This document shows, piece after piece, positions 1-64,000 of a stretch of DNA of 64,000 bases; position 1 is the stretch's first letter; every line of letters begins with the position of its first letter. The notes under the pieces were generated by a model, which was not told the DNA's origin, did no database searches, and worked only from the letters and a program-made list of their open reading frames with translations. Source of the stretch: Leptobrachium leishanense (lineage: Eukaryota > Chordata > Amphibia > Anura > Megophryidae); NCBI GenBank assembly GCA_009667805.1, contig CM019063.1, positions 59,008,881 through 59,072,880 of the forward strand, written 5' to 3'. The position numbers were made by a program, and so were the translations under genes.

Positions 1-63
1 ATACCGAATTTTGCTACGATAGCTGCGCCCCTGACAGATATCACGAAAGCGAGAGCCCCCATA

Positions 64-642
64 ATGGTGAAATGGTCTCCTGAGACTGAAAACGCTTTTG
101 CTGGTTTGAAGGAGGCCCTATGTGCCTATCCCGTTTTGGTGTCACCTGATTTTACTAAGGATTTCGTGGTGCAGACTGATGCCTCCGAGGCTGGCTTGGG
201 GGCGGTCCTCTCCCAGGACTATCAGGGTGAAGAGCACCCTGTTCTTTTCCTCAGCAGAAAGCTGTTGCTGAGGGAGAAGAACTATTCTGTCGTGGAGTGC
301 CTTGCCATTAAGTGGGCTTTGGAGACCCTGAGGTACTACCTGTTGGGGAGGAGGTTCAGGCTTGTCACTGACCATGCTCCCCTCGCGTGGATGAGTCAGA
401 ACAAGGAGACGAATGCGAGAGTCACCAGGTGGTTCCTCAGCCTGCAGCCTTTCAACTTTACTGTGGAGCACCGGGCTGGCCTGCTACAGGGTAATGTTGA
501 TGGGCTGTCTCGAGTACATGCGTTGCTGTCTGTGGTCGCTCCTCCCGATGGCTCTGAGCTGAGGGGGAGGGTGTGTGATAGGAAGCAGGGCTTGGTATTG
601 AATGGGAGATACCTGAGACCAGGCCTGGTACACTGCGTTTAA
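64..642 (+). CDS. Ty3/gypsy Pol fragment: end of reverse transcriptase and RNase H
   Basis: The frame runs 192 codons from a Met at 64 and is open to the left window edge apart from the start chosen. Residues 1-35 are the RT-RNase H connection. Residues about 36-150 form a Ty3/gypsy RNase H: QTDASEAGLGAVLSQ holds the first Asp, a Glu lies in the helix near YSVVECLAIKWAL, and VTDHAPLAW and NVDGLSR hold further acidic positions. Pol normally acts in the cytoplasmic particle to copy genomic RNA into DNA. Unusually, the frame stops about 40 residues after DGLSR and is followed by what looks like an LTR, with no integrase between. That order fits Gmr1-like gypsy elements, where integrase precedes RT, or an internal deletion. 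The upstream part lies outside the window. Confidence 0.9.
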   Translation: MVKWSPETENAFAGLKEALCAYPVLVSPDFTKDFVVQTDASEAGLGAVLSQDYQGEEHPVLFLSRKLLLREKNYSVVECLAIKWALETLRYYLLGRRFRLVTDHAPLAWMSQNKETNARVTRWFLSLQPFNFTVEHRAGLLQGNVDGLSRVHALLSVVAPPDGSELRGRVCDRKQGLVLNGRYLRPGLVHCV

Positions 643-885
643 AAGAACCCCAGGGAGACTGTTGGTTTTGTGAGTGTGTGGAGCAACGGGGCTCCCAGGA
701 AAGTGTGTTATGGGTCCCTGGGGTTGGGGTAGTGGAGTGAAGGGCGGGCCGCTATCCCAACAACCTGGATCACTTCCAGACCAGGTATTAGCAGGGTCAG
801 CTAGGACTGTAGGTGTGGTCCACCAGGAAGGGTTTCAAAAGAAACAAGAGGAAGCTGATCCTGCAGAGTGAAAAAGAAAGGGGGG

Positions 886-1102
886 TGGGTGAGGACCCAC
901 CAGAGTGAACTGCCGTATCACTGTATCTGCTGAACTTGCTAAATTACAGAATTGCTGTGTTGCTGTGGAGCACGAGTTGCCACTGTTTGCTGTGCACCTT
1001 TCTGAAGGTAAAAAATAAACTTCACTGGTTTTTACAAAAGACCTGCTGTCTCGCTACAATTACTGCCCTAGAAGACGTGGTTGAAGGAGGACCCTTGTCA
1101 CA
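886..1102 (+). repeat. Probable 3' LTR of the gypsy element
   Basis: A purine-rich tract (about 868-885) that could serve as plus-strand primer is followed by TGGGTGAGG and ends in TTGTCACA, giving TG...CA ends. An AATAAA signal lies near 1014. The segment sits where a 3' LTR is expected, right after the RNase H frame. The other LTR is outside the window, so the boundaries cannot be confirmed. The interval 643-885 is non-coding element tail. Confidence 0.55.
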
Positions 1103-1128
1103 ATAGAAAGAAGAGTCACAGTAAGATT

Positions 1129-2373
1129 TTAACCACTTCGCTGCTGAGGACGCGCTCAGCGCGTCCTCAGCATTCCCGCTGGTGTGCTGAGGACGCGCTG
1201 AGCGCGTCCTCCCATTGGGGTCAGCGTTCGGCCGGGTTCCGGCCGATCGCTGGCCTCTCCGGTGCGGGCTGACATCCTGGATGTCAGCCCGGCATCCGGA
1301 ACAGCAGCCGCCGGAATTTGGTGTCATCGCGGCAGCGCGATGACACCAAATTCAGGTGCCCCCCCCGCATGTGCGGAGGAGGCGCCTGAAAGGGAGGGGG
1401 GGAGGTCCTTCGGACCTCTCTCCCTCCCGATCGGCGGCTCTGCGGGGGTTAACCCAGGCATCATTTGGAAGGGCACAGCCTGCCCTTCCAAATGATGCCT
1501 GGCATTAACCCCTGGGGAGCTGGATCGCTAATCGGCGCTGAAAAGCGCCGGTTCGCGATCCTTTCCCGGAGCTGGCCGACATCTTGGATGTCGGCCAAGC
1601 CTCCGGGAACTCCCCCTGAGGACTGGCGTCATCGTGCGTAGCACGATGACGCCAGTCCTAGAGTTAACCCTTAACTGCCACCAAGGGTGGAGATAGGGAG
1701 TTCCAATGAACTCCCTATCTCCCGATCCGTGGCAGTTAGGGGTTAAATTTTGGTATGGTTGGATCGGCCAGAGCATGGCTGTTCCAACGATACCAAACAC
1801 TACAGTGAAAAAAGTTGTAAAAAAAATAAATAAATAAAAAAAAAAAAAATTTTTTTTTTAAAAAAAAATTATAAAAAAAAAATAAACACTTTTGTTTTAT
1901 TTTTTTTGGTTTGTTAGTGTAGCAATATTGTTCCCATTTCAATTATAATGTGAACAATGATGCTGCACTAACGATTTTTGTATGCGGTGCGTTTGTTAAA
2001 AATAGTGTAATTTTCCCCAAAAAAAAATGTAACGAGACCCCATCTCTAATTTTTTTAACAAGCGCACCCCATACAAAATATAACCGCAATTGCTCGCAGG
2101 TTAAAATGTGAAAAAAAACACTTTACACATTGTAAATTATTGAAAATACATATTTTATTGCATTTTTTGTTATAATATACAGACATGACATAACGTATAC
2201 ATATAATAATGACATATTATGAATCTACCGAGTCTGACGGAAAGAACGATATATAATATGTCTGGGTCATATACTAAAATAAGCCTTCAAAACACGTTTA
2301 AACATGATGCGCAAAACAGGTAAAAATTACCTCAGCACAGGGGCGGGAAAAGCCTCAGCAGCGAAAGGGTTAA
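1129..2373. mobile_element. PB1 MITE, TTAA-flanked, with hairpin array
   Basis: The left end reads TTAACCACTTCGCTGCTGAGG. The right end in reverse complement reads TTAACCCTTTCGCTGCTGAGG, giving inverted ends of about 20 bp bounded by TTAA. No transposase frame lies inside. The left half (1135-1800) is a row of perfect hairpins. The right half (1800-2340) is AT-rich and shares blocks with copies at 44.9-45.3 kb and 45.6-46.2 kb. The TTAA target and CC(C) start suggest piggyBac-like mobilisation, though Kolobok also uses TTAA. Confidence 0.75.
1140..1800. repeat. Consecutive perfect hairpins inside PB1
   Basis: About ten self-complementary segments follow one another: near 1146-1168 and 1189-1211 (same palindrome twice), 1268-1290, 1319-1352, 1400-1420, 1460-1502, 1522-1561, 1571-1598, 1621-1659, 1689-1723 and 1750-1797. 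Arms are about 9-20 bp with short loops, and several are perfect or nearly so. Spacers are GC-rich. Related modules recur at 60.3-60.7 kb and 62.2 kb. Confidence 0.8.
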
Positions 2374-2473
2374 GCATCATCGTCGTCAAAATAGTAAAAC
2401 GTGTCAGGTACGATGTCAGGGAATCCAGGGAAAACCAGAGACAAGGTTTACGGGACAGCTTCCTTTACTGCAA

Positions 2474-2645
2474 TGTTTCTCAATGCTTCCTCAGGTCTCC
2501 CTAACAGGCCAGGTTTTGCAGATCACCTTGAGGAAATGCAGACTGAATCCTGCAATCACTGAGCAGCAAATCCTATCCCCTGTGCTGTGCTTCACATATC
2601 CTGCAAACCTGGCCTGTTAGGGGGACCTGAGGATCAGAGTTTAGA
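2474..2645. mobile_element. hAT-like MITE, decayed
   Basis: The internal sequence (CTAACAGGCC, tract with CTGAATCCTGCAATCACTGA, then GGCCTGTTAGGGGGACCTGAG) matches the better preserved copy at 10827-11009 on the opposite strand. The outer TIRs (CAGTGGTTCCCAAC type) have decayed here to forms such as CAATGTTTCTCAATGC. Confidence 0.6.
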
Positions 2646-2815
2646 AAACCAGCTGCACAGTGTATGGATTTATTATAATTGCAATTAAATATAGGCACAT
2701 TAAGAGACAGTACATACTTGAAGTATTAACGGGTCCCATACATCAGGAGGGAACCCCAAGATACAGGATTTCAAATTGGTGGGAGGAGCCCCCCATAGAG
2801 GCTCGACAACGCAAA

Positions 2816-3535
2816 ATATATTATTATTATTCTTTAATTTATAAAGCGCCAACATATTCTGCAGCGCTGTACAATAGGCACAGTAGAGACAGGGTTACAA
2901 TACATTGAACAACATTTGACAAACAGTACAGGAGGAGATGAGGGCTCTATTCCCGTAGGAACTCACAATCTAGAAGGGTTGGGGTTGGAAACAGGAGGAG
3001 AAGACTGTAAGGTGAGAGTGATTGATGGTTGCGTCAGTGAGTTGGGTGGTAGGCTTCCCTAAATAGGAACGTTTTAAGGGAGCGTTTGAAGGAAGAGAAG
3101 TTAGGGGAAAGTCTGACAGTACGAGGGAGAGCGTTCCAGAGAGTGGGGGCTGCGCGTGAGAAATCCGGCAGTCTATCATGGGAAGAGGTGATGCGGGGAG
3201 AAGCTAGGTGCAGGTCACTGTTTGACCTTAGGGAGCGGGCTGGGGTATATTTGGTGATTAGTGAGGACAGGTAGTGGGGAGCTGAGTTAGTGAGGGTTTT
3301 GTAGGTAAGGATAAGGATTTTGAATTTAATTCTGCAGTGGATGGGGAGCCAGTGAAGGGACTCGCAGAGGGGAGCGGCAGAGACAGAGCGGCTGGTGAGG
3401 TGGATGAGCCTGGCAGAGGCGTTCAGGATGGATTGTAGGGGGGAGAGGCGGGACAGAGGGAGGCCAGATAAGAGATTATTGCAATAGTCAAATCGGGAGA
3501 TTACCAGGGCGTGGATGAGTTGTTTTGTGGTGACA
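2816..3535 (-). pseudogene. L2 LINE fragment: 3' end of ORF2 and tail
   Basis: On the minus strand this encodes the C-terminal part of an L2-type reverse transcriptase, through a region like [19 protein letters not shown] to the end of the frame. The 3' UTR ends in TTTATAAA followed by ATT/AAT triplet repeats at 2818-2833, the usual L2 tail. It is co-linear with the longer copies at 42.4-43.9 kb (plus) and 50.97-51.7 kb (minus). It is 5' truncated, with no RT active site, so it is dead. Confidence 0.9.
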
Positions 3536-3899
3536 GCTATGAGCTATATTGACTCCTGACTTGTGAGTGTAATATTCATCATTCTTTTATTTATGTTATA
3601 CTGTATAGAATATATGGTATTGCACAATTAGGTCTTTTTCCAATTTTTGTTTTTCTATTCAGGACCTTTTTATGGTTTACCCGAGACGGGTTCCTGACAT
3701 CCCCATTATTAAACCAGGAAAAGACTGGACTTTTGCTTTAAGAAATTGTGCTCCCGGACTGTACAGGAGTGGTTTTATTTGTCATATTGTCTTTTGTGGG
3801 TGAGGGATACACCCAACGGTGAACTGCAACATCTATATTTATAGTATATACCTCTACGACAGAAATATTTCTAAGACTACCCCCTCTGTTGCCAACCCT
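3536..3899. other. Unassigned sequence
   Basis: No coding frame or repeat family that I recognise. The segment holds ACTACCCCCTCTGTTGC near 3876, which recurs beyond the following MITE near 4650, so the target region has a short direct repeat of its own. Confidence 0.5.
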
Positions 3900-4640
3900 G
3901 GGCTCTATTACACTCTTTGCGCAAAAATGTGCGCGTGCGCAAAAATGCATTAACGCGAGGGGCAAAACCCTTTGCGCTGAACGTCGAATTCCGACATTCG
4001 CGCATGCGATGCGCATTAACTTCTAACGCGAGTGACCCTGCGCGAACCCTGTAAGAGCGCTAGTTCGTGCACGCATCCCATACTTAACATTGCGAGCGCA
4101 AATGCGTTTGTGCGCTGGTACGCGGATGGTATTACAATCGATGCGCAACTTTTTACGAAACAACGTTTGCGCGCATAATTTTTGATTTTCTTTTAAAAGC
4201 TGGTGGTAACGGCAAATCTGAATGTTCTGGCCGAAACCAAATACACCAGCACGAAAAAAAAATACAGCAAAGTATAGTTACACATTCTACACATACCCAA
4301 ACAATAAAATTGAGAAGTTGTGCGTGTATTTATTATTGCTGTAGCATATATACTCAGATTGATTTTGACAGGCGCAAAAACTGAACGGGAGACAATTGTG
4401 GTTCTTAATTCAGATAGGCTGAATTGCGTGAAAAAACAGTGCGCTCACCGATTTCTGCCCGCAGCGTTAATGCGCGCGCGTTTTTGCTCGTCTTTTTTTA
4501 CACGCGTTATTTTTTGACGGATGAAAAAATGCGCTCGGATCGTAATACCAGTGTTAATTTACGCGCGTTAACGTTTAACGCTGTGCGCAAAAAAAATTGC
4601 GCTGCGCGTTCGATTTTGCACGGAGAATGTAATAGAGCCC
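3900..4640. mobile_element. Family A MITE, uninterrupted copy
   Basis: Ends read GGGCTCTATTACACTC on the left and, reverse-complemented, GGGCTCTATTACATTC on the right. It is flanked by a 3-bp direct repeat, CCT (3897-3899 and 4641-4643). The body is rich in GCGC and TTAACG motifs near both ends and has an AT-rich middle. It is homologous to the MITE at 22045-28190, which has been split by a LINE. No transposase is encoded. I cannot name the superfamily. Confidence 0.75.
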
Positions 4641-5095
4641 CCTGCCTGTACTACCCCCTCTGTTGCTGATTCGGATTGTGCTTTTGACCACACTAATGTT
4701 TACCCCTGGTGCATGAGTCTTCTACATAATCTCCGTTCATGCATAGTTAACTTGTTTTTCCTCAGTAAACACTTGGTCTCAATCATTTACTACTGAGTGG
4801 TACTTAGTGTGGGTGTTCCGTCTCGACTCCCTGGCTGGGAGTGCTAGGGCTGGCAGTCCTGACTGCTTACTAATCGAGAAGTACAGGGTGAGCGCTACGG
4901 CGAACGTCACATTTTTGCCTCAGCAGCACTTTCATTTTCACTATTGCTGTGATTACTGCTCTGTCCATTTTGGAAAGAATCCCTGTTTGTTTACAAAATT
5001 GTTTAAAAAGTGTATACATTGTAGAATATTGCGCACACTGTTTTGTGGAATAAATTATGTTTCAGAAATTCAATTATTTTTTAGTCGTGACTTAA
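4641..5095. other. Unassigned sequence
   Basis: No convincing gene. The right part (about 4960-5095) probably belongs to the hAT remnant that ends at 5150. Confidence 0.45.
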
Positions 5096-5150
5096 TGACC
5101 AAGGACAATTGTGGGTCCTGAGGGTCCCCAGGTTGGGAACCACTGGTCTA
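5096..5150. mobile_element. hAT terminus (solo end)
   Basis: The sequence ends GGTTGGGAACCACTGG, the reverse complement of the common vertebrate hAT end CAGTGGTTCCCAAC, preceded by a CTGAGGGTCCC tract. No matching left end is clear, so this is a decayed or truncated element. Confidence 0.55.
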
Positions 5151-5182
5151 GAGGGTCCCTTTAAAATCTATTTGCCTTCAAT

Positions 5183-5275
5183 CAGGTGTTGGCAACCTTG
5201 CCCCCCCCCCCAGATGTGTTGGAGCTACAAGCTGGAGGCATGGAGATGCATGGGAAAAGTAGTTCCAAAAGTTAA
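5183..5275. mobile_element. hAT-like MITE fragment
   Basis: The left end CAGGTGTTGGCAACCTTG resembles the CAGGGGTNGGCAACCT ends of vertebrate hAT MITEs. A C-homopolymer at about 5203-5212 follows, then a typical internal tract with GTTGGAGCTACAAGC and CATGGGAAAAGTAGTTCC. The right end is missing. Confidence 0.5.
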
Positions 5276-5936
5276 GTTAACTTTGGTCACGCTAATGACA
5301 GCTGATTTGCAACACGGAATTAGAAAGTGACTCTTTTGTGAAGCAAAACCATAATTAAGCTAGAGCAACTCGGCTTAGGATGTATTGGATAGACCCTTGG
5401 GACTTGTCTATTTAATGCTGCGCATGATACTAATTCATTGATGTCACTTGATTTAAGAATTGTAAAAGGCATTTCTACACGTCGCATCTTTTTTGATGTT
5501 ACAATTCGCCACATTATGAAAGGGAAATCTAAAATGATAGCCCCAGACATGAAGGTAATGCACATACATAGGAGAAGACAACATAGATAATCGTCTTAAG
5601 TTTCAATCCTTTCTATGTTGTTTCCATGTAGCGGATAGACGCGGCCCCAACCTTTGCATCTTATTATCCACACCAGGAGAATTCCGAAGAATTAGCATAG
5701 TAAGATACAATTTCAAAGTGCACCAAATAATTGTGTTGTCTGATGTGTAGCAGATGCGAAGTAGGAGGGCCCCCTGGGAATCCTCTTGAATATATCAAAA
5801 TATGAAAATAATCCAGTCCTCTCTCCTCTGCTGTTACTATGAAATTGCACGTTTTATTGAGCTTTGATGAAGGGTTATTATCACCTTCATTACCAAACAA
5901 TATATGTAAATATTAGCATAATACTTATTTCAAACA
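5276..5936. other. Unassigned sequence
   Basis: AT-rich sequence with short, unconvincing open frames. I see no repeat family or gene here. Confidence 0.5.
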
Positions 5937-5937
5937 T

Positions 5938-5993
5938 AAGGGGTTATTCAGAGAGCACCGAAATGTCGCCGACATCTCGGTGCTCTCTTGTTC
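5938..5993. mobile_element. Family G MITE terminus with hairpin
   Basis: GGGGTTATTCAGAGAGCACC matches the family G end seen at 63668. Here it folds on itself: the CAGAGAGCACCGAAATGTCG arm is followed at once by its near complement ending CGGTGCTCTC. Probably a deleted copy in which the two ends have come together. Confidence 0.55.
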
Positions 5994-6157
5994 CCCGCAC
6001 TTCTCTCCTTTTCCAGTATGTCCTGGGTTCAAGAACATTGAATTGTTACAGTCGTTACAGAAATACATAGTAATATAATGCAAGATATAAAAAACAAAAC
6101 ACGAATATACAGATTAATACAGAAAATAAATATGTAGGAAATTTATTCACTATCATA

Positions 6158-6640
6158 CATGTTTACGGGTCATTATGTTACATGTTTACAGGTGCATTCT
6201 GTATATAGTCACTATGTTACATGTTTACAGGCGCATTCTGTATATAGTCACTATGTTACACGTTACAGGTGCATTCTGTATATAGTCACTATGTTACATG
6301 TTTACAGGCGCATTCTGTATATAGTCACTATGTTACATGTTTACAGGTGCATTCTGTATATAGTCACTATGTTACATGTTTACAGGTGCATTCTGTATTT
6401 AGTCACTATGTTACATGTTTACAGGTGCATTCTGTATATAGTCACTATGTTACATGTTTACAGGCGCATTCTGTATATAGTCACTATGTTACATGTTTAC
6501 AGGTGCATTCTGTATATAGTCATTATGTTACATGTTTACAGGTGCATTCTGTATATAGTCACTATGTTACATGTTTACAGGTGCATTCTGTATTTAATCA
6601 CTATGTTACATGTTTACAGGTGCATTCTGTATCGCGGTAA
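6158..6640. repeat. 39-bp minisatellite, about 12 units
   Basis: The tandem unit begins GTCACTATGTTACATG and continues through TTTACAGGTGCATTCTGTAT before the next copy, total 39 bp. Units differ by single bases (GGTGC/GGCGC, TATATA/TATTTA). One unit near 6253 lacks a few bases. Because 39 is a multiple of three, two forward frames stay open across the array, giving a repeated 13-residue peptide. That is a property of the unit length, not evidence of a gene. Confidence 0.95.
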
Positions 6641-7070
6641 GTTAATTGAGATCTCTTAAGCGACTTTAGACTGGGGGAAGATTTGATGGCATCTGGGTGG
6701 TTATTCCATAATTGCGGTGCTCTGTAGGGAAATGAGGATCGAGACACTTTCTTTTTGTATTGTAGTATTGCAAGTAAGGTGCAGGTCCTGGATCTGAGGT
6801 TATAGGATGAAGGAACTGTTAGGGAAGCAGTCTATTCAGGTAGGGTGGTAGCTTCACAGAAAAGCTCTTAAACAGCAGGCTGGAAGGGTGAAGGGTGCGT
6901 CTAGATTCCAGTGACGGCCAGTTTAGTTCTTTTAACATGTCACAATGGTGGGTCATGTAGTTACATTGTAGCACAAAGTAGAAGAATGCATTATACAATG
7001 TAGTAAGTTTATAAAGGTGCTTTTGCAGGGCAGCTGCATACACTAGATCTCTGTATTCAATAGCCGGCAT

Positions 7071-7470
7071 AGGGCCTCATTACAATCTTGGTGCAAACGT
7101 TAGCGCTCACCTGACTGAGCGTTAATGTTAGCCCTGGTGGCCACTGCACATTACAATCCAAACGCTAACGGGTTAAGTAACCCGTTAGCGTAGGTATCTT
7201 TGCGCTTTTCAGCGCGAGGTTACTGCAATTTGAACTCCTTATACTTAACATGGGGAGCGCAAATTGTTAATTCTATGGACCCCATTAAGAGGATGCGCGG
7301 GTCGCGCTAAGTGCTGCCACGGGCATCCCGGGGCTAGCGCCGGTAACAATGCAGGCAGCTTTTTAAGCACCTGCATTGTAATCTCCCGTTAAAACGGGGG
7401 TGCTAGGGAAGAAATTGCGGGTGCAGTTATTTCTCCCTAGTGCCCCAGGTTTAGCAGGAAGAATGTAATT
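7071..7470. mobile_element. MITE inserted in the LINE (family A-like, copy 1)
   Basis: It starts GGGCCTCATTACAATC and carries a long palindrome around CTAACGGGTTAAGTAACCCG. The LINE host reads on both sides with an 11-bp repeat (TAGCCGGCATA at about 7060-7070 and 7471-7481), as expected for a target duplication. The right end, GAATGTAAT, resembles an inverted terminus but lacks the GGGCC cap. Confidence 0.6.
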
Positions 7471-7589
7471 TAGCCGGCATAAGCATTTGTTGTACAATCT
7501 GCTTTCTTACCGCGGGACTCAGGCAGGATTTGTTTCTGTACAGGGCACCTAGTTTGGGGTAAAGTTTAGATGAGAGTTTGTCGATAGGA

Positions 7590-7813
7590 TCGGACTTTGT
7601 AATCCTAACGCTGATTAACACTTTGCGCTCCCCATGTTAATTATAGGGAGCGCAAAGTGCAGTAATCTCGCGCTGAAAACCGCAAGATACCAAACGCTAA
7701 CGGGTTACTTAACCCGTTAGCGTTTGGATTGTAATGTGCGGTGGCCACCAGGGCTAACATTAACGCTCATTCAGGTGAGCGCTAACGATAGCACCAAGAT
7801 TGTAATGTGGCCC
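7590..7813. mobile_element. MITE inserted in the LINE (family A-like, copy 2, opposite orientation)
   Basis: Reverse-complemented it starts GGGCCACATTACAATC and is homologous to the first 200 bp of the copy at 7071, including the CTAACGGGTTAAGTAACCCG palindrome. It is inverted relative to that copy. The internal end is not sharp. LINE sequence lies between the two copies, so they are separate insertions and not the two arms of one element. Confidence 0.6.
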
Positions 7814-8010
7814 ATAGATGGTGATTTTGCAATTTATGTAGTTTAGGTTTTGTTCCAAAGAGCATCGTTACAGTTTTGTCAGTATTTAGAAAAAGTTTGT
7901 TGTGTTTGATCCACTTTTCTACCTCTGTGAATTGTTCTTGCAGCACGGCCTCCAGCTGCCGGAGATTTGATTTGCTGGTATAGATTACAGTGTCGTCTGT
8001 GTGCGAACAA

Positions 8011-9365
8011 GATAATAAGAATGGTGAGATCTCCTGCCTATGTTTTTTTTTTTAGTGATCATAATGTGATTATTAAGAATGCAGCTTCGAAAAAAATACC
8101 AACAGAATATAAAATAATATCTGTATGTGCTGCATAATGTGTGTGTATGGAAATTAGAGTAACACCTTGTATCTGTACTGTACAGGGATTTTTACTCATT
8201 ATAACCCCTTTGAATTGAATTCCTGTACAACATTGAGTGACCCCAGAGCTCTCCCTGTATTCTGCCCTCTGACTGTTGTAATGAAGCAGTAAAGTTTCTG
8301 AACTCTTTGTTGCAGTGGGTGCGAGAGCTGCTCATTGTATCTTCTTTACAGATGGTACGGTGAAAAGTAAAGATAAGGCAGTGGTTTTCGCTTTTCCACT
8401 TGAGGCACACTCTTGCTTAGAAAGATATGCAAATGAGTTTTTGATATGCTGATAAGTGCTTTTCGATGTATTACAATGCAAAATCGAGTTAACTCTATTT
8501 TGGGAGTGAAATGGTTAACCACTAACCCCTCCTGACCTTCTCTGCACTGTTCAACCTCATGTTTTTTTTTTTTTTAAAAAAACCTCCTAAAGAATTGAGC
8601 CCAGAGTTGGGATCAAACTTTTCAGCATACAAATGAAGTAAATTAACCGAAAATCCTAAAATGAACACTGTGCAGTACAAGTGAATGAACACAAAATTCA
8701 CAAAATATTTCTTTGAAAGTAACTTGAATTAAGAACTCAGCGTTACGGGTGACCCAGTTAATTTTTCATAAGTCAAAATATTCAATTATTCAAATGAGGA
8801 ATTTAATGTTTTCATTAAAATGAGAACAAGCTCGACTTGGTTTCATCTAATTATGATCCTTACCAGTTTACATCTGGAGTGTGAGGGATTTTCAAAGGCC
8901 GGTCGGTGCTTGATTTTGTTCATGTCAAACGGTGGACTTTAAACTGTGCATCAAACGTATCATGTAATGCTAATTTATTCACAGACTGCATAAGCACATT
9001 TTCTAAAGTGGACTCTGATGTTATGAACGTTCCATGAAAATGCTCAAAACGTCATTTGGAAGGTGTCTGTGGTTTCTTAAATATTCAAAATTATGCCGCT
9101 GAAAAATTCATTAAAAGTCGGTGTGCTCTTTTTATGTCTGTAAAAATGTATTTTTTTTTTCCATATTTCAATTAATAATTGTGTGGTGGTTTGCTCTGTG
9201 CATTTTTTCCCATAAAACTTTCTATACTGTCATCGTAATACAAAATTTGATGGGGCTAGATCACAGCATCACACACGGTAACCCAAATGTATGCTCCACC
9301 AATCCAAGCCAGGGGGCACTGTACTAACTGAGCAATTAGCATTAATAAGTTAATTTATGTAACCC
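8011..9365. other. Unassigned, AT-rich sequence
   Basis: Homopolymer T runs at about 8044-8054 and 8564-8574, and only short frames. No repeat family or exon that I can support. Confidence 0.5.
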
Positions 9366-10160
9366 ACGCTTTTACCCGCGGCTTCGCTCGCGTGGATTTT
9401 GGAATTTTTTAAAGTTGTTAAAACCATTTTCACCCCCCACTTGTGATTTTTGGAAAATGGTAAAACACGTGTTTATTTATTTTTCAAGGAGATCGTAAGT
9501 GCCAAATTTCACACCTGCAACATATTTGGTTTTCGAAATATAGATATGCTGATAAAAGTAACCACAACCCTTTCCTCCATCCCCCCTTATCTGGATTTTC
9601 GGAAAATGCTAAAGCACATTTGTTTTTTTTGGACAAAGATTGTGACTACTGAATTTCACACCTGTAACAGCTTTGTTTTTTGAAATATAGGTATACTGAT
9701 AAAAGTGTTGAACCCTCCTTTTTGCCCCTCCACTGGATTTTTGGAAAATGGTAAAATATGTGTTTTTTATTTTTGAAGACAAATCTAAATACCAATTTTC
9801 AGGCCTGTAACATTTTCTGTTTTTGAGATATAGATATCCTGTTTAAAATATTCAACCCCCTTTTTTCGGCCCCCCACTTGGATTTTTGAAAAACGGTAAA
9901 ATACATTTTTTTTTATTTTTCAAGACGTATCTAAATACCAATTTTCACGTCTGTAACATCTTCTGTTTTTGAGCTATAGGTATCCTGTTTAAAATATCCA
10001 ATCCCCTTTTTCACCCCCTTAGGGGTAGAGTTTCCAAAAATCCTTCCTTAGTGGGGGCCTATGTCATAAAAACAGTGTACGTTTAAAATTTCACATTCCT
10101 AGGTTAAACGGCTTCAGTTGGGCGTTGATGGGTCAGTCAGTCAGTCAGGACTTTCGTATT
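9366..10160 (-). mobile_element. Helitron-like element, non-coding
   Basis: On the minus strand the 3' end reads GCGAGCGAAGCCGCGGG followed by TAAAAGC, an end hairpin like those at 32000 and 34889, although the terminal CTAG is mutated here. The 5' end contains CTGACTGACTGACTG and CATCAACGCCC near 10130. Between them are about five degenerate units of about 140 bp, each with TATACCTATA-like and TTTTACCATTTTCC motifs. No Rep or helicase frame is present. Confidence 0.65.
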
Positions 10161-10164
10161 TATA

Positions 10165-10773
10165 CACACTATATTGCCAAACGTATTCACTCACCCATCC
10201 AAATAATCAGAATCAGGAGTTCCAATCACTTCTATGGCCACAGGTATATAAAATCAAGCACCTAGGCATGCAGACTGTTTTTACAAACATTTGTGAAAGA
10301 ATGGGTCGCTCTCAGGAGCTCAGTGAATTCCAGCGTGGAACTGTGATAGGATGCCACCTGTGCAACAAATCCACTTGTGAAGTTTCCTCGCTCCTAAATA
10401 TTCCACAGTCAACGGTAAGCTGTATTCTAAGAACGTGGAAGTGTTTGGGAACGACAGCAACTCAGCCACGAAGTGGAAGGCCACGTAAACTGACGGAGCG
10501 GGGTCAGTGGATGCTGAGGCGCATAGTGCGAAGAGGTCGCCAACTTTCTGCAGAGTCAATCGCTGCACAAATGCGCTTCTGGAAGAATGGTCAAAAATTC
10601 CCATAAACACACTCCTAAACCTTGTGGACAGCCTTCCCAGAAGAGTTGAAGCTGTTATAGCTGCAAAGGGTGGACCGACGTCATATTGAACCCTATGGAT
10701 TAGGAATGGGATGTCACTTAAATTCATATGCGAGTCAAGGCAGGTGAGCGAATACTTTTGGCAATACAGTGTA
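10165..10773 (+). mobile_element. Tc1-like transposon, internally deleted
   Basis: Terminal repeats CACTATATTGCCAAACG (left) and, reverse-complemented, CACTGTATTGCCAAAAG (right) are typical Tc1 ends, with TA at each boundary. At about 610 bp it is less than half the usual 1.2-1.6 kb. The transposase is truncated by an internal deletion. The left side abuts the 5' end of the Helitron-like element, so one of the two probably inserted in or next to the other. Confidence 0.9.
10301..10606 (+). pseudogene. Tc1 transposase, DNA-binding half only
   Basis: Starting at Met 10301, the frame begins MGRSQELSEFQRGTVIG, then gives the first helix-turn-helix (TCEVSSLLNIPQSTVSCIL), the GRPRKL hook and the second recognition domain (MLRRIVRRGRQLSAESIAAQ). 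The normal protein binds the terminal repeats and cuts DNA with a DDE catalytic domain. Here, after SIAAQ, sequence jumps to a C-terminal stretch (in another frame LLEEWSKIP then INTLLNLVDSLPRRVEAVI), so the whole catalytic centre is missing. The copy could at most bind DNA and is non-autonomous. Confidence 0.88.
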
Positions 10774-10826
10774 TATAGAAGATGACCCGACTTGTAAACA
10801 CTATTGGCTCCGTTCTTATTCTAGCT

Positions 10827-11009
10827 CAGTGGTTCCCAACTCCGGTCCTCAGGTCCCACTAACAGGTCTGGTTTGCAGGATATGTGAAGCACAGCGCAGG
10901 TGATATGATTTGCTGCTCAGTGATTGCAGGATTCAGTCTGCGTTTCCCCAAAGTGATCCTTAAAAGCTGGCCTGTTAGGGGGCCTGAGGACTGCTGTTGG
11001 GAACCACTG
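10827..11009. mobile_element. hAT MITE, 183 bp
   Basis: Ends are CAGTGGTTCCCAACTCCGG and its near inverted match GTTGGGAACCACTG. The flanking octamers TTCTAGCT and CATTAGCT agree at 5 of 8 positions, an aged target duplication. The body contains TGATTGCAGGATTCAGTCTG and matches the decayed copy at 2474-2645. Confidence 0.8.
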
Positions 11010-12281
11010 CATTAGCTGAACCGCAAACATCTCTTGTGGCAAGACTGTTAACTCTACCTACTGTTCATTAACAATTCCTATACATGTAGGAAGTACTAAT
11101 GAGTAGGCAGTTGGAGAATAATGACAATCCGAGGTTGCACATTAATCTCGCTTTTTATAATGAACCAAATTGTTTTACTAATAAATCCAATTCTTACCCT
11201 TCATCTCACAACTAAGAGCTTGGCGCAAGAAACCACTGCCTCCTCTCATATCAAGCAGGATGACACTGGGAACAAATAGAATAGTTCTTCTCATCACATG
11301 CAGAGCTCTTGCAAGTATCCAAAAAGTGCTATGGTTTCTAGGAGAAGATGCCGGTGGCGTTGAAGATACCTATTAAGACAGGGTTGTGTAACTCTGTCCC
11401 ACAAATGTTGCTGAACTATGACTCCAATGATTCTTTGACAATCTTTTTCATTCAAAGAATTCTGAGAATTGTAGGCCATCATAACGTTTTACGGTAATTA
11501 AACTTTTTGGACCAGCAACGGTGTCAATAGATCCTGTAAACATGGCGTGTAAACATCTTCCGTGGGGAGCACAATAGCACATAAACACAGTGTATCAGGG
11601 GGCCCGTAACGATCTGGATTAACGACTTTAAGGATAAATGGAGGAAAAATCTGGCTTGTATAAACGCTGATCGCCAGGGGGTTAATGTTAATGAACATAA
11701 TATGTAACAGCATGACTGAAAACATATTGATACAATAACACATTGATCTTATTAGATCTGCTGCAAATTCTGCACAATCCATCAGTTTACACAGCGTGAA
11801 CAGTTACCCGGTAGCTGTGTCTAACCTTTAAAGTACCTTGCATCTGCGCTTCTCTGATAAACCTTTATAAACCTAAGCTTTTTGGGGGTTTTTTCTTCAT
11901 GCAATTGCCTGCTGCAATTTATCTGGCCAGCAGCTTCATACTCTACTCTTTTCTGTGTCATGTCCCATTACCTATAGATTGTAAGCTCACAGGATGTCTG
12001 GCAGAGCTTGCTGTAATTGCTGGATTTATCCTACAGGCAGGGCCCCCTGTTGCTTCCGTATCAATATGTCTCTTGTTGGAAATTCCCAATAGTGAAGCTC
12101 TGCAAAATATCAGAATATGTTGGCGCTGTCTAAAAAAACTTTTGCGATTCAGTTAGGACTGAATAAAAAATTTGTCCATATATCACTAATATAAATATTA
12201 TGAATCGCAGGGGCACCAAACCGAAAGAGACTGAAATAAATTTTCCATAGCGATCCCAAAACAATCGGAATATAATCAATA
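11010..12281. other. Mostly unassigned sequence with a decayed MITE at 11320-11480
   Basis: The part at 11320-11480 (GTTGCTGAACTATGACTCC, then GAATTCTGAGAATTGTAGGCC) resembles the body of common hAT MITEs, but no ends are visible. The rest holds no gene or repeat that I recognise. Confidence 0.4.
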
Positions 12282-12540
12282 TAGATGTGCACCGCTGAAA
12301 AATTTTGTTTCATTTTTATTTCCAGGTGTTTTTTTTGTTTTGGGTCATTTTCGGACCATATTCGTTTCGATTCGTTGATTCGATATCGGTTCGAAATTTC
12401 GGATCAATTCGGGTCATTTTGGCATTTGGATCATTTCGGTGATTTGGATCATTTGGGTGATTCGGTTCAGATTTGGTTTTCGTTTTTTAATGAGTTATTT
12501 GGTTTTTTTATTGCTTATTTAAGAATGGGACGTAGATTAC
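12282..12540. mobile_element. hAT-like MITE fragment (TAGATGTGCA end)
   Basis: It begins TAGATGTGCACCGCTGAAA, the same class of terminus as the elements at 52426 and 58685 that have perfect 8-bp duplications. It continues with the family's ATTCGG/TTTCGGATC-rich tract. I could not find the partner end with certainty. AT-rich sequence of the same style resumes at 12780-13000 and 16070-16200, on both sides of CR1-B copy 1. Confidence 0.5.
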
Positions 12541-12599
12541 TATAAATCGACTAGGGTTGATTGAATAATTCTGCACTTGCTGTACAATGCAAAATCCAC

Positions 12600-12775
12600 T
12601 CCATAGCCCTAATCATAAAACAATCACAAATAGTAACGCTAACCCTAAAAATAACCTTAATGCTAATCTTAAAAGTTATCCTAACTCTTACATTAAACAT
12701 AAATCAAGAGGAAATAATAACCCAAACCGTGATAGTAACCCTAATCGTAAAACAAGTTTAAATGGCAACCCATAG
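12600..12775. repeat. Decayed hexamer array, TAACCC-like
   Basis: Split into sixes in one phase, the sequence reads TAACGC, TAACCC, TAAAAA, TAACCT, TAATGC, TAATCT and so on for about 28 units, with TAACCC the most frequent exact unit. The period is kept while third-to-sixth positions vary. This fits an old telomere-type (TTAGGG) or similar hexanucleotide repeat. Confidence 0.65.
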
Positions 12776-13123
12776 AGATTTGTGTTTCGTTTTGTAGCAG
12801 ATCAAAATTCGGACGAAATTGAACCGATTCGTATTTTGGAAGCCCTTCTGAAATACAAAACTGCTCCGTCGAATTTACGAATCGGTCCAAAAATACAAAT
12901 CGCGGTAACAAAGAAAATATTGAAACGAAGATCGTCTGAAAAGCAATAAAAAAAATCAATGCAAAACAAAGCAATGAATTAATGGCATCTCACAGGGCAC
13001 AGTATATCCCAGTCAGGGGTTAATGGGCAACTCACTGGGCACAGTAAAATGCCAAAAAAGTTTTAAAAAATGGATGCCCTTACCTTGCAGCTGAAACCTG
13101 TTCAGCACCATGGAGAGCAGCTG

Positions 13124-15992
13124 CATAGAAACATAGAAAATTGTCGGCAGATAAGAACCTTTCGGCCCATCTAGTCTGCCCAATTACATGGATACTTTAC
13201 CTGGATTTATCTTCTGTTTAGGATAGCCTTATGCCTATCCCATGCTTGCTTAAATTCAATTACTGTTTTGGCCTCTACCACTTCTACTGGAAGACTGTTC
13301 CATGTATCCACCACCCTCTCAGTAAAATAATGCTTCCTGATGTTACTTTTAAACCTTTGCCCCTCTAATCTAAGACTATGTCCTCTTGTTTTGCTACTTT
13401 GTTTCCTTTTAAATATACTTCCTTCCTCTACCTTGTGGATTCCCTTTACGTATTTAAATGTTTCTATCATATCTCCTCTGTCTCGTCTTTTTTCCAAGCT
13501 GTACATGTTAAGATCATTAAGCCTTTCCTGGTAACTTTTCTCCTTCAAGCCGTACACCATTTTAGTAGCCCTTCTCTGAACTCTCTCTAAGATGTCTATA
13601 TCCTTCTGGAGATACGGTCTCCAGTACTGCACACAGTACTCCAAGTGAGGTCTCACCAGTGCTCTGTACAGTGGCATGAGCACTTCCCTTTTCCTACTGC
13701 TAATACCTCTCCCTACACAACCAAGCATTCTGCTAGCATTTCCCGCTGCTCTATTACATTGACTACTTACCCTTAGATCCTCTGAAATAATGACCCCTAA
13801 ATCCCTTTCCTCAGATGTTGAGGTTAGGACTGTATCAAATATTCTATATTCAGCCCTTGGGTTTTTACGTCCCAGGTGCATTATCTTGCACTTATCCACA
13901 TTAAAACTCAATTGCCACAACTCCGACCATTTTTTTAGTTTACCTAAATCATTTGTCATTTGGCTGATCCCTCCAGGAACGTCAACCCTGTTGCAAATCT
14001 TTGTGTCATCAGCAAATAGACATACTTTCCATTAATACCTTCTGCAATATCACTAATAAAAATATTAAAGAGAATGGGTCCAAGTACTGACCCCTGAGGT
14101 ACCCCACTGGTAACAAGACCTTGCGCCGAATAAACTCCATTTACCACAACCCTCTGTTGTCTGTCACTCAGCCACTGCCTAATCCATTCAACAATATTGG
14201 AATCCAAGCTCAAAGATTGCAATTTATTGATAAGCCTTCTATGCGGAACAGTATCAAAAGCCTTACTGAAATCTAAATAAGCAATGTCTACTGCACCACC
14301 TGTGTCTATTATTTTTGTTACCCAATCAAAAAAATCAATAAGATTAGTTTGGCATGATCTCCCTGAGGTTTCTGATCCTGTAATCTATGTGTTTTTAGAT
14401 GTTCAACAATCCTTTCCTTTAACATGGTTTCCATTAATTTCCCCAATACTGACGTAAGACTAACTGGCCTATAGTTCCCCGATTCCTCCCTACTACCCTT
14501 CTTGTAAATGGGCACAACATTTGCTAATTTCCAGTCTTCTGGGACGACTCCCGTTAACAAGGATTGGTTAAATAAATCTGTTAACGGTTTTGCTATTACA
14601 TCACTGAGCTCTTTTAATAATTTAGGGTGGATCCCATCAGGCCCCATTGACTTATTTGTCTTTACTTTAGACAGCTGCTGTAGAACCTCCTCCTCTGTAA
14701 ACTCAGATGTAAATGTCTCTTTAGTGTTCTCTCCTAACTGAGGTCCCTTTCCTTCCTTTCCTTCTGCAAAGACTGAACAAAAATATTCATTGAGGCAGTC
14801 AGCGAGACTTTTATCCTCTTCTACATACCTTCCTTCCTTTGTTTTTAATCTAACTAATCCTTGTTTTACTTTTCTTTTCTCGTTTATGTATCTAAAAAAT
14901 GTTTTGTCCCCCTTTTTTACTGACTGAGCTATTTTCTCTTCTGCGTGTGCTTTGGAAGCTCTTATAAATTGCTTTGCCTCTTTCTGCCTAATCTTATAGG
15001 TTTGCCTATCTTCTTCACTCTGAGTTGTTTTATAATTATTGAATGCTATCTTTTTGTTCTTCACTATTTTGGCCACTTCTGCAGAGTACCACAGTGGTTT
15101 CTTCCCTTTTTTGTTTTTGCTAACAAGCCGAATGCAATTTCCTGTGGCCTTCAATAATGCTTCCTTTAAATAATCCCATTTCTCCTGGACTCCCTTTAAA
15201 CTCCTCCAGTCTGATAATGACTCCTTCACACAAAATCTCATTTTATAAAAATCAGTTTTTTTAAAGTCTAAAACTTTTGTTTTTGTGTGGTGCGGCTCCA
15301 TCCCTGTTCTTATATTAAACCACACTGACTGGTGATCACTAGATCCAAATTTTCACCTACAACAACGTCCGATACCAAACCACCATTTGTGAGTATTAAA
15401 TCCAATATGGCCTCTTTACGGGTCGGCTCCTCAACTACTTGTGTTAGAGATAATCCCAGTAAGGAGTTTAGAATATTTGTACTCCTGGTGCACCCAGCTA
15501 TTTTGGTTTTCCAGTTCACATCAGGAAGATTAAAGTCCCCCATGATAATAACTTCCCCCTTCATTGCCATTTTGGCTATTTCCTCAACCAGCAGATTATC
15601 TAGCTCTTCTACTTGTCCAGGGGGTCTATAGATCACACCTACACGAGCTACTGTATGATTGCCAAATGTTAGCGTAACCCAAACTGACTATGTTCACCTC
15701 GCTCACTTTTATTTGGTTCGTTTTTATGTTGTTTTTCACATACAGGGCCACTCCTCCTCCTTTCCTACCTTCTCTGTCTTTTCTATATAAAGAGTACCCC
15801 GGTATTGTTATGTCCCAGTTATTTTTCTCACTGAACCATGTCTCAGTAACCGCAACTAAATCTACTTTTTCAGCTGCCATCATTGCCTCCAGTTCATTGA
15901 TTTTATTGACTAAACTGCGAGCATTTATAGACACGACTCTGAGCTTGTCATTTTTTACCTCGCATGTTGCTTGCACCCTCCGATTTAGTTTG
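13124..15992 (-). pseudogene. CR1-B LINE copy 1, 5' truncated ORF2
   Basis: On the minus strand this is an endonuclease plus reverse transcriptase ORF2, close to the copy at 53.5-57.5 kb. Endonuclease: VSINARSLVNKINELEAM, VTETWFSEKNNWD, KGGGVALYVK (15.99-15.63 kb) and [61 protein letters not shown] and the C-terminal domain to 13207. Compared with the other copy there is a 13-bp deletion near 14368 and several frameshifts, so ORF2 is broken into at least four frames. The 3' end is an ATAGAAACATAG repeat at about 13124-13136. Homology to the full copy stops just upstream of ORF2, so ORF1 is absent. Confidence 0.92.
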
Positions 15993-16689
15993 CATGGGGC
16001 TCCGGTGCAAGGAAAGGGTTCCCCGTATCTTTTTTTTTTATTATTTATTTTTTTGTTTTTAATCATTATAAAATAAATAATAAAATTGAAATAGGTAATA
16101 AAAATGAAATAAGAATCGATCCGAAAAACGAAATACCGATTGTCTGAATTAACGAATGACGAATAACGGTCTGAAATAGCAAACGCGATAACATAACGAG
16201 CAAACTAACAAAAAAAGGCTTTAAGGGGAGATTAGCAAAAGCTAATTTTTCCCCTTTGCATCCCCGTTTTAGCTAGAGGCACGTGATAATGCCCTACGTT
16301 TAATCCCAAAGTGGAATTGTTTCTGGTGAGGGTAAAATATAACCCATCAGTTTGCCTCTTGGCTGATAAGCAGCATGGGGATATGTGATTGCTTAAAAAA
16401 GCAGCTCTTGGTTTCATTAGAGAGGACCCACCTGAACCAGAGGTGCCGTGACGTGACGGGTGAGCTTATACTTTAATGGCCATTCAAGTAAACCAAAACC
16501 TCTGATTTTGTTTTGTTTTTCATGGAGCTACAGTGGTGAGCGCAAATGACATTTTTTTTCTTATGGTTTATACATGGAGCAAGCTGGATACTTCTGGTCC
16601 ATGCATCCGCCCTGATAGGAAATAGGCGCAAAACAGTTTTTTTCTGCATATATGTCAACAGCATCTACCCAATTTTTTTTTTATATTTT
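15993..16689. other. AT-rich flank of CR1-B copy 1, and unassigned sequence
   Basis: A poly-T/ATT tract at 16028-16080 is followed by sequence in the style of the TAGATGTGCA hAT family to about 16200. From 16200 to 16689 nothing is recognised. Confidence 0.4.
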
Positions 16690-17173
16690 TATTTTATTTC
16701 TAGATGATTTTGCTCACCTTTTCTTCCTCACCAAACGCAGATTCGACTCCTGAACCCAGAAGTCTCTGCACTCTTACACAACTTGTGTAGTGTAGGGCTA
16801 AGAACGCAACTTGCACACTGCTACGGACTTGCGCACATTACGATTCTATGTTCCATAGCGCCTGCGCAGAGCGATGGATCGAAGCTGCACACATACGCAG
16901 CTCTGATCCATCGCTGCCCTCTGAGACCACTCGCTACAGCAATTGGTCTCAGAGGGCGACCCCGGCTTCCTCTCTGCGTGCTGACGTCACTAGTGACCTA
17001 TCTGGCAGCCGGGAAATGCAAAAAACCTGGCTACTGGTGATGCTGGGTGGGGTGGAGGAAACTCCTCCACTTCACCTAGAGTTTTCTCCAGATGGGAGGG
17101 AGAAAGGGGGGCACTCCTCACTTCCTGACTATTTTAAAACAATAAAGAGGTCCGGAGTAGAATGTTCCTTTAA
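16690..17173. mobile_element. Family C MITE, partial
   Basis: In reverse complement it shares tracts with 40370-40970: GACTCCTGAACCCAGAAG, a CTTGCACACTGC block, a hairpin around GATCCATCGCTGCCCTCTGAG and a TGACGTCACTAGTGAC segment. The right end runs into TTCCTTTAA (TTAA at 17170-17173). The left end is not clear. Confidence 0.55.
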
Positions 17174-18294
17174 GGTCCCATCTAAATATTTGTATTGGGT
17201 CTCTGTGAGTGTGACCACTGGTTCTCAGTGATATTAGACACAATTCATTGAATTTTTTTCACTATAAATTACCATTACTACTTAGCCCTGGTTTATTATT
17301 CTTCTCTGACATTCATCACCAGTACTTGAATAATTTCATCTTGACATTTCTCCCTAGAGGAATGTGGTATTTATTTCCTTTTTCACATGTTTTCCCGCTC
17401 TATATAGGGATTGGTATATGTATAAATTGATGAAATAAAGAAAATGCATAAAAGAAGGTGTAATTACGATTCACTTACTCCCCTCATTGTCCTTATTATC
17501 ATCCATTATACTCTAAAACCCGCACTGATTGGTCGCAGCAGGTAGAAGTTATGTGTTTGTGTATATATTATACAGTCATATAAAATAATTCACTGTAGAA
17601 GCAACTCAGGGAACCCGATGTCGTAAAGGCCAAACACATTTAGCGTGAATATAACAACATGTTTATTTTATTGTATTGAATTGTTTATATGCTTTTTAAA
17701 CTTAAAACCTGCTGCAGACTTTATGAATACGGTTTGATTATAACCTCCTACAAAAAAATCCGAACGGAAATCTGATTTCCTTGATAATGATAGAATGAAT
17801 AGTGATTGCTAAAATACAAGATTTATTAAGGACGATTGATGCTTACAAATAGTTCCTACACTTAAATAGGAACGTTAATTTGAATTTACATTAATTGTCT
17901 ACCCAAATCAATCTATATATTGGATGGGCCACCTTATTTCATATCGATCGGAATATTGATAGGTTTTATATAGGCAGGACAATCACTGAAATAGTAATTA
18001 AAGAATGAATATCGGGCACGTTCGGCTACTATGGCAATAAAATTCCTTCTGGACGCTGCCCCTATTGATGCCTTTTCGGCGCATGCGCAATACGAACGTT
18101 TGGAAAGTAGACTGTGGGGAAGAAAAATGGGAAGGTCTAATAATGGAACGCATACCGGATGTCTGCAATGACCCACACGCTAAGACATGTACAATTAACA
18201 ACGGATATCACAACGGAAACGAACCCAATGGAGTATCAGCTGAAAATCATAAGGGATACTATATATTTATGCAACGGAGGGGAGGACATAAGGT
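17174..18294. other. Unassigned sequence upstream of hammerhead 1
   Basis: No coding sequence that I recognise. If hammerhead 1 lies near the end of a retroelement, the right part of this interval may be its non-coding body, but I see no RT motifs. Confidence 0.4.
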
Positions 18295-18346
18295 AATCGC
18301 TCCTGATGAAGATAGCACTTAGCTATAGAAACGTGTTGAGCAATTG
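18295..18346 (+). ncRNA. Hammerhead ribozyme-like motif 1
   Basis: Core CTGATGA at 18303-18309 and GAAA at 18328-18331. Stem II is ATAGC/GCTAT around a 5-nt loop. Stem I pairs AATCGCTC (18295-18302) with GAGCAATT (18338-18345), 7 of 8 positions. After GAAA comes CGTG, then TT, which matches A15.1, a minimal stem III, U16.1 and H17 = U, placing the predicted cleavage after 18337. Departures from the consensus: one extra A before stem II, and a G/A mismatch at the base of stem II. This open-stem-I (type I) form with a very short helix III is known from amphibian satellites and Penelope-like elements. Confidence 0.6.
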
Positions 18347-18649
18347 TCAATGTCTTTTTAACAGATTAATTTTGGGAAGGTCCCCCATGGTGGTATTTGG
18401 TGGTCTTAATCTATGACTAATATGGGTCAATATAGTGGCATATGTCTAGTATGATTGAAATGCACGACCAGTGTTACCTCATTGTGGAGGTTAAACAGCA
18501 TTAAGCCGTGGGCTTACCTGGCATAATAGTGAAGGAGAGGAATTCTCCATCCTATATTTGTTACACTCTATCGTTATGCCTATAGTTCATGTATGTATAT
18601 GAGGCACAACTTCTATCCAATATATGACAATATATATTGATATACTATG

Positions 18650-19027
18650 TCTTGGAAAAAAGACGAGACAGAGGAGATATGATAGAAACATTTAAATACG
18701 TAAAGGGAATCCACAAGGTAGAGGAAGGGAGTATATTTAAAAGGAAACAAAGTAGCAAAACAAGAGGACATAGTCTTAGATTAGAGGGGCAAAGGTTTAA
18801 AAGTAACATTAGGAAGCATTATTTTACTGAGAGGGTGGTGGATACATGGAACAGCCTTCCAGTAGAAGTGGTAGAGGCCAAAACAGTAATTGAATTTAAG
18901 CAGGCATGGGATAGGCACAAGGCTATCCTAAACAAAAGATAAATCCAGGTAAAGTATCCATGTAATTGGGCAGACTAGATGGGCCGAAAGGTTCTTATCT
19001 GCTGACATTTTCTATGTTTCTATGTTT
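18650..19027 (+). pseudogene. CR1-B LINE copy 3, 3' end fragment
   Basis: Open frame from the 5' breakpoint to 18942 encodes the last 97 or so residues of the CR1-B ORF2 (EKRRDRGDMIETFKYVKG, HYFTERVVDTWNSLPVEV, AWDRHKAILNKR). It is nearly identical to the end of the copy at 53.5 kb. The 3' UTR follows, ending in TTCTATGTTTCTATG repeats. It is a 5'-truncated insertion, and the high similarity suggests a young one. Confidence 0.92.
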
Positions 19028-19993
19028 ATGGTCTAATCAAGACTGCGCAATAAAACAATTTATTACAACTTTGACCAATACTTCATGTCGCATGATGCAG
19101 TTCTGATTGGGCTTTAGCTATCCACCGCTTAACTGTTATTGAAAGTGAGTTCTTTACAAATCTCAAATACAATATTGGATATTTGAAGTTATTGGCTGCG
19201 AGCTACTATGCTGTGAAGCAATTCATCATTTCTAGCTAATGTTCTCTGCAACAGATAAATCAACTGGCTACTCGCTACTACATCGAAGTATTGTTGTTTT
19301 TAACATTTATATTGTTTCATTACAAATTATAAGCCATTATAACTATTAGTGATTACGCTGTGAATGGGTCTATCACCTTGAATAAGGATTCTCTGTATTA
19401 AACAGAACTAAAATAACTATCTGATTCTCTACTCACTTTTAAGGCTATAAAACATCTAATGCCAGTGTTTTATACTCTGCGATTCAATTTTGATTTGGAT
19501 TAGAACCAATTACATCTTCAACGATTAATGTGTAATTATTCACTCTGAGATGTTAGGTTTAGACAACTGATGTCATTATTTAACACTTTATCAATTGTAT
19601 GATAGCGGTTTCACCAGCATTAATCGCAGATCTATTTTTCTAGAATTGCAATGTGGTTGTTGGTTAGCATTAAATTTAAGCGAACCATGACTAGGGAGTA
19701 TTGTGTGGATCACTAATTCCTGAATTAGACGTTTCTCATCGATCGACCAGTTGGAATTGGCTTATCAATACTTCATGGGTATCTAAGAGATGAAGGCTGT
19801 GACTAACCAGAATATCAGCTGTTGAGAGATCTTGATTGAATTCGATGCCACTGATTAATATCTGACAGATCATTCTGACCAATAGACCTTAGACCACCTG
19901 CATTCAACTACATGTTTTCGTTTTTATAATGTTTGATTTTGGTAAATGTTTTTTGCTTTTTTGTCTTTTTGAAATCACGGTTTCCTAATAAAG
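19028..19993. other. Unassigned, AT-rich sequence
   Basis: No frame, repeat or RNA gene that I can support. Confidence 0.5.
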
Positions 19994-20001
19994 GTTTCTT
20001 T

Positions 20002-20753
20002 TAGACATGTGCACAGCACAAAATTTCGTTTTGGACGAATGGATTCGTCCTAAAACGCAATTTATTTAGTTGCTAAAGAAATTTGTTTTCAGTTCTTTAG
20101 TACGAAAATTAATTTCGGTCATCCGAAAACCAGCGGATACAATTAATATTGTAGTGGTGGCTCCTCAGAGGACTGAGATTGGCTGCTTGTTACAGTATCT
20201 CTCACTCTCAGCACAATGTGTCAGGCAAAGCTGTTACAGTAACTGACTGCTGCTCATCACAGCGCTCAGAGTTTCAGTAAAACTAGTAAATAATATTTTT
20301 ATATATAAGAGGTCATAACAATATTTCCTTGTTTTACTGAAACTCTGAGCGCTGTGAGGAGCAGCAGTCCGTTACTGTAACAGCGGAGCCTGATACATTG
20401 TACTGAAAGATAATGTAACAAGCAGCCGATCTCAGCGCTCACAGCCACTGGATTTAAAGTGCTCAAAAAATGCTCCTCTCTGTATAATGTATAGAACATC
20501 CTCCTGCATTAATTAATACCCCTCTCTGTATAATGTACAGTATATAACATCCTCCTGAATTAATTAATGTCCCTCTCTGTATAGAACATCCTCATTGCTG
20601 GTCTCCTTCACTCATCAATATAATAATACAAAAAGAATTGAGACTAAAATGTAATGCATTTTCCTTTCATTTCTTTAGTTTTTTTGGACCTAGCAGTTTC
20701 GTATCTCTTAAGTCATACGAAAACTAAAGTACTAAAACGAATACACAGGTCTA
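20002..20753. mobile_element. hAT MITE with long internal inverted repeat
   Basis: Ends TAGACATGTGCAC (left) and, reverse-complemented, TAGACCTGTGTATTCG (right). Flanking octamers GTTTCTTT (19994-20001) and GTTTCTAT (20754-20761) agree at 7 of 8. Inside, about 90 bp around 20180-20285 and 20335-20440 form an inverted repeat sharing TTACTGAAACTCTGAGCGCT. A (C)CTCTCTGTATA tract repeats three times near 20475-20585. Confidence 0.8.
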
Positions 20754-21164
20754 GTTTCTATTAAGGTCCTTCTTGTACCTTATACGGCTATTCCTACGGT
20801 ACTTTTCTCTCTGAACTTGTTTGTTCAGATTTTTTTGTATGAATAGAATTGAGGGTTCATTCCCTATTATTATAATTAACTATAATTCTAGGCACAGGCA
20901 CTGAACCCCCAAAATTATATGCACTGGACCCACAGAATTATAGGCACTGGCAATGGACCCCCAGAATTATACTTACCCATTTCAGACCTCAGATCAGGTG
21001 TCCCGGTGTCTCCCAGCTCCAGCGTGCTCCTGCACACGGCCGCCGGCTTCTGAATGCTGTGACGTGGCCTACAGCCGCATCACAGCCTTCACAAGGCCGA
21101 GGACGGAGGCCGAGCTCGGGAGCACACAGACAGACAGGCGTTTGGGGAACGCGGCCTGTCGAGG
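20754..21164. other. Unassigned sequence with short direct repeats
   Basis: An approximate tandem of about 35-40 bp (AATTATAGGCACTGG with CCCCCAGAATTATA) lies at about 20885-20975. No gene is seen. Confidence 0.4.
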
Positions 21165-21545
21165 GGGCTGCTAGCGGAATGCAGTTAATGCATTTCGCTA
21201 GCAGCCCCAGCCATAAATCGGCCTATAGCGGGAACAGGCGTTCCCGCAATGTTTCCGCTGCGGGAGAAGTGCGAGAACGCCGTTCTCGCGCGTTCCCGCA
21301 GGACTCGAGCCCTGGGTGGTGGGTTTGCTGCAGCAGCCGGCAGGTTGGCAGCGCGTTCGGCGTCCAATTCGTTGCACTTCGTGGACCCTGCGGTTAATGC
21401 TTCTGGGTTCAGGAGTCTCTTAACCGAAGAGGAGGAGCTGCACGCGGCGAGGGAGCGAAGGGGAGTAATATCACCAAAATTAAAAATAAAATAATTGGAA
21501 AGAGGATGTCCGCAGCATCTGCTCAATTATTTAAGGGCAAGAAAA
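21165..21545. mobile_element. Family C-like MITE segment
   Basis: It shares CTTCTGGGTTCAGGAGTC, GAGGAGGAGCTGCAC and ATTATTTAAGGGCAA with 40370-40970. Several GC-rich hairpins precede these (around GCTAGCGGAATGCAG and GCGGGAACAGGCGTTCCCGC). Ends are not defined. Confidence 0.5.
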
Positions 21546-21704
21546 GAGAACTCTGCCACAAAACAATTGAAAAAACCCTGAACGCACCCAAAACTGCCGA
21601 CAATCCGCTGAAAAACAGCCGAACAAAACCACGAACAGAGCGCCAACCAGCAGCCAGAAAAAGCTGACAAGCTTGTGGCACTGGCTAGTTAAGTTACTTA
21701 ACAG

Positions 21705-21968
21705 TAGGGTTGCCAGGTCGGCCATGTTTTCCTGTACACATATTACTATTTCAAGCAGAGGAGAGCACAGGGAAAAGTGCTGCCCTGCAACATGTATAAT
21801 TCATATGCTGCAGAAAGGAAATCAAGGCAGGTCACCTGGGATTCCTTTGATTTCATACCTGCAGCGGATGAATTATACATGCTACCCGGTGGCATTTTTC
21901 ATGCGCTGCCCAGCAGCATGAATACATTATATGTGTCCAGGGAAAACATGGCTGACCTGGCAACCCTA
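21705..21968. mobile_element. hAT MITE, 264 bp
   Basis: Ends TAGGGTTGCCAGGTCGGCCA and its inverted partner TGGCTGACCTGGCAACCCTA. Flanking octamers CTTAACAG (21697-21704) and ATTAACAG (21969-21976) agree at 7 of 8. The inner arms continue to pair (ACATGTATAATTCATATGCT against a block near 21868), so nearly the whole element could fold back. Confidence 0.85.
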
Positions 21969-23247
21969 ATTAACAGCCACAAAACAACATAAATATTTGT
22001 TTTTGCTTTTCTTGGTGTCCCAATAGGAAATGACAGCAGACTATGGGCTCTATTACATTCTCCGCGCAAAGCAATTTTTTTTGCGCGCAGCGTTAAACAT
22101 TACCGCGCGTAAATTAATGCTGGTATTACGATCCGAGCGCATCTTTTCATCTGTCCGAAGATATCGCGTGAAAAAGCGCGTAAATTAACGCTACGTGCAG
22201 AAATCGGTGGGCAGACTGTTTTTCACGCGATTCAGCCAATCAGAATTAAGAACCACAATTGTCTCCCGTTCAGTTTTTGCACCTGTCAAAATCAATCTGA
22301 GTATATATGCTGCAGCAATAATAAAAACATGCACAAATTCACAATTTTATTGTTTGGGTATGAGTAGAATGTGTAACTATACTTTGCTGTATTTTTTTTC
22401 ATGCTGGTTACATAGTTATATAGGCTGAAAAAAGACATGCGTCCATCGGGTTCAGCCTCTCCCACATAACCTACTGCTGTTGATCCAAAAGAAGGCAAAA
22501 AACCCAGTCTGAATGCTTGCCAATATGCAACATACTGGGAAAAAATTCCTTCTTGACCCCAGAATGGCAGTCAGATTTCTCCTTGGATCAAGAAGCTTTT
22601 ACCCACATATTAAATATTATAACCCTTAATATTCTGTGTCTGCAGGAAGTCATCCAGTCGTTTTTTAAAAGTCTGTACAGACTCTGACCCAACCACCTCA
22701 ACAGGCAGAGAATTCCACAGCTTGATTGTTCTCACCGTAAAATAACCCTTCCTATGCTTTAAGCTAAATTTTCTTTCTTCCAGTCTAAATGGATGACCCC
22801 TTGTCCTATGTATAGTCCTGTTAATGAATAGGTATCAGACAATGGTGATAATGGCCCCGTATATATTTATATAAGGTTATCAGATCCCCTCTAAGCGCGC
22901 CTTTTCTCTAAACTAAACAGGTTAAGCTGGTTAGTCTTTCCTCATAACTTAACCCTTCCATCCCCCTTATTAATTTAGTTGCCCGTCTCTGCACTTTTTC
23001 TAACGATATAATATCTTTTTAAGACAGGTGCCCAAAATTGCACGGCATATTCAAGGTGCGGCCTGACCATTGATTTATACAGAGGCAAAATTATGTTTTC
23101 ATCCCGTGAGTGAACTCCCCTTTAATGCATGCCAGTACTTTGCTGGCCTTGGCGGCTGCTGTTTGACATTGCACATTGTTACTTAGTTTGAAGTCTATGA
23201 TTATTCCAAATCCTTCTCCTGCTTGGATTTCCCTAACTCCGTACCAT

Positions 23248-24087
23248 TTAGGGTATAAATTGCTTTTGTGTGTTCTTCACTCCAAAGTGCATAACTTTAC
23301 ATTTATCTAGATTAAATCTCATCTGCCATTTAAGTGCCCAGTCCCCCAATCTATCTAAATCCCTCTGCAGCGAAGTAACATCCTGCTCACATTGTATTAC
23401 TTTTCCTAGCTTTGTGTCATCTGCAAACACTGATACATGACTTTCAATGCCTATCTCAAGGTCATTTATAAATAAATTGAATAGTATTGGTCCTATAACA
23501 GACCCCTGAGGGACACCACTTACCACTGGTGTCCATCTTGAAAATGTACCATTTATGACCACTCTCTGTACCCTATCTTTTAGCCAGTTTTCTATCCAAG
23601 AACAAGTATTTTCATCTAGACCATTTTTTCTTAATTTAAGTAGTAACCTTTTGTGTGGAACTGTGTCGAACGCTTTGGCAAAATCTAAGTAAATCACATC
23701 CACTGCGACCCCCTGATCTATACTTCTACTTACTTCCTCATAGAACGTAATTAGGTTAGTCTGACATGATCTGTGTTTCATGAAACCATGCTGATTTTTG
23801 CCAATTACATTATACCTCCCAATAAATTCCTGAATATTATCCCTTAGTAACCCCTCAAATACTTTCCCAGCCACAGATGTTAAGCTCACAGGTCTATAAT
23901 TCCCAGGCACAAATTTTAAACCTTTCTTAAATATAGGGATCACGTCAGCTTTTCTCCAATTCTCTGGTACTATTCCTGAAAGAAAAGAATCTTGAAAGAT
24001 TAAGAACAGAGGTTTACATATTTCAACACATAGCTCTCTTAGTACTCGCGGGTGTGAATTCCATCTGGCCCGGGGCTTTATTAACAT
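23248..24087 (-). pseudogene. CR1-A ORF2: reverse-transcriptase domain
   Basis: The 279-codon frame contains the non-LTR RT motifs in order: [51 protein letters not shown] with the first catalytic Asp, GVPQGSVIGPILFNLFINDL, and VFADDTKL with the catalytic Asp pair, then WQMRFNLDKCKVMHFG. It would copy the LINE RNA at the nicked target site. The catalytic residues are all present. The frame is interrupted upstream (24087-24904) and just downstream at 23248, where the C-terminal domain continues in another frame to about 22640. The remainder of the coding region is shifted, so no full-length enzyme can be made. Confidence 0.9.
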
Positions 24088-24903
24088 TCAACATTGTTTA
24101 AATTGTGTAAAACCTTGTCCTGAGTCAACCAGTCACTTTGTATTAGTAAGTTTTTATTAATGAATTTCATGTCTCCTGTTATAGGTTTCTCTTTGATAAA
24201 TACTGAAGAAAAATAATCATTTAAATTTCTGCCTTATCCTGATCTTCAGTTAACAATAACCCTGACTCAGATTTTAGTGAACCTACATTTTCACTCTTGG
24301 GTTTTTAGAATTTATGTACCTAAAGAATCTTTTAGGGTTGGTCTTGCTCTCTTTGGCTATTTCTTTTCATTTTCTAGTTTAGCCCATCTAATCGCATTTT
24401 TACATGCTTTATTGGCTGCCCTATATGCTTTATAGGATGCCTCAGATTTATCAAATTTAAAAGCTTTAAATGCCTTCTTTTTATTTTTCATTTCCTTAGT
24501 TACCTTCCTACTAAGCCACATTGGTTTCAGTCTGTTTCTTTTATATTTATTAACCAGTGGAATATATTGTGACGTGTACTTTTCTAGTGTTAGTTTAAAG
24601 ATATTCCACTTATCCTCAGTGTTTTTCCCGTGAAAGAGTTTCTGCCAGTCAATGACATTGAGAGCTTCCTTTATTTTAATAAAGTTGGCCTTTTTAAAAT
24701 TATATATTTTAGCATGCCCCTTATGAATGTGTTTTTTGAGTTTATTTCAAAAGTCACCATGTTATGGTCGCTATTTCCCAACTGTTCTTTTACATTAATA
24801 TTTGAGAAAAGATCCACATTATTGTTATAACCAGGTCCAGACAGTTATCCTCTCTAGTTGGTGTTTCTACCAGTTTGTGACATGAAGGTATCATTTAAAA
24901 TGT

Positions 24904-25557
24904 TCAGGAACCGGATTCCCTTTGCTGAATTACTAGTCCCACTATCCCAATTATGTCCGGGTAATTAAAATCTCCAATAATTAAAGTGCTGCCATGATGT
25001 GCAGCCTTCCTAATTTGCTCTAACAGTTGTTCTTCCTCATCATTATCTATATTAGGTGGTTTATAGCATATGCCAACCAATAATTGACTTCCCTGTTTAT
25101 TCCCCAACGAAATATTTACCCATAAGGATTCCACATTTCCCTCATCACTTTCCAGTTGTGTAATATTAGGCTTTAAATCCTGATTTACATATAAACACAC
25201 TCCACCCCCTTTCTTATGTTTCCTATCCTTTCTAAACAATGTATAACCGTTTAAGTTTACAGCCCAGTCATGCGTTTTGTCCCACCATGTTTCTGTTATT
25301 CCTATAATGTCGTATTGCTTAGTGTATGCTATTGCCTCTAGTTCCCCCATCTTGTTATTGAGGCTCCTTGCATTAGCAAGCATACATTTAATGTTGTCTC
25401 TACCCACACATGCTGAATGCGACTTTACATTACATGTCTCCACTGTTCTTACATTACCCATCCCCCCGGCTCCACCCCCCTTAGTCTGAACTGAAACCCT
25501 TCCGCTATCTGCTCTGTCTCCATTTTGTAAGATACTGTATCCCTCCCCCCCTTCCAC
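24904..25557 (-). pseudogene. CR1-A ORF2: AP-type endonuclease domain
   Basis: From about residue 55 the frame shows the APE-like endonuclease: CMLANARSLNNKMGELEAI with the catalytic Asn region, IIGITETWW with Glu, LFRKDRKHKKGGGVCLYV, GICYKPPNID, and STLIIGDFNYPDI with the DFN catalytic pair. In an intact element this domain nicks target DNA to start reverse transcription. It ends at 24904 by frameshift within the domain, before the C-terminal catalytic His. About 800 bp of shifted sequence, which still encodes recognisable linker pieces such as KKKAFKAFKFDKSE, separate it from the RT frame. Confidence 0.88.
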
Positions 25558-25641
25558 TAGTTTAAAGTCTCCTCCAACCTTTTAACCATCCTCTCCCCTA
25601 GCACAGCAGACCCTCTTCCATTCAGGTGCAATCTATCACAA

Positions 25642-26553
25642 CTATACAGATTGTACCCCAGTGCAAAATGAGCCCAGTGCTTCTAAAAACCCAAAGCCCT
25701 CCTTCCTGCACCAAGCTTTAAGACACGCATTGACCTCCCTAATCTCCCGCTGCCTTTCCACTGTAGCACGTGGCACAGGTAGGATCTCAGAAAATACTAC
25801 CTTGGAGGACCTCTTCTTCAGTTTACTTCCTAATTCCCTGAAATCATTCTTCAGGTCCTTCCATCTTCCGCTTACTTTGTCATTGGTACCAATATGGACC
25901 ATGACAGCTGGGTCATCTCCAGCCCCTCCCAATAATCTATCAACTCTGTCAACCACATGCCTAACACGGGCACCCGGCAGACAGCAAACTGTCCGGTTAA
26001 GGCGATCAGCGCGACAGATTACCCTGTCTACTCTCTTAATAATAGAGTCCCCTACCACCACAACCTGTCTAGGCTTACTTGCCCTCTTATCCCTCCCTTA
26101 CTTGGTGGGCTGATCCCCCGGCTGTTAGAGGGAGCAGCCTCCAGTACTGCTACACCTGAGCTGCTGCACCCAACATCTTCGCTCTCAAGGGGGCAAATCT
26201 GTTGGTGTGCGCAAGATCAGGACTAGCCAACCTTTTCCTCTTCCCTCCCCCCTGCTACCACGTGTCACTGACACCCAGCTACCAACCTGTTCCCCGGTTA
26301 ACTCCACTCCTCCCACACCCCTAGATTCCTCAACTATACTTTGCTCCGTGAGAAGCAGGCTCCTTTCAAGATTGTCAATCTGCCTCAGCGTTACGATTTG
26401 CCCTTCCAGATCTCCAATACGAGCTTCCAGAAGAGCTACACGTTTACACTTGCTACAGAGATATGGACCCTGGAAGGATTCCTCCAGACATGCATACATG
26501 CAGCAGGATGTGCACTGGGTCAAACCTTCAAGCTTGCTGACACTCATACCCAA
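25642..26553 (-). pseudogene. CR1-A ORF1: zinc finger, coiled coil and SGNH esterase
   Basis: The N-terminal frame (26553-26185, 122 codons) has paired cysteines TQCTSCCMYACLE and YLCSKCKR, a PHD-like finger, followed by a heptad-like segment LEARIGDLEGQIVTLRQIDN. The C-terminal frame (26061-25642, 139 codons) is an SGNH hydrolase: VVGDSIIKRV with the nucleophile Ser, MVHIGTNDKVSG with Gly and Asn, and ends in EGFGFLEALG before the catalytic Asp/His block. CR1 ORF1 proteins with finger and esterase are known, and they bind RNA and are thought to interact with lipids. A frameshift between 26061 and 26185 breaks the reading frame. Confidence 0.88.
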
Positions 26554-26600
26554 AACAAGATAACAAATATATAAACAACAATTGATACCTGTTATTTAAA

Positions 26601-27854
26601 CTCCTGTTTTTTTACTCCACTTGAAAATAGCCCACTTAAAAGTAGACCACCTCAAGCCCCTGTAAGCAAGCTCAGTGAGTTGCCCCTGAGATTATGTAGC
26701 CATACAAGTGAAATCACCTGACAGGCTACACGCCCCCAATTAACAGTCACCAGCCACCCAGGGAAAAAAAACAACCAAAAAGCACAACAGAGGAAAAAAA
26801 AAAAAAAAACAGCAGAAAAAAAAAACAAAAAGAGAATTAAATTGACAAATAAACCAGAGGTTTCTCTCCCTCTAAAGATACAAACCAGACAGTACAGGTA
26901 GAATTCCTGTTTTTAACTCCACTTGGAAATAGCCCACTTAAAAGTAGACACCCTCAAGCCCCTGTAAGCAAGCTCAGTGAGTTGCCCCTGAGATTATGTA
27001 CCATACAAGTGAAATCACTGAAAGCTACACGCCCAATTAACAAGTCACCAGCCACCCAGGGAAAAAAAACAACCAAAAGCACCAACAGAGGAAAAAAAAA
27101 AAAAAAAAAACAGGCAGAAAAAAAAAAAAAGAGAATTAAATTGACAAATAAACCAGAGGTTTCTCTCCCTCTAAAGATACAAACCAGACAGTACAGGTAG
27201 AATTCCTGTTTTTAACTCCACTTGAAAATAGCCCACTAAAAGTAGACCACCTCAAGCCCCTGTAAGCAAGCTCAGTGAGTTGCCCCTGAGATTATGTAGC
27301 CATACAAGTGAAATCACCTGACAGGCTACACGCCCCCAATTAACAAGTCACCAGCCACCCAGGGAAAAAAAACAACCAAAAAGCACAACAGAGGAAAAAA
27401 AAAAAAAACAGCAGAAAAAAAAAACAAAAAAGAAATTAAATTGACAAATAAACCAGAGGTTTCTCTCCTCTAAAGATACAAACCAGACCAGTACAGGTAG
27501 AATTCCTGTTTTTAACTCCACTTGAAAATAGCCCACTTAAAAGTAGACCACCTCAAGCCCCTGTAAGCAAGCTCAGTGAGTTGCCCCTGAGATTATGTAG
27601 CCATACAAGTGAAATCACCTGACAGGCTACACGCCCCCAATTAACAAGTCACCAGCCACCCAGGGAAAAACAACCAAAAAGCACAACAGAGAAAAAAAAA
27701 CCAGCAGAAAAAAAAAACAAAAAGAGAAATTAAATTGACAAATAAACCAGAGGTTTCTCCCCTCTAAAGATACAAACCAGACCAGTACAGGTAGAATTCC
27801 TGTTTTTAACTCCACTTAAAAATAGCCCACTTAAAAGTAGACCACCTCAAGCCC
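26601..27854 (-). repeat. CR1-A 5' UTR: about four tandem 300-bp monomers
   Basis: Units begin at about 26601, 26903, 27204 and 27505 with TTCCTGTTTTTAACTCCACT, and a partial fifth (27798-27854) forms the 5' end. Each has TCAAGCCCCTGTAAGCAAGC, TTGCCCCTGAGATTATG, an A-rich run of 9-18 and CCAGAGGTTTCTCTCC. The monomers differ by a few indels, mainly in A-runs. The position upstream of ORF1 on the coding strand suggests promoter monomers like those of rodent L1. Confidence 0.85.
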
Positions 27855-28340
27855 CTGGTGTATTTGGTTTCGGCCAGAACGTTCAGATTTGCAGTTACCA
27901 CCAGCTTTTAAAAGACGTTAAAATTATGCGCACAAACACCGTTCGTAAAAATTTGCGCATCGATTGTAATACCATCAGCGTACCAGCGCACAAACGCATT
28001 TGCGCTCACAATGTTAAGTATGGAATGCACGCACGAACTTTCGCTCGCGCAGGATAACTCGCGTTAGACGTTAACGCGCATTTTGTTTGCGAACGTCGTA
28101 ATATGATGTTCAGCGCGAAGGGTTTTTCCCCTCGTGTTAATGCGTTTTTGAGCACGTGCAAAATTGTGCGCGAGGAGTGTAATAGAGCCCTATATGGGCT
28201 GGGTAATCTCTAATTAGCTACAGGTGTAGCTGCTACTAATTTTTACCCTATAAGCAGGGAGACACAGCTTTTTCCAGCCCCTTGCTAATATACCTGTCCT
28301 TAATAAACCTAACCACACTGTATTATAAAAGAAACTGGCT

Positions 28341-28977
28341 TTAACCTCCCTGGTGGTATTCCCGAGTGTGACTTGGGGTTAAATTTCACTACCGCAAACG
28401 GTAACCCCGAGCCACACTCGGGCTGGATGCATACTCACCTCCTTCTGGCTCCCTGGCTATCCCCCACAGTGTGATCGCGGCGAGTTGCTTCCTGGTAACG
28501 CTCCCTGCGAGTCACACAATGCAGGGGGCGGGACCAGGCAGCAAACTTAGAAAAAAATTATAATACACTGTATGACCCAATGTGTAATGTTTATGAACGG
28601 CCGCTAGGTGGCACTACAGGATAAGAAACAGACCATACATCGTCTCACCCTTGTTTTCAGGCAGATTTCAGTGTTTTTTGTTGTATTTTTTTGAATATCA
28701 TTTATTTGCATTATTTTGGATAATTATTTTTGGGATAATAAATTATTATGTCGTGTTTCAAACTTTATCAGACTCAGTGTATTTACCATTTTTAAAAAAT
28801 TAATTTATTTATTTATAAAGGATTTTACCAGTAAGAACTCTTGATTGCACGGATTTCAGTGCGTGATTCCTAATTATTACAGCCTAACTATGTACAAAAA
28901 CACGTTTCCTTTAAAAAAAAAATTTAGAGGCTTTTAGACACGAAATTTTGAAAAAGTTAGACCGCCAGGGAGGTTAA
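28341..28977. mobile_element. PB2 MITE, copy 1
   Basis: Bounded by TTAA at 28341-28344 and 28974-28977. Ends TTAACCTCCCTGGTGGT and, reverse-complemented, TTAACCTCCCTGGCGGT. A subterminal hairpin around CCCGAGTGTGACTTGGGG and GTAACCCCGAGCCACACTCGGG follows the left end. The body carries ATCATTTATTTGCATTATTT, shared with 39263-39891 and 47844-48468. Confidence 0.85.
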
Positions 28978-29884
28978 AATCTACAAACTTAAGAGAAAAA
29001 AAAAAATACAAAAAGCAAACGGAATCCGCTAACTTACAGGCGAGCATAACTTTTTTTTTTGGTCAATATTTTTTTAAAGCAGCGCCAGATTTGGACAAGT
29101 AAAACTGTAAATAAATTTTAAAAAAATGAAGTATAAAAAGATTTTCTCCACTTTTTTCCGTAACATTAATATCTGAACATTTTCAAAATGTACTGTCAGA
29201 AAGGATCTCCAAGAAATAAAAATGCAGGTAAAAGTACTTGAGGTTGAAACGATTTTCCTGCCATAAGGGTACGTGACATTAAACCCTATAAATATTCGAG
29301 AGGTTCACTTTTATAGAGGTTTAAAGATCGTAATCGAGGATATTTATGGTATCGAATTTTCTGTGGTTTGATGGTTCATTTTTAAATGTGCTTTTATTAC
29401 TTCGCGTGTTACGCAAAATAATTTACTATCACGCGATGCCTTAATGTGCGGTTTAAAAGTCATCAGTTAGACAGTAATGCAGTTAAGAGCTTGACAAGTC
29501 TCAGAAAGGATATTGCGTCGTCCAACTAAGTTGTCACTTGTTTATTAATGACTGGGTGACTGGGTGGCTTGGCGGCTGTAATTTGTGTGCTATTAATCCG
29601 CCATAATTCAGAGCAGATGCCGCGCATAATCATTTTCCTGGTGTTAGACATTTTTCCTTCGATTACCGTTTTGTTGATCTGTGTTTTTCCTGTTATGTTC
29701 TCCTTCCCTCAACGAGACACGCACGATGCATAACTGTCTTGCCCATTTTATCCCATTGTCTTCCACTATGATGATGCGGTCCAAGAAGAAACATATGCTT
29801 TGGATACCCAAGTGGCTCCTCATCCACCATCTGAATCTCACCCTTTAATTGCAGAATGATTGGGCACCTTTAGCATGTAAATGG
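28978..29884. other. Unassigned, AT-rich sequence
   Basis: No gene or repeat family that I recognise. Confidence 0.5.
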
Positions 29885-30054
29885 GTAACCTTGTGTCCTG
29901 TGTATAGTCCTATTAATGAATAGGTTTCCAGACAATGGTTTATAATGGCCCGTATATATTTATATAAAGTTATCAGATCCCCTGTAAGGCGCCGTCTATA
30001 TTTATATAAAGTTATCAGATCCCCTCTAAGGCGCCGTCTATATATATATATATA

Positions 30055-32000
30055 TATATAGATAGATAGATAGATAGATAGATACGAAAGTCCTGACTGA
30101 CTGACTCATCAATGCCCAGCTGAAACCGTTTAACCTAGGAATGTGAAATTTTGAAGGTGCACTGTTTTTATGATGTAGGCGCCCACTAAAGGATTTTTGG
30201 AAACTCTGCCCCTAAGGGGGTGAAAAAGGGGGTTGAATATTTTAAACAAGATACCTATAGAACAAAAACAAAAGATGTTACAGACGTGAAAATAGGTATT
30301 TAGATTCGTCTTCAAAAATAAAAAAATGTATTTTACCGTTTTTAAAAAATTTGACTGGGGGCGAAAAAAGGGGGTTGAATATCTAGATATATAAACGCGA
30401 AAGTCTTGACTAACTCATCAACGCCCAGCTGAAACCGTTTAACCTAGGAACGTGAAATTGTAAAGGTACACTGTATTTATGACATAGGCACCCATTAAGG
30501 AAGAATTTTTGGAATCTCCACCCCTAAGGGGGTGAAAAAGGGGGTTGAATATTTTAAACAGGATACCTATAGCACAAAAACAGAAGATGTTACAGATGTG
30601 AAAATCGGTATTTAGATTCGTCTTCAAAAATAAAAAAACTTATTTTACCGTTTTTAAAAAATTTGACTGGGGGCGAAAAAAGGGGGTTGAATATTTTAAA
30701 TATTTTAAACAGGATACCTATATCTTACAAACAGAAGATGGGACAGACGTGAAAATCGGTATTTAGATTCATCTTGACAAATAATAAAACATGTATTTTA
30801 CCACTTTCTGAAAATTCCTTGGAGGCAAAAAGGGGGGTTGAATACTTTTATCATAAACAGGAAAGCACGAAAACACATGTATTTTACCATTTTTCAAAAA
30901 TCCAAGTGGAGGGGCGAAAAGAGGGGGTTGAATATTTTAAACAGGATACCTATATCTTAAAAACAGAAGATGTTACAGGCCTGAAAATTGGTATTTAGTT
31001 TCCTCTTGAAAAATAAAAAAACATATTTTACCATTTTCTGAAAATCCAGTGGGAGGGTAAAATGGGGGGGGGTGAATACTTTTAACAGTATACCTATATT
31101 TCAAAAGCCGAAGATGTTACAGGTGTGAAATTTGGTATTTATAATCTTTGTGTGGAGAAAACAAACATGTCTTCACCATTTTCCAAAAATCCAAATAAGG
31201 GGTGGTTGGGGGAAAGGGGTGTGAATACTTTTATCAGTATACTTATATTTCAAAAACCAACCAAATATGTTACAGTTGTGAAATTTGGTATTTACAATCT
31301 TCATGGAAAAAAAAACACGTGTTTTACCATTTTCCAAAACTCCCAAATGGGGGGTGAAAAAAGGGGGTTGAATATTTTAAACAGGATGCCTATATCTCAA
31401 AAACAGAAGATGTTACAGACTTGAATTGGTAGATTCGTCATGAGAAATAAAAAACACTTTTTTTCCAAAAATCCAGTGGGAGGGGAGCAAAAAGGGGGGT
31501 TGAATACTTTTATCAGTATACCTATATTTCAAAACCAAAGATGTTACAGGTGTGAAATTTGGTATTTACAATCTCCTTGAAAAATAGAAAAAACATGTGT
31601 TTTACCATTTTCCAAAAATCCCAACTGGGGGGGGGGGTGAATACTTTGCAACAGGATACCTATATCTCAAAAACAGAAGATGTTACAGATGTGAAAATTG
31701 GTATTTAGATTCGTTTTGAGAAACAAAAAAACACGTATTTTACCATTTTCCAAAATATCCAGTGGGGGGCAAAACTGGGGGGTTGAATACGTTTACTACT
31801 ATATCTATATTTCAAAAACCAATGATGTTACAGGTGTGAAATTCGGTATTTATAATCTTCGTGCAAAAAAAAAACCAAACGCGTTTTACCATTTTCCGAA
31901 AATCCCAAGTGGGGGGGTGAAAAAAATCCTTATGTTTCTTTTAAAAACAATTTTAACAAATCCCAAAATCCACGCGAGCGAAGCCGCGGGCAAAAGCTAG
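30055..32000 (+). mobile_element. Helitron-like element with tandem internal units
   Basis: A start-like segment (CTGACTGACTGACTCATCAA) lies at 30090. A second start, TCTAGATATATAAACGCG, lies at 30382 after A. The 3' end is GCGAGCGAAGCCGCGGGC then AAAAGCTAG, followed by T, which gives a palindrome plus CTAG between A and T as for Helitrons. Between lie about eleven units of about 140 bp, each with ACAGAAGATGTTACAG, TGAAAATTGGTATTTAG and ATTTTACCATTTT. It is non-coding, so it would depend on another element's Rep/helicase. Confidence 0.75.
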
Positions 32001-32219
32001 TATTTATATAAAGTTCTCAGATCCCCTCTAAGGCCCCGTATATATTTATATAAAGTTCTCAGATCCCCTCTAAGGCCCTGTATGTATTTATATAAAGTTA
32101 TCAGAATTTTCTATAAATGAAACAGGTTTAAGTCTGTTAGAATTTCCTCTTAAATCTTAAGAACTTAAATCTTTAAAAATTTGGTTGCCCATCTCTGCAT
32201 TTTTTCTAGCGCAATAATA

Positions 32220-32864
32220 GGGGTTCTTCACAGAGAGCCGAACTTGCCCCGAAAATGCACCAAACAGTGAATTTCCCCATACGGTGCATTTTTGTGGCCA
32301 TTTGGCTATTTAGAAATCAGGCAGTTCGCCAAATTTTGGTGAATTGCCACTGAAATACACTGCTGTTCGAAGGCAGTGAAATCTGCCATAGAGAAGCAAT
32401 GGTTAATCTATTCAGAGACACGGAACAGTGAAATGTCAATGAAATGCCCTGCTGTTCGGTGGTTTCATTCACCAGGTTTAATATTAAATATTTTTAGCAT
32501 TCAGGCGAATCCCATAGGCTTCAATGTTAAAAATATTCCCGTTTTTTTATACAAAATCTATAAAACCATTTATTATTTTAATCTGCAGCAAAAAGTCTCT
32601 TTATTTTTTAGGATATTTTAGGCATTTTTCGAGATTTTTTGATAAAAAAATTCAATATTTTTTTCTAAAATAGATTTTTTTTTCTGTAACAGGCCTCAAA
32701 TTATTATTCATAGAAAATTATATGTTAATTCCAGACATTTTTGTCCAGTAGTTTTTTTTCAAACTGCGTTTCAAATTTGACACTTTCAATAGTTGTTTTT
32801 TTTTTACTTCGGCCTTTTGGCTTTTTCCAGCGGCAGGTCGGCGCTCTGTTCGTGTTTTTTTCAG
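32220..32864. mobile_element. Family G MITE, partial
   Basis: Starts GGGGTTCTTCACAGAGAGCC, followed by GGCAGTTCGCCAAATTTTGG and AAGCAATGGTTAATCTATTC as in 63668-64000. It includes the shared module CTTCAATGTTAAAAATATTC near 32520. The right end is cut by the Helitron-like element. Confidence 0.7.
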
Positions 32865-34889
32865 CTGTTTTTTTATGATGTAGGCACCCCCTAAGGAAGG
32901 ATTTTTGGAAACTCCGCCCCTAGGGGTGAAAAAGGGGGTTGAATATTTTAAACAGGATACCTATAGCTCTAAAACAAAAGATGTTACAGATGTGAAAATC
33001 GGTATTTAGATTCGTCTTCAAAAATAAAAAAACACATATTTTACCGTTTTTAAAAAATTTAAGTGGGGGCAAAAAAAGGGTTGAATATTTTAAATATTTT
33101 AAACAGGATACCTATATCTCAAAAACAGAAGATGTTACAGACGTGAAAATCTGTATTTAGATTCGTCTTGAAAAATAAAAAAACACGTATTTTACCATTT
33201 TTCAAAAATCCAAGTGGGGGGGCGAAAAAAGGGGGTTGAATATTTTAAATATTTTAAACAGGATACCTGTATCTCCCAAACAGAAGATGTTACAGGCCTG
33301 AAAATTGGTATTTAGATTCATCTTGAAAAATAAAACAACACGTATTTTACCATGTTCTGAAAATTCCTTGGGGGGCAAAAATGGGGTTGAATACTTTTAT
33401 CAGTATACCTATATTTCAAAGACCGAAGATGTTATGGGTGTGAAATTTGGTATTTACAATCTTCGTGAAAAAAAACAAACATGTGTTTTGCCATTTTCCA
33501 CAAATCCAATTGGGGGAAAGGGGTCTGAATATTTTTATCATTATACCTATATTTCAAAAACCAAAGATGTTACAGAAGTGAAATTTGGTATTTACAATCT
33601 TCTTGAAAAATAAAAACAGTTTTTTTTAACATTTTCCAAAAATCCCAAGTGGGGAGGGGTGAAAAAAAAAGATGTTTCAAACGTGAAAATTGTTTTTTGT
33701 TGTTCAAGACAAATCTAAATACCAAGTATTTTACCATTTTCCAAAAATCCAGTGTGGGGGGCAAAAATGGGGGTTGAATACTTTTATCACTATACCTATA
33801 TTTCAAAAAACATAGATTTGTTACAGGGGTGAAATTTGGTATTTACAATCTTCGTGCAATAAACCAAACATGCGTTTTACCATTTTCCAAAAATCCAGTT
33901 AAGGGGGGGAGGGTCAGGGGAAAGGGGTGTGAATACTTTTATCAGTATAGCTATATTTCAAAAACCAAGATGTTACAGGTGTGAAGTTTGGTAATTACAA
34001 TCTTTTGAAAATAAAGAAACACGTGTTTTACCATTTTCCAAAAATCCAAGTGGGGGGGGGGGTAAAAAAAAGGGGGTGAATACTTTTAAACAGGATACCT
34101 ACATCTCAAAAACAGAAGATGTTACAGACGTGAAAATTGGTATTTAGATTCATCTTGAGAAACAAAAAACACCTATTTTACCATTTTCCAAAAATCCAGT
34201 GGGAGGGGGAAAAAAGGGGGATTGAATACTTTCATCAGTATAACTATATTTCCAAAAACCAAAGATGTTACAGGTGTGAAATTTGGAACTTACAATATTC
34301 TTGAAAAATAAAAAAATACGTGTTGTACCAATTTCCAAGAATCCCACGTGGTGGGTGAAAAAAGGGGGGTGAATACTTTTCAACAGGATACCTATATCTC
34401 AAAAACAGAAGATGTTACAGATGTGAAAATTGGTATTTAGATTCGTCTTGAAAATAAAACAACACGTATTAACTATTTTACAAAAATCCAGTGGGGGGGC
34501 AAAAAGGGGGATACATACCTTTATCACTGTACCTATATTTCAAAAACCAATGATGTTACAGGTGTGAAATTCCATATTTAAAATCTTCGTGCAAAAAATA
34601 AATAAAAATGTTTTACCATTTTCCAAAAATCCAGTTAAGGGGGGTGGGGGAAAGGGATGTGAATACTTTTATCAGTATACCTATATGTCAAAAACCAAAG
34701 ATGTTACAGGTGTGAAATTTGGCACTTACATTTTTCTTGAAAAATAAAAAAAACACGTGTTTTACAATTTTCCAAAAATCCCAAGTGGGGGAAAAAGGGG
34801 GTTCTACCAATAAAACCTCATGTTTCTTTTAAAAAACTATTTTTACAAATCCTAAAATCCACGCGTGCGAAGCCACCGGCAAAAGCTAG
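32865..34889 (+). mobile_element. Helitron-like element, 5' truncated, about 14 tandem units
   Basis: The sequence joins in at ATGATGTAGGCACCCCCTAA, lacking the CTGACTGACTG start. It carries about 14 degenerate units of about 140 bp like the element at 30055-32000, and ends GCGTGCGAAGCCACCGGC then AAAAGCTAG, followed by T. Unit variants alternate (CCAAGTGGGG with short A-runs, and CCAGTGGGGGGC), suggesting higher-order duplication. Confidence 0.75.
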
Positions 34890-35009
34890 TGTATATATAT
34901 ATATATATAATTGTGTCTGTAGAGGTAGCCAGATTATCGACCACATGAGGATCGGAGGGATAGATAGGGACTGCCTAAAGGGATTTGCGTCGTTATATAT
35001 AGAGGGATA
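34890..35009. repeat. (TA)n and unassigned spacer
   Basis: A TA run of about 18 bp at 34891-34908 is followed by sequence with no match elsewhere in the window. Confidence 0.6.
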
Positions 35010-35806
35010 CATGACAATAACCTTGCATTTATCTACAATAAACTTAATTTAAGTGCCCAGTCCCCAATCTATCTAGAACCCTCTGCAGCAAAGTAACATC
35101 CTGCTCACATTGTATTACTTTTCCTAGCTTTGTGTCCTCTGCAAACACTGACACATGAGTGTCGATGACTGACTATTTCAAGTTTGTTTATAGATTGAAT
35201 AGAATTGGTCCTATACCAGACCCCTGAGGAACATCACTTACCACTGGTGTCCATCTTGAAAATTCACAGTTTATGACCACTCTCTGTACTCTATCTTTTA
35301 GATTTACATTATACCTCCCATTGAATATTATCCCTTAGTAACCCCTCAAATACTTTCCCAGCCACAGATGTTAAGCTCACTGGTCTATAATTCACAGGCA
35401 CAAATTTTAAACCCTTCTTTAATATAAGGACTACATCAGCTTTTCTCCAATCCTCTGGTACGATTCCTGAAAGAAAGGAATCCTGAAAGATTAAAAACCA
35501 GAGGTTTACATATTTCCACACATAGCTCCCTCAGTACTTGTGTGTGAATTCCATCTGGCCCTGGGGCTTTGTTCACATTCACTCTGCTGAAGTGGTGTAG
35601 TCCTCCCAGTTGATAAATTGAAATGCTGTGATGGACTCTGGGATGGAGGGAAACAGGCAACTTTCCCATTCCAGCCCTTCTGCATCCCCTCATTTCATTT
35701 TACAGTTACAAGAAGAGGTCCGGTCTCGTAAATAATGCAACCTTCAAGTGTTTGGGATCAAGTGAACTCAATCTGTACATATGTCAGTGACGGAAACAAA
35801 TATTGA

Positions 35807-36452
35807 AGGCCTGATTCCAACCAGGACAATAAGTTAACATCTGAAGCAGTGAGTGAAAATCGCCCCAGATGTTAGCTTAAAATCGTCCCAAGCTATTACA
35901 ACTGAGATGTAAGCCCTGCTTACCCCTTGGTAGTTGCATGAGCTTACTGTGTTGGAGATGTGAATTTGTATTGGAGATGTGAATTTGCACTTCCCGAGAG
36001 CAGAACAAGCTATTCCAGCCTATTCCACCTCTAAGCAAAGTAAATGAATACCGTCTTTTAAAGCCTGGTGTTAATATCTACATTTAACCCCATTCTCCCC
36101 TGATATCCCGCAGTGTGGAGGACGGTGCGAACTGCCACTTCCTCTGGCCGCAAGCAACGTGAGAATGGAAACAAATGGTTCCCATGTCCCTCTGCATCTC
36201 CCTCCGTGGACTCTGCACATTTGAGCTCGCACAAGGCTCCATGGATTCCTATGGACTCCAGGAGCTAATACTCGAATGGTGCTGCGCGCCACTTTAAGTA
36301 TCAGTCTGTGCCTCGGTTATTCTAAGCCCAGACACGCATAACAATGCTATTCAAACCCAGCCACGTTAACAGGGAGACAGTAAGGGAAATCTGCTTGCAC
36401 AGATTTTCTCCCTTACAGTCTCCCTGTGTGTGCACCGGTTGGAATCAGGCCC
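35807..36452. mobile_element. MITE D with GCCTGATTCCAACC ends
   Basis: Left AGGCCTGATTCCAACCAGG and, reverse-complemented, right GGGCCTGATTCCAACCGG. Subterminal blocks include AGATGTTAGC and TTTTCTCCCTTACAGTCTCC. No frame. The GGGCC cap recalls family A, but I could not establish a clean target duplication. Confidence 0.6.
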
Positions 36453-37058
36453 TGTATGTCTGTGCATTTCCTCTCATAGACATGGTGCAGTACCGTTAAT
36501 GACCAGCAGAGCAGTTGCTGATTGACATGTCTTTCAAATACTGCATTTGTCTATAAATGCACTGTAATGCTATTACAGTGCATTTACACTGTGCATAGAG
36601 GTGTGTGTGTGTGTGTAACTGTGTTTGTTTGTGTGGTGATGGGGCTAAGAGGTAATATAAAGTGGTTTTCTATAAAACCATTGGTTCCTGACAGTATTAT
36701 TATTTAAAGCCAGTTGGTAGTGAAGGGGTTAAATATTGCGTGAGGTGCGATGAACAGGACGCTTCCACAGGTTTAATATGTTCATGTATAGGAGAGTAAT
36801 CAGAACTAAATAATATCAATTAAACAGTCTAACTATAAATTATAGCAATGCTGTGACCAGCCTGGTTTCGCAGAATTACTTATAACCCCATTGCTGTCAT
36901 GATTGAGTATACTCGATTTGGTCTGATTTTGGAGCAATGCCAAGGAATTTAATTTATTGCAAATGAAATTCGTTTACAGATGTGCTGCAGAACACGCACC
37001 TAAAGTTTCAACACATCAGACGTGACAAGGGATGTGCTAAAAATATTCGAAAAGCTAT
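36453..37058. repeat. (GT)n microsatellite and two solo ends of family PB3
   Basis: A GT run lies at 36601-36616. The segment 36660-36735 ends GGTAGTGAAGGGGTTAA, the PB3 right end. The segment from about 36885 (AACCCCATTGCTGTCATGAT) is the PB3 left end. They face away from one another, so they are two partial copies. Confidence 0.5.
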
Positions 37059-37532
37059 GGGGCTTAATGTCACTGACATGTCGGTGCTCTCTCATTCCCC
37101 GCACTTCCCTGCACTTGGGGGAAATCAATGTTCCCCACCTTGTGGTAAATTCAGCATTCAGTGCAGGGTCCTCGGAGTGCAGAGAAAACCTGCCTCAATC
37201 CCGCCGAACATCCACCGGAACTGCCGCAAAAACACACCGGAAAAAGCCGACAAGCTGACAAAATGGTTAAAAAAAAAAAACAAACAACAAACAATATACT
37301 TGAAAGTGTTAAAATTGAAAGCTGTTTGCAAAAAAACTACTGAACGTAAATGTCCGGAATTTACACATAAGATCCAATGAATGATAATAAAAAGGTCTGT
37401 TACAGAAAAAAAAAGTGAAAATTTGGCAAACTGCCTGCTCTCTGAATAGCCGAAGGGCCTCAACAATGTACGTGGAAATTCCCTGTTCGGTGACATTTCG
37501 GGGTCAGATCGGCTCTCTCTGAATCACCCCAT
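37059..37532. mobile_element. Family G MITE
   Basis: The left end, GGGGCTTAATGTCACTGAC, passes into CGGTGCTCTCTCATTCCCC. The right end is GATCGGCTCTCTCTGAATCACCCC-like, inverted relative to GGGGTTATTCAGAGAGAGCC. The internal part includes CTGCCTGCTCTCTGAATAGC and a GGAAATTCCCTGTTCGGTG block. Confidence 0.6.
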
Positions 37533-38730
37533 ATGAGATCCCTTTTTCTTCACGGAAACACCAAGCTCAAGCAATAATGCAAATGTAGTAATGCTTTCTG
37601 GCCAGCAGAGGGAGCCCTATGCTTGTCAAATGAGACTTTCCTATCATTAACATGTACAGTAAAGACACTTCTGTATATTTTTATTGTGTGGGTAATTGAA
37701 AGGGATTTTCTAAAAAAAAAAACACTGGGTTCTTCGTGCTTTCATGGAAAAATCACTTTGAAATAAAGATGTTAATTATGTAATATCAAGCTATAAAAGG
37801 GGCGGGGCTACGTTTAACGATACAGTCACAAATGGACTATTTGGTTGTACATACCCCAGTCCAGTGGAGTCGCATAAAAAAATTATTATATTAAAAGCCA
37901 TTTTTTAACGAGAATAATGATGCAGTTGGTATTAATATATGTTGGATATATTTGACAACTGTTTGAATATTGCTTTTAATGTCCAAAATCATGTTATCCC
38001 AAAAGATGTATCATTGCTTCGAAATGTCATCATATCATAAAAAATTCTTCTGATTGTTCAATTTCTTGATTCATAAGGAAAGCAAAATGCAAAATATTTA
38101 TGGAGGGACATTTTCCAATGTGAACAAAATAAATACACAATGTGATAAAAGAACAAAGAAAATGGAAAATAAATTCCATTCCTTCATATAATATCTTTAT
38201 GGTGATTGTCTGAATGGGCTCTTCTGCAGCTTTTGTAAATCGGGGGATTATTATTAGTATTATATTTTATAAAACGCAAGTAAGCTCCCCAATTACTTTA
38301 CATCAAGAGAGCATTAAGTACAGAGCGGATAATGAATAGCAGGGATTACATTCTGTGTTACAGCCAGAAGCCCAATTCTAATTATGGCAGAAAAATGAGC
38401 AGAGGGAATTGTCTCGTTAACGGAGTTCTACGGTCAGCGAAGGTGGCATAGCGGTGATTTACATGACCTCTATTTTACCTGTATTTAATCCTAGAAAGCT
38501 GAATGTCTTAGCATTGTCACAAAGTGTCAAGATCCAGGCGGTTTGCCGTGACAATTCCCCGAGAGGGCAACGTCGGGAGCAAAATAATACATTCCCAGAA
38601 GCAAAAGATGTGACAAAATCTGCCTGATGCAGAAACCTAGCCTGAAAATGAGCTCATTTATTGCCGGAGATGAATATATATTTATATACACAATATATAT
38701 TACGATTTATAATGTTTGCACCGATAAATA
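37533..38730. other. Unassigned sequence
   Basis: AT-rich, no recognisable repeat and no frame longer than chance. This is one of the few stretches over 1 kb in the window that looks single-copy from internal comparison. Confidence 0.45.
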
Positions 38731-39246
38731 TCTTCAACCCCTTCACTGCCATGATCGAGTGCACACGATTAGCAGCAGCCACAGCAGCCTGAGATCATGC
38801 GTGAAGCTCTGATGTGTCATTTCAAATGAAATTTGTTTGTTGCAAGTGAATTTCATTTTAATTTGGGCTCCAGAACCTACCTCTAAAGTTTTAGCACCGT
38901 GGGCATGATGTCCGAGGTACTAACTCTTTTTAAAACCAGCTGGGAATGTGACTGTATGACATCTCCCCAGCTGCTACTGCGCGGAGACCTGAGCTACAGT
39001 AACTCCATTTGGCCAGCAGATGGCAACATCTCCCTGATAAAAAGGTTATTATTTGCAAAGGATTTTACCAGGAGGGATACAATGAGATTTCTCTCGTTTT
39101 CAAGTATTATAGCAAGGAATACATTGGGAATATTCCAACATATTTCTCACTGTATAAATAATTTAAAATAATTTTCCAAAAAAAAAAAAACCTCTGGTTC
39201 CTGACAGTTTTGTTTTTGTAAAATCACTTGGTAGTGAAGGGGTTAA
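38731..39246. mobile_element. PB3 MITE
   Basis: The left end, CAACCCCTTCACTGCC, has lost its TTAA. The right end is GGTAGTGAAGGGGTTAA. The internal tract (TGACATCTCCCCAGCTGC, AACTCCATTTGGCCAGCAG, AAGGATTTTACCAGGAGG, CTGGTTCCTGACAG) is shared with 47024-47441 and 51935-52389. Confidence 0.75.
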
Positions 39247-39262
39247 AACCTGTGTTTACGGT

Positions 39263-39891
39263 TTAACCTCCCTGGCGGTATTCCCGAGTGTGACTCGGGG
39301 TTAAATTTCGCTACCGCGAACAGTAACCCCGAGCCACACTCGGGCTGCATGTTTACTCACCTCCTCCTGGCTCCCTCGCTGTCCCCCGCATTGTGATCGC
39401 AGCGAGCTGCTTCCTGGAAGGCTCCCTGCGAGTCACACGATGCAGGGGGCGGGGCTAGCATAAAATAAATCTTTTTTACAGTTTACAGCACTTTGGATTA
39501 TACAGTGTAATGTTTATGAACGGCCACTAGGTGGCAGTATAGGATAAGAAATAGACCATACATTGTCTCACCCTTGCTTGCAGACAGATTTCAGTGTTTT
39601 TTGTTGTATTTTATTGAATATCATTTATTTGCATTATTTTGGATAATTATTTTTGGGATAATAAATTATTATGTTGTGTTTCAAACTTTATCGGACTCAG
39701 TGTATTTACTATTTATTTTTTATTTATTTATAAAGGATTTTACCAGTAAGAACTCTTGATTGCACGGATTTCAGTGTGTGATTCCTAATTATTACAGGCT
39801 AACTATGTACAAAAACACGTTTCCTTTAAAAAAAAATTGAGACGCTTTTAGACACGAAATTTAGAAAAAGTTAGATCGCCAGGGGGGTTAA
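39263..39891. mobile_element. PB2 MITE, copy 2
   Basis: Bounded by TTAA at 39263-39266 and 39888-39891. Ends TTAACCTCCCTGGCGGT and, reverse-complemented, TTAACCCCCCTGGCGAT. It lies only 17 bp from the PB3 copy and is co-linear with copies 1 and 3. Confidence 0.85.
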
Positions 39892-40369
39892 AGTGATGAA
39901 AATTAATATTCCAGCTGCTTGTTTTATCAAACTTGCATATAAATATTTTGAGCGATCCAGTAACTGTGCTGCGTGTCAGTGTCATAGTTCTCTTTGTTGG
40001 ATAGTTTGCTATACAGTTGTGTAGTTGCAGCATTTTATTTTGCTGCGGTCAGGGTTGGAGCAGGTTATGGATACGTTTTTCCCCTTTTAATTATAGCTGG
40101 TAGGGCTGAAAAAGCCAATGATGAAGAAATAGTGGGAATTCTAAATTTAAAAAACTGCATTCTATATTATTTTTGGAGCTGTTGTCTCTTGGGATGAGAG
40201 ACACTTGGGGCTGTACTCCGGCTGAGCCGTGTACTTTGGCTCCATTATGGTATATTACTGGCTCCTATACTGTTCCAAAGTAACTCACTGTTCTTGGCTT
40301 CATCCATTATCTCGGAAAAATACCAATTCCCAGAACCTCGTGTAAAGTCATTTAGTTTAGGAAACTCAT
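39892..40369. other. Unassigned sequence
   Basis: No gene or repeat that I can name. Confidence 0.45.
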
Positions 40370-40970
40370 TTAAACGGATACTCGTCCTGATCACTTTTTA
40401 GTTTTAAAGTGGCTTGGCTATGAGTAGTGCTCCCGCTTCTTCCCCCCAGCTGCCCCATTCTTGTGAAAATGTTGGGTGAAGTGGAAGAGTTTCCTCCATC
40501 CCACCAGCGTCATAAGCAGTCGGGATTTTCAATTTCCCAGCTGCCAGTCACCCGATCGGTCACTAATGACGTCAGCACCGTAGAAAGCGTGCCGACGTCA
40601 CCCTCTCTAAGACCACCCACATTAGTGGTGGTCTCGGAGTCAGCTGATGGATTGGATATGTGCCTGCACGCAGCTCTGATTCAACATTCTGTGCAGGCAC
40701 TATGGAACTTGCATTCGTACAGCGAGCAAGTCCTTAACACTGCGCAGTTTGCGTTTTCTACGCTATGCAACTTGCGTAGGAGTGCAAAATTGTTATAGAT
40801 AGCTGCAGGGACCTCTGGGTTTAGGAGTCCCTGAGCTGAAGAGGAGGAGCTGCACACTGCGATGGTCAAAAGGAGCGAAAAATCAGCAAAAATAAAAATA
40901 TGTAAAAAGCAAATTGTTAAAATTATTTAAGGGCAAAAAAGGAAATCGTTTTAATAGAATATCCCTTTAA
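40370..40970. mobile_element. Family C MITE, TTAA-flanked, complete
   Basis: Left TTAAACGGATACTCG and, reverse-complemented, right TTAAAGGGATATTCT. The body holds ATGACGTCAGCACCG, a hairpin around AAGACCACCCACATTAGTGG, GGGTTTAGGAGTCCC and GAGGAGGAGCTGCACACTGC. About 600 bp, no frame. The TTAAAGG ends recall Kolobok-like elements, but the assignment is only inferred. Confidence 0.65.
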
Positions 40971-41048
40971 CACTCCAATTCAAACACATTAAAAAATGCC
41001 TTCCTTACCTAATCCCTCGTAGCTAGCTCCCAGTGTTCTTCTGCTGTT

Positions 41049-41822
41049 TCTGTGCGACCCGACTCACACAACACACATTGGTGCCATCACGTACCACGAA
41101 TCTGCTCGGACACTGGGGACAGGGATGAACACCTGAACAAACTATTTGCATCATTCCAGCGGAAGGGCTATAAGGAAAGGACAATCTCTGAAAAAAATCA
41201 AATCTGCCTTGAAAACACCGCGCGAACAGCTGTTGCGTTACAAAGAAAAGAAAATCACCACACGGATCCATCTAGTTGTTTCCTACAACCCATCTCTAGA
41301 GGGAATTTGCAAAATCATCAAAGATTTGCAGCCACTGGTCACAGAGGACCCTGTGCTCAAATAAATATTCCCACGGCCCCCCTTACTGGCATTCAAGCGA
41401 CCCCCAAACCTGAGGCAAAAACTGGTCCGCAGCAAACTCACCCAGGAACAGGATGACATACAGAATGGGACCAAACGCTGCAACAAATCCCCACTGCAAA
41501 CTGTGCCAACACATATGTGACAGCAGCACTGCACGGCACAACAACGCCACACACAACATCAAGGGCTTGTACCATGCACGTCTGCCAATGTGGTATACAT
41601 GATCCAGTGCATGGCGTGTGATAAGGGATGCTATATTGGTGAAACCAGCCAAACTAAATCTAAGTATGAACCAGAACAGACACTCCATCAGGAACCACCA
41701 GGAAAATACATATAGTACCCCAGACATCACTTCAATCTAATTGGCTACTCCATCCAAAACCTCAAAATTAAAATCCTCAAAGGACATTTTAAAGACCACC
41801 GTAACACAAAACATATGAAGCA
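41049..41822 (+). pseudogene. Penelope-like element fragment with GIY-YIG remnant
   Basis: Across two or three frames the plus strand reads HLNKLFASFQRKGYKERTI, then REQLLRYKEKKITTRIHLVVSYNPSLEGICKIIKDLQPLV, then LLAFKRPPNLRQKLVRSKLTQE, then ANVVYMIQCMACDKGCYIGETS, then HFNLIGYSIQNLKIKILKGHF. This is the order of the RT C-terminus, linker and GIY-YIG endonuclease of Penelope-like retroelements. The GCYIGET block is the YIG part of the nuclease. At least two frameshifts and two stops break it, and no RT catalytic motif remains upstream. Penelope-like elements are known to carry hammerhead ribozymes in their terminal repeats. None lies inside this fragment itself. Confidence 0.8.
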
Positions 41823-41942
41823 TTTCAGACTGGGTTTTTTGCCTTCTTTTGGATCAACAGCAGTAGGTTATGTGGGAGAGGCTGAACCAGATGGACGCAT
41901 GTCTTTTTTTAGCCTATATAACTATGTAACTATGTAACTATG
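41823..41942 (+). pseudogene. CR1-A 3' tail fragment
   Basis: The sequence from CAGACTGGGTTTTTTGCC through ATGGACGCATGTC to TATGTAACTATGTAACTATG matches, in reverse, the 3' end of CR1-A at 22408-22500. It is a 5'-truncated insertion of about 120 bp with the family's octamer-like tail. Confidence 0.85.
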
Positions 41943-42361
41943 AAATGAAAATGATCACATATTTTAACACTATAAATGCTGGACTCAATGTTGATTCTGG
42001 GTTTTTAACCCATTATCATAACGCCATATAACATTCTAAATTCTGGCTGATGTTTTGTTTTTTCTTGGTTTCTTTTTTTCTTTCATGTCTCTTTCAGCCT
42101 TCACTGTTTTGTGTTTTTGGTTTTTTTCCCCTTTTTTTTTTCTTTCTTTTTTTTCCTTTTTTCGTTCTAGGTTGTATGATCTTATCTGTTGTTTTATTAT
42201 GTGCCCAAGATCCGTCATCCGTTTATTTTCCCATTTTGAACATACCATTTGACTCTCACTTTTTACGACATCTAATACCCCCACCCATGTGATCCTTAAT
42301 ATCCTAATGTTCAATTCTAGGAACTGATCAGTAAGCATCCAGACCTGAGAACGAGGATATA
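41943..42361. other. Unassigned sequence with a pyrimidine-rich tract
   Basis: 42050-42170 is strongly T-rich on this strand. The segment 42180-42360 resembles nothing I can name. Short frames here follow from the biased composition. Confidence 0.45.
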
Positions 42362-43855
42362 CTCTCGAACGCTTGTCTTTTAAATTCCCTACTTGACCCC
42401 CTGCAATCTGGCTTCCGTCCCCTACACTCAACTGAAACTGCCCTCACCAAAGTCACCAACGACCTCCTAACTGCTAAAAAACACGGCCACTATTCTATTC
42501 TCATCCTGCTCGACCTCTCGGCTGCTTTTGACACTGTTGACCACCCCCTCCTTCTACAGACCCTCAACTCTCTGGGTCTCGGTGACACAGCACTCGCTTG
42601 GGTCAAATCCTATTTATCCAACAGGTCCTTCTGTGTGTCCTTTGCTGGAAACTCCTCCTCCTCATTGCCTCTATCTGTTGGTGTACCTCAAGGCTCTGTC
42701 CTTGGTCCTCTGCTCTTTTCCATCTACACCTCCTCCCTGGGCAAAATCATCAACAGCTTTGGCTTCAATTACCACCTCTACGCTGATGACACTCAGATCT
42801 ACCTCTCTACCCCTGATCTCTCTCCCCCTGTCCTTTCAAAAGTCAGTGACTGTTTATCTGGCATCTCCTCCTGGATGGCCTCCCACCACCTAAAGATCAA
42901 CATGTCAAAGACTGAACTCCTACTTATTCCTCCCTCCAATGCCTCCCCACCTCCTGACTTCTCTATCACGGTGGAGGGTATCACCATTTCCCCATCAAAC
43001 CAAGTTCGCTGTCTTGGAGTTACACTTGACTCTGCTCTTTCCTTCATCCCCCACATCAAGTCTCTTTCCTCCTCCTGCCGATACCAACTGCGTAATATTT
43101 CCCGAATTCGGCCATTTCTTACCGCTGTCGCCACAAAACAACTCATACACGCCCTGGTAATCTCCCGACTCGACTATTGCAATAATCTCTTATCTGGCCT
43201 CCCTCTGTCCCGCCTCTCCCCCCTACAATCCATCCTGAACGCCTCCACCAGGCTAATTCACCTCACCCGCCGCTCTGTCTCTGCCGCTCCCCTCTGCGAG
43301 TCCCTTCACTGGCTCCCCATCCACTGCAGAATAAAGTTCAAAATCCTTATCCTTACCTACAAAACCCTCACTAACTCAGCTCCCCACTACCTGTCCTCAC
43401 TAATCACCAAATACACCCCGGCCCGCTCCCTAAGGTCAAACAGTGACCTGCGACTAGCTTCTCCCTGCATCACCTCTTCCCATGATAGACTGCAGGATTT
43501 CTCACGCGCAGCCCCCACTCTCTGGAACGCTCTCCCTCGTACTGTCAGACTTTCCCCTAACTTCTCTTCCTTCAAACGCTCCCTTAAAACGTTCCTATTT
43601 AGGGAAGCCTACCACCCAACTCACTGACGCAACCATCAATCACTCTCACCTTACAGTCCTCTCCTCCTGTTTCCAACCCCAACCCTCCTAGATTGTGAGT
43701 TCCTACGGGAATAGGGCCCTCATCTCCTCCTGTACTGTTTGTCAAATGTTGTTCAATGTATTGTAACCCTGTCTATACTGTGCTTATTGTACAGCGCTGC
43801 GGAATATGCTGGCGCTTTATAAATAAAGAATAATAATAATAATAATAATAATGTA
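42362..43855 (+). CDS. L2 LINE, 5' truncated, RT frame open to its stop
   Basis: A single frame runs from the 5' breakpoint (in frame from 42362) to a stop at 43625-43627, about 420 codons. It has [36 protein letters not shown] with catalytic Asp, [21 protein letters not shown], and [13 protein letters not shown] with the catalytic Asp pair. The C-terminal domain follows: [39 protein letters not shown] and [16 protein letters not shown]. The endonuclease and any ORF1 are lost by truncation, so it cannot move alone. The 3' UTR ends GCGCTTTATAAATAAAG then (AAT)n at 43838-43852. Lack of disabling mutations suggests a recent insertion. Confidence 0.92.
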
Positions 43856-43897
43856 GCGTTAGTCCAATAAAAAGGTATTACTATGTACTGCTATACT

Positions 43898-43926
43898 CGT
43901 GATATATATATATATATATATATATA
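43898..43926. repeat. (TA)n microsatellite
   Basis: About 14 TA repeats. Confidence 0.95.
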
Positions 43927-44371
43927 TTATACTGTATATACCATGCGTTCCTCCGCAGTTGTCAACAGAAATTATGAAAATAATAAAGATCCCTAGCATG
44001 CCACTGACTAACGAGCAGGGTACATTTTTGTTTATGATATCCTAATTGGGAGAATTTTTAATTAGTTTCTCTCTTAATGAATATGCAAAGCACTTCTTTT
44101 TATAGAAAATCTATCCATTTTTAATAGGGATGCATCTTCTCTATACGCTTTGATCATTAGACTCATTTCTATCATTGCTCATGTCTATCATTAGGTTTGT
44201 GCTGCCGGGACACCAATACATAGCAGCACATCTTTCTTCCAGTCTCTGCCATCAAGCCCCCCCCCACACCTAAACCTCTGCAGAGATAGGGGGACTCCTG
44301 CCTCCCCTATACACCCCATCTTACAGCCACTAGTTGAAGGGTTAAATTAGAGGAGGCTGAGCAGCCTACAC
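43927..44371. other. Unassigned sequence
   Basis: No gene. A C-run lies at about 44258-44266. Confidence 0.45.
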
Positions 44372-44479
44372 CAGGGATGTCAAACTCCCATGGTTCTTTG
44401 GCCATCCATTCCATTCATCGATTTTTTTCAGGGGATTGTAGGCCATCAACATCGGGGAGACCGGAATTTGACACCAACG
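44372..44479. mobile_element. hAT MITE, 108 bp
   Basis: Ends CAGGGATGTCAAACTCCC and, reverse-complemented, CGTTGGTGTCAAATTCCGG. Flanking octamers GCCTACAC (44364-44371) and GCTTACAC (44480-44487) agree at 7 of 8. The CAGGGGTGTCAAACTC end is a common vertebrate hAT type. Confidence 0.8.
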
Positions 44480-44767
44480 GCTTACACGCTTTGATTTAAC
44501 TCCTCACCCAATGTCTGAAAAATGGGGACCTATTTTTGGATAATTTTTGGTTCAGGAGATTGGAATTCGGTTTTGCCGGCATTGCGATTGCTGATAAATA
44601 TCCCTTACAAATATCGGTTCTCACAGCTATACTTTTTAATGGAAATATCGGCTAAATTGATTCAACTCGAATTTATCGGTTTACCAATTTCTGAAAAAAT
44701 TTAAATTGCTGAATGGTGGTGAAAAATTAATTCTTGGGCAGGGAGATGGGAAAAAAAAAACATACGT

Positions 44768-45597
44768 GGGGTTCTTAAGAAAGAACCGATCTTCAGCGAC
44801 AGTGAAATTGTCCCATAGAAAAGTAATGGTTAATCTGTTCAGTGAACTGCACTGGAATGTTGGCGAAATGCCCTGATTTTCGGTGATTCAGTTTAACAGA
44901 TTTGACCTCTTCGCTGCTGAGCCATTTCACCCGTGTGTTGAGCTCATTTTTACCGCTTTTGCTCATCATGTTTAAACGCGATCTGAAGTCACATTTTATT
45001 ATACCACCCAGACATATTATATATCGCTCTTTCCGGCTGACAGATTTATAATATATCATTATTATATGTATATGTCATGTCCTGCCTGAATATTATAACA
45101 AAAAATGCAATAAAATTTGAATTTTCAATCATCTACAGCGTGTAAAGTGTTTTTTTTCACATTTTATCATGCAAATTTTTGCATTTTGCATTTTCTATGG
45201 GGTGCGCTTGTTAAAAAAATTAGAAATGGGGACTGTTACATTGTTTTGGGGGAACTTACGTGATTTTTAGCAAACGCACCCCATAGAAAAAAATCATTAG
45301 TGCAGCATCATTGTTCACATGACACAACACGTTTTTTTTTTTTGTTTTATTCTTTTTTTTTAATTATTTTTAATTTTGAATTTTTTTAATTATTTTTATT
45401 TTTATCATTTTCTTGTTCGTTTGTTTTCTGCAGTACGGCAGTCAGTTTGGCAGGGGTCTTCGGCGATTCCATCTTCAGCGCTCTTTGGTGACCGTGCGGT
45501 GAATAGTGAATTTACCACAGGGTTGGCGAAATGAAATCGCCGAAGTGCGCCGAACTTGAAAGCTCTGAAATTTCGGAGTGTTCTGAATAACCCCTTA
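44768..45597. mobile_element. Family G MITE with PB1 sequence nested inside
   Basis: Left end GGGGTTCTTAAGAAAGAACC. Right end GTGTTCTGAATAACCCC. Between 44903 and about 45335 lies PB1 sequence (CCTCTTCGCTGCTGAGCC, CATGTTTAAACGCGATCTG, TTGTTCACATGACAC), homologous to 1940-2370 in reverse. The PB1 right end is lost in T-rich sequence near 45340-45415. Confidence 0.7.
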
Positions 45598-45617
45598 GAT
45601 TTTTCTAACAGACATGC

Positions 45618-46228
45618 TTAACCCCTTCGCTGCTGAGCCATTTCACCTCTGTGTGCTGAGCTCATTTTTACCGTTTTTCCACATCATGTTTAAACGCGAT
45701 TTGAAGCTACGTTTTATTGAACAACCTAGACAAATGATATATCCATTTTTACAGCAGGCTTGGCAGATTCATAATACATCATTATTATATGTATACATCA
45801 TGTCCTGCCAGAATGCTATAGCATAAAATGTGAATTTCCATGTAAAATGATTTTTCCACATTTTATCATCCGAGCCTTTGTGGTTATATATTCTATGGGG
45901 TGCGCATGTTAAAAAAAATTAGAACTGGGAACCCATTACTATTCAAGCGAATCCCATAGGTTTCAATGTTAAAAAGATTCCCGTTTTTATCCAATATTTA
46001 ATAAACCGTTCATTCTTTTAATCTGTCGCTATGACATCAGTGCACCGGGAGGGGGTATTAAAGAGGCGTCTGACTTCAAGGATGTCAGACCACCGTGGGA
46101 CTCCAGAGGGAGAGGTAAGTATAGGGAAGGAGGGGCTGCTTAGCGGAAGAGGTGTGGGGAACGTCCTACGCGTATAGCGGGGTTTCCTGAAGACGTTCGC
46201 CACACGTCTTCCGCAGTGAAGGGGTTAA
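45618..46228. mobile_element. PB1 MITE, chimeric copy
   Basis: Bounded by TTAA (45618-45621 and 46225-46228). Ends TTAACCCCTTCGCTGCTGAG and, reverse-complemented, TTAACCCCTTCACTGCGG. The left half matches PB1. The middle (45945-46025) matches the module GAATCCCATAGGTTTCAATG, otherwise found in family G. The right part has a hairpin around GTCTGACTTCAAGGATGTCAG. Confidence 0.7.
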
Positions 46229-47023
46229 AGGCACAAATCTGTATGACCTATGCTTTTTCATCCATCATACCGGCCAACTTATTTTTGAACCAGCGGCATT
46301 TTTCAAATATCGGCATCAGCTGAATTTTGTTCAACTGAATCAGCCAATATTTTGAAAAAAATATCAGTTCCAAGCAGCCGATACTGTTTACTAAAAAACA
46401 GCCTATAGAATTAAATCGAGCCCCTAGTTTCAAACACTGTCATTAGCCAAGACGAGGTTGACGAGTACAACTCGGAGATATCATTAAATCCTCTATTTTA
46501 GGCTGCAATTTAATTTCTTTTATTTATTTTGTTTGACACGGGACATTTAGTGGATTATTAAACGTGCTCTTCAAAGGGTGTAAGGGTGTACGACCCGACA
46601 AAATCAATGCACAAATCAATTCCCACCATTCCGAAGAAATCCCGTCCATAATGAAATCATTGATTTCTTCAAGGAGCTGTGAATCCATCATGATCCAGGG
46701 CAACGCTATTCGTGTGGACCTTTCAGGGGTCTGACAAAACCTTGATGTCTAGGTTAATATATATATATATATATTTTATAGAAATTACTATATCAGAAAA
46801 AGAGCTAGGGCTCTAAGAGTGCTAGCTCTTTTTTCTGTTCATGTATTTTTCATCGGGCTAAGCACCAGGTGTTTATTTTTTTGCAAGTCCGTGAGTGTAG
46901 GGCTTTTTATTTTATAATATATATATATATATATAATATATATATATATAATGATAGGCACTCTGTTTGTAAAAAGCCAAATATCAGTCACTCAGTCTTC
47001 ATGCTCCAGTGCCCACACCTCCC
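46229..47023. repeat. Unassigned sequence with TA runs
   Basis: TA/AT runs at about 46758-46777 and 46915-46951. A hairpin AGAGCTAGGGCTCT lies near 46801, followed by another copy of its arm. No gene is visible. Confidence 0.5.
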
Positions 47024-47441
47024 TTAACCCCTTCGCTACCGAGATCGAGATAACTCAGGTCTTCAAATGTATCAGGTGCCCGATAGACTTATCTTGATCT
47101 GCAGCTGCAGAAGGTGCCCCCAAAGTTTTATCCCTGTGGGCATGATGCTCAAGGTGCTAAAACTGTTTTAAAAAAATAAAAAAAAAAAACACTGAGGAAT
47201 GTCCTTATCGGACTCTCAGCAGCCGATGCAGGGAACCACGAGCGGCAGTTCTAACTGCAGTAACTCCATTTGGTCAGTAGATGGTGATATCCGCCTGCCA
47301 AATATGTTGTTCCAGTAAGGGATACATTGGGAATATTCCCAAATACTACTTGTACTTACTGTATAATATTTTTTTTTTTAAAAAAAAACATTGGTTCCTG
47401 ACAATGTTGTTTTGGAAAATCACTTGGTAGTGAAGGGTTAA
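47024..47441. mobile_element. PB3 MITE, complete copy
   Basis: TTAA at 47024-47027 and 47438-47441. Ends TTAACCCCTTCGCTACC and, reverse-complemented, TTAACCCTTCACTACC. The body shares AACTCCATTTGGTCAG and TTGGTTCCTGACA with other PB3 copies. Confidence 0.8.
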
Positions 47442-47843
47442 GTATAATCCACAATGAAAAAAATAGCAGCACTCATGGTTCTTCAGTAAACATTTCCTGG
47501 TTCCACCATTATTTCTTTATTCTAAGATGTCTTTATAAACGCTGTTGATGCTATGTTTGGAGTAGAGCACTGATATAGGACAAAAAAACGCATTTAAGGT
47601 TTTAATGCTCCCCTCAAGATTATAGCTTTTTATCCACCGTGTCTTTTTTTCCTGCAAGAATCTTTTATGCACATATTCAGTCACTCAAAAATCATGTCAA
47701 TTAGCAGGTATTTATGTGTTTAAACATTTTGGATACACATACACTAGTCTAACCTCCATCCAGTGGTAGAAGGTTTGTTATTGTTACCCTCCTGAGACAT
47801 TACTGTAGGTATCCTTGTGATTAGATGATAATCGCTAAAGCCT
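47442..47843. other. Unassigned sequence
   Basis: No gene or repeat family that I can support. Confidence 0.45.
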
Positions 47844-48468
47844 TTAACCTCCCTGGCGGTATTCCCGAGTGTGACTCGGGGTTAAATTTCACTACCGTGA
47901 ACGGTAACCCCGAGCCACACTCGGCCTGGATGTTTACTCACCTCCTTCTGGCTCCCTCACTGTCCCCCGCAGTGTGATCGCAGCGAGCTACTTCCTGGAA
48001 GGATCCCTGCGAGTCACATGGTGCAGGGTGGGCGGGAACCATCAGCAAACTTATAAACAATTCATAAAATACTGTAATCCAAAGTGCATTGTTTATGAAC
48101 GGCCACTGGGTGGCACTACAGGATAAGAAATAGACCATACATCCTCTTACCCTTGTTTTCAGACCGATTTCAGTGTTTTTTTTATTTTATTGAATATCAT
48201 TTATTTGCATTATTTTGGATAATTATTTTTGGTATAATAAATTATTATTTCGTGTTTCAAACTTTATTGGACTCAGTGTATTTACTATTTTTTTATTTAT
48301 TTATTTATAAAGGATTTTACCAGTAAGAACTCTTGATTGCACGGATTTCAGTGCGTGATTCCTAATTATTACAGGCTAACTATGTACAAAAACACGTTTC
48401 CTTTAAAAAAAAATTGAGACGCTTTTAGATACGAAATTTTTAAAAAATTAGACCGCCAGGGAGGTTAA
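47844..48468. mobile_element. PB2 MITE, copy 3
   Basis: TTAA at 47844-47847 and 48465-48468. Ends TTAACCTCCCTGGCGGT and, reverse-complemented, TTAACCTCCCTGGCGGT, a perfect 17-bp inverted match. The subterminal hairpin GAGTGTGACTCGGGG...CCCCGAGCCACACTC is kept. Confidence 0.88.
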
Positions 48469-48526
48469 GGAGATATTCATTGTCCACCATTGATTCACTG
48501 AAGTTCACTGGGATTGTTAATCACCT

Positions 48527-49845
48527 AGGTTATTCAAAGAGTACCGAAATTCCAGGTGTAAATTAGTTTGGCGCACCTCGGTGCGATTTGGGGATTCCAA
48601 TTGGCCTACCCTCTAATCAGCCCGCTGAAGAGCGCTGAACGGACCGCTGGAAACCGCCGAACTGCAGCAAAAAAAAAAAAAAAGAACTCTGCTAGTTTTT
48701 AAAACAATAAAAATGCATGAAGATGTGAGGAAATAATAAAAAAAGTCCAAAAAAGTAATAAAAGGGACTGTTACAGAATAAAAAAAAAGAAGGAATTAAA
48801 AATTTTGTCTGAAAAATACAAGAAAAATTCTAAAAAAAAATATACAAAAAGTTTTTTTTGCTGAAAATGAAAAGAATAATTTTTTTACATTAAATCCTAT
48901 GGGATCCGCCTGTTTAAACCTGTCGAACTGAACCACCGTAAATCTGGGTATTTCACTGACATTTCAGTGCAGTGCTGCATTCTCTGAATAGATTAACCAT
49001 TACTTCTCTATTGGACAATTTCACTGCCGGCGAAGGTCACCGTATTGCGCTCTATTTTGCGAATTGACGGCTTTCTGAATAGCCGAACTGCCATGAAATT
49101 GCACCGTATGGTGCAATTCATTGGTAGACATGTGCATGGCAGTATTTTTCATTTCAGATTTTTTGTACCTTTTTTTCAGATCATTTCAGACCAATTTCCT
49201 TTTATATCAGATCAGACCGCGATTCGTTATTTTGGATCGATTCAAAATTTCGGACTGCCGATTTTCGTATCGGAAATGCTTCCGAAATAACGAAAATGGA
49301 AATCTCGGCCAAAAACTAATTTCTGACGAAACGGGATGCACATGCCTAGTACCGGCTGTATTTTGTTTTAGGTAATGTGAGCCATAAACTTGTCCGTCTA
49401 ACAAGAAAGCGACATATGTTCGTCTTGTTCAAAAAGACGTGTGCGTTTCACTTCTCTTTTCGTGTAGGATTCCAATGCTGTATTAATTATACTGTAGAGA
49501 AGTGCTGCCCCGCAGTATGCTGATTCATATGCTGCATTAAAACTTTGTTTTGGATCATTTCGTTCCAGTTTGTTTAGTTTCAGATCATTTAGTTTTGGTT
49601 TTTTTTCTCGTTTCTGATCATTTCAAATTGAATTATTTTCGTATTGGATAATTTCATTCTAGTTTTAGTTTCAGATCACTTAGTTCCGTTTTGGATCGGA
49701 CTGCGATTCGTTATTTAGGATCGATTCAAAATATCAGAAATGCTTCCGAAATAGCGAAAATGGAAATCTCAGACGAAAACGAAGTTTGGGCAAAATGAAA
49801 TGCCCATGCCTATTCGGTGGCAAGTTCAGTGCTCTTTGAACAACC
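48527..49845. mobile_element. Family G MITE split by a hAT MITE
   Basis: Left end AGGTTATTCAAAGAGTACCG and, reverse-complemented, right end GGTTGTTCAAAGAGCACTG. The interior has AAGTAATGGTTAATC in reverse and CATGAAATTGCACCG. A hAT MITE occupies 49125-49812. Confidence 0.65.
49125..49812. mobile_element. hAT MITE inside the G MITE
   Basis: Starts TAGACATGTGCATGGC and ends GCCCATGCCTA. Flanking octamers TTCATTGG and TTCGGTGG agree at 6 of 8. An internal copy of the terminus (GATGCACATGCCTA) at 49336-49349 suggests a duplicated or nested element. Confidence 0.65.
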
Positions 49846-49886
49846 TTTCTATTGTTCAACTAGCGTGAACGTCTGCTATCCAGAGA

Positions 49887-50505
49887 AGCAAAATCCAACA
49901 ACAGCAGGAAAAGTTGTTGCAAACAATGGTAGGCAATGCTACCTTCCATTATTCTTTAGTATTGTTCCACCATGGTTTGCATCACGGGTGAATATACAAT
50001 ACAGTAGCACCAACTGATGAAGCTTTTTATGCGAAACGCGTTTTGGTATACTGTATATTTTATTACTAATTAAATTTGCCTTATTTTATGCCTGGATGCT
50101 TATATTCGCCAAGGAGGTGGCTGAGGCTGATAGGTGATCCGGTGCACCTTCTGAAGTCACAGGCTGCCTAAAAATCTGGTGTCTAATCAATAAGACACCA
50201 GCAAATGTGAGTCCGACATTCTTCTCCTTTTTTGCACACCATTTTATACAATATTGCTCTATGTGAGTCATTTTATATTTTTAAGGACACGGAGGATGGT
50301 AACCCTGTAAGGAAACCACACTTCTGAGCCACGGGGTGTAGCATAAGAAACCACTAACAGGACAAGAAGCACCAACTCCAGCACATCTTTCTGTTATAAA
50401 ATCCAACAGCAGGAAAAGTTGTTGCAAACAATGGTAGGCAATGCTACTTTCCATTATTCTTTAGTATTGTCCCACCATGGTTTGCAACACCGGTGAATAT
50501 ACATT
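49887..50505 (+). repeat. 511-bp-period repeat carrying hammerhead 2
   Basis: A 110-bp segment at 49887-49998 (AAAATCCAACAACAGCAGG to GGTGAATATACA) recurs at 50398-50507 with few changes. The start-to-start distance is 511 bp. The hammerhead motif lies once per unit, just right of the first segment, and the second segment stops about 15 bp before a second hammerhead would begin. This is the arrangement expected from a tandem or LTR-like unit of a retrozyme or Penelope-like terminal repeat. No coding frame is present. Confidence 0.65.
50002..50053 (+). ncRNA. Hammerhead ribozyme-like motif 2
   Basis: Core CTGATGA (50014-50020), then A, then stem II GC/GC, then GAAA (50033-50036). Stem I pairs ACCAA (50009-50013) with TTGGT (50043-50047), then an internal loop (GC opposite A), then CAGTA (50002-50006) with TACTG (50049-50053): ten base pairs. 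After GAAA comes CGCG and TT, that is A15.1, minimal stem III, U16.1 and H17 = U, predicting cleavage after 50042. ACGCGT is self-complementary, so two copies could pair through stem III. The extra A before stem II departs from CUGAUGAG. Confidence 0.72.
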
Positions 50506-50507
50506 AA

Positions 50508-50965
50508 CCTTTTAAAATGGTAATCTCCATTGACTTAATGGTAAAAAAAAACACGAACAACTTTGACAATTGTAGTTTTCCCTGGACAGGTGCTTTATAG
50601 GAAACGTGGAATTAGCTTTTTGTATCAAGTTGATCTGGGACATATATACAGCGTAGAAGAAAACTGTTGGCAGCACGGCACCTTGAAATGTGTGGAAAAA
50701 GAGAGATTGAGAGCACTGACAATGGGCAGGAGCACTAGTGGCCTGCCCTACAGCCGGTCCTCGCTCAAGTCTCATAAGGTTTTAGCTTAATGGTGCCATT
50801 ACAGAGAAGGTGATGCCTTATGCAAATCAGACTGGGCGGCTTGAACTGAAATGCCAAGGAAGTTTCCTCTGCACGAGAGTTACAGCAACCACCAGTGATC
50901 ATTCTAGCCTTGTAAGACCTCATCAGAAGGGTATACCTGATACCCTCTAGGCAACTAAAACAAGG
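50508..50965. other. Unassigned segment between hammerhead repeat and L2
   Basis: It contains GCCTTATGCAAATCAGACTG and AGTGATCATTCTAGCCTTG tracts that look structured but match nothing else in the window. The minus strand has an 87-codon frame with no family I recognise. Confidence 0.4.
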
Positions 50966-51708
50966 GACAGAATTATTATTATTATTATTCTTTATTTATA
51001 AAGCGCCAGCATATTCCGCAGCGCTGTACAATAAGCACAGTATAGACAGGGTTACAATACATTGAACAACATTTGACAAACAGTACAGGAGGAGATGAGG
51101 CCCTATTCCCGTAGGAACTCACAATCTGGGAGGGTTGGGGTTGGAAACAGGAGGAGGGGACTGTAAGGTGAGAGTGATTGATGGTTGCGTCAGTGAGTTG
51201 GTTGGTAGGCTTCCCTAAATAGGAATGTTTTAAGGGAGCGTTTGAAGGAAGAGAAGTTAGGGGAAAGTCTGACAGTACGAGGGAGAGCGTTCCAGAGAGT
51301 GGGGGCTGCGCGTGAGAAATCCTGCAGTCTATCATGGGAAGAGGTGATGCGGGGAGAAGCTAGGCGCAGGTCACTGTTTGACCTTAGGGAGCGGGCTGGG
51401 GTGTATTTGGTGATTAGTGAGGACAGGTAGTGGGGAGCTGAGTTAGTGAGGGTTTTGTAGGTAAGGATAAGGATTTTGAACTTAATTCTGCAGTGGATGG
51501 GGAGCCAGTGAAGGGACTCACAGAGGGGAGCAGCAGAGACAGAGCGGCGGGTGAGGTGAATTAGCCTGGCGGAGGCGTTCAGGATGGATTGTAGGGGGGA
51601 GAGGCGGGACAGAGGGAGGCCAGATAAGAGATTATTGCAATAGTCAAGTCGGGAGATTACCAGGGCGTGTATTTGTTGTTTTGTGGTGACAGCGGTAAGA
51701 AATGGCCG
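50966..51708 (-). pseudogene. L2 LINE fragment, 3' part of ORF2 and tail
   Basis: The minus-strand frame from about 51708 to 51190 gives [20 protein letters not shown] through [36 protein letters not shown] and REAYQPTH. It is open to the natural stop and then a 3' UTR ending in ATT/AAT repeats at 50969-50989. It is nearly identical to the copy at 42.4-43.9 kb. The RT active site is truncated away. Confidence 0.92.
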
Positions 51709-51934
51709 ACAGAAGGCCTGGTATTTGCACCCAATCACAATTACTGCAAATGTCAGCCACTACAAATATCTAGGCGATCTAACGGGTATTGAAAGTCAAA
51801 TGGTAAGTGCCAGTAGCCTGCAAAGGGACCCAGGGACTTTATGAATGTTTTAAAGACTAGACAGAACTTAGCAGTAGATTGTGCTGGAAAAAAATAAACA
51901 TACAGTATATACAGTATATCGAGTTCCTTATTTT
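51709..51934. other. Unassigned sequence
   Basis: No feature that I can support. Confidence 0.4.
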
Positions 51935-52389
51935 TTAATCCTTTCACTACCAGCTGATTTGCCAAAGAAGCACTTTAAGGAACCAGTGGTTTTGTTTTTT
52001 TTTAAATAATTTTTAAGTAATTATAAAGTAAGAAATATTTGGGAATATTCCCGGTGTATTTCTTACTGTAATAACCTATTTCGCAGGAAGATGTCACCAT
52101 CTGCTGACCAAAAGGAGTTACTGCAGTTCTGAATTCCGTCCAGGATCAGCTGGTGAAAAGTCGGTTAGAGAACTACCCCAGCTGCTTTTCAAAAATGTTA
52201 ACACCTCGGGGAAATTACCCACAGTGCTGAAACCTTGGGGGCACATTCTGGAGCCCAAATGCAAATGAAATTTGTTTTCACCAAATTAATTTATTTTTAC
52301 TGATACAGCAAAGCCCCAGAATTTGATAACACAATCTGTGTCTGTTACTGCTGTTCGTGTATACACGGCAATGGTAATGGATGGGTTAA
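51935..52389. mobile_element. PB3 MITE, copy in reverse orientation
   Basis: TTAA at 51935-51938 and 52386-52389. The left end TTAATCCTTTCACTACCAG is the family's right end reversed. The body has AAGGAACCAGTGGTTTTG, AAAAGGAGTTACTGCAG and CAAATTTGCATTTGGG-like tracts shared with 38731-39246. Confidence 0.7.
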
Positions 52390-53560
52390 ACACATTTCAC
52401 AAAGTTTACGGACTAATATCTCTAATAGAGATGTGCAATGCTAAAAAATTTTGGGTTTTTTTCCACGTGTATTTTTTTGTTTTGGGTCATTTTTGTTTAA
52501 ATTCGGTGATTCAATTCGAAATTTCGGATCGATTTGAAATTTCGGGTCAAATTTCTAATTGATAGAATTTTTTTTTTTTTTAAATGCTCAAAAGATCCTA
52601 AAAAATCTAAACATAAAGAGATTCTTTACTGCAGAATATTATAAGCCACGGTTTATTAGATATTGAATTAAAACGGGAATATTTTTAACATTGAAGCATA
52701 TGTTAAATATATATAATTTATATATTAAACATTTCCCACACTATCGAATTTGAAATCAAATTTTCGAATTTATATCAACTATCAAATTGATCTTAATTTA
52801 AAATGCAAGTAATAGTCAGCAAAGGACTTTATGAAACAAATTAATTTCATTACACTGTTTAATTTGACTCAAGTACAAAATCTGTGACACAGCTTGATAT
52901 TTAACCCATGATTGTCTTTTAACAGCAAAATTTAATTAATTGGGGTTTTATTTAGTGATCCAAAATTCGAATTGATATCAACTATCGAATTTGATATCAA
53001 ATTTCAAATCGATATAAAAAAATTATAGTTGGGATTGAATTTAAACCTGAATATTCAAGTCTTCAATGTTAAAAATATTCCCATTTTAATTCAATCTAAT
53101 AAACCATTGCTTATAATATTCTGCAGTAAAGAGTCTCTTTATTTTTTGATTTTTTTAGGATCTTTTTTTTATATATATCAATTCGAAATCTGCTATCGAA
53201 TTTGATAGCTGATATCAATTCGAATTTTGGATCACTAAATAAAACCTCAATTAATTAAATTTTGCTGTTAAAAGTCAAATTAAACAGTGAAATTTTGTAC
53301 TTGAGTCAAATTAAACAGTGAAATGAAATTAATTTGTTTCATAAAGTTCTTTACTGACTATTACTTGTATTTTAAATTAAGACCAATTTGATAGTGATAT
53401 CAATTCGAAATTTGATTTCAAATTTGACAGTTGATATCAAATTCGATAGTGTGGAAAATGTTTTACCCCATAAGCTTCAATGTTACATAGAAAAATGTCG
53501 GCAGATAAGAACCTTTCGGCCCATCTAGTCTGCCCAATTACATGGATACTTTACCTGGAT

Positions 53561-56374
53561 TTATCTTTTGTTTAGGATAGCCTTATGCCTATCCCATGCC
53601 TGCTTAAATTCAATTACTGTTTTGGCCTCTACCACTTCAACTGGAAGACTGTTCCATGTATCCACCACCCGCTCAGTAAAATAATGCTTCCTGATGTTAC
53701 TTTTAAACCTTTGCCCCTCTAATCTAAGACTATGTCCTCTTGTTTTGCTATTTTGTTTCCTTTTAAATATACTCCCTTCCTCTACCTTGTGGATTCCCTT
53801 TACGTATTTAAATGTTTCTATCATATCTCCTCTGTCTCGTCTTTTTTCCAAGCTGTACATGTTAAGATCATTAAGCCTTTCCTGGTAACTTTTCTCCTTC
53901 AAGCCATACACCATTTTAGTAGCCCTTCTCTGAATTCTCTCTAAGATGTCTATATCCTTTTGGAGATACGGTCTCCAGTACTGCACACAGTACTCCAAGT
54001 GAGGTCTCACCAGTGCTCTGTACAGTGGCATGAGCACTTCCCTTTTCCTACTGCTAATACCTCTCCCTACACAACCAAGCATTCTGCCAGCATTTCCTGC
54101 TGCTCTATTACATTGACTACTTACCCTTAGATCCTCTGTAATAATGACCCCTAAATCTCTTTCCTCAGATGTTGAGGTTAGGAGGACTGTATCAAATATT
54201 CTATATTCAGCCCTTGGGTTTTTACGTCCCAGGTGCATTATCTTGCACTTATCCACATTAAAACTCAATTGCCACAACTCCGACCATTTTTTTAGTTTAC
54301 CTAAATCATTTGTCATTTGGCTGATCCCTCCAGGAACGTCAACCCTGTTGCAAATCTTTGTGTCATCAGCAAAAAGACATACTTTTCCATTAATACCTTC
54401 TGCAATATCACTAATAAAAATATTAAAGAGAATGGGTCCAAGTACTGACCCCTGAGGTACCCCACTGGTAACAAGACCTTGCGCCGAATAAACTCCATTT
54501 ACCACAACCCTCTGTTGTCTGTCACTCAGCCACTGCCTAATCCAGTCAACAATATTGGAATCCAAGCTCAAAGATTGCAATTTATTGATAAGCCTTCTAT
54601 GCGGAACAGTATCAAAAGCCTTACTGAAATCTAAATAAGCAATGTCTACTGCACCACCTGTGTCTATTATTTTTGTTTCCCAATCAAAAAAATCAATAAG
54701 ATTAGTTTGGCATGATCTTCCTGAGGTAAACCCATGTTGTTTCTGATCCTGTAATCTATGTGTTTTTAGATGTTCAACAATCCTTTCCTTTAACATGGTT
54801 TCCATTAATTTCCCCACTACTGACGTAAGACTAACTGGCCTATAGTTCCCCGATTCCTCCCTACTACCCTTCTTGTAAATGGGCACAACATTTGCTAATT
54901 TCCAGTCTTCTGGGACGACTCCCGTTAACAAGGATTGGTTAAATAAATCTGTTAATGGTTTTGCTATTACATCACTGAGCTCTTTTAATAATTTAGGGTG
55001 GATCCCATCAGGCCCCATTGACTTATTTGTCTTTACTTTAGACAGCTGCTGTAGAACCTCCTCCTCTGTAAACTGATATGTAAATGTCTCTTTAGTGTTC
55101 TCTCCTAACTGAGGTCCCTTTCCTTCCTTTTCTTCTGCAAAGACTGAACAAAAATATTCATTGAGGCAGTCAGCGAGACTTTTATCCTCTTCTACATACC
55201 TTCCTTCTTTTGTTTTTAATCTAACTAATCCTTGTTTTCCTTTTCTTTTCTCGTTTATGTATCTAAAAAATGTTTTGTCCCCCTTTTTTACTGACTGAGC
55301 TATTCTCTCTTCTGCGTGTGCTTTGGAAGCTCTTATAAATTGCTTTGCCTCTTTCTGCCTAATTTTATTGGTTTGCCTATCTTCTTCACTCTGAGTTTTT
55401 TTATAATTATTGAATGCTATCTTTTTGTTCTTCACTATTTTGGCCACTTCTGCAGAGTACCACAGTGGTTTCTTCCCTTTTTGTGTTTTTGCTAACAAGC
55501 TGAATGCAATTTCCTGTGGCCTTCAATAATGCTTCCTTTAAATAATCCCATTTCTCCTGGACTCCCTTTAAACTCCTCCAGTCTGATAATGACTCCTTCA
55601 CACAAAATCCCATTTTAGAAAAATCAGTTTTTTTAAAGTCTAAAACTTTCGTTCTTGTGTGGTGCGGCTCCATCCCTGTTGTTATATTAAACCATACTGA
55701 CTGGTGATCACTAGATCCCAAATTTTCACCTACAACAACGTCCGATACCAAACCTCCATTTGTGAGTATTAAATCCAATATGGCCTCTTTACGGGTCGGC
55801 TCCTCAACTACTTGTGTTAGAGATAATCCCAGTAGGGAGTTTAGAATATTTGCACTCCTGGTGCACCCAGCTGTTTTGGTTTTCCAGTTCACATCAGGAA
55901 GATTAAAGTCCCCATGATAATAACCTCCCCTTCATTGCCATTTTGGCTATTTCCTCAACCAGCAGATTATCTAGTTCTTCTGCTTGTCCAGGGGGTCTAT
56001 AGATCACACCTACACGAGCTACTGTATGATTGCCAAATGTTAGCGTAACCCAAACTGACTCTATGTTCACCTCGCTCACTTTTATTTGGTTTGTTTCTAT
56101 GTTGTTTTTTCACATACAGGGCCACTCCTCCTCCTTTCCTACCTTCTCTGTCTTTTCTATATAAAGAGTACCCCGGTATTGTTATGTCCCAGTTATTTTT
56201 CTCACTGAACCATGTCTCAGTAACCGCCACTAAATCTACTTTTTCAGCTGCCATCATTGCCTCTAGTTCATTGATTTTATTGACTAAACTGCGAGCATTT
56301 GTAGACACGACTCTGAGCTTGTCATTTTTTACCTCGCATGTTGCTTGCACCCTCCGATTTAGTTTTGGGGACAA
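53561..56374 (-). pseudogene. CR1-B ORF2: endonuclease and reverse transcriptase, few frameshifts
   Basis: Endonuclease part (56374-55407, three frames): VVSTNARSLVNKINELEAM, VTETWFSEKNNWD, KGGGVALYVK, LPDVNWKT, and GSSDHQSVWFNI holding the catalytic Asp-His. RT part (55498-53561, one open frame of 645 codons): [91 protein letters not shown] with the catalytic Asp pair, then the C-terminal domain ending HKAILNKR. Frameshifts lie near 56090 (in a T-run), 55912 and 55500. The start of ORF2 sits about 40 bp after the ORF1 stop. All catalytic residues remain, so only the shifts disable it. Confidence 0.92.
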
Positions 56375-56410
56375 TCGGGCAGATTGTTTTTTACCCTTTT
56401 GTCCCCCCTC

Positions 56411-57328
56411 CTAGTTTAAATATTTCTTTGCGAAACCTTTGAACTTCTCACTGAGAACATATGTTCCCCTATGAGTAAGATGCAAACCATCTTTTTTATA
56501 CAGTTCCTTTCTGCTCCAATTAGAGCTATCATGGGACACAAAGCCAAATCCTTGCTCCTGACACCATTCCCGAAGCCACAAATTGAATTCCCTATTGCGC
56601 ATCTGCCTATCTTGAATGTTATGCACAGGCAAAACTTCAGAGAATGACACAGTGGACGCAATCTGCTGTATTTCACCTCCAAGAACACAATTCTCCTTAA
56701 TCTCAGAAACCTCATTGCTAGCCAAGTCATTTGTCCCTAGATGGACTAGAACGTCCACTTCCCCTTGTTGCTTTGCTTGTTTGACAATATTGAGAATACG
56801 TCTCTTGTCTCTATGAGCAGTAGCCCCAGGAAGACATCTCACCAAACCACTACTCTCCAGCTCAACACCTCTTATGATAGAATCACCCAGCAACAATTGC
56901 CTTTTATCAAGTCCCACCTTTTCATTTTTGTCCTTGGTTGCAGTGCTGCATACCTTAGGCATAGTGGATGGTGGTTCCTCAACTATGGTGTCTGAGCCTA
57001 CATCCATCTTACCACTACACTCTGAAAGTGCCTCAAAAGAATTAAGAAGAGCCACAGATTGTGGGACATGCCTTCTATCCACAACTCTAAGTCTACCAGA
57101 TCCTACAGTAGTCCATCTGCCGCTCCTAGGAGGCCTCTGTGGCAGTGGCTTAGTAACAGTCATAGCCTGAGTTTCTCTAACAGATAATTTACAAATCTCA
57201 GACTTCAAACAGGCAATTTCCTGCTGCAATAAAGAGAGCTGCCTACATATCAGGCACACTCCAAACCTCCAAAAATTGGATCTAAAAACAAATGCATGAC
57301 AGCTCTTACACTGGACCAAGCCTGCCAT
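56411..57328 (-). CDS. CR1-B ORF1: PHD-like finger and SGNH esterase, intact
   Basis: 305 codons from ATG at 57328 to the stop. Residues 1-30 contain CKSCHAFVFRSNFWRFGVCLIC, a four-cysteine finger. Residues 32-55 are a short coiled coil (QLSLLQQEIACLKSEICKL), and a basic/Pro-rich linker follows. Residues about 143-300 are an SGNH hydrolase: LLLGDSIIRGV with nucleophile Ser, VHLGTNDLASNE with Asn, and KKDGLHLTHRGTYVLS with the catalytic Asp and His. CR1 ORF1 proteins are thought to package element RNA, and the esterase role is unsettled. All four SGNH blocks are present and the frame is unbroken. It is separated from ORF2 by a very short gap, so translation of ORF2 may depend on reinitiation. 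Confidence 0.93.
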   Translation of the reverse strand: MAGLVQCKSCHAFVFRSNFWRFGVCLICRQLSLLQQEIACLKSEICKLSVRETQAMTVTKPLPQRPPRSGRWTTVGSGRLRVVDRRHVPQSVALLNSFEALSECSGKMDVGSDTIVEEPPSTMPKVCSTATKDKNEKVGLDKRQLLLGDSIIRGVELESSGLVRCLPGATAHRDKRRILNIVKQAKQQGEVDVLVHLGTNDLASNEVSEIKENCVLGGEIQQIASTVSFSEVLPVHNIQDRQMRNREFNLWLREWCQEQGFGFVSHDSSNWSRKELYKKDGLHLTHRGTYVLSEKFKGFAKKYLN

Positions 57329-57770
57329 TATAAAAGAATGGATTTAAAACCAGCAAATCTTACCTTTTTGTAGGTTTTCTACCTCCTGTCTAACCTCAGA
57401 CTACCTCCAGAGTATCTCCAGAAGATCTCCTGTAAGTGCTCACTTTGAAGACTTCACTTAGAAGACTTCCCAAGCTCAATGTTAAAAATATTCCCGTTTT
57501 AATTCAATATCTAATAAACTATTGCTTATAATATTCTGCAGTAAAGGGTCTCTTTATTTTTAGATTTTTTTAGGATCTTTTGAGCATTTTTAAAAAAAAT
57601 TGATTCTTTTTTTTATATCAATTTGAAATTTGACCATAAATTTCGAATCGATCTGAAAATTTCATGTGGTCGACATTTCGGAATCGGGATGCCCTCGGAA
57701 GCACGAAAATGGTAAATTTCGTAGGAAAAATGAATTTGTACAAAACTAATTGCACATCCCTAATCTCTAA

Positions 57771-58676
57771 TTAGAGTACGTTTTCCAAAAACCACTGCCG
57801 TAGTGCTTAATATCCCATTCCTCCATCCAGCTACAGCCAGATCGCATGGGTTACTCATTTGTAAGCTTGTTGCATTGCCTCATCTTCAACTTCAATGATG
57901 ACTCTGGTCATGAGGTATATACAGGTCAAACGTGTCAGATCCCCTTTGACAGTCTTCAGGAAAAGGCTTTGTATTCCCCAAATTGAAGCAGTTTTGGAAC
58001 AAACTTCATGTTCAATAAGTGATCAAATCATTTGTATCCCAATCGACTTCAAAAAGGTATCCGGCGCGAAGATCTTGATGCTAGAATTATTGTAATGAGC
58101 ATAAAAATACCCCTACGGGTTGGAAAAGGACAACAGTTCCATGTAAGATACTGTAGGACATTAGTGAATTCCTCATTCAGTATGATTATCACATCAGCGT
58201 AGACAAAGGTCGCTCATCTCTGCAAGCTGGCCGATAGCTCTGAATAATTCACTGCATGCTCGGGCTCCCAGTTTTCCCATTGCACGTCCATTGTTAAGAA
58301 GATCGATGCCATAATGTCCATTGACTTTTTTGCAGCCAGGCAACGAGCACAGGAGAAAAGGCTAGCCTCGATGAGATAGGATACAGTGGAAGGTCCTTAG
58401 AGAAAGCAAACAGCTTTAAAATGATTTATTATGAAATGTAATCTCCTCTAGTTAAATGCACAGGGATTAAGATTACGGGGGCCAATGATTACAGATCAGG
58501 GGGATTTATGCATGGGGACAACAACACAGATTTTGACTTATTTTAGCTATTGTATCCCTGACTATTCTGGTGTGAGTGTTTTATCCCAAGCAGGTAAATG
58601 TATTTATTTATAAAGTATTTTACGAGGATGGATGCAGTCAGATTTCTCTCGTTTTCAAGTATGTCTTTGGTATGTA
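57771..58676. other. Unassigned sequence
   Basis: No gene that I recognise. The right part (about 58540-58670) resembles PB3 body sequence (TTTATAAAGTATTTTACGAG, GATTTCTCTCGTTTTCAAGT as at 39055-39105), so a PB3 remnant may lie here. Confidence 0.4.
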
Positions 58677-58684
58677 TTATACAT

Positions 58685-59351
58685 TAGAGGTGTGCATTCG
58701 TTTCGTAATGAATTGGAATTCGTAAAAAATTTCGTTAATTCGTATTTCGGACGTACTTCTGGAATAACAAATCGATTTGATCTCAATTCAAAACGAAACA
58801 TTGTCTAATGAATTTAATTAGTTATACTGTTTCATCATAAAAGAAATTTTTTATTAATTGGGTTGTTATTTATTAATCCAAAATTTGATTCGATATATCA
58901 ACTATCGAATTGATATCGAATTGATGTATCAACTATCAAATTGATATCGAATTGATGTATCAACTATCGAATTGATCTTAAATTACAATACATACAAGTA
59001 CTACAGTCAGCAAATGACTTTATGTAACAAATTAATTTAGTTAAACTTTTTCACGAGCACCTTGTCCCTGTTAATTGGCCTCTGGTACTAAATCTGTGAG
59101 ACAGTTTAATATCTAATCCTAGCTTGCCTTTTAACAGCAAAATTAGATTAATTGGGGTTTTATTTAATGATCCAAAATATGAATTGATCAATTATCGAAT
59201 AGATATATCAACTATTGAATCGACTTAAAATTTTGAATCGATCCAAAACTAAACAAAATTAAATAAGCTCCAAAATACAAAAGGAAATTCTGAATATGAA
59301 ATTTTAAAATGAAACGTAGCAAAAATAATTTTTCAGCTGTGCACACCTCTA
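58685..59351. mobile_element. hAT MITE with perfect 8-bp duplication
   Basis: Ends TAGAGGTGTGCATTCG and, reverse-complemented, TAGAGGTGTGCACAGC. TTATACAT lies at 58677-58684 and 59352-59359. The interior has repeats of TATCAACTATCGAATTG and ATTGGGGTTTTATTTA shared with the element at 52426. No frame. Confidence 0.9.
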
Positions 59352-59414
59352 TTATACATACGCACAAATAAATCTGCTTCCACTAAGTATGTTATGTTTT
59401 GGCCCTTAGTTACA

Positions 59415-59530
59415 GTTACAAGTACTTATGCAGCACCAACAGATACGTAGTGCTTTACAATGGGGAAGCATGAACGTGACATAATAAATAATAAAACATA
59501 AGGAACAGACGGCCCTGCCCGTAGGATAGT
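59415..59530 (-). pseudogene. Old L2-like 3' end
   Basis: GCAGCACCAACAGATACG and TAGTGCTTTACAATGGGG with GGCCCTGCCCGTAGGATAG resemble the L2 3' UTR (GCGCCAGCATATTCCGCAGC, then GCTGTACAATAAGC, then CCTATTCCCGTAGGAAC) seen at 50995-51120, but are heavily decayed. Confidence 0.5.
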
Positions 59531-60239
59531 TGTTCTGCTAATGCAGCACTTTATACAAGTGCTCAGCCAGACACCCCGTGAGTTAATAATCTAAGGGACT
59601 GAGGTAAGTAAAACAAAAGGGAGCAGTCGGAATGTGGAGATAATTACCAGAGAGAATATAGCAGACACTGCATGATGATAGACCAAGAGCTTGGGCATGA
59701 TAAGGTTAAACCGAGAGAGAAGTGAAGCAGCTGGAAAAAGGAGCTTATATAATTAGGACAGGGGCTGGGTGGGAAGATGGGACAGCAGAGGGGAGGATGG
59801 AAGTGAAGTGTGGCTGTGAATCAGGAATACAGAGTTTAGAGAGATGGCCATTGCACGCAAAGAATTTACAACAAGGGAGGAGCAGAACAATCAAAAGAGG
59901 AGGGGAAAAATAAATAAAATAAGCTAGCAGCAGTAACAATATGGCAAAAATTGTGTTGAGGAATACCTTTCTGGCTGGAAACAGAAGGAGAGTTTGCAGT
60001 GAGTATGGCTTGCTGCTCACCTAGAGGATGGAGTATGGCAAATGTGAGTCAACTGCTTGTTGGTCAATGCAGAAATCATATTATCATTATGTGGCATTGT
60101 AGTATTTTTCTCCTTTGAGAAACCCCTCAAGAACTGAGATGCAGAGTGCTGCATGATCCACTGCTTCATCTGGCCGCAATGATTTAAAAAGGGACCTAAC
60201 CCCCCCCCCCCCGCCGGGTAGGGAACTCCATATGCAAGA
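59531..60239. other. Unassigned, purine-rich sequence
   Basis: GA-rich stretch with a C-run at about 60200-60213. No gene is visible. Confidence 0.4.
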
Positions 60240-60860
60240 GATACCAGGATCATTTGGACCCCTGCATCTCCGCAACCGTAGCAGTTAGAGGGCCATGCAT
60301 GATATCGTTCGGAAAGGCCAGAGCATGGCCTTTACAATGATGCCAGATGTTACCAGGCTATATTTAAACAGAAAAAAATAAAATCAATAAAAAATTTTTT
60401 TTTTATATATAATGCAGCACTATTGTTCACTTTCAAATATAAAGTGAACAATTATGCTGCACTAACTCACCTTCTCATTTCCCATGATGGCAGCAAGTGT
60501 ACTGGGAATGGCGCAATGCGTTATTACGCATTGTTTCATCGACAACCTAAACCGGCGCACTGCAGCGAAGGGTGCAGCCCTTTAAAACCCTGCGCCGGAT
60601 TCTTATACCACGCAAGGTCAAGTGAGGTGTCATGGAAAAGGTCAGTGTCTGGCCTTTGCAATGATACCAAATATGACCATGCAATGTATAAAAATAGAAA
60701 AAAAGAATAATATATTAAAGGCAAGATTTACTTTATCATTTCTAAGGCCGTGGCATTATGTGTGTTTTTTTTTTACCAGCAGTTCATGTCACTGGACTAA
60801 CTCGGCCTTCGTTTCCCATGCCAAGTCCAAATGTGGAGGTGAAGGTGAAAGCGTTATTAG
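60240..60860. mobile_element. PB1-related hairpin modules (left part)
   Basis: The hairpin GGAAAGGCCAGAGCATGGCC with CTTTACAATGATGCC (60312-60345) is the same module as 1750-1797. TGAACAATTATGCTGCACTAA (60451-60471 region) matches PB1 near 1950. A further hairpin lies around GGCGCAATGCGTTATTACGC, and another module (GGTCAGTGTCTGGCC) near 60640. Ends are not defined. Confidence 0.55.
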
Positions 60861-62112
60861 TAGGGTTGCACCGATAACGATACTAGTATTGGTATCAGTG
60901 CCGATACCGGGTACTGCAGGAGTACTTGGTACTCGTGCAGTGCCCCCGATATTTCCCCCAATACCAGAAGCCGGCATTGAGCCAGCTTGCCGGCATCCGA
61001 GGGGCTGGGGCCCCTGTCCGAATGCTCTATTGGCATTCGGACAGGCATCTGGAGCTCTCCGCATTCTTTCATACTTTCCTTCCTGAGCGATGCCGGGAAA
61101 GTTTCCGCGCGTGGGCTCGTTGGAAGGGCCCCAGCCGCGATCACGTGGGAGTCCCACGTGATCGCAGCTGGGGGCCTTCCAACGAGTGCACGCGCAATGA
61201 CTTTGCCGGCGTCGCTCAGAAAGGTAAGTATGAAAGAACACGAAGAGCTCCAGGTGCCTGTCTGAATGCTGATAGAGCATTTGGACAGCTGCCCTATGTC
61301 TGTGGTCTGTGTATGTGTAATATATACACATACACACAGAGCTGGGGGCATAATCCATGAGAGCTGGGGGGCATATTCCATGAGCTGGGGGGCATATTCC
61401 ATGAGCTGGGGGAGGCATATTCCATGATCTGGGGGCATATCCATGCGCTGGGGGCATATCCATGCGCTGGGGGCATATCCATAAGAGCTGGGGCATATCC
61501 ATGAGATCTGGGGCATAATCCATGAGATCTGGCGCATATCCATGAGATCTGGGGCATATCCATGAGAGCTGGGGCATATTCCATGAGAGCTGGGGGGCAT
61601 ATCAATGAGCTGGGGGGCATATCCATGAGCTAGGACATATCCATGAGCGGGGGGTATATCCATGAGCTGGGGCATATCCATGTGAGGTGGGGGGCATATC
61701 CATGTGAGCTGGGGGACATATCCATGAGAGCTGGGGTCATATCTATGAGAGCTGGGGGCATATCCATGAGCTGGGGCCAATATTATGAGAGCTGGGGTGC
61801 ATATCCATGAGCTGGGGGGCCATATCCATGAGAGCTGGGGGGCATAATCCATGAGCTGGGTGGCATAATCCATGAGCTGGGGGGCATATCCATGAGCAGT
61901 TGGGCAATATCCATGAGAGCTGGGGGGGCATATCCATGTGACCTGGGGGCATATCCATGAGAGCTGGGGGCATTTTTATATGAGGTCTGTTCTTACTGAA
62001 AAGCATTCACATGACATAAAATAAAAGTATCGGTACTCGGTATCGGTGAGTACTTGAAAAAAGTATCGGTACTTGTACTCGGTCTTAAAAAAGTGGTATC
62101 GGTGCATTCCTA
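60861..62112. mobile_element. hAT MITE with palindromic block and minisatellite
   Basis: Ends TAGGGTTGCACCGATAACG and, reverse-complemented, TAGGAATGCACCGATACC. A perfect 8-bp duplication, GTTATTAG, lies at 60853-60860 and 62113-62120. The left third (60960-61300) is a large imperfect inverted repeat with CGATCACGTGGGAGTCCCAC at its centre. The right part is a minisatellite. The subterminal tracts repeat GGTATCGG/TACTCGG motifs. Confidence 0.88.
61344..61975. repeat. Minisatellite of about 19-22 bp units
   Basis: Units of GAGCTGGGGGGCATATCCAT type repeat about 30 times with small indels. Because unit lengths vary around 21 bp, several reading frames stay open by chance on the minus strand (proline, histidine and tyrosine-rich). 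Confidence 0.92.
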
Positions 62113-62120
62113 GTTATTAG

Positions 62121-62320
62121 GCATTTGTCCATCTCTAAAGCCGCTGCACTTCTGCAAGGAGAACGGGGTACTTTGATCCCCTGGATTTCTATTCTATACA
62201 CCCCAAAAAGTAATGGTACATGTTATTGTACAGGCCAGAGTCTGGCCTTTCTAATGATACCAAACATGACCACGTAAATTGCCATGCAAAAAAAACAAAA
62301 AAAAAAACAAATGTACATCT
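62121..62320. mobile_element. PB1-related hairpin module (right part)
   Basis: CAGGCCAGAGTCTGGCC and CTTTCTAATGATACCAAAC repeat the module at 60312 and 60640, followed by an A-rich run as in PB1 at 1800. It probably belongs to the same element as 60240-60860, split by the hAT MITE. Confidence 0.5.
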
Positions 62321-63098
62321 TTTAAAAATTTTGTTTTGTTTATTTTATGTGCGTGTTTGCATAATTAAAGTGGGCCTATCTGGATAAAGTCCAGGGCCGA
62401 TTTTTCCAACCCTGGTTATGCTGTATCACACCAGAGCAGAGTGGACACTGTGAGTTGTGTCGGTCTGCATTGGGATCAGCTTAAAAACCTGGAACAAAGA
62501 AGCACTGCAATATAAAATGTTGCAACACAAACCTCCATGAACACACCGGAATGTTGTAAAATCATGACATGCATTTATTCATGACCTACAATCTCAAACC
62601 CATACTCTCTCGGAAATGCTGCTCATCTTTCAGGGCTCGAAGTGTATGAAAGGAGATTGTTGTCACATATCATATTGTAAAATAAATATTTTGATTTGCA
62701 CATCGGATACATAGTTACTATCAAAGCGATGTGTACATTTTGTGTTCTCGGCGGCGTATGTCATGATGAAAACCATAGCTCTGACAGGTCATATCAATCA
62801 CTCTACATCCATTATTCAGGATGCAAACCATACCAGTTACGCTCAGGCATACACCATATACTGAATGCCAGCTCATCTGGTTTGTATGCTGACATGAAGA
62901 AATAGCATGAGATTGGTACATAAATATTACAGATGTTCCATGCCAGGAAACCTATCTTTGGACATGAAATGCAATAACATGTTTTTCTAGGGCTATGCAA
63001 TAAATTTTTTGCTCAGACTTAAGTTTTTTCATTCTTTTCTCTATTTTCCATTTGTAATAAACATAAATATAACTTTTAAAACAGAGACACTACAGGAC
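62321..63098. other. Unassigned sequence upstream of hammerhead 3
   Basis: No gene that I recognise. It may include the body of the element that carries hammerhead 3. Confidence 0.4.
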
Positions 63099-63147
63099 AA
63101 TACACCGACTGAGGAAGGCTACCACAGCCGAAACGCGTCTCAGTATT
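63099..63147 (+). ncRNA. Hammerhead ribozyme-like motif 3
   Basis: Core CTGAGGA (63109-63115, position 7 is variable in hammerheads), an extra A, stem II GGCT/AGCC with loop ACCAC, then GAAA (63130-63133). Stem I: GA/TC, an internal loop, then AATAC (63099-63103) with GTATT (63143-63147). After GAAA comes CGCG, T and C, that is minimal stem III, U16.1 and H17 = C, predicting cleavage after 63139. An AATAAA-like signal lies 30 bp downstream at about 63167. Confidence 0.68.
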
Positions 63148-63667
63148 TTCATGTCCCTTTTTATGGAATAAATGTATATTTTTTACCTTTAACCCTTCAT
63201 TGGCTGTGTTTTGCTAATTCCAACCTGATACCTCATGGGAACAACACCACTCGATCTACCAAGGAGGAAAAGAGGTCCAGGGCACCTACCTAAGAGTGCC
63301 TAAGGCTATACTGACTGAGCCTGAGTTTGAAAGGCTCCTTAATTGGTAAGTGCACTGTGTAATTACCTCTGTTTGGTTACCCTGCAGTATTACGCTATGC
63401 GAGCATTGTCTCCCATCTGTTCTTAACTCGTCTAGGACCTGCTACTTGGTAAAGAAGCGAAGTGCCAGTCTCTACATGGCCATAGGCGATTAAACCTAGA
63501 GCCGGGAACCCTTTAGGCTCATTTAAATGTGAGTGGTATATACCTCTACCAGTAATAATCTTTGCCCAATTTGTCATAAGATCTCCTGCACCAAAGATTT
63601 CCCCGTGTGCTTCTCCCTTCTCTTTTATGAAATCGAGGACGTGACGAACTTTCCACCGGAATAAGAA
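63148..63667. other. Unassigned sequence downstream of hammerhead 3
   Basis: No gene or repeat that I can support. Confidence 0.4.
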
Positions 63668-64000
63668 GGGGTTATTCGAAGAGAGCCGATCCTGGCCCCG
63701 AGATGCCATCGAACAGGGAATTTCCCCGTACAGTGACAGTTCGGGGCCACTCGGCTATTTAGAGAGCAGGCAGTTCGCCAAATTTTGGCGAACTGCCAGC
63801 AAGTATGGTGCCTGGTCGATGGCAGTAAAATCCCCCATAGAGAAGCAATGGTTAATCTATTCAGAGACACCGACCAGAAGTGCCCTGCTGTTCGGTGGTT
63901 TAATCACCATGTTTATTCAGGCAAACTCCATAGGTTTCAATGTTAGAAATATTCCCGTTTTAATATAATATCTATTAAACCGTTTATTATTTTAATCTGC
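63668..64000. mobile_element. Family G MITE, cut by the window edge
   Basis: Starts GGGGTTATTCGAAGAGAGCC, then CCCGAGATGCCATCGAACAG, GGCAGTTCGCCAAATTTTGG, AAGCAATGGTTAATCTATTC and the shared module CAATGTTAGAAATATTCCCG near 63940. It is the best preserved left end of the family in this window. Confidence 0.8.

Follow-up and report, generated by a model that had tools for sequence, protein, structure and literature searches.

A hammerhead with an extra core nucleotide at the 5' end of a probable Penelope-like repeat unit in Leptobrachium leishanense

The stretch of Leptobrachium leishanense DNA analysed here (the window, 64,000 nucleotides within an assembly of 3.54 Gb) holds a short sequence around position 50014 that resembles a hammerhead ribozyme, which raises the question of whether it is a genuine self-cleaving RNA, what kind of element carries it and whether an additional nucleotide in its core marks a subgroup or a defect. 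A preliminary description had proposed a hammerhead-like RNA at 50002..50053. Sequence and fold prediction place a type I hammerhead fold with both cores intact at 49999-50056 on the + strand, and fold, shuffles and covariation agree in confirming it over this extent. Its parts are as follows.

49999-50056, + strand: hammerhead motif (sequence, fold, descriptor match)
49999-50006/50049-50056, + strand: outer part of stem I, 8 bp, ATACAGTA/TACTGTAT (sequence, fold)
50009-50013/50043-50047, + strand: inner part of stem I, 5 bp, ACCAA/TTGGT (sequence, fold)
50014-50020, + strand: core CTGATGA (sequence)
50021, + strand: extra A, placed after the CUGANGA core and before stem II (sequence; family alignments)
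50022-50023/50031-50032, + strand: stem II, GC/GC (sequence, fold)
50033-50036, + strand: GAAA core (sequence)
50036-50041, + strand: ACGCGT, self-complementary, with the reduced stem III (A15.1 to U16.1) (sequence, alignment, energies)
50042..50043, + strand: predicted cleavage site, after U17 at 50042 (hammerhead numbering)

A GC/A internal loop, which might take part in the tertiary contact between loops I and II of type I hammerheads, separates the two parts of stem I, which together make 13 bp; the preliminary description had recognised this loop and the ACCAA/TTGGT pairing but had counted ten base pairs. It had also called the motif the best paired of three, which is right for stem I and wrong for stem II, since the latter is the shortest of the three, with only 2 bp and a 7-nt loop (UUUUUAU), a length that had escaped mention. 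The two intact cores, the self-complementary ACGCGT and the correctly placed U at H17 had been noted before and are all seen in the sequence; H17 is hence not G, and A15.1-U16.1 is in place, as in a type I hammerhead. A cut after U17 is predicted to leave a 5'-OH end at TTGGTATACTG. The CUGANGA core is followed not directly by stem II but by one extra nucleotide, and because the known hammerhead alignments described in the excerpted part of PMC10085705 hold at most one or two inserted nucleotides before stem II, this is compatible with membership of the hammerheads. In the predicted lowest-energy single-strand fold, added pairs in the AUGA/UUUU region would block the core, while the ensemble centroid contains stems I and II alone. 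Judged by layout and conserved letters, the motif is a real type I hammerhead for which self-cleavage is predicted.

A descriptor that left the stem III loop letters free, run on both strands of the window, matched at exactly three places, all on the + strand (18303, 50014 and 63109), and the other two are listed here.

18289-18351, + strand: second hammerhead, same kind, from another element family (descriptor; member of the covariation model's alignment)
63095-63153, + strand: third hammerhead, same kind (descriptor; region 65% like the Penelope-like locus L207 over 177 bp)

At 18303, 50014 and 63109, respectively, stem I measures 10, 13 and 7 bp and stem II 5, 2 and 4 bp, and the extra A after CTGATGA is present in all three, as had been observed. 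A chance resemblance could appeal to the short stem II at 50014 and to the Rfam models, which at gathering and at permissive thresholds (E <= 10) reported no hammerhead family for any of the three motifs. Against it, 600 dinucleotide shuffles gave 276 core-only matches, 3 with a stem II of at least 2 bp and a stem I of at least 7 bp, and 0 with a stem I of at least 13 bp. Viral and prokaryotic contigs, where relatives had been sought, held chance core matches only among the matches listed and served as a control: of these 132, 3 passed the thresholds for both stems, and stem I ran to 8 bp at most. Genome-wide, the pattern CTGANGAAGN{6,16}GAAACGCGT has 22,023 exact matches on the two strands (11,022 + 11,001), as opposed to 0 + 1 for a reversed control pattern. 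Together with the covariation described below, these figures leave chance resemblance a practically negligible probability. A literature search by the motif letters returned nothing relevant by title among the matches listed.

Compensatory changes among copies genome-wide, on which the preliminary description had let its reading turn, were found in stems I and II. In an alignment of seven motifs from different elements, 88.0% of cells are paired, with a score of 0.652 as opposed to 0.181 after shuffling and at most 0.125 for slid structures. An alignment of eleven motifs, a set that includes the near relatives L204, L206 and L207, is paired in 90.8% of cells and holds 34 both-side changes vs 9.6 when shuffled, slid structures scoring at most 0.130. 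The two stem III pairs yield no covariation because they never vary. Seven sister copies, which downstream are nearly the same as the 50014 family, have differing stem IIs by eye (GAC/GTC, GCC/GGC).

Motifs of this kind with the extra core base number in the tens of thousands in the genome. Because the genome-wide pattern fixes AAG, including the extra A, the count of matches is neither a test of that base nor proof of its universality; the actual test lies in descriptors that did not ask for it, which in every motif retained turned up a single nucleotide at this place. L142, L146, L159 and L192 (copy flanks), like L204-L207, downstream of Penelope-like frames, have a single nucleotide separating A9 from stem II, and across the eleven aligned motifs it is A in ten and T in one. 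The flank motifs come from 18 printed hits, of which these four were kept by the string GAAACGCGT and not by their stems, seven or eight others were variants of the 50014 family, and six without GAAACGCGT were dropped (listed names L151, L162, L167, L169, L179 twice and L196). The register of stem II agrees. The 100 matches listed, which are the first by coordinate, include 72 distinct ones. If the A is kept out of stem II, the first pair forms in 71 of the 72, whereas with no nucleotide left out 64 have no stem II pair at all and 8 have one, so that stem II pairs only in the register that leaves the A out. The first four stem II pairs are standard in 94% vs 63% when shuffled (highest of 1,000 shuffles, 70%), and position 7 varies freely (G 36, T 23, A 12, C 1). 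Alignment, in eleven of eleven motifs, and register thus support the suggestion made earlier that the extra A may define a variant subgroup, pointing to a family feature as opposed to a defect. As the Rfam models used here did not report this core, annotation may miss part of these ribozymes.

The reduced stem III bears on how the motif might act. In the CGNGU string, C, G, G and U stay the same in all eleven aligned motifs, an invariance to be read with the partial preference of the descriptors for CGNG, and the two stem III pairs together with CGNG keep six bases self-complementary (with G-U pairs in 18303). Such self-complementarity fits use as a dimer. The predicted monomer energy is -6.4 kcal/mol with a one-pair stem III and -12.7 kcal/mol without it, a cost of about 6 kcal/mol. 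In the predicted two-strand fold, ACGCGU:ACGCGU pairing is absent and a competing AUGCG/CGCGU hairpin forms instead, so that neither the lowest-energy monomer nor the two-strand fold is the active hammerhead. Dimer cleavage through ACGCGU is plausible.

The motif stands at the 5' end of a repeat unit bounded by direct repeats.

50000-50398, + strand: one interspersed retroelement unit, non-coding, with the hammerhead at its 5' end (copy comparison)
49890-50001, + strand: left flanking direct repeat, possibly an unusually long target-site duplication (alignment)
50398-50506, + strand: right flanking direct repeat (alignment)

The unit is 399 bp long in the window and about 412 bp in other copies. 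Repeat searches gave 1,714 and 1,560 first-look candidates, 40 of each being scored, and nearly full-length copies are 88-93% identical; an exact 25-mer from the unit has 451 matches in the genome. In 59 distinct copies, the 3' end lies at 400-429 in 39, at 700-719 in 11 and elsewhere in 9. Exact target duplications of 8-13 bp flank 6 of the 59, vs 0.7% of mismatched flank pairs. By eye, 14 of 30 loci have an inverted partner, or a piece of one, at the left end, and neighbouring 25-mers among 100 listed places form nine close -/+ pairs, one +/+ pair and no +/- pair. The direct repeats around the window copy span 112 aligned bases, are 93% alike and abut the element exactly; they represent a staggered target duplication of great length or else a duplication of older date. 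The core is intact in 34 of 58 copies, the inner stems are also kept in 26 and an indel falls within the motif in 12, with a mean of 1.36 changes per position in the core vs 1.82 at other motif positions. Single copies decay, and it must be the source elements that preserve the motif. In the window copy the motif is intact and the sequence above it, where a promoter would be, is unrelated; this copy is an old, probably silent insertion.

What kind of element this is can be approached through its coding relatives. A genome search for the GIY-YIG endonuclease gave 49 matches, all above the cut-off, among 150 scored of 1,534 candidates. Four of these loci, chosen for long open frames, were examined for the hammerhead, and all four have the extra-nucleotide form, which lies downstream of the endonuclease match by 0.6-1.4 kb and shares its strand. 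The frame of L204, one of the four, is 800 aa long and includes a GIY-YIG domain (Pfam, 26.2 bits). Pfam reported no reverse-transcriptase family for this frame; it contains the strings SLYTNIP and YIDDIIFIW, which we take to be reverse-transcriptase signatures of Penelope-like elements (PLEs). Upstream of the L206 frame, L209 holds another hammerhead in inverted orientation; none was found upstream of L204 (L208). From the hammerhead onward the 50014 family is 61% identical to L207 over 276 bp (E 2e-6), and the 63109 region is 65.5% identical to L207 over 177 bp (E 5e-8). In + strand translations of about 3 kb upstream of the three window motifs (stops as X), no reverse transcriptase or GIY-YIG domain was found, the only domain match being to zf-rbx1, far below the cut-off. 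Patterns for PLE protein motifs gave one match in L133-L203 and the window, which was interrupted by a stop and unconvincing. As no coding frame was found nearby, the PLE status of the 50014 family rests on its anatomy, the shared hammerhead and the 61% match. That anatomy, with head-to-head partners, two 3' ends and target duplications, is like that of Penelope elements, for which the sections of PMC3846280 drawn on here report end repeats that lie head-to-head and hold a TATA box, an extension at the 3' end that may be absent, and 8-10 bp target duplications. Minimal type I hammerheads in which stem III is lacking or very short, and which are expected to work in pairs as dimers, are reported from PLEs in PMC7761336 and PMC6155905, which, in the extracts used, summarise Cervera and de la Pena 2014 and Lunse, Weinberg and Breaker 2017. 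The 50014 motif has the type I layout and the minimal stem III in common with these (ACGCGU only here), and may differ from the published consensus by the extra nucleotide seen in all eleven motifs. PLE hammerheads with a reduced stem III are already known, and the interesting parts are the extra-nucleotide core and the probable position at the start of the RNA.

This position was approached through the 5' ends of copies. In a first sample of 66, taken through the hammerhead and hence biased toward 5'-complete copies, the start falls at -3 to +6 in 49; another 10 copies extend upward by 71 bp or more, 6 begin in the interval between these two groups, and a single copy has its start at +57. A second sample of 46 places in 40 stretches was chosen by a 25-mer about 130 bp downstream, not by the 5' end, in coordinate order on C1, leaving out the window's own copy, the L157 pair, L153 and L181. 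Here, 19 of 46 begin at -3 to +6, and eight stop at +9 in the alignment, namely L216 and seven copies of the sister subfamily, whose own homology reaches about the same place by eye. The alignment of L215 starts at +40, but this copy has an internal deletion and its beginning is at +1. About 27 of the 46 thus begin near the first bases of stem I and about 19 elsewhere, four starting higher up and the rest scattering from +8 to +124. None of the 46 begins exactly at the cut site (+43); two, L225 and L237, come to within 5 nt of it, each starting at an inverted junction. Longer copies have a TATA box, TATTTAAA, about 31 nt above the start. With an interval and consensus chosen after the data were seen, three of the seven motif families have a full TATA-like match at 37-45 nt above C3, vs 1.9% of window positions, and by eye such a match lies 38-50 nt above C3 in the four PLE loci. 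No paper recognised in the literature search states a tie between a PLE hammerhead and a start site or TATA box. A G added ahead of the first base, present in 11 of 19 copies starting at +1 in the first sample and 4 of 8 in the second, was not used as a sign of a cap because head-to-head junctions give the same letter. The distance of 26 nt from the core ATG to the cut equals a figure for the anole PLE, a comparison that was dropped as the anole frame starts later. Upstream of the start site in L173 and L174, the promoter-containing stretch is itself present in inverted copies that face one another. At L192:594-637, about 1 kb upstream of a 50014-type copy, there is a hammerhead from a different family; it shares the orientation of that copy, and TATATAAG stands 37 nt above the core of this hammerhead.

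Two other readings of the element have to be weighed. A retrozyme or satellite-type amphibian hammerhead would be a short non-coding repeat whose RNA circularises after double self-cleavage of tandem units, and the size of about 400 bp, the lack of coding capacity and the weak stem III with a palindromic tetraloop all recall it. According to the passages of PMC7229834 consulted, newt satellite and axolotl retrozyme hammerheads have a one-pair stem III, a palindromic tetraloop and, there, dimer action, as would suit the present motif; they are tandem repeats of about 300 bp, whereas the copies here are interspersed, have neighbours that lie head-to-head and count PLEs among their relatives. Tandem units in head-to-tail order, with the cut site as their boundary, were not found: the window copy is single, nine of the ten close pairs among the 100 listed places are head-to-head, the ends of copies coincide with stem I and with two sites downstream, and not with the cut, and the same motif occurs in coding PLEs. 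A retrozyme is thus very unlikely, and of the earlier interpretation the hammerhead and the extra-A subgroup stand, while the comparison with amphibian satellites does not, the element being an interspersed Penelope-like copy and not a tandem array.

An alternative possibility is a relic, decayed or never functional, whose sequence is kept as a promoter, packaging or protein-binding signal and not for cleavage. The near-neutral decay of single copies and the fact that copies do not start at the cut site lend it something, as does the anole PLE PAc, in which hammerhead mutants insert normally in vitro, so that cutting is dispensable for insertion (PMC11167929). A linear protein site is at odds with stems I and II paired via compensatory changes, with fixed letters that are the catalytic ones and with a free N7, all of which fit a hammerhead, and a relic is accordingly improbable in high degree. 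The motif is very probably a type I PLE hammerhead with a reduced stem III and an extra nucleotide, placed at the 5' end of its unit, which would form the start of the transcript and stay mostly uncut in the template RNA; the fold, family, covariation, PLE link and copy-end positions behind this reading are all drawn from sequence.

With the TATA box about 30 nt above, transcription of a source element would most likely start at the first bases of stem I, and the RNA would thus begin with the ribozyme. Because copies tend to start at the first bases of this RNA and not at the cut, the RNA that was reverse-transcribed appears to have been mostly uncut, which suggests that the moved RNA generally escapes cleavage. 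Two RNAs, or the two hammerheads of one RNA with repeated ends, would be expected to pair via ACGCGU, completing stem III and permitting the predicted cut after U17 (50042), while in the template RNA the ribozyme is probably held off, either as a monomer or until a protein helps. An uncut template agrees, by analogy, with PAc in vitro, where cutting needs protein (PMC11167929). PAc likewise has a PLE hammerhead at its end repeat, there without a stem III, and its insertion does not need cutting; its frame starts at stem II and its reverse transcription 111-118 nt into that frame (PMC11167929). In the 50014 family, by contrast, the ends of copies lie about 412 or 712 bp away from the start of the hammerhead, and the unit yielded no frame. 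It is tempting, if on balance rather doubtful, to see PLE hammerheads that begin with the first transcribed nucleotides as gated switches that retire or uncap the RNA or split read-through units, the extra nucleotide taking part in the gating. Were this true, the gate would open once two RNAs pair or the element's protein binds, and templates would stay uncut. Since the 5' ends of many old copies mark the RNA that was copied, the question of an uncut or cut template is partly testable from sequence.

The remainder of the window offers several minor observations. A match to mir-337 at 1444-1513 is below the Rfam threshold (38.7 bits, gathering 80, E 1e-4). By eye, long open frames at 53561-55522 (-), 42335-43627 (+) and 23248-24087 (-) resemble non-LTR reverse transcriptases, and one at 10103-10606 (+) resembles a piece of a Tc1/mariner transposase. 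Minisatellite arrays lie at 61338-61973 (periods 21/41) and 6169-6632 (period 39).
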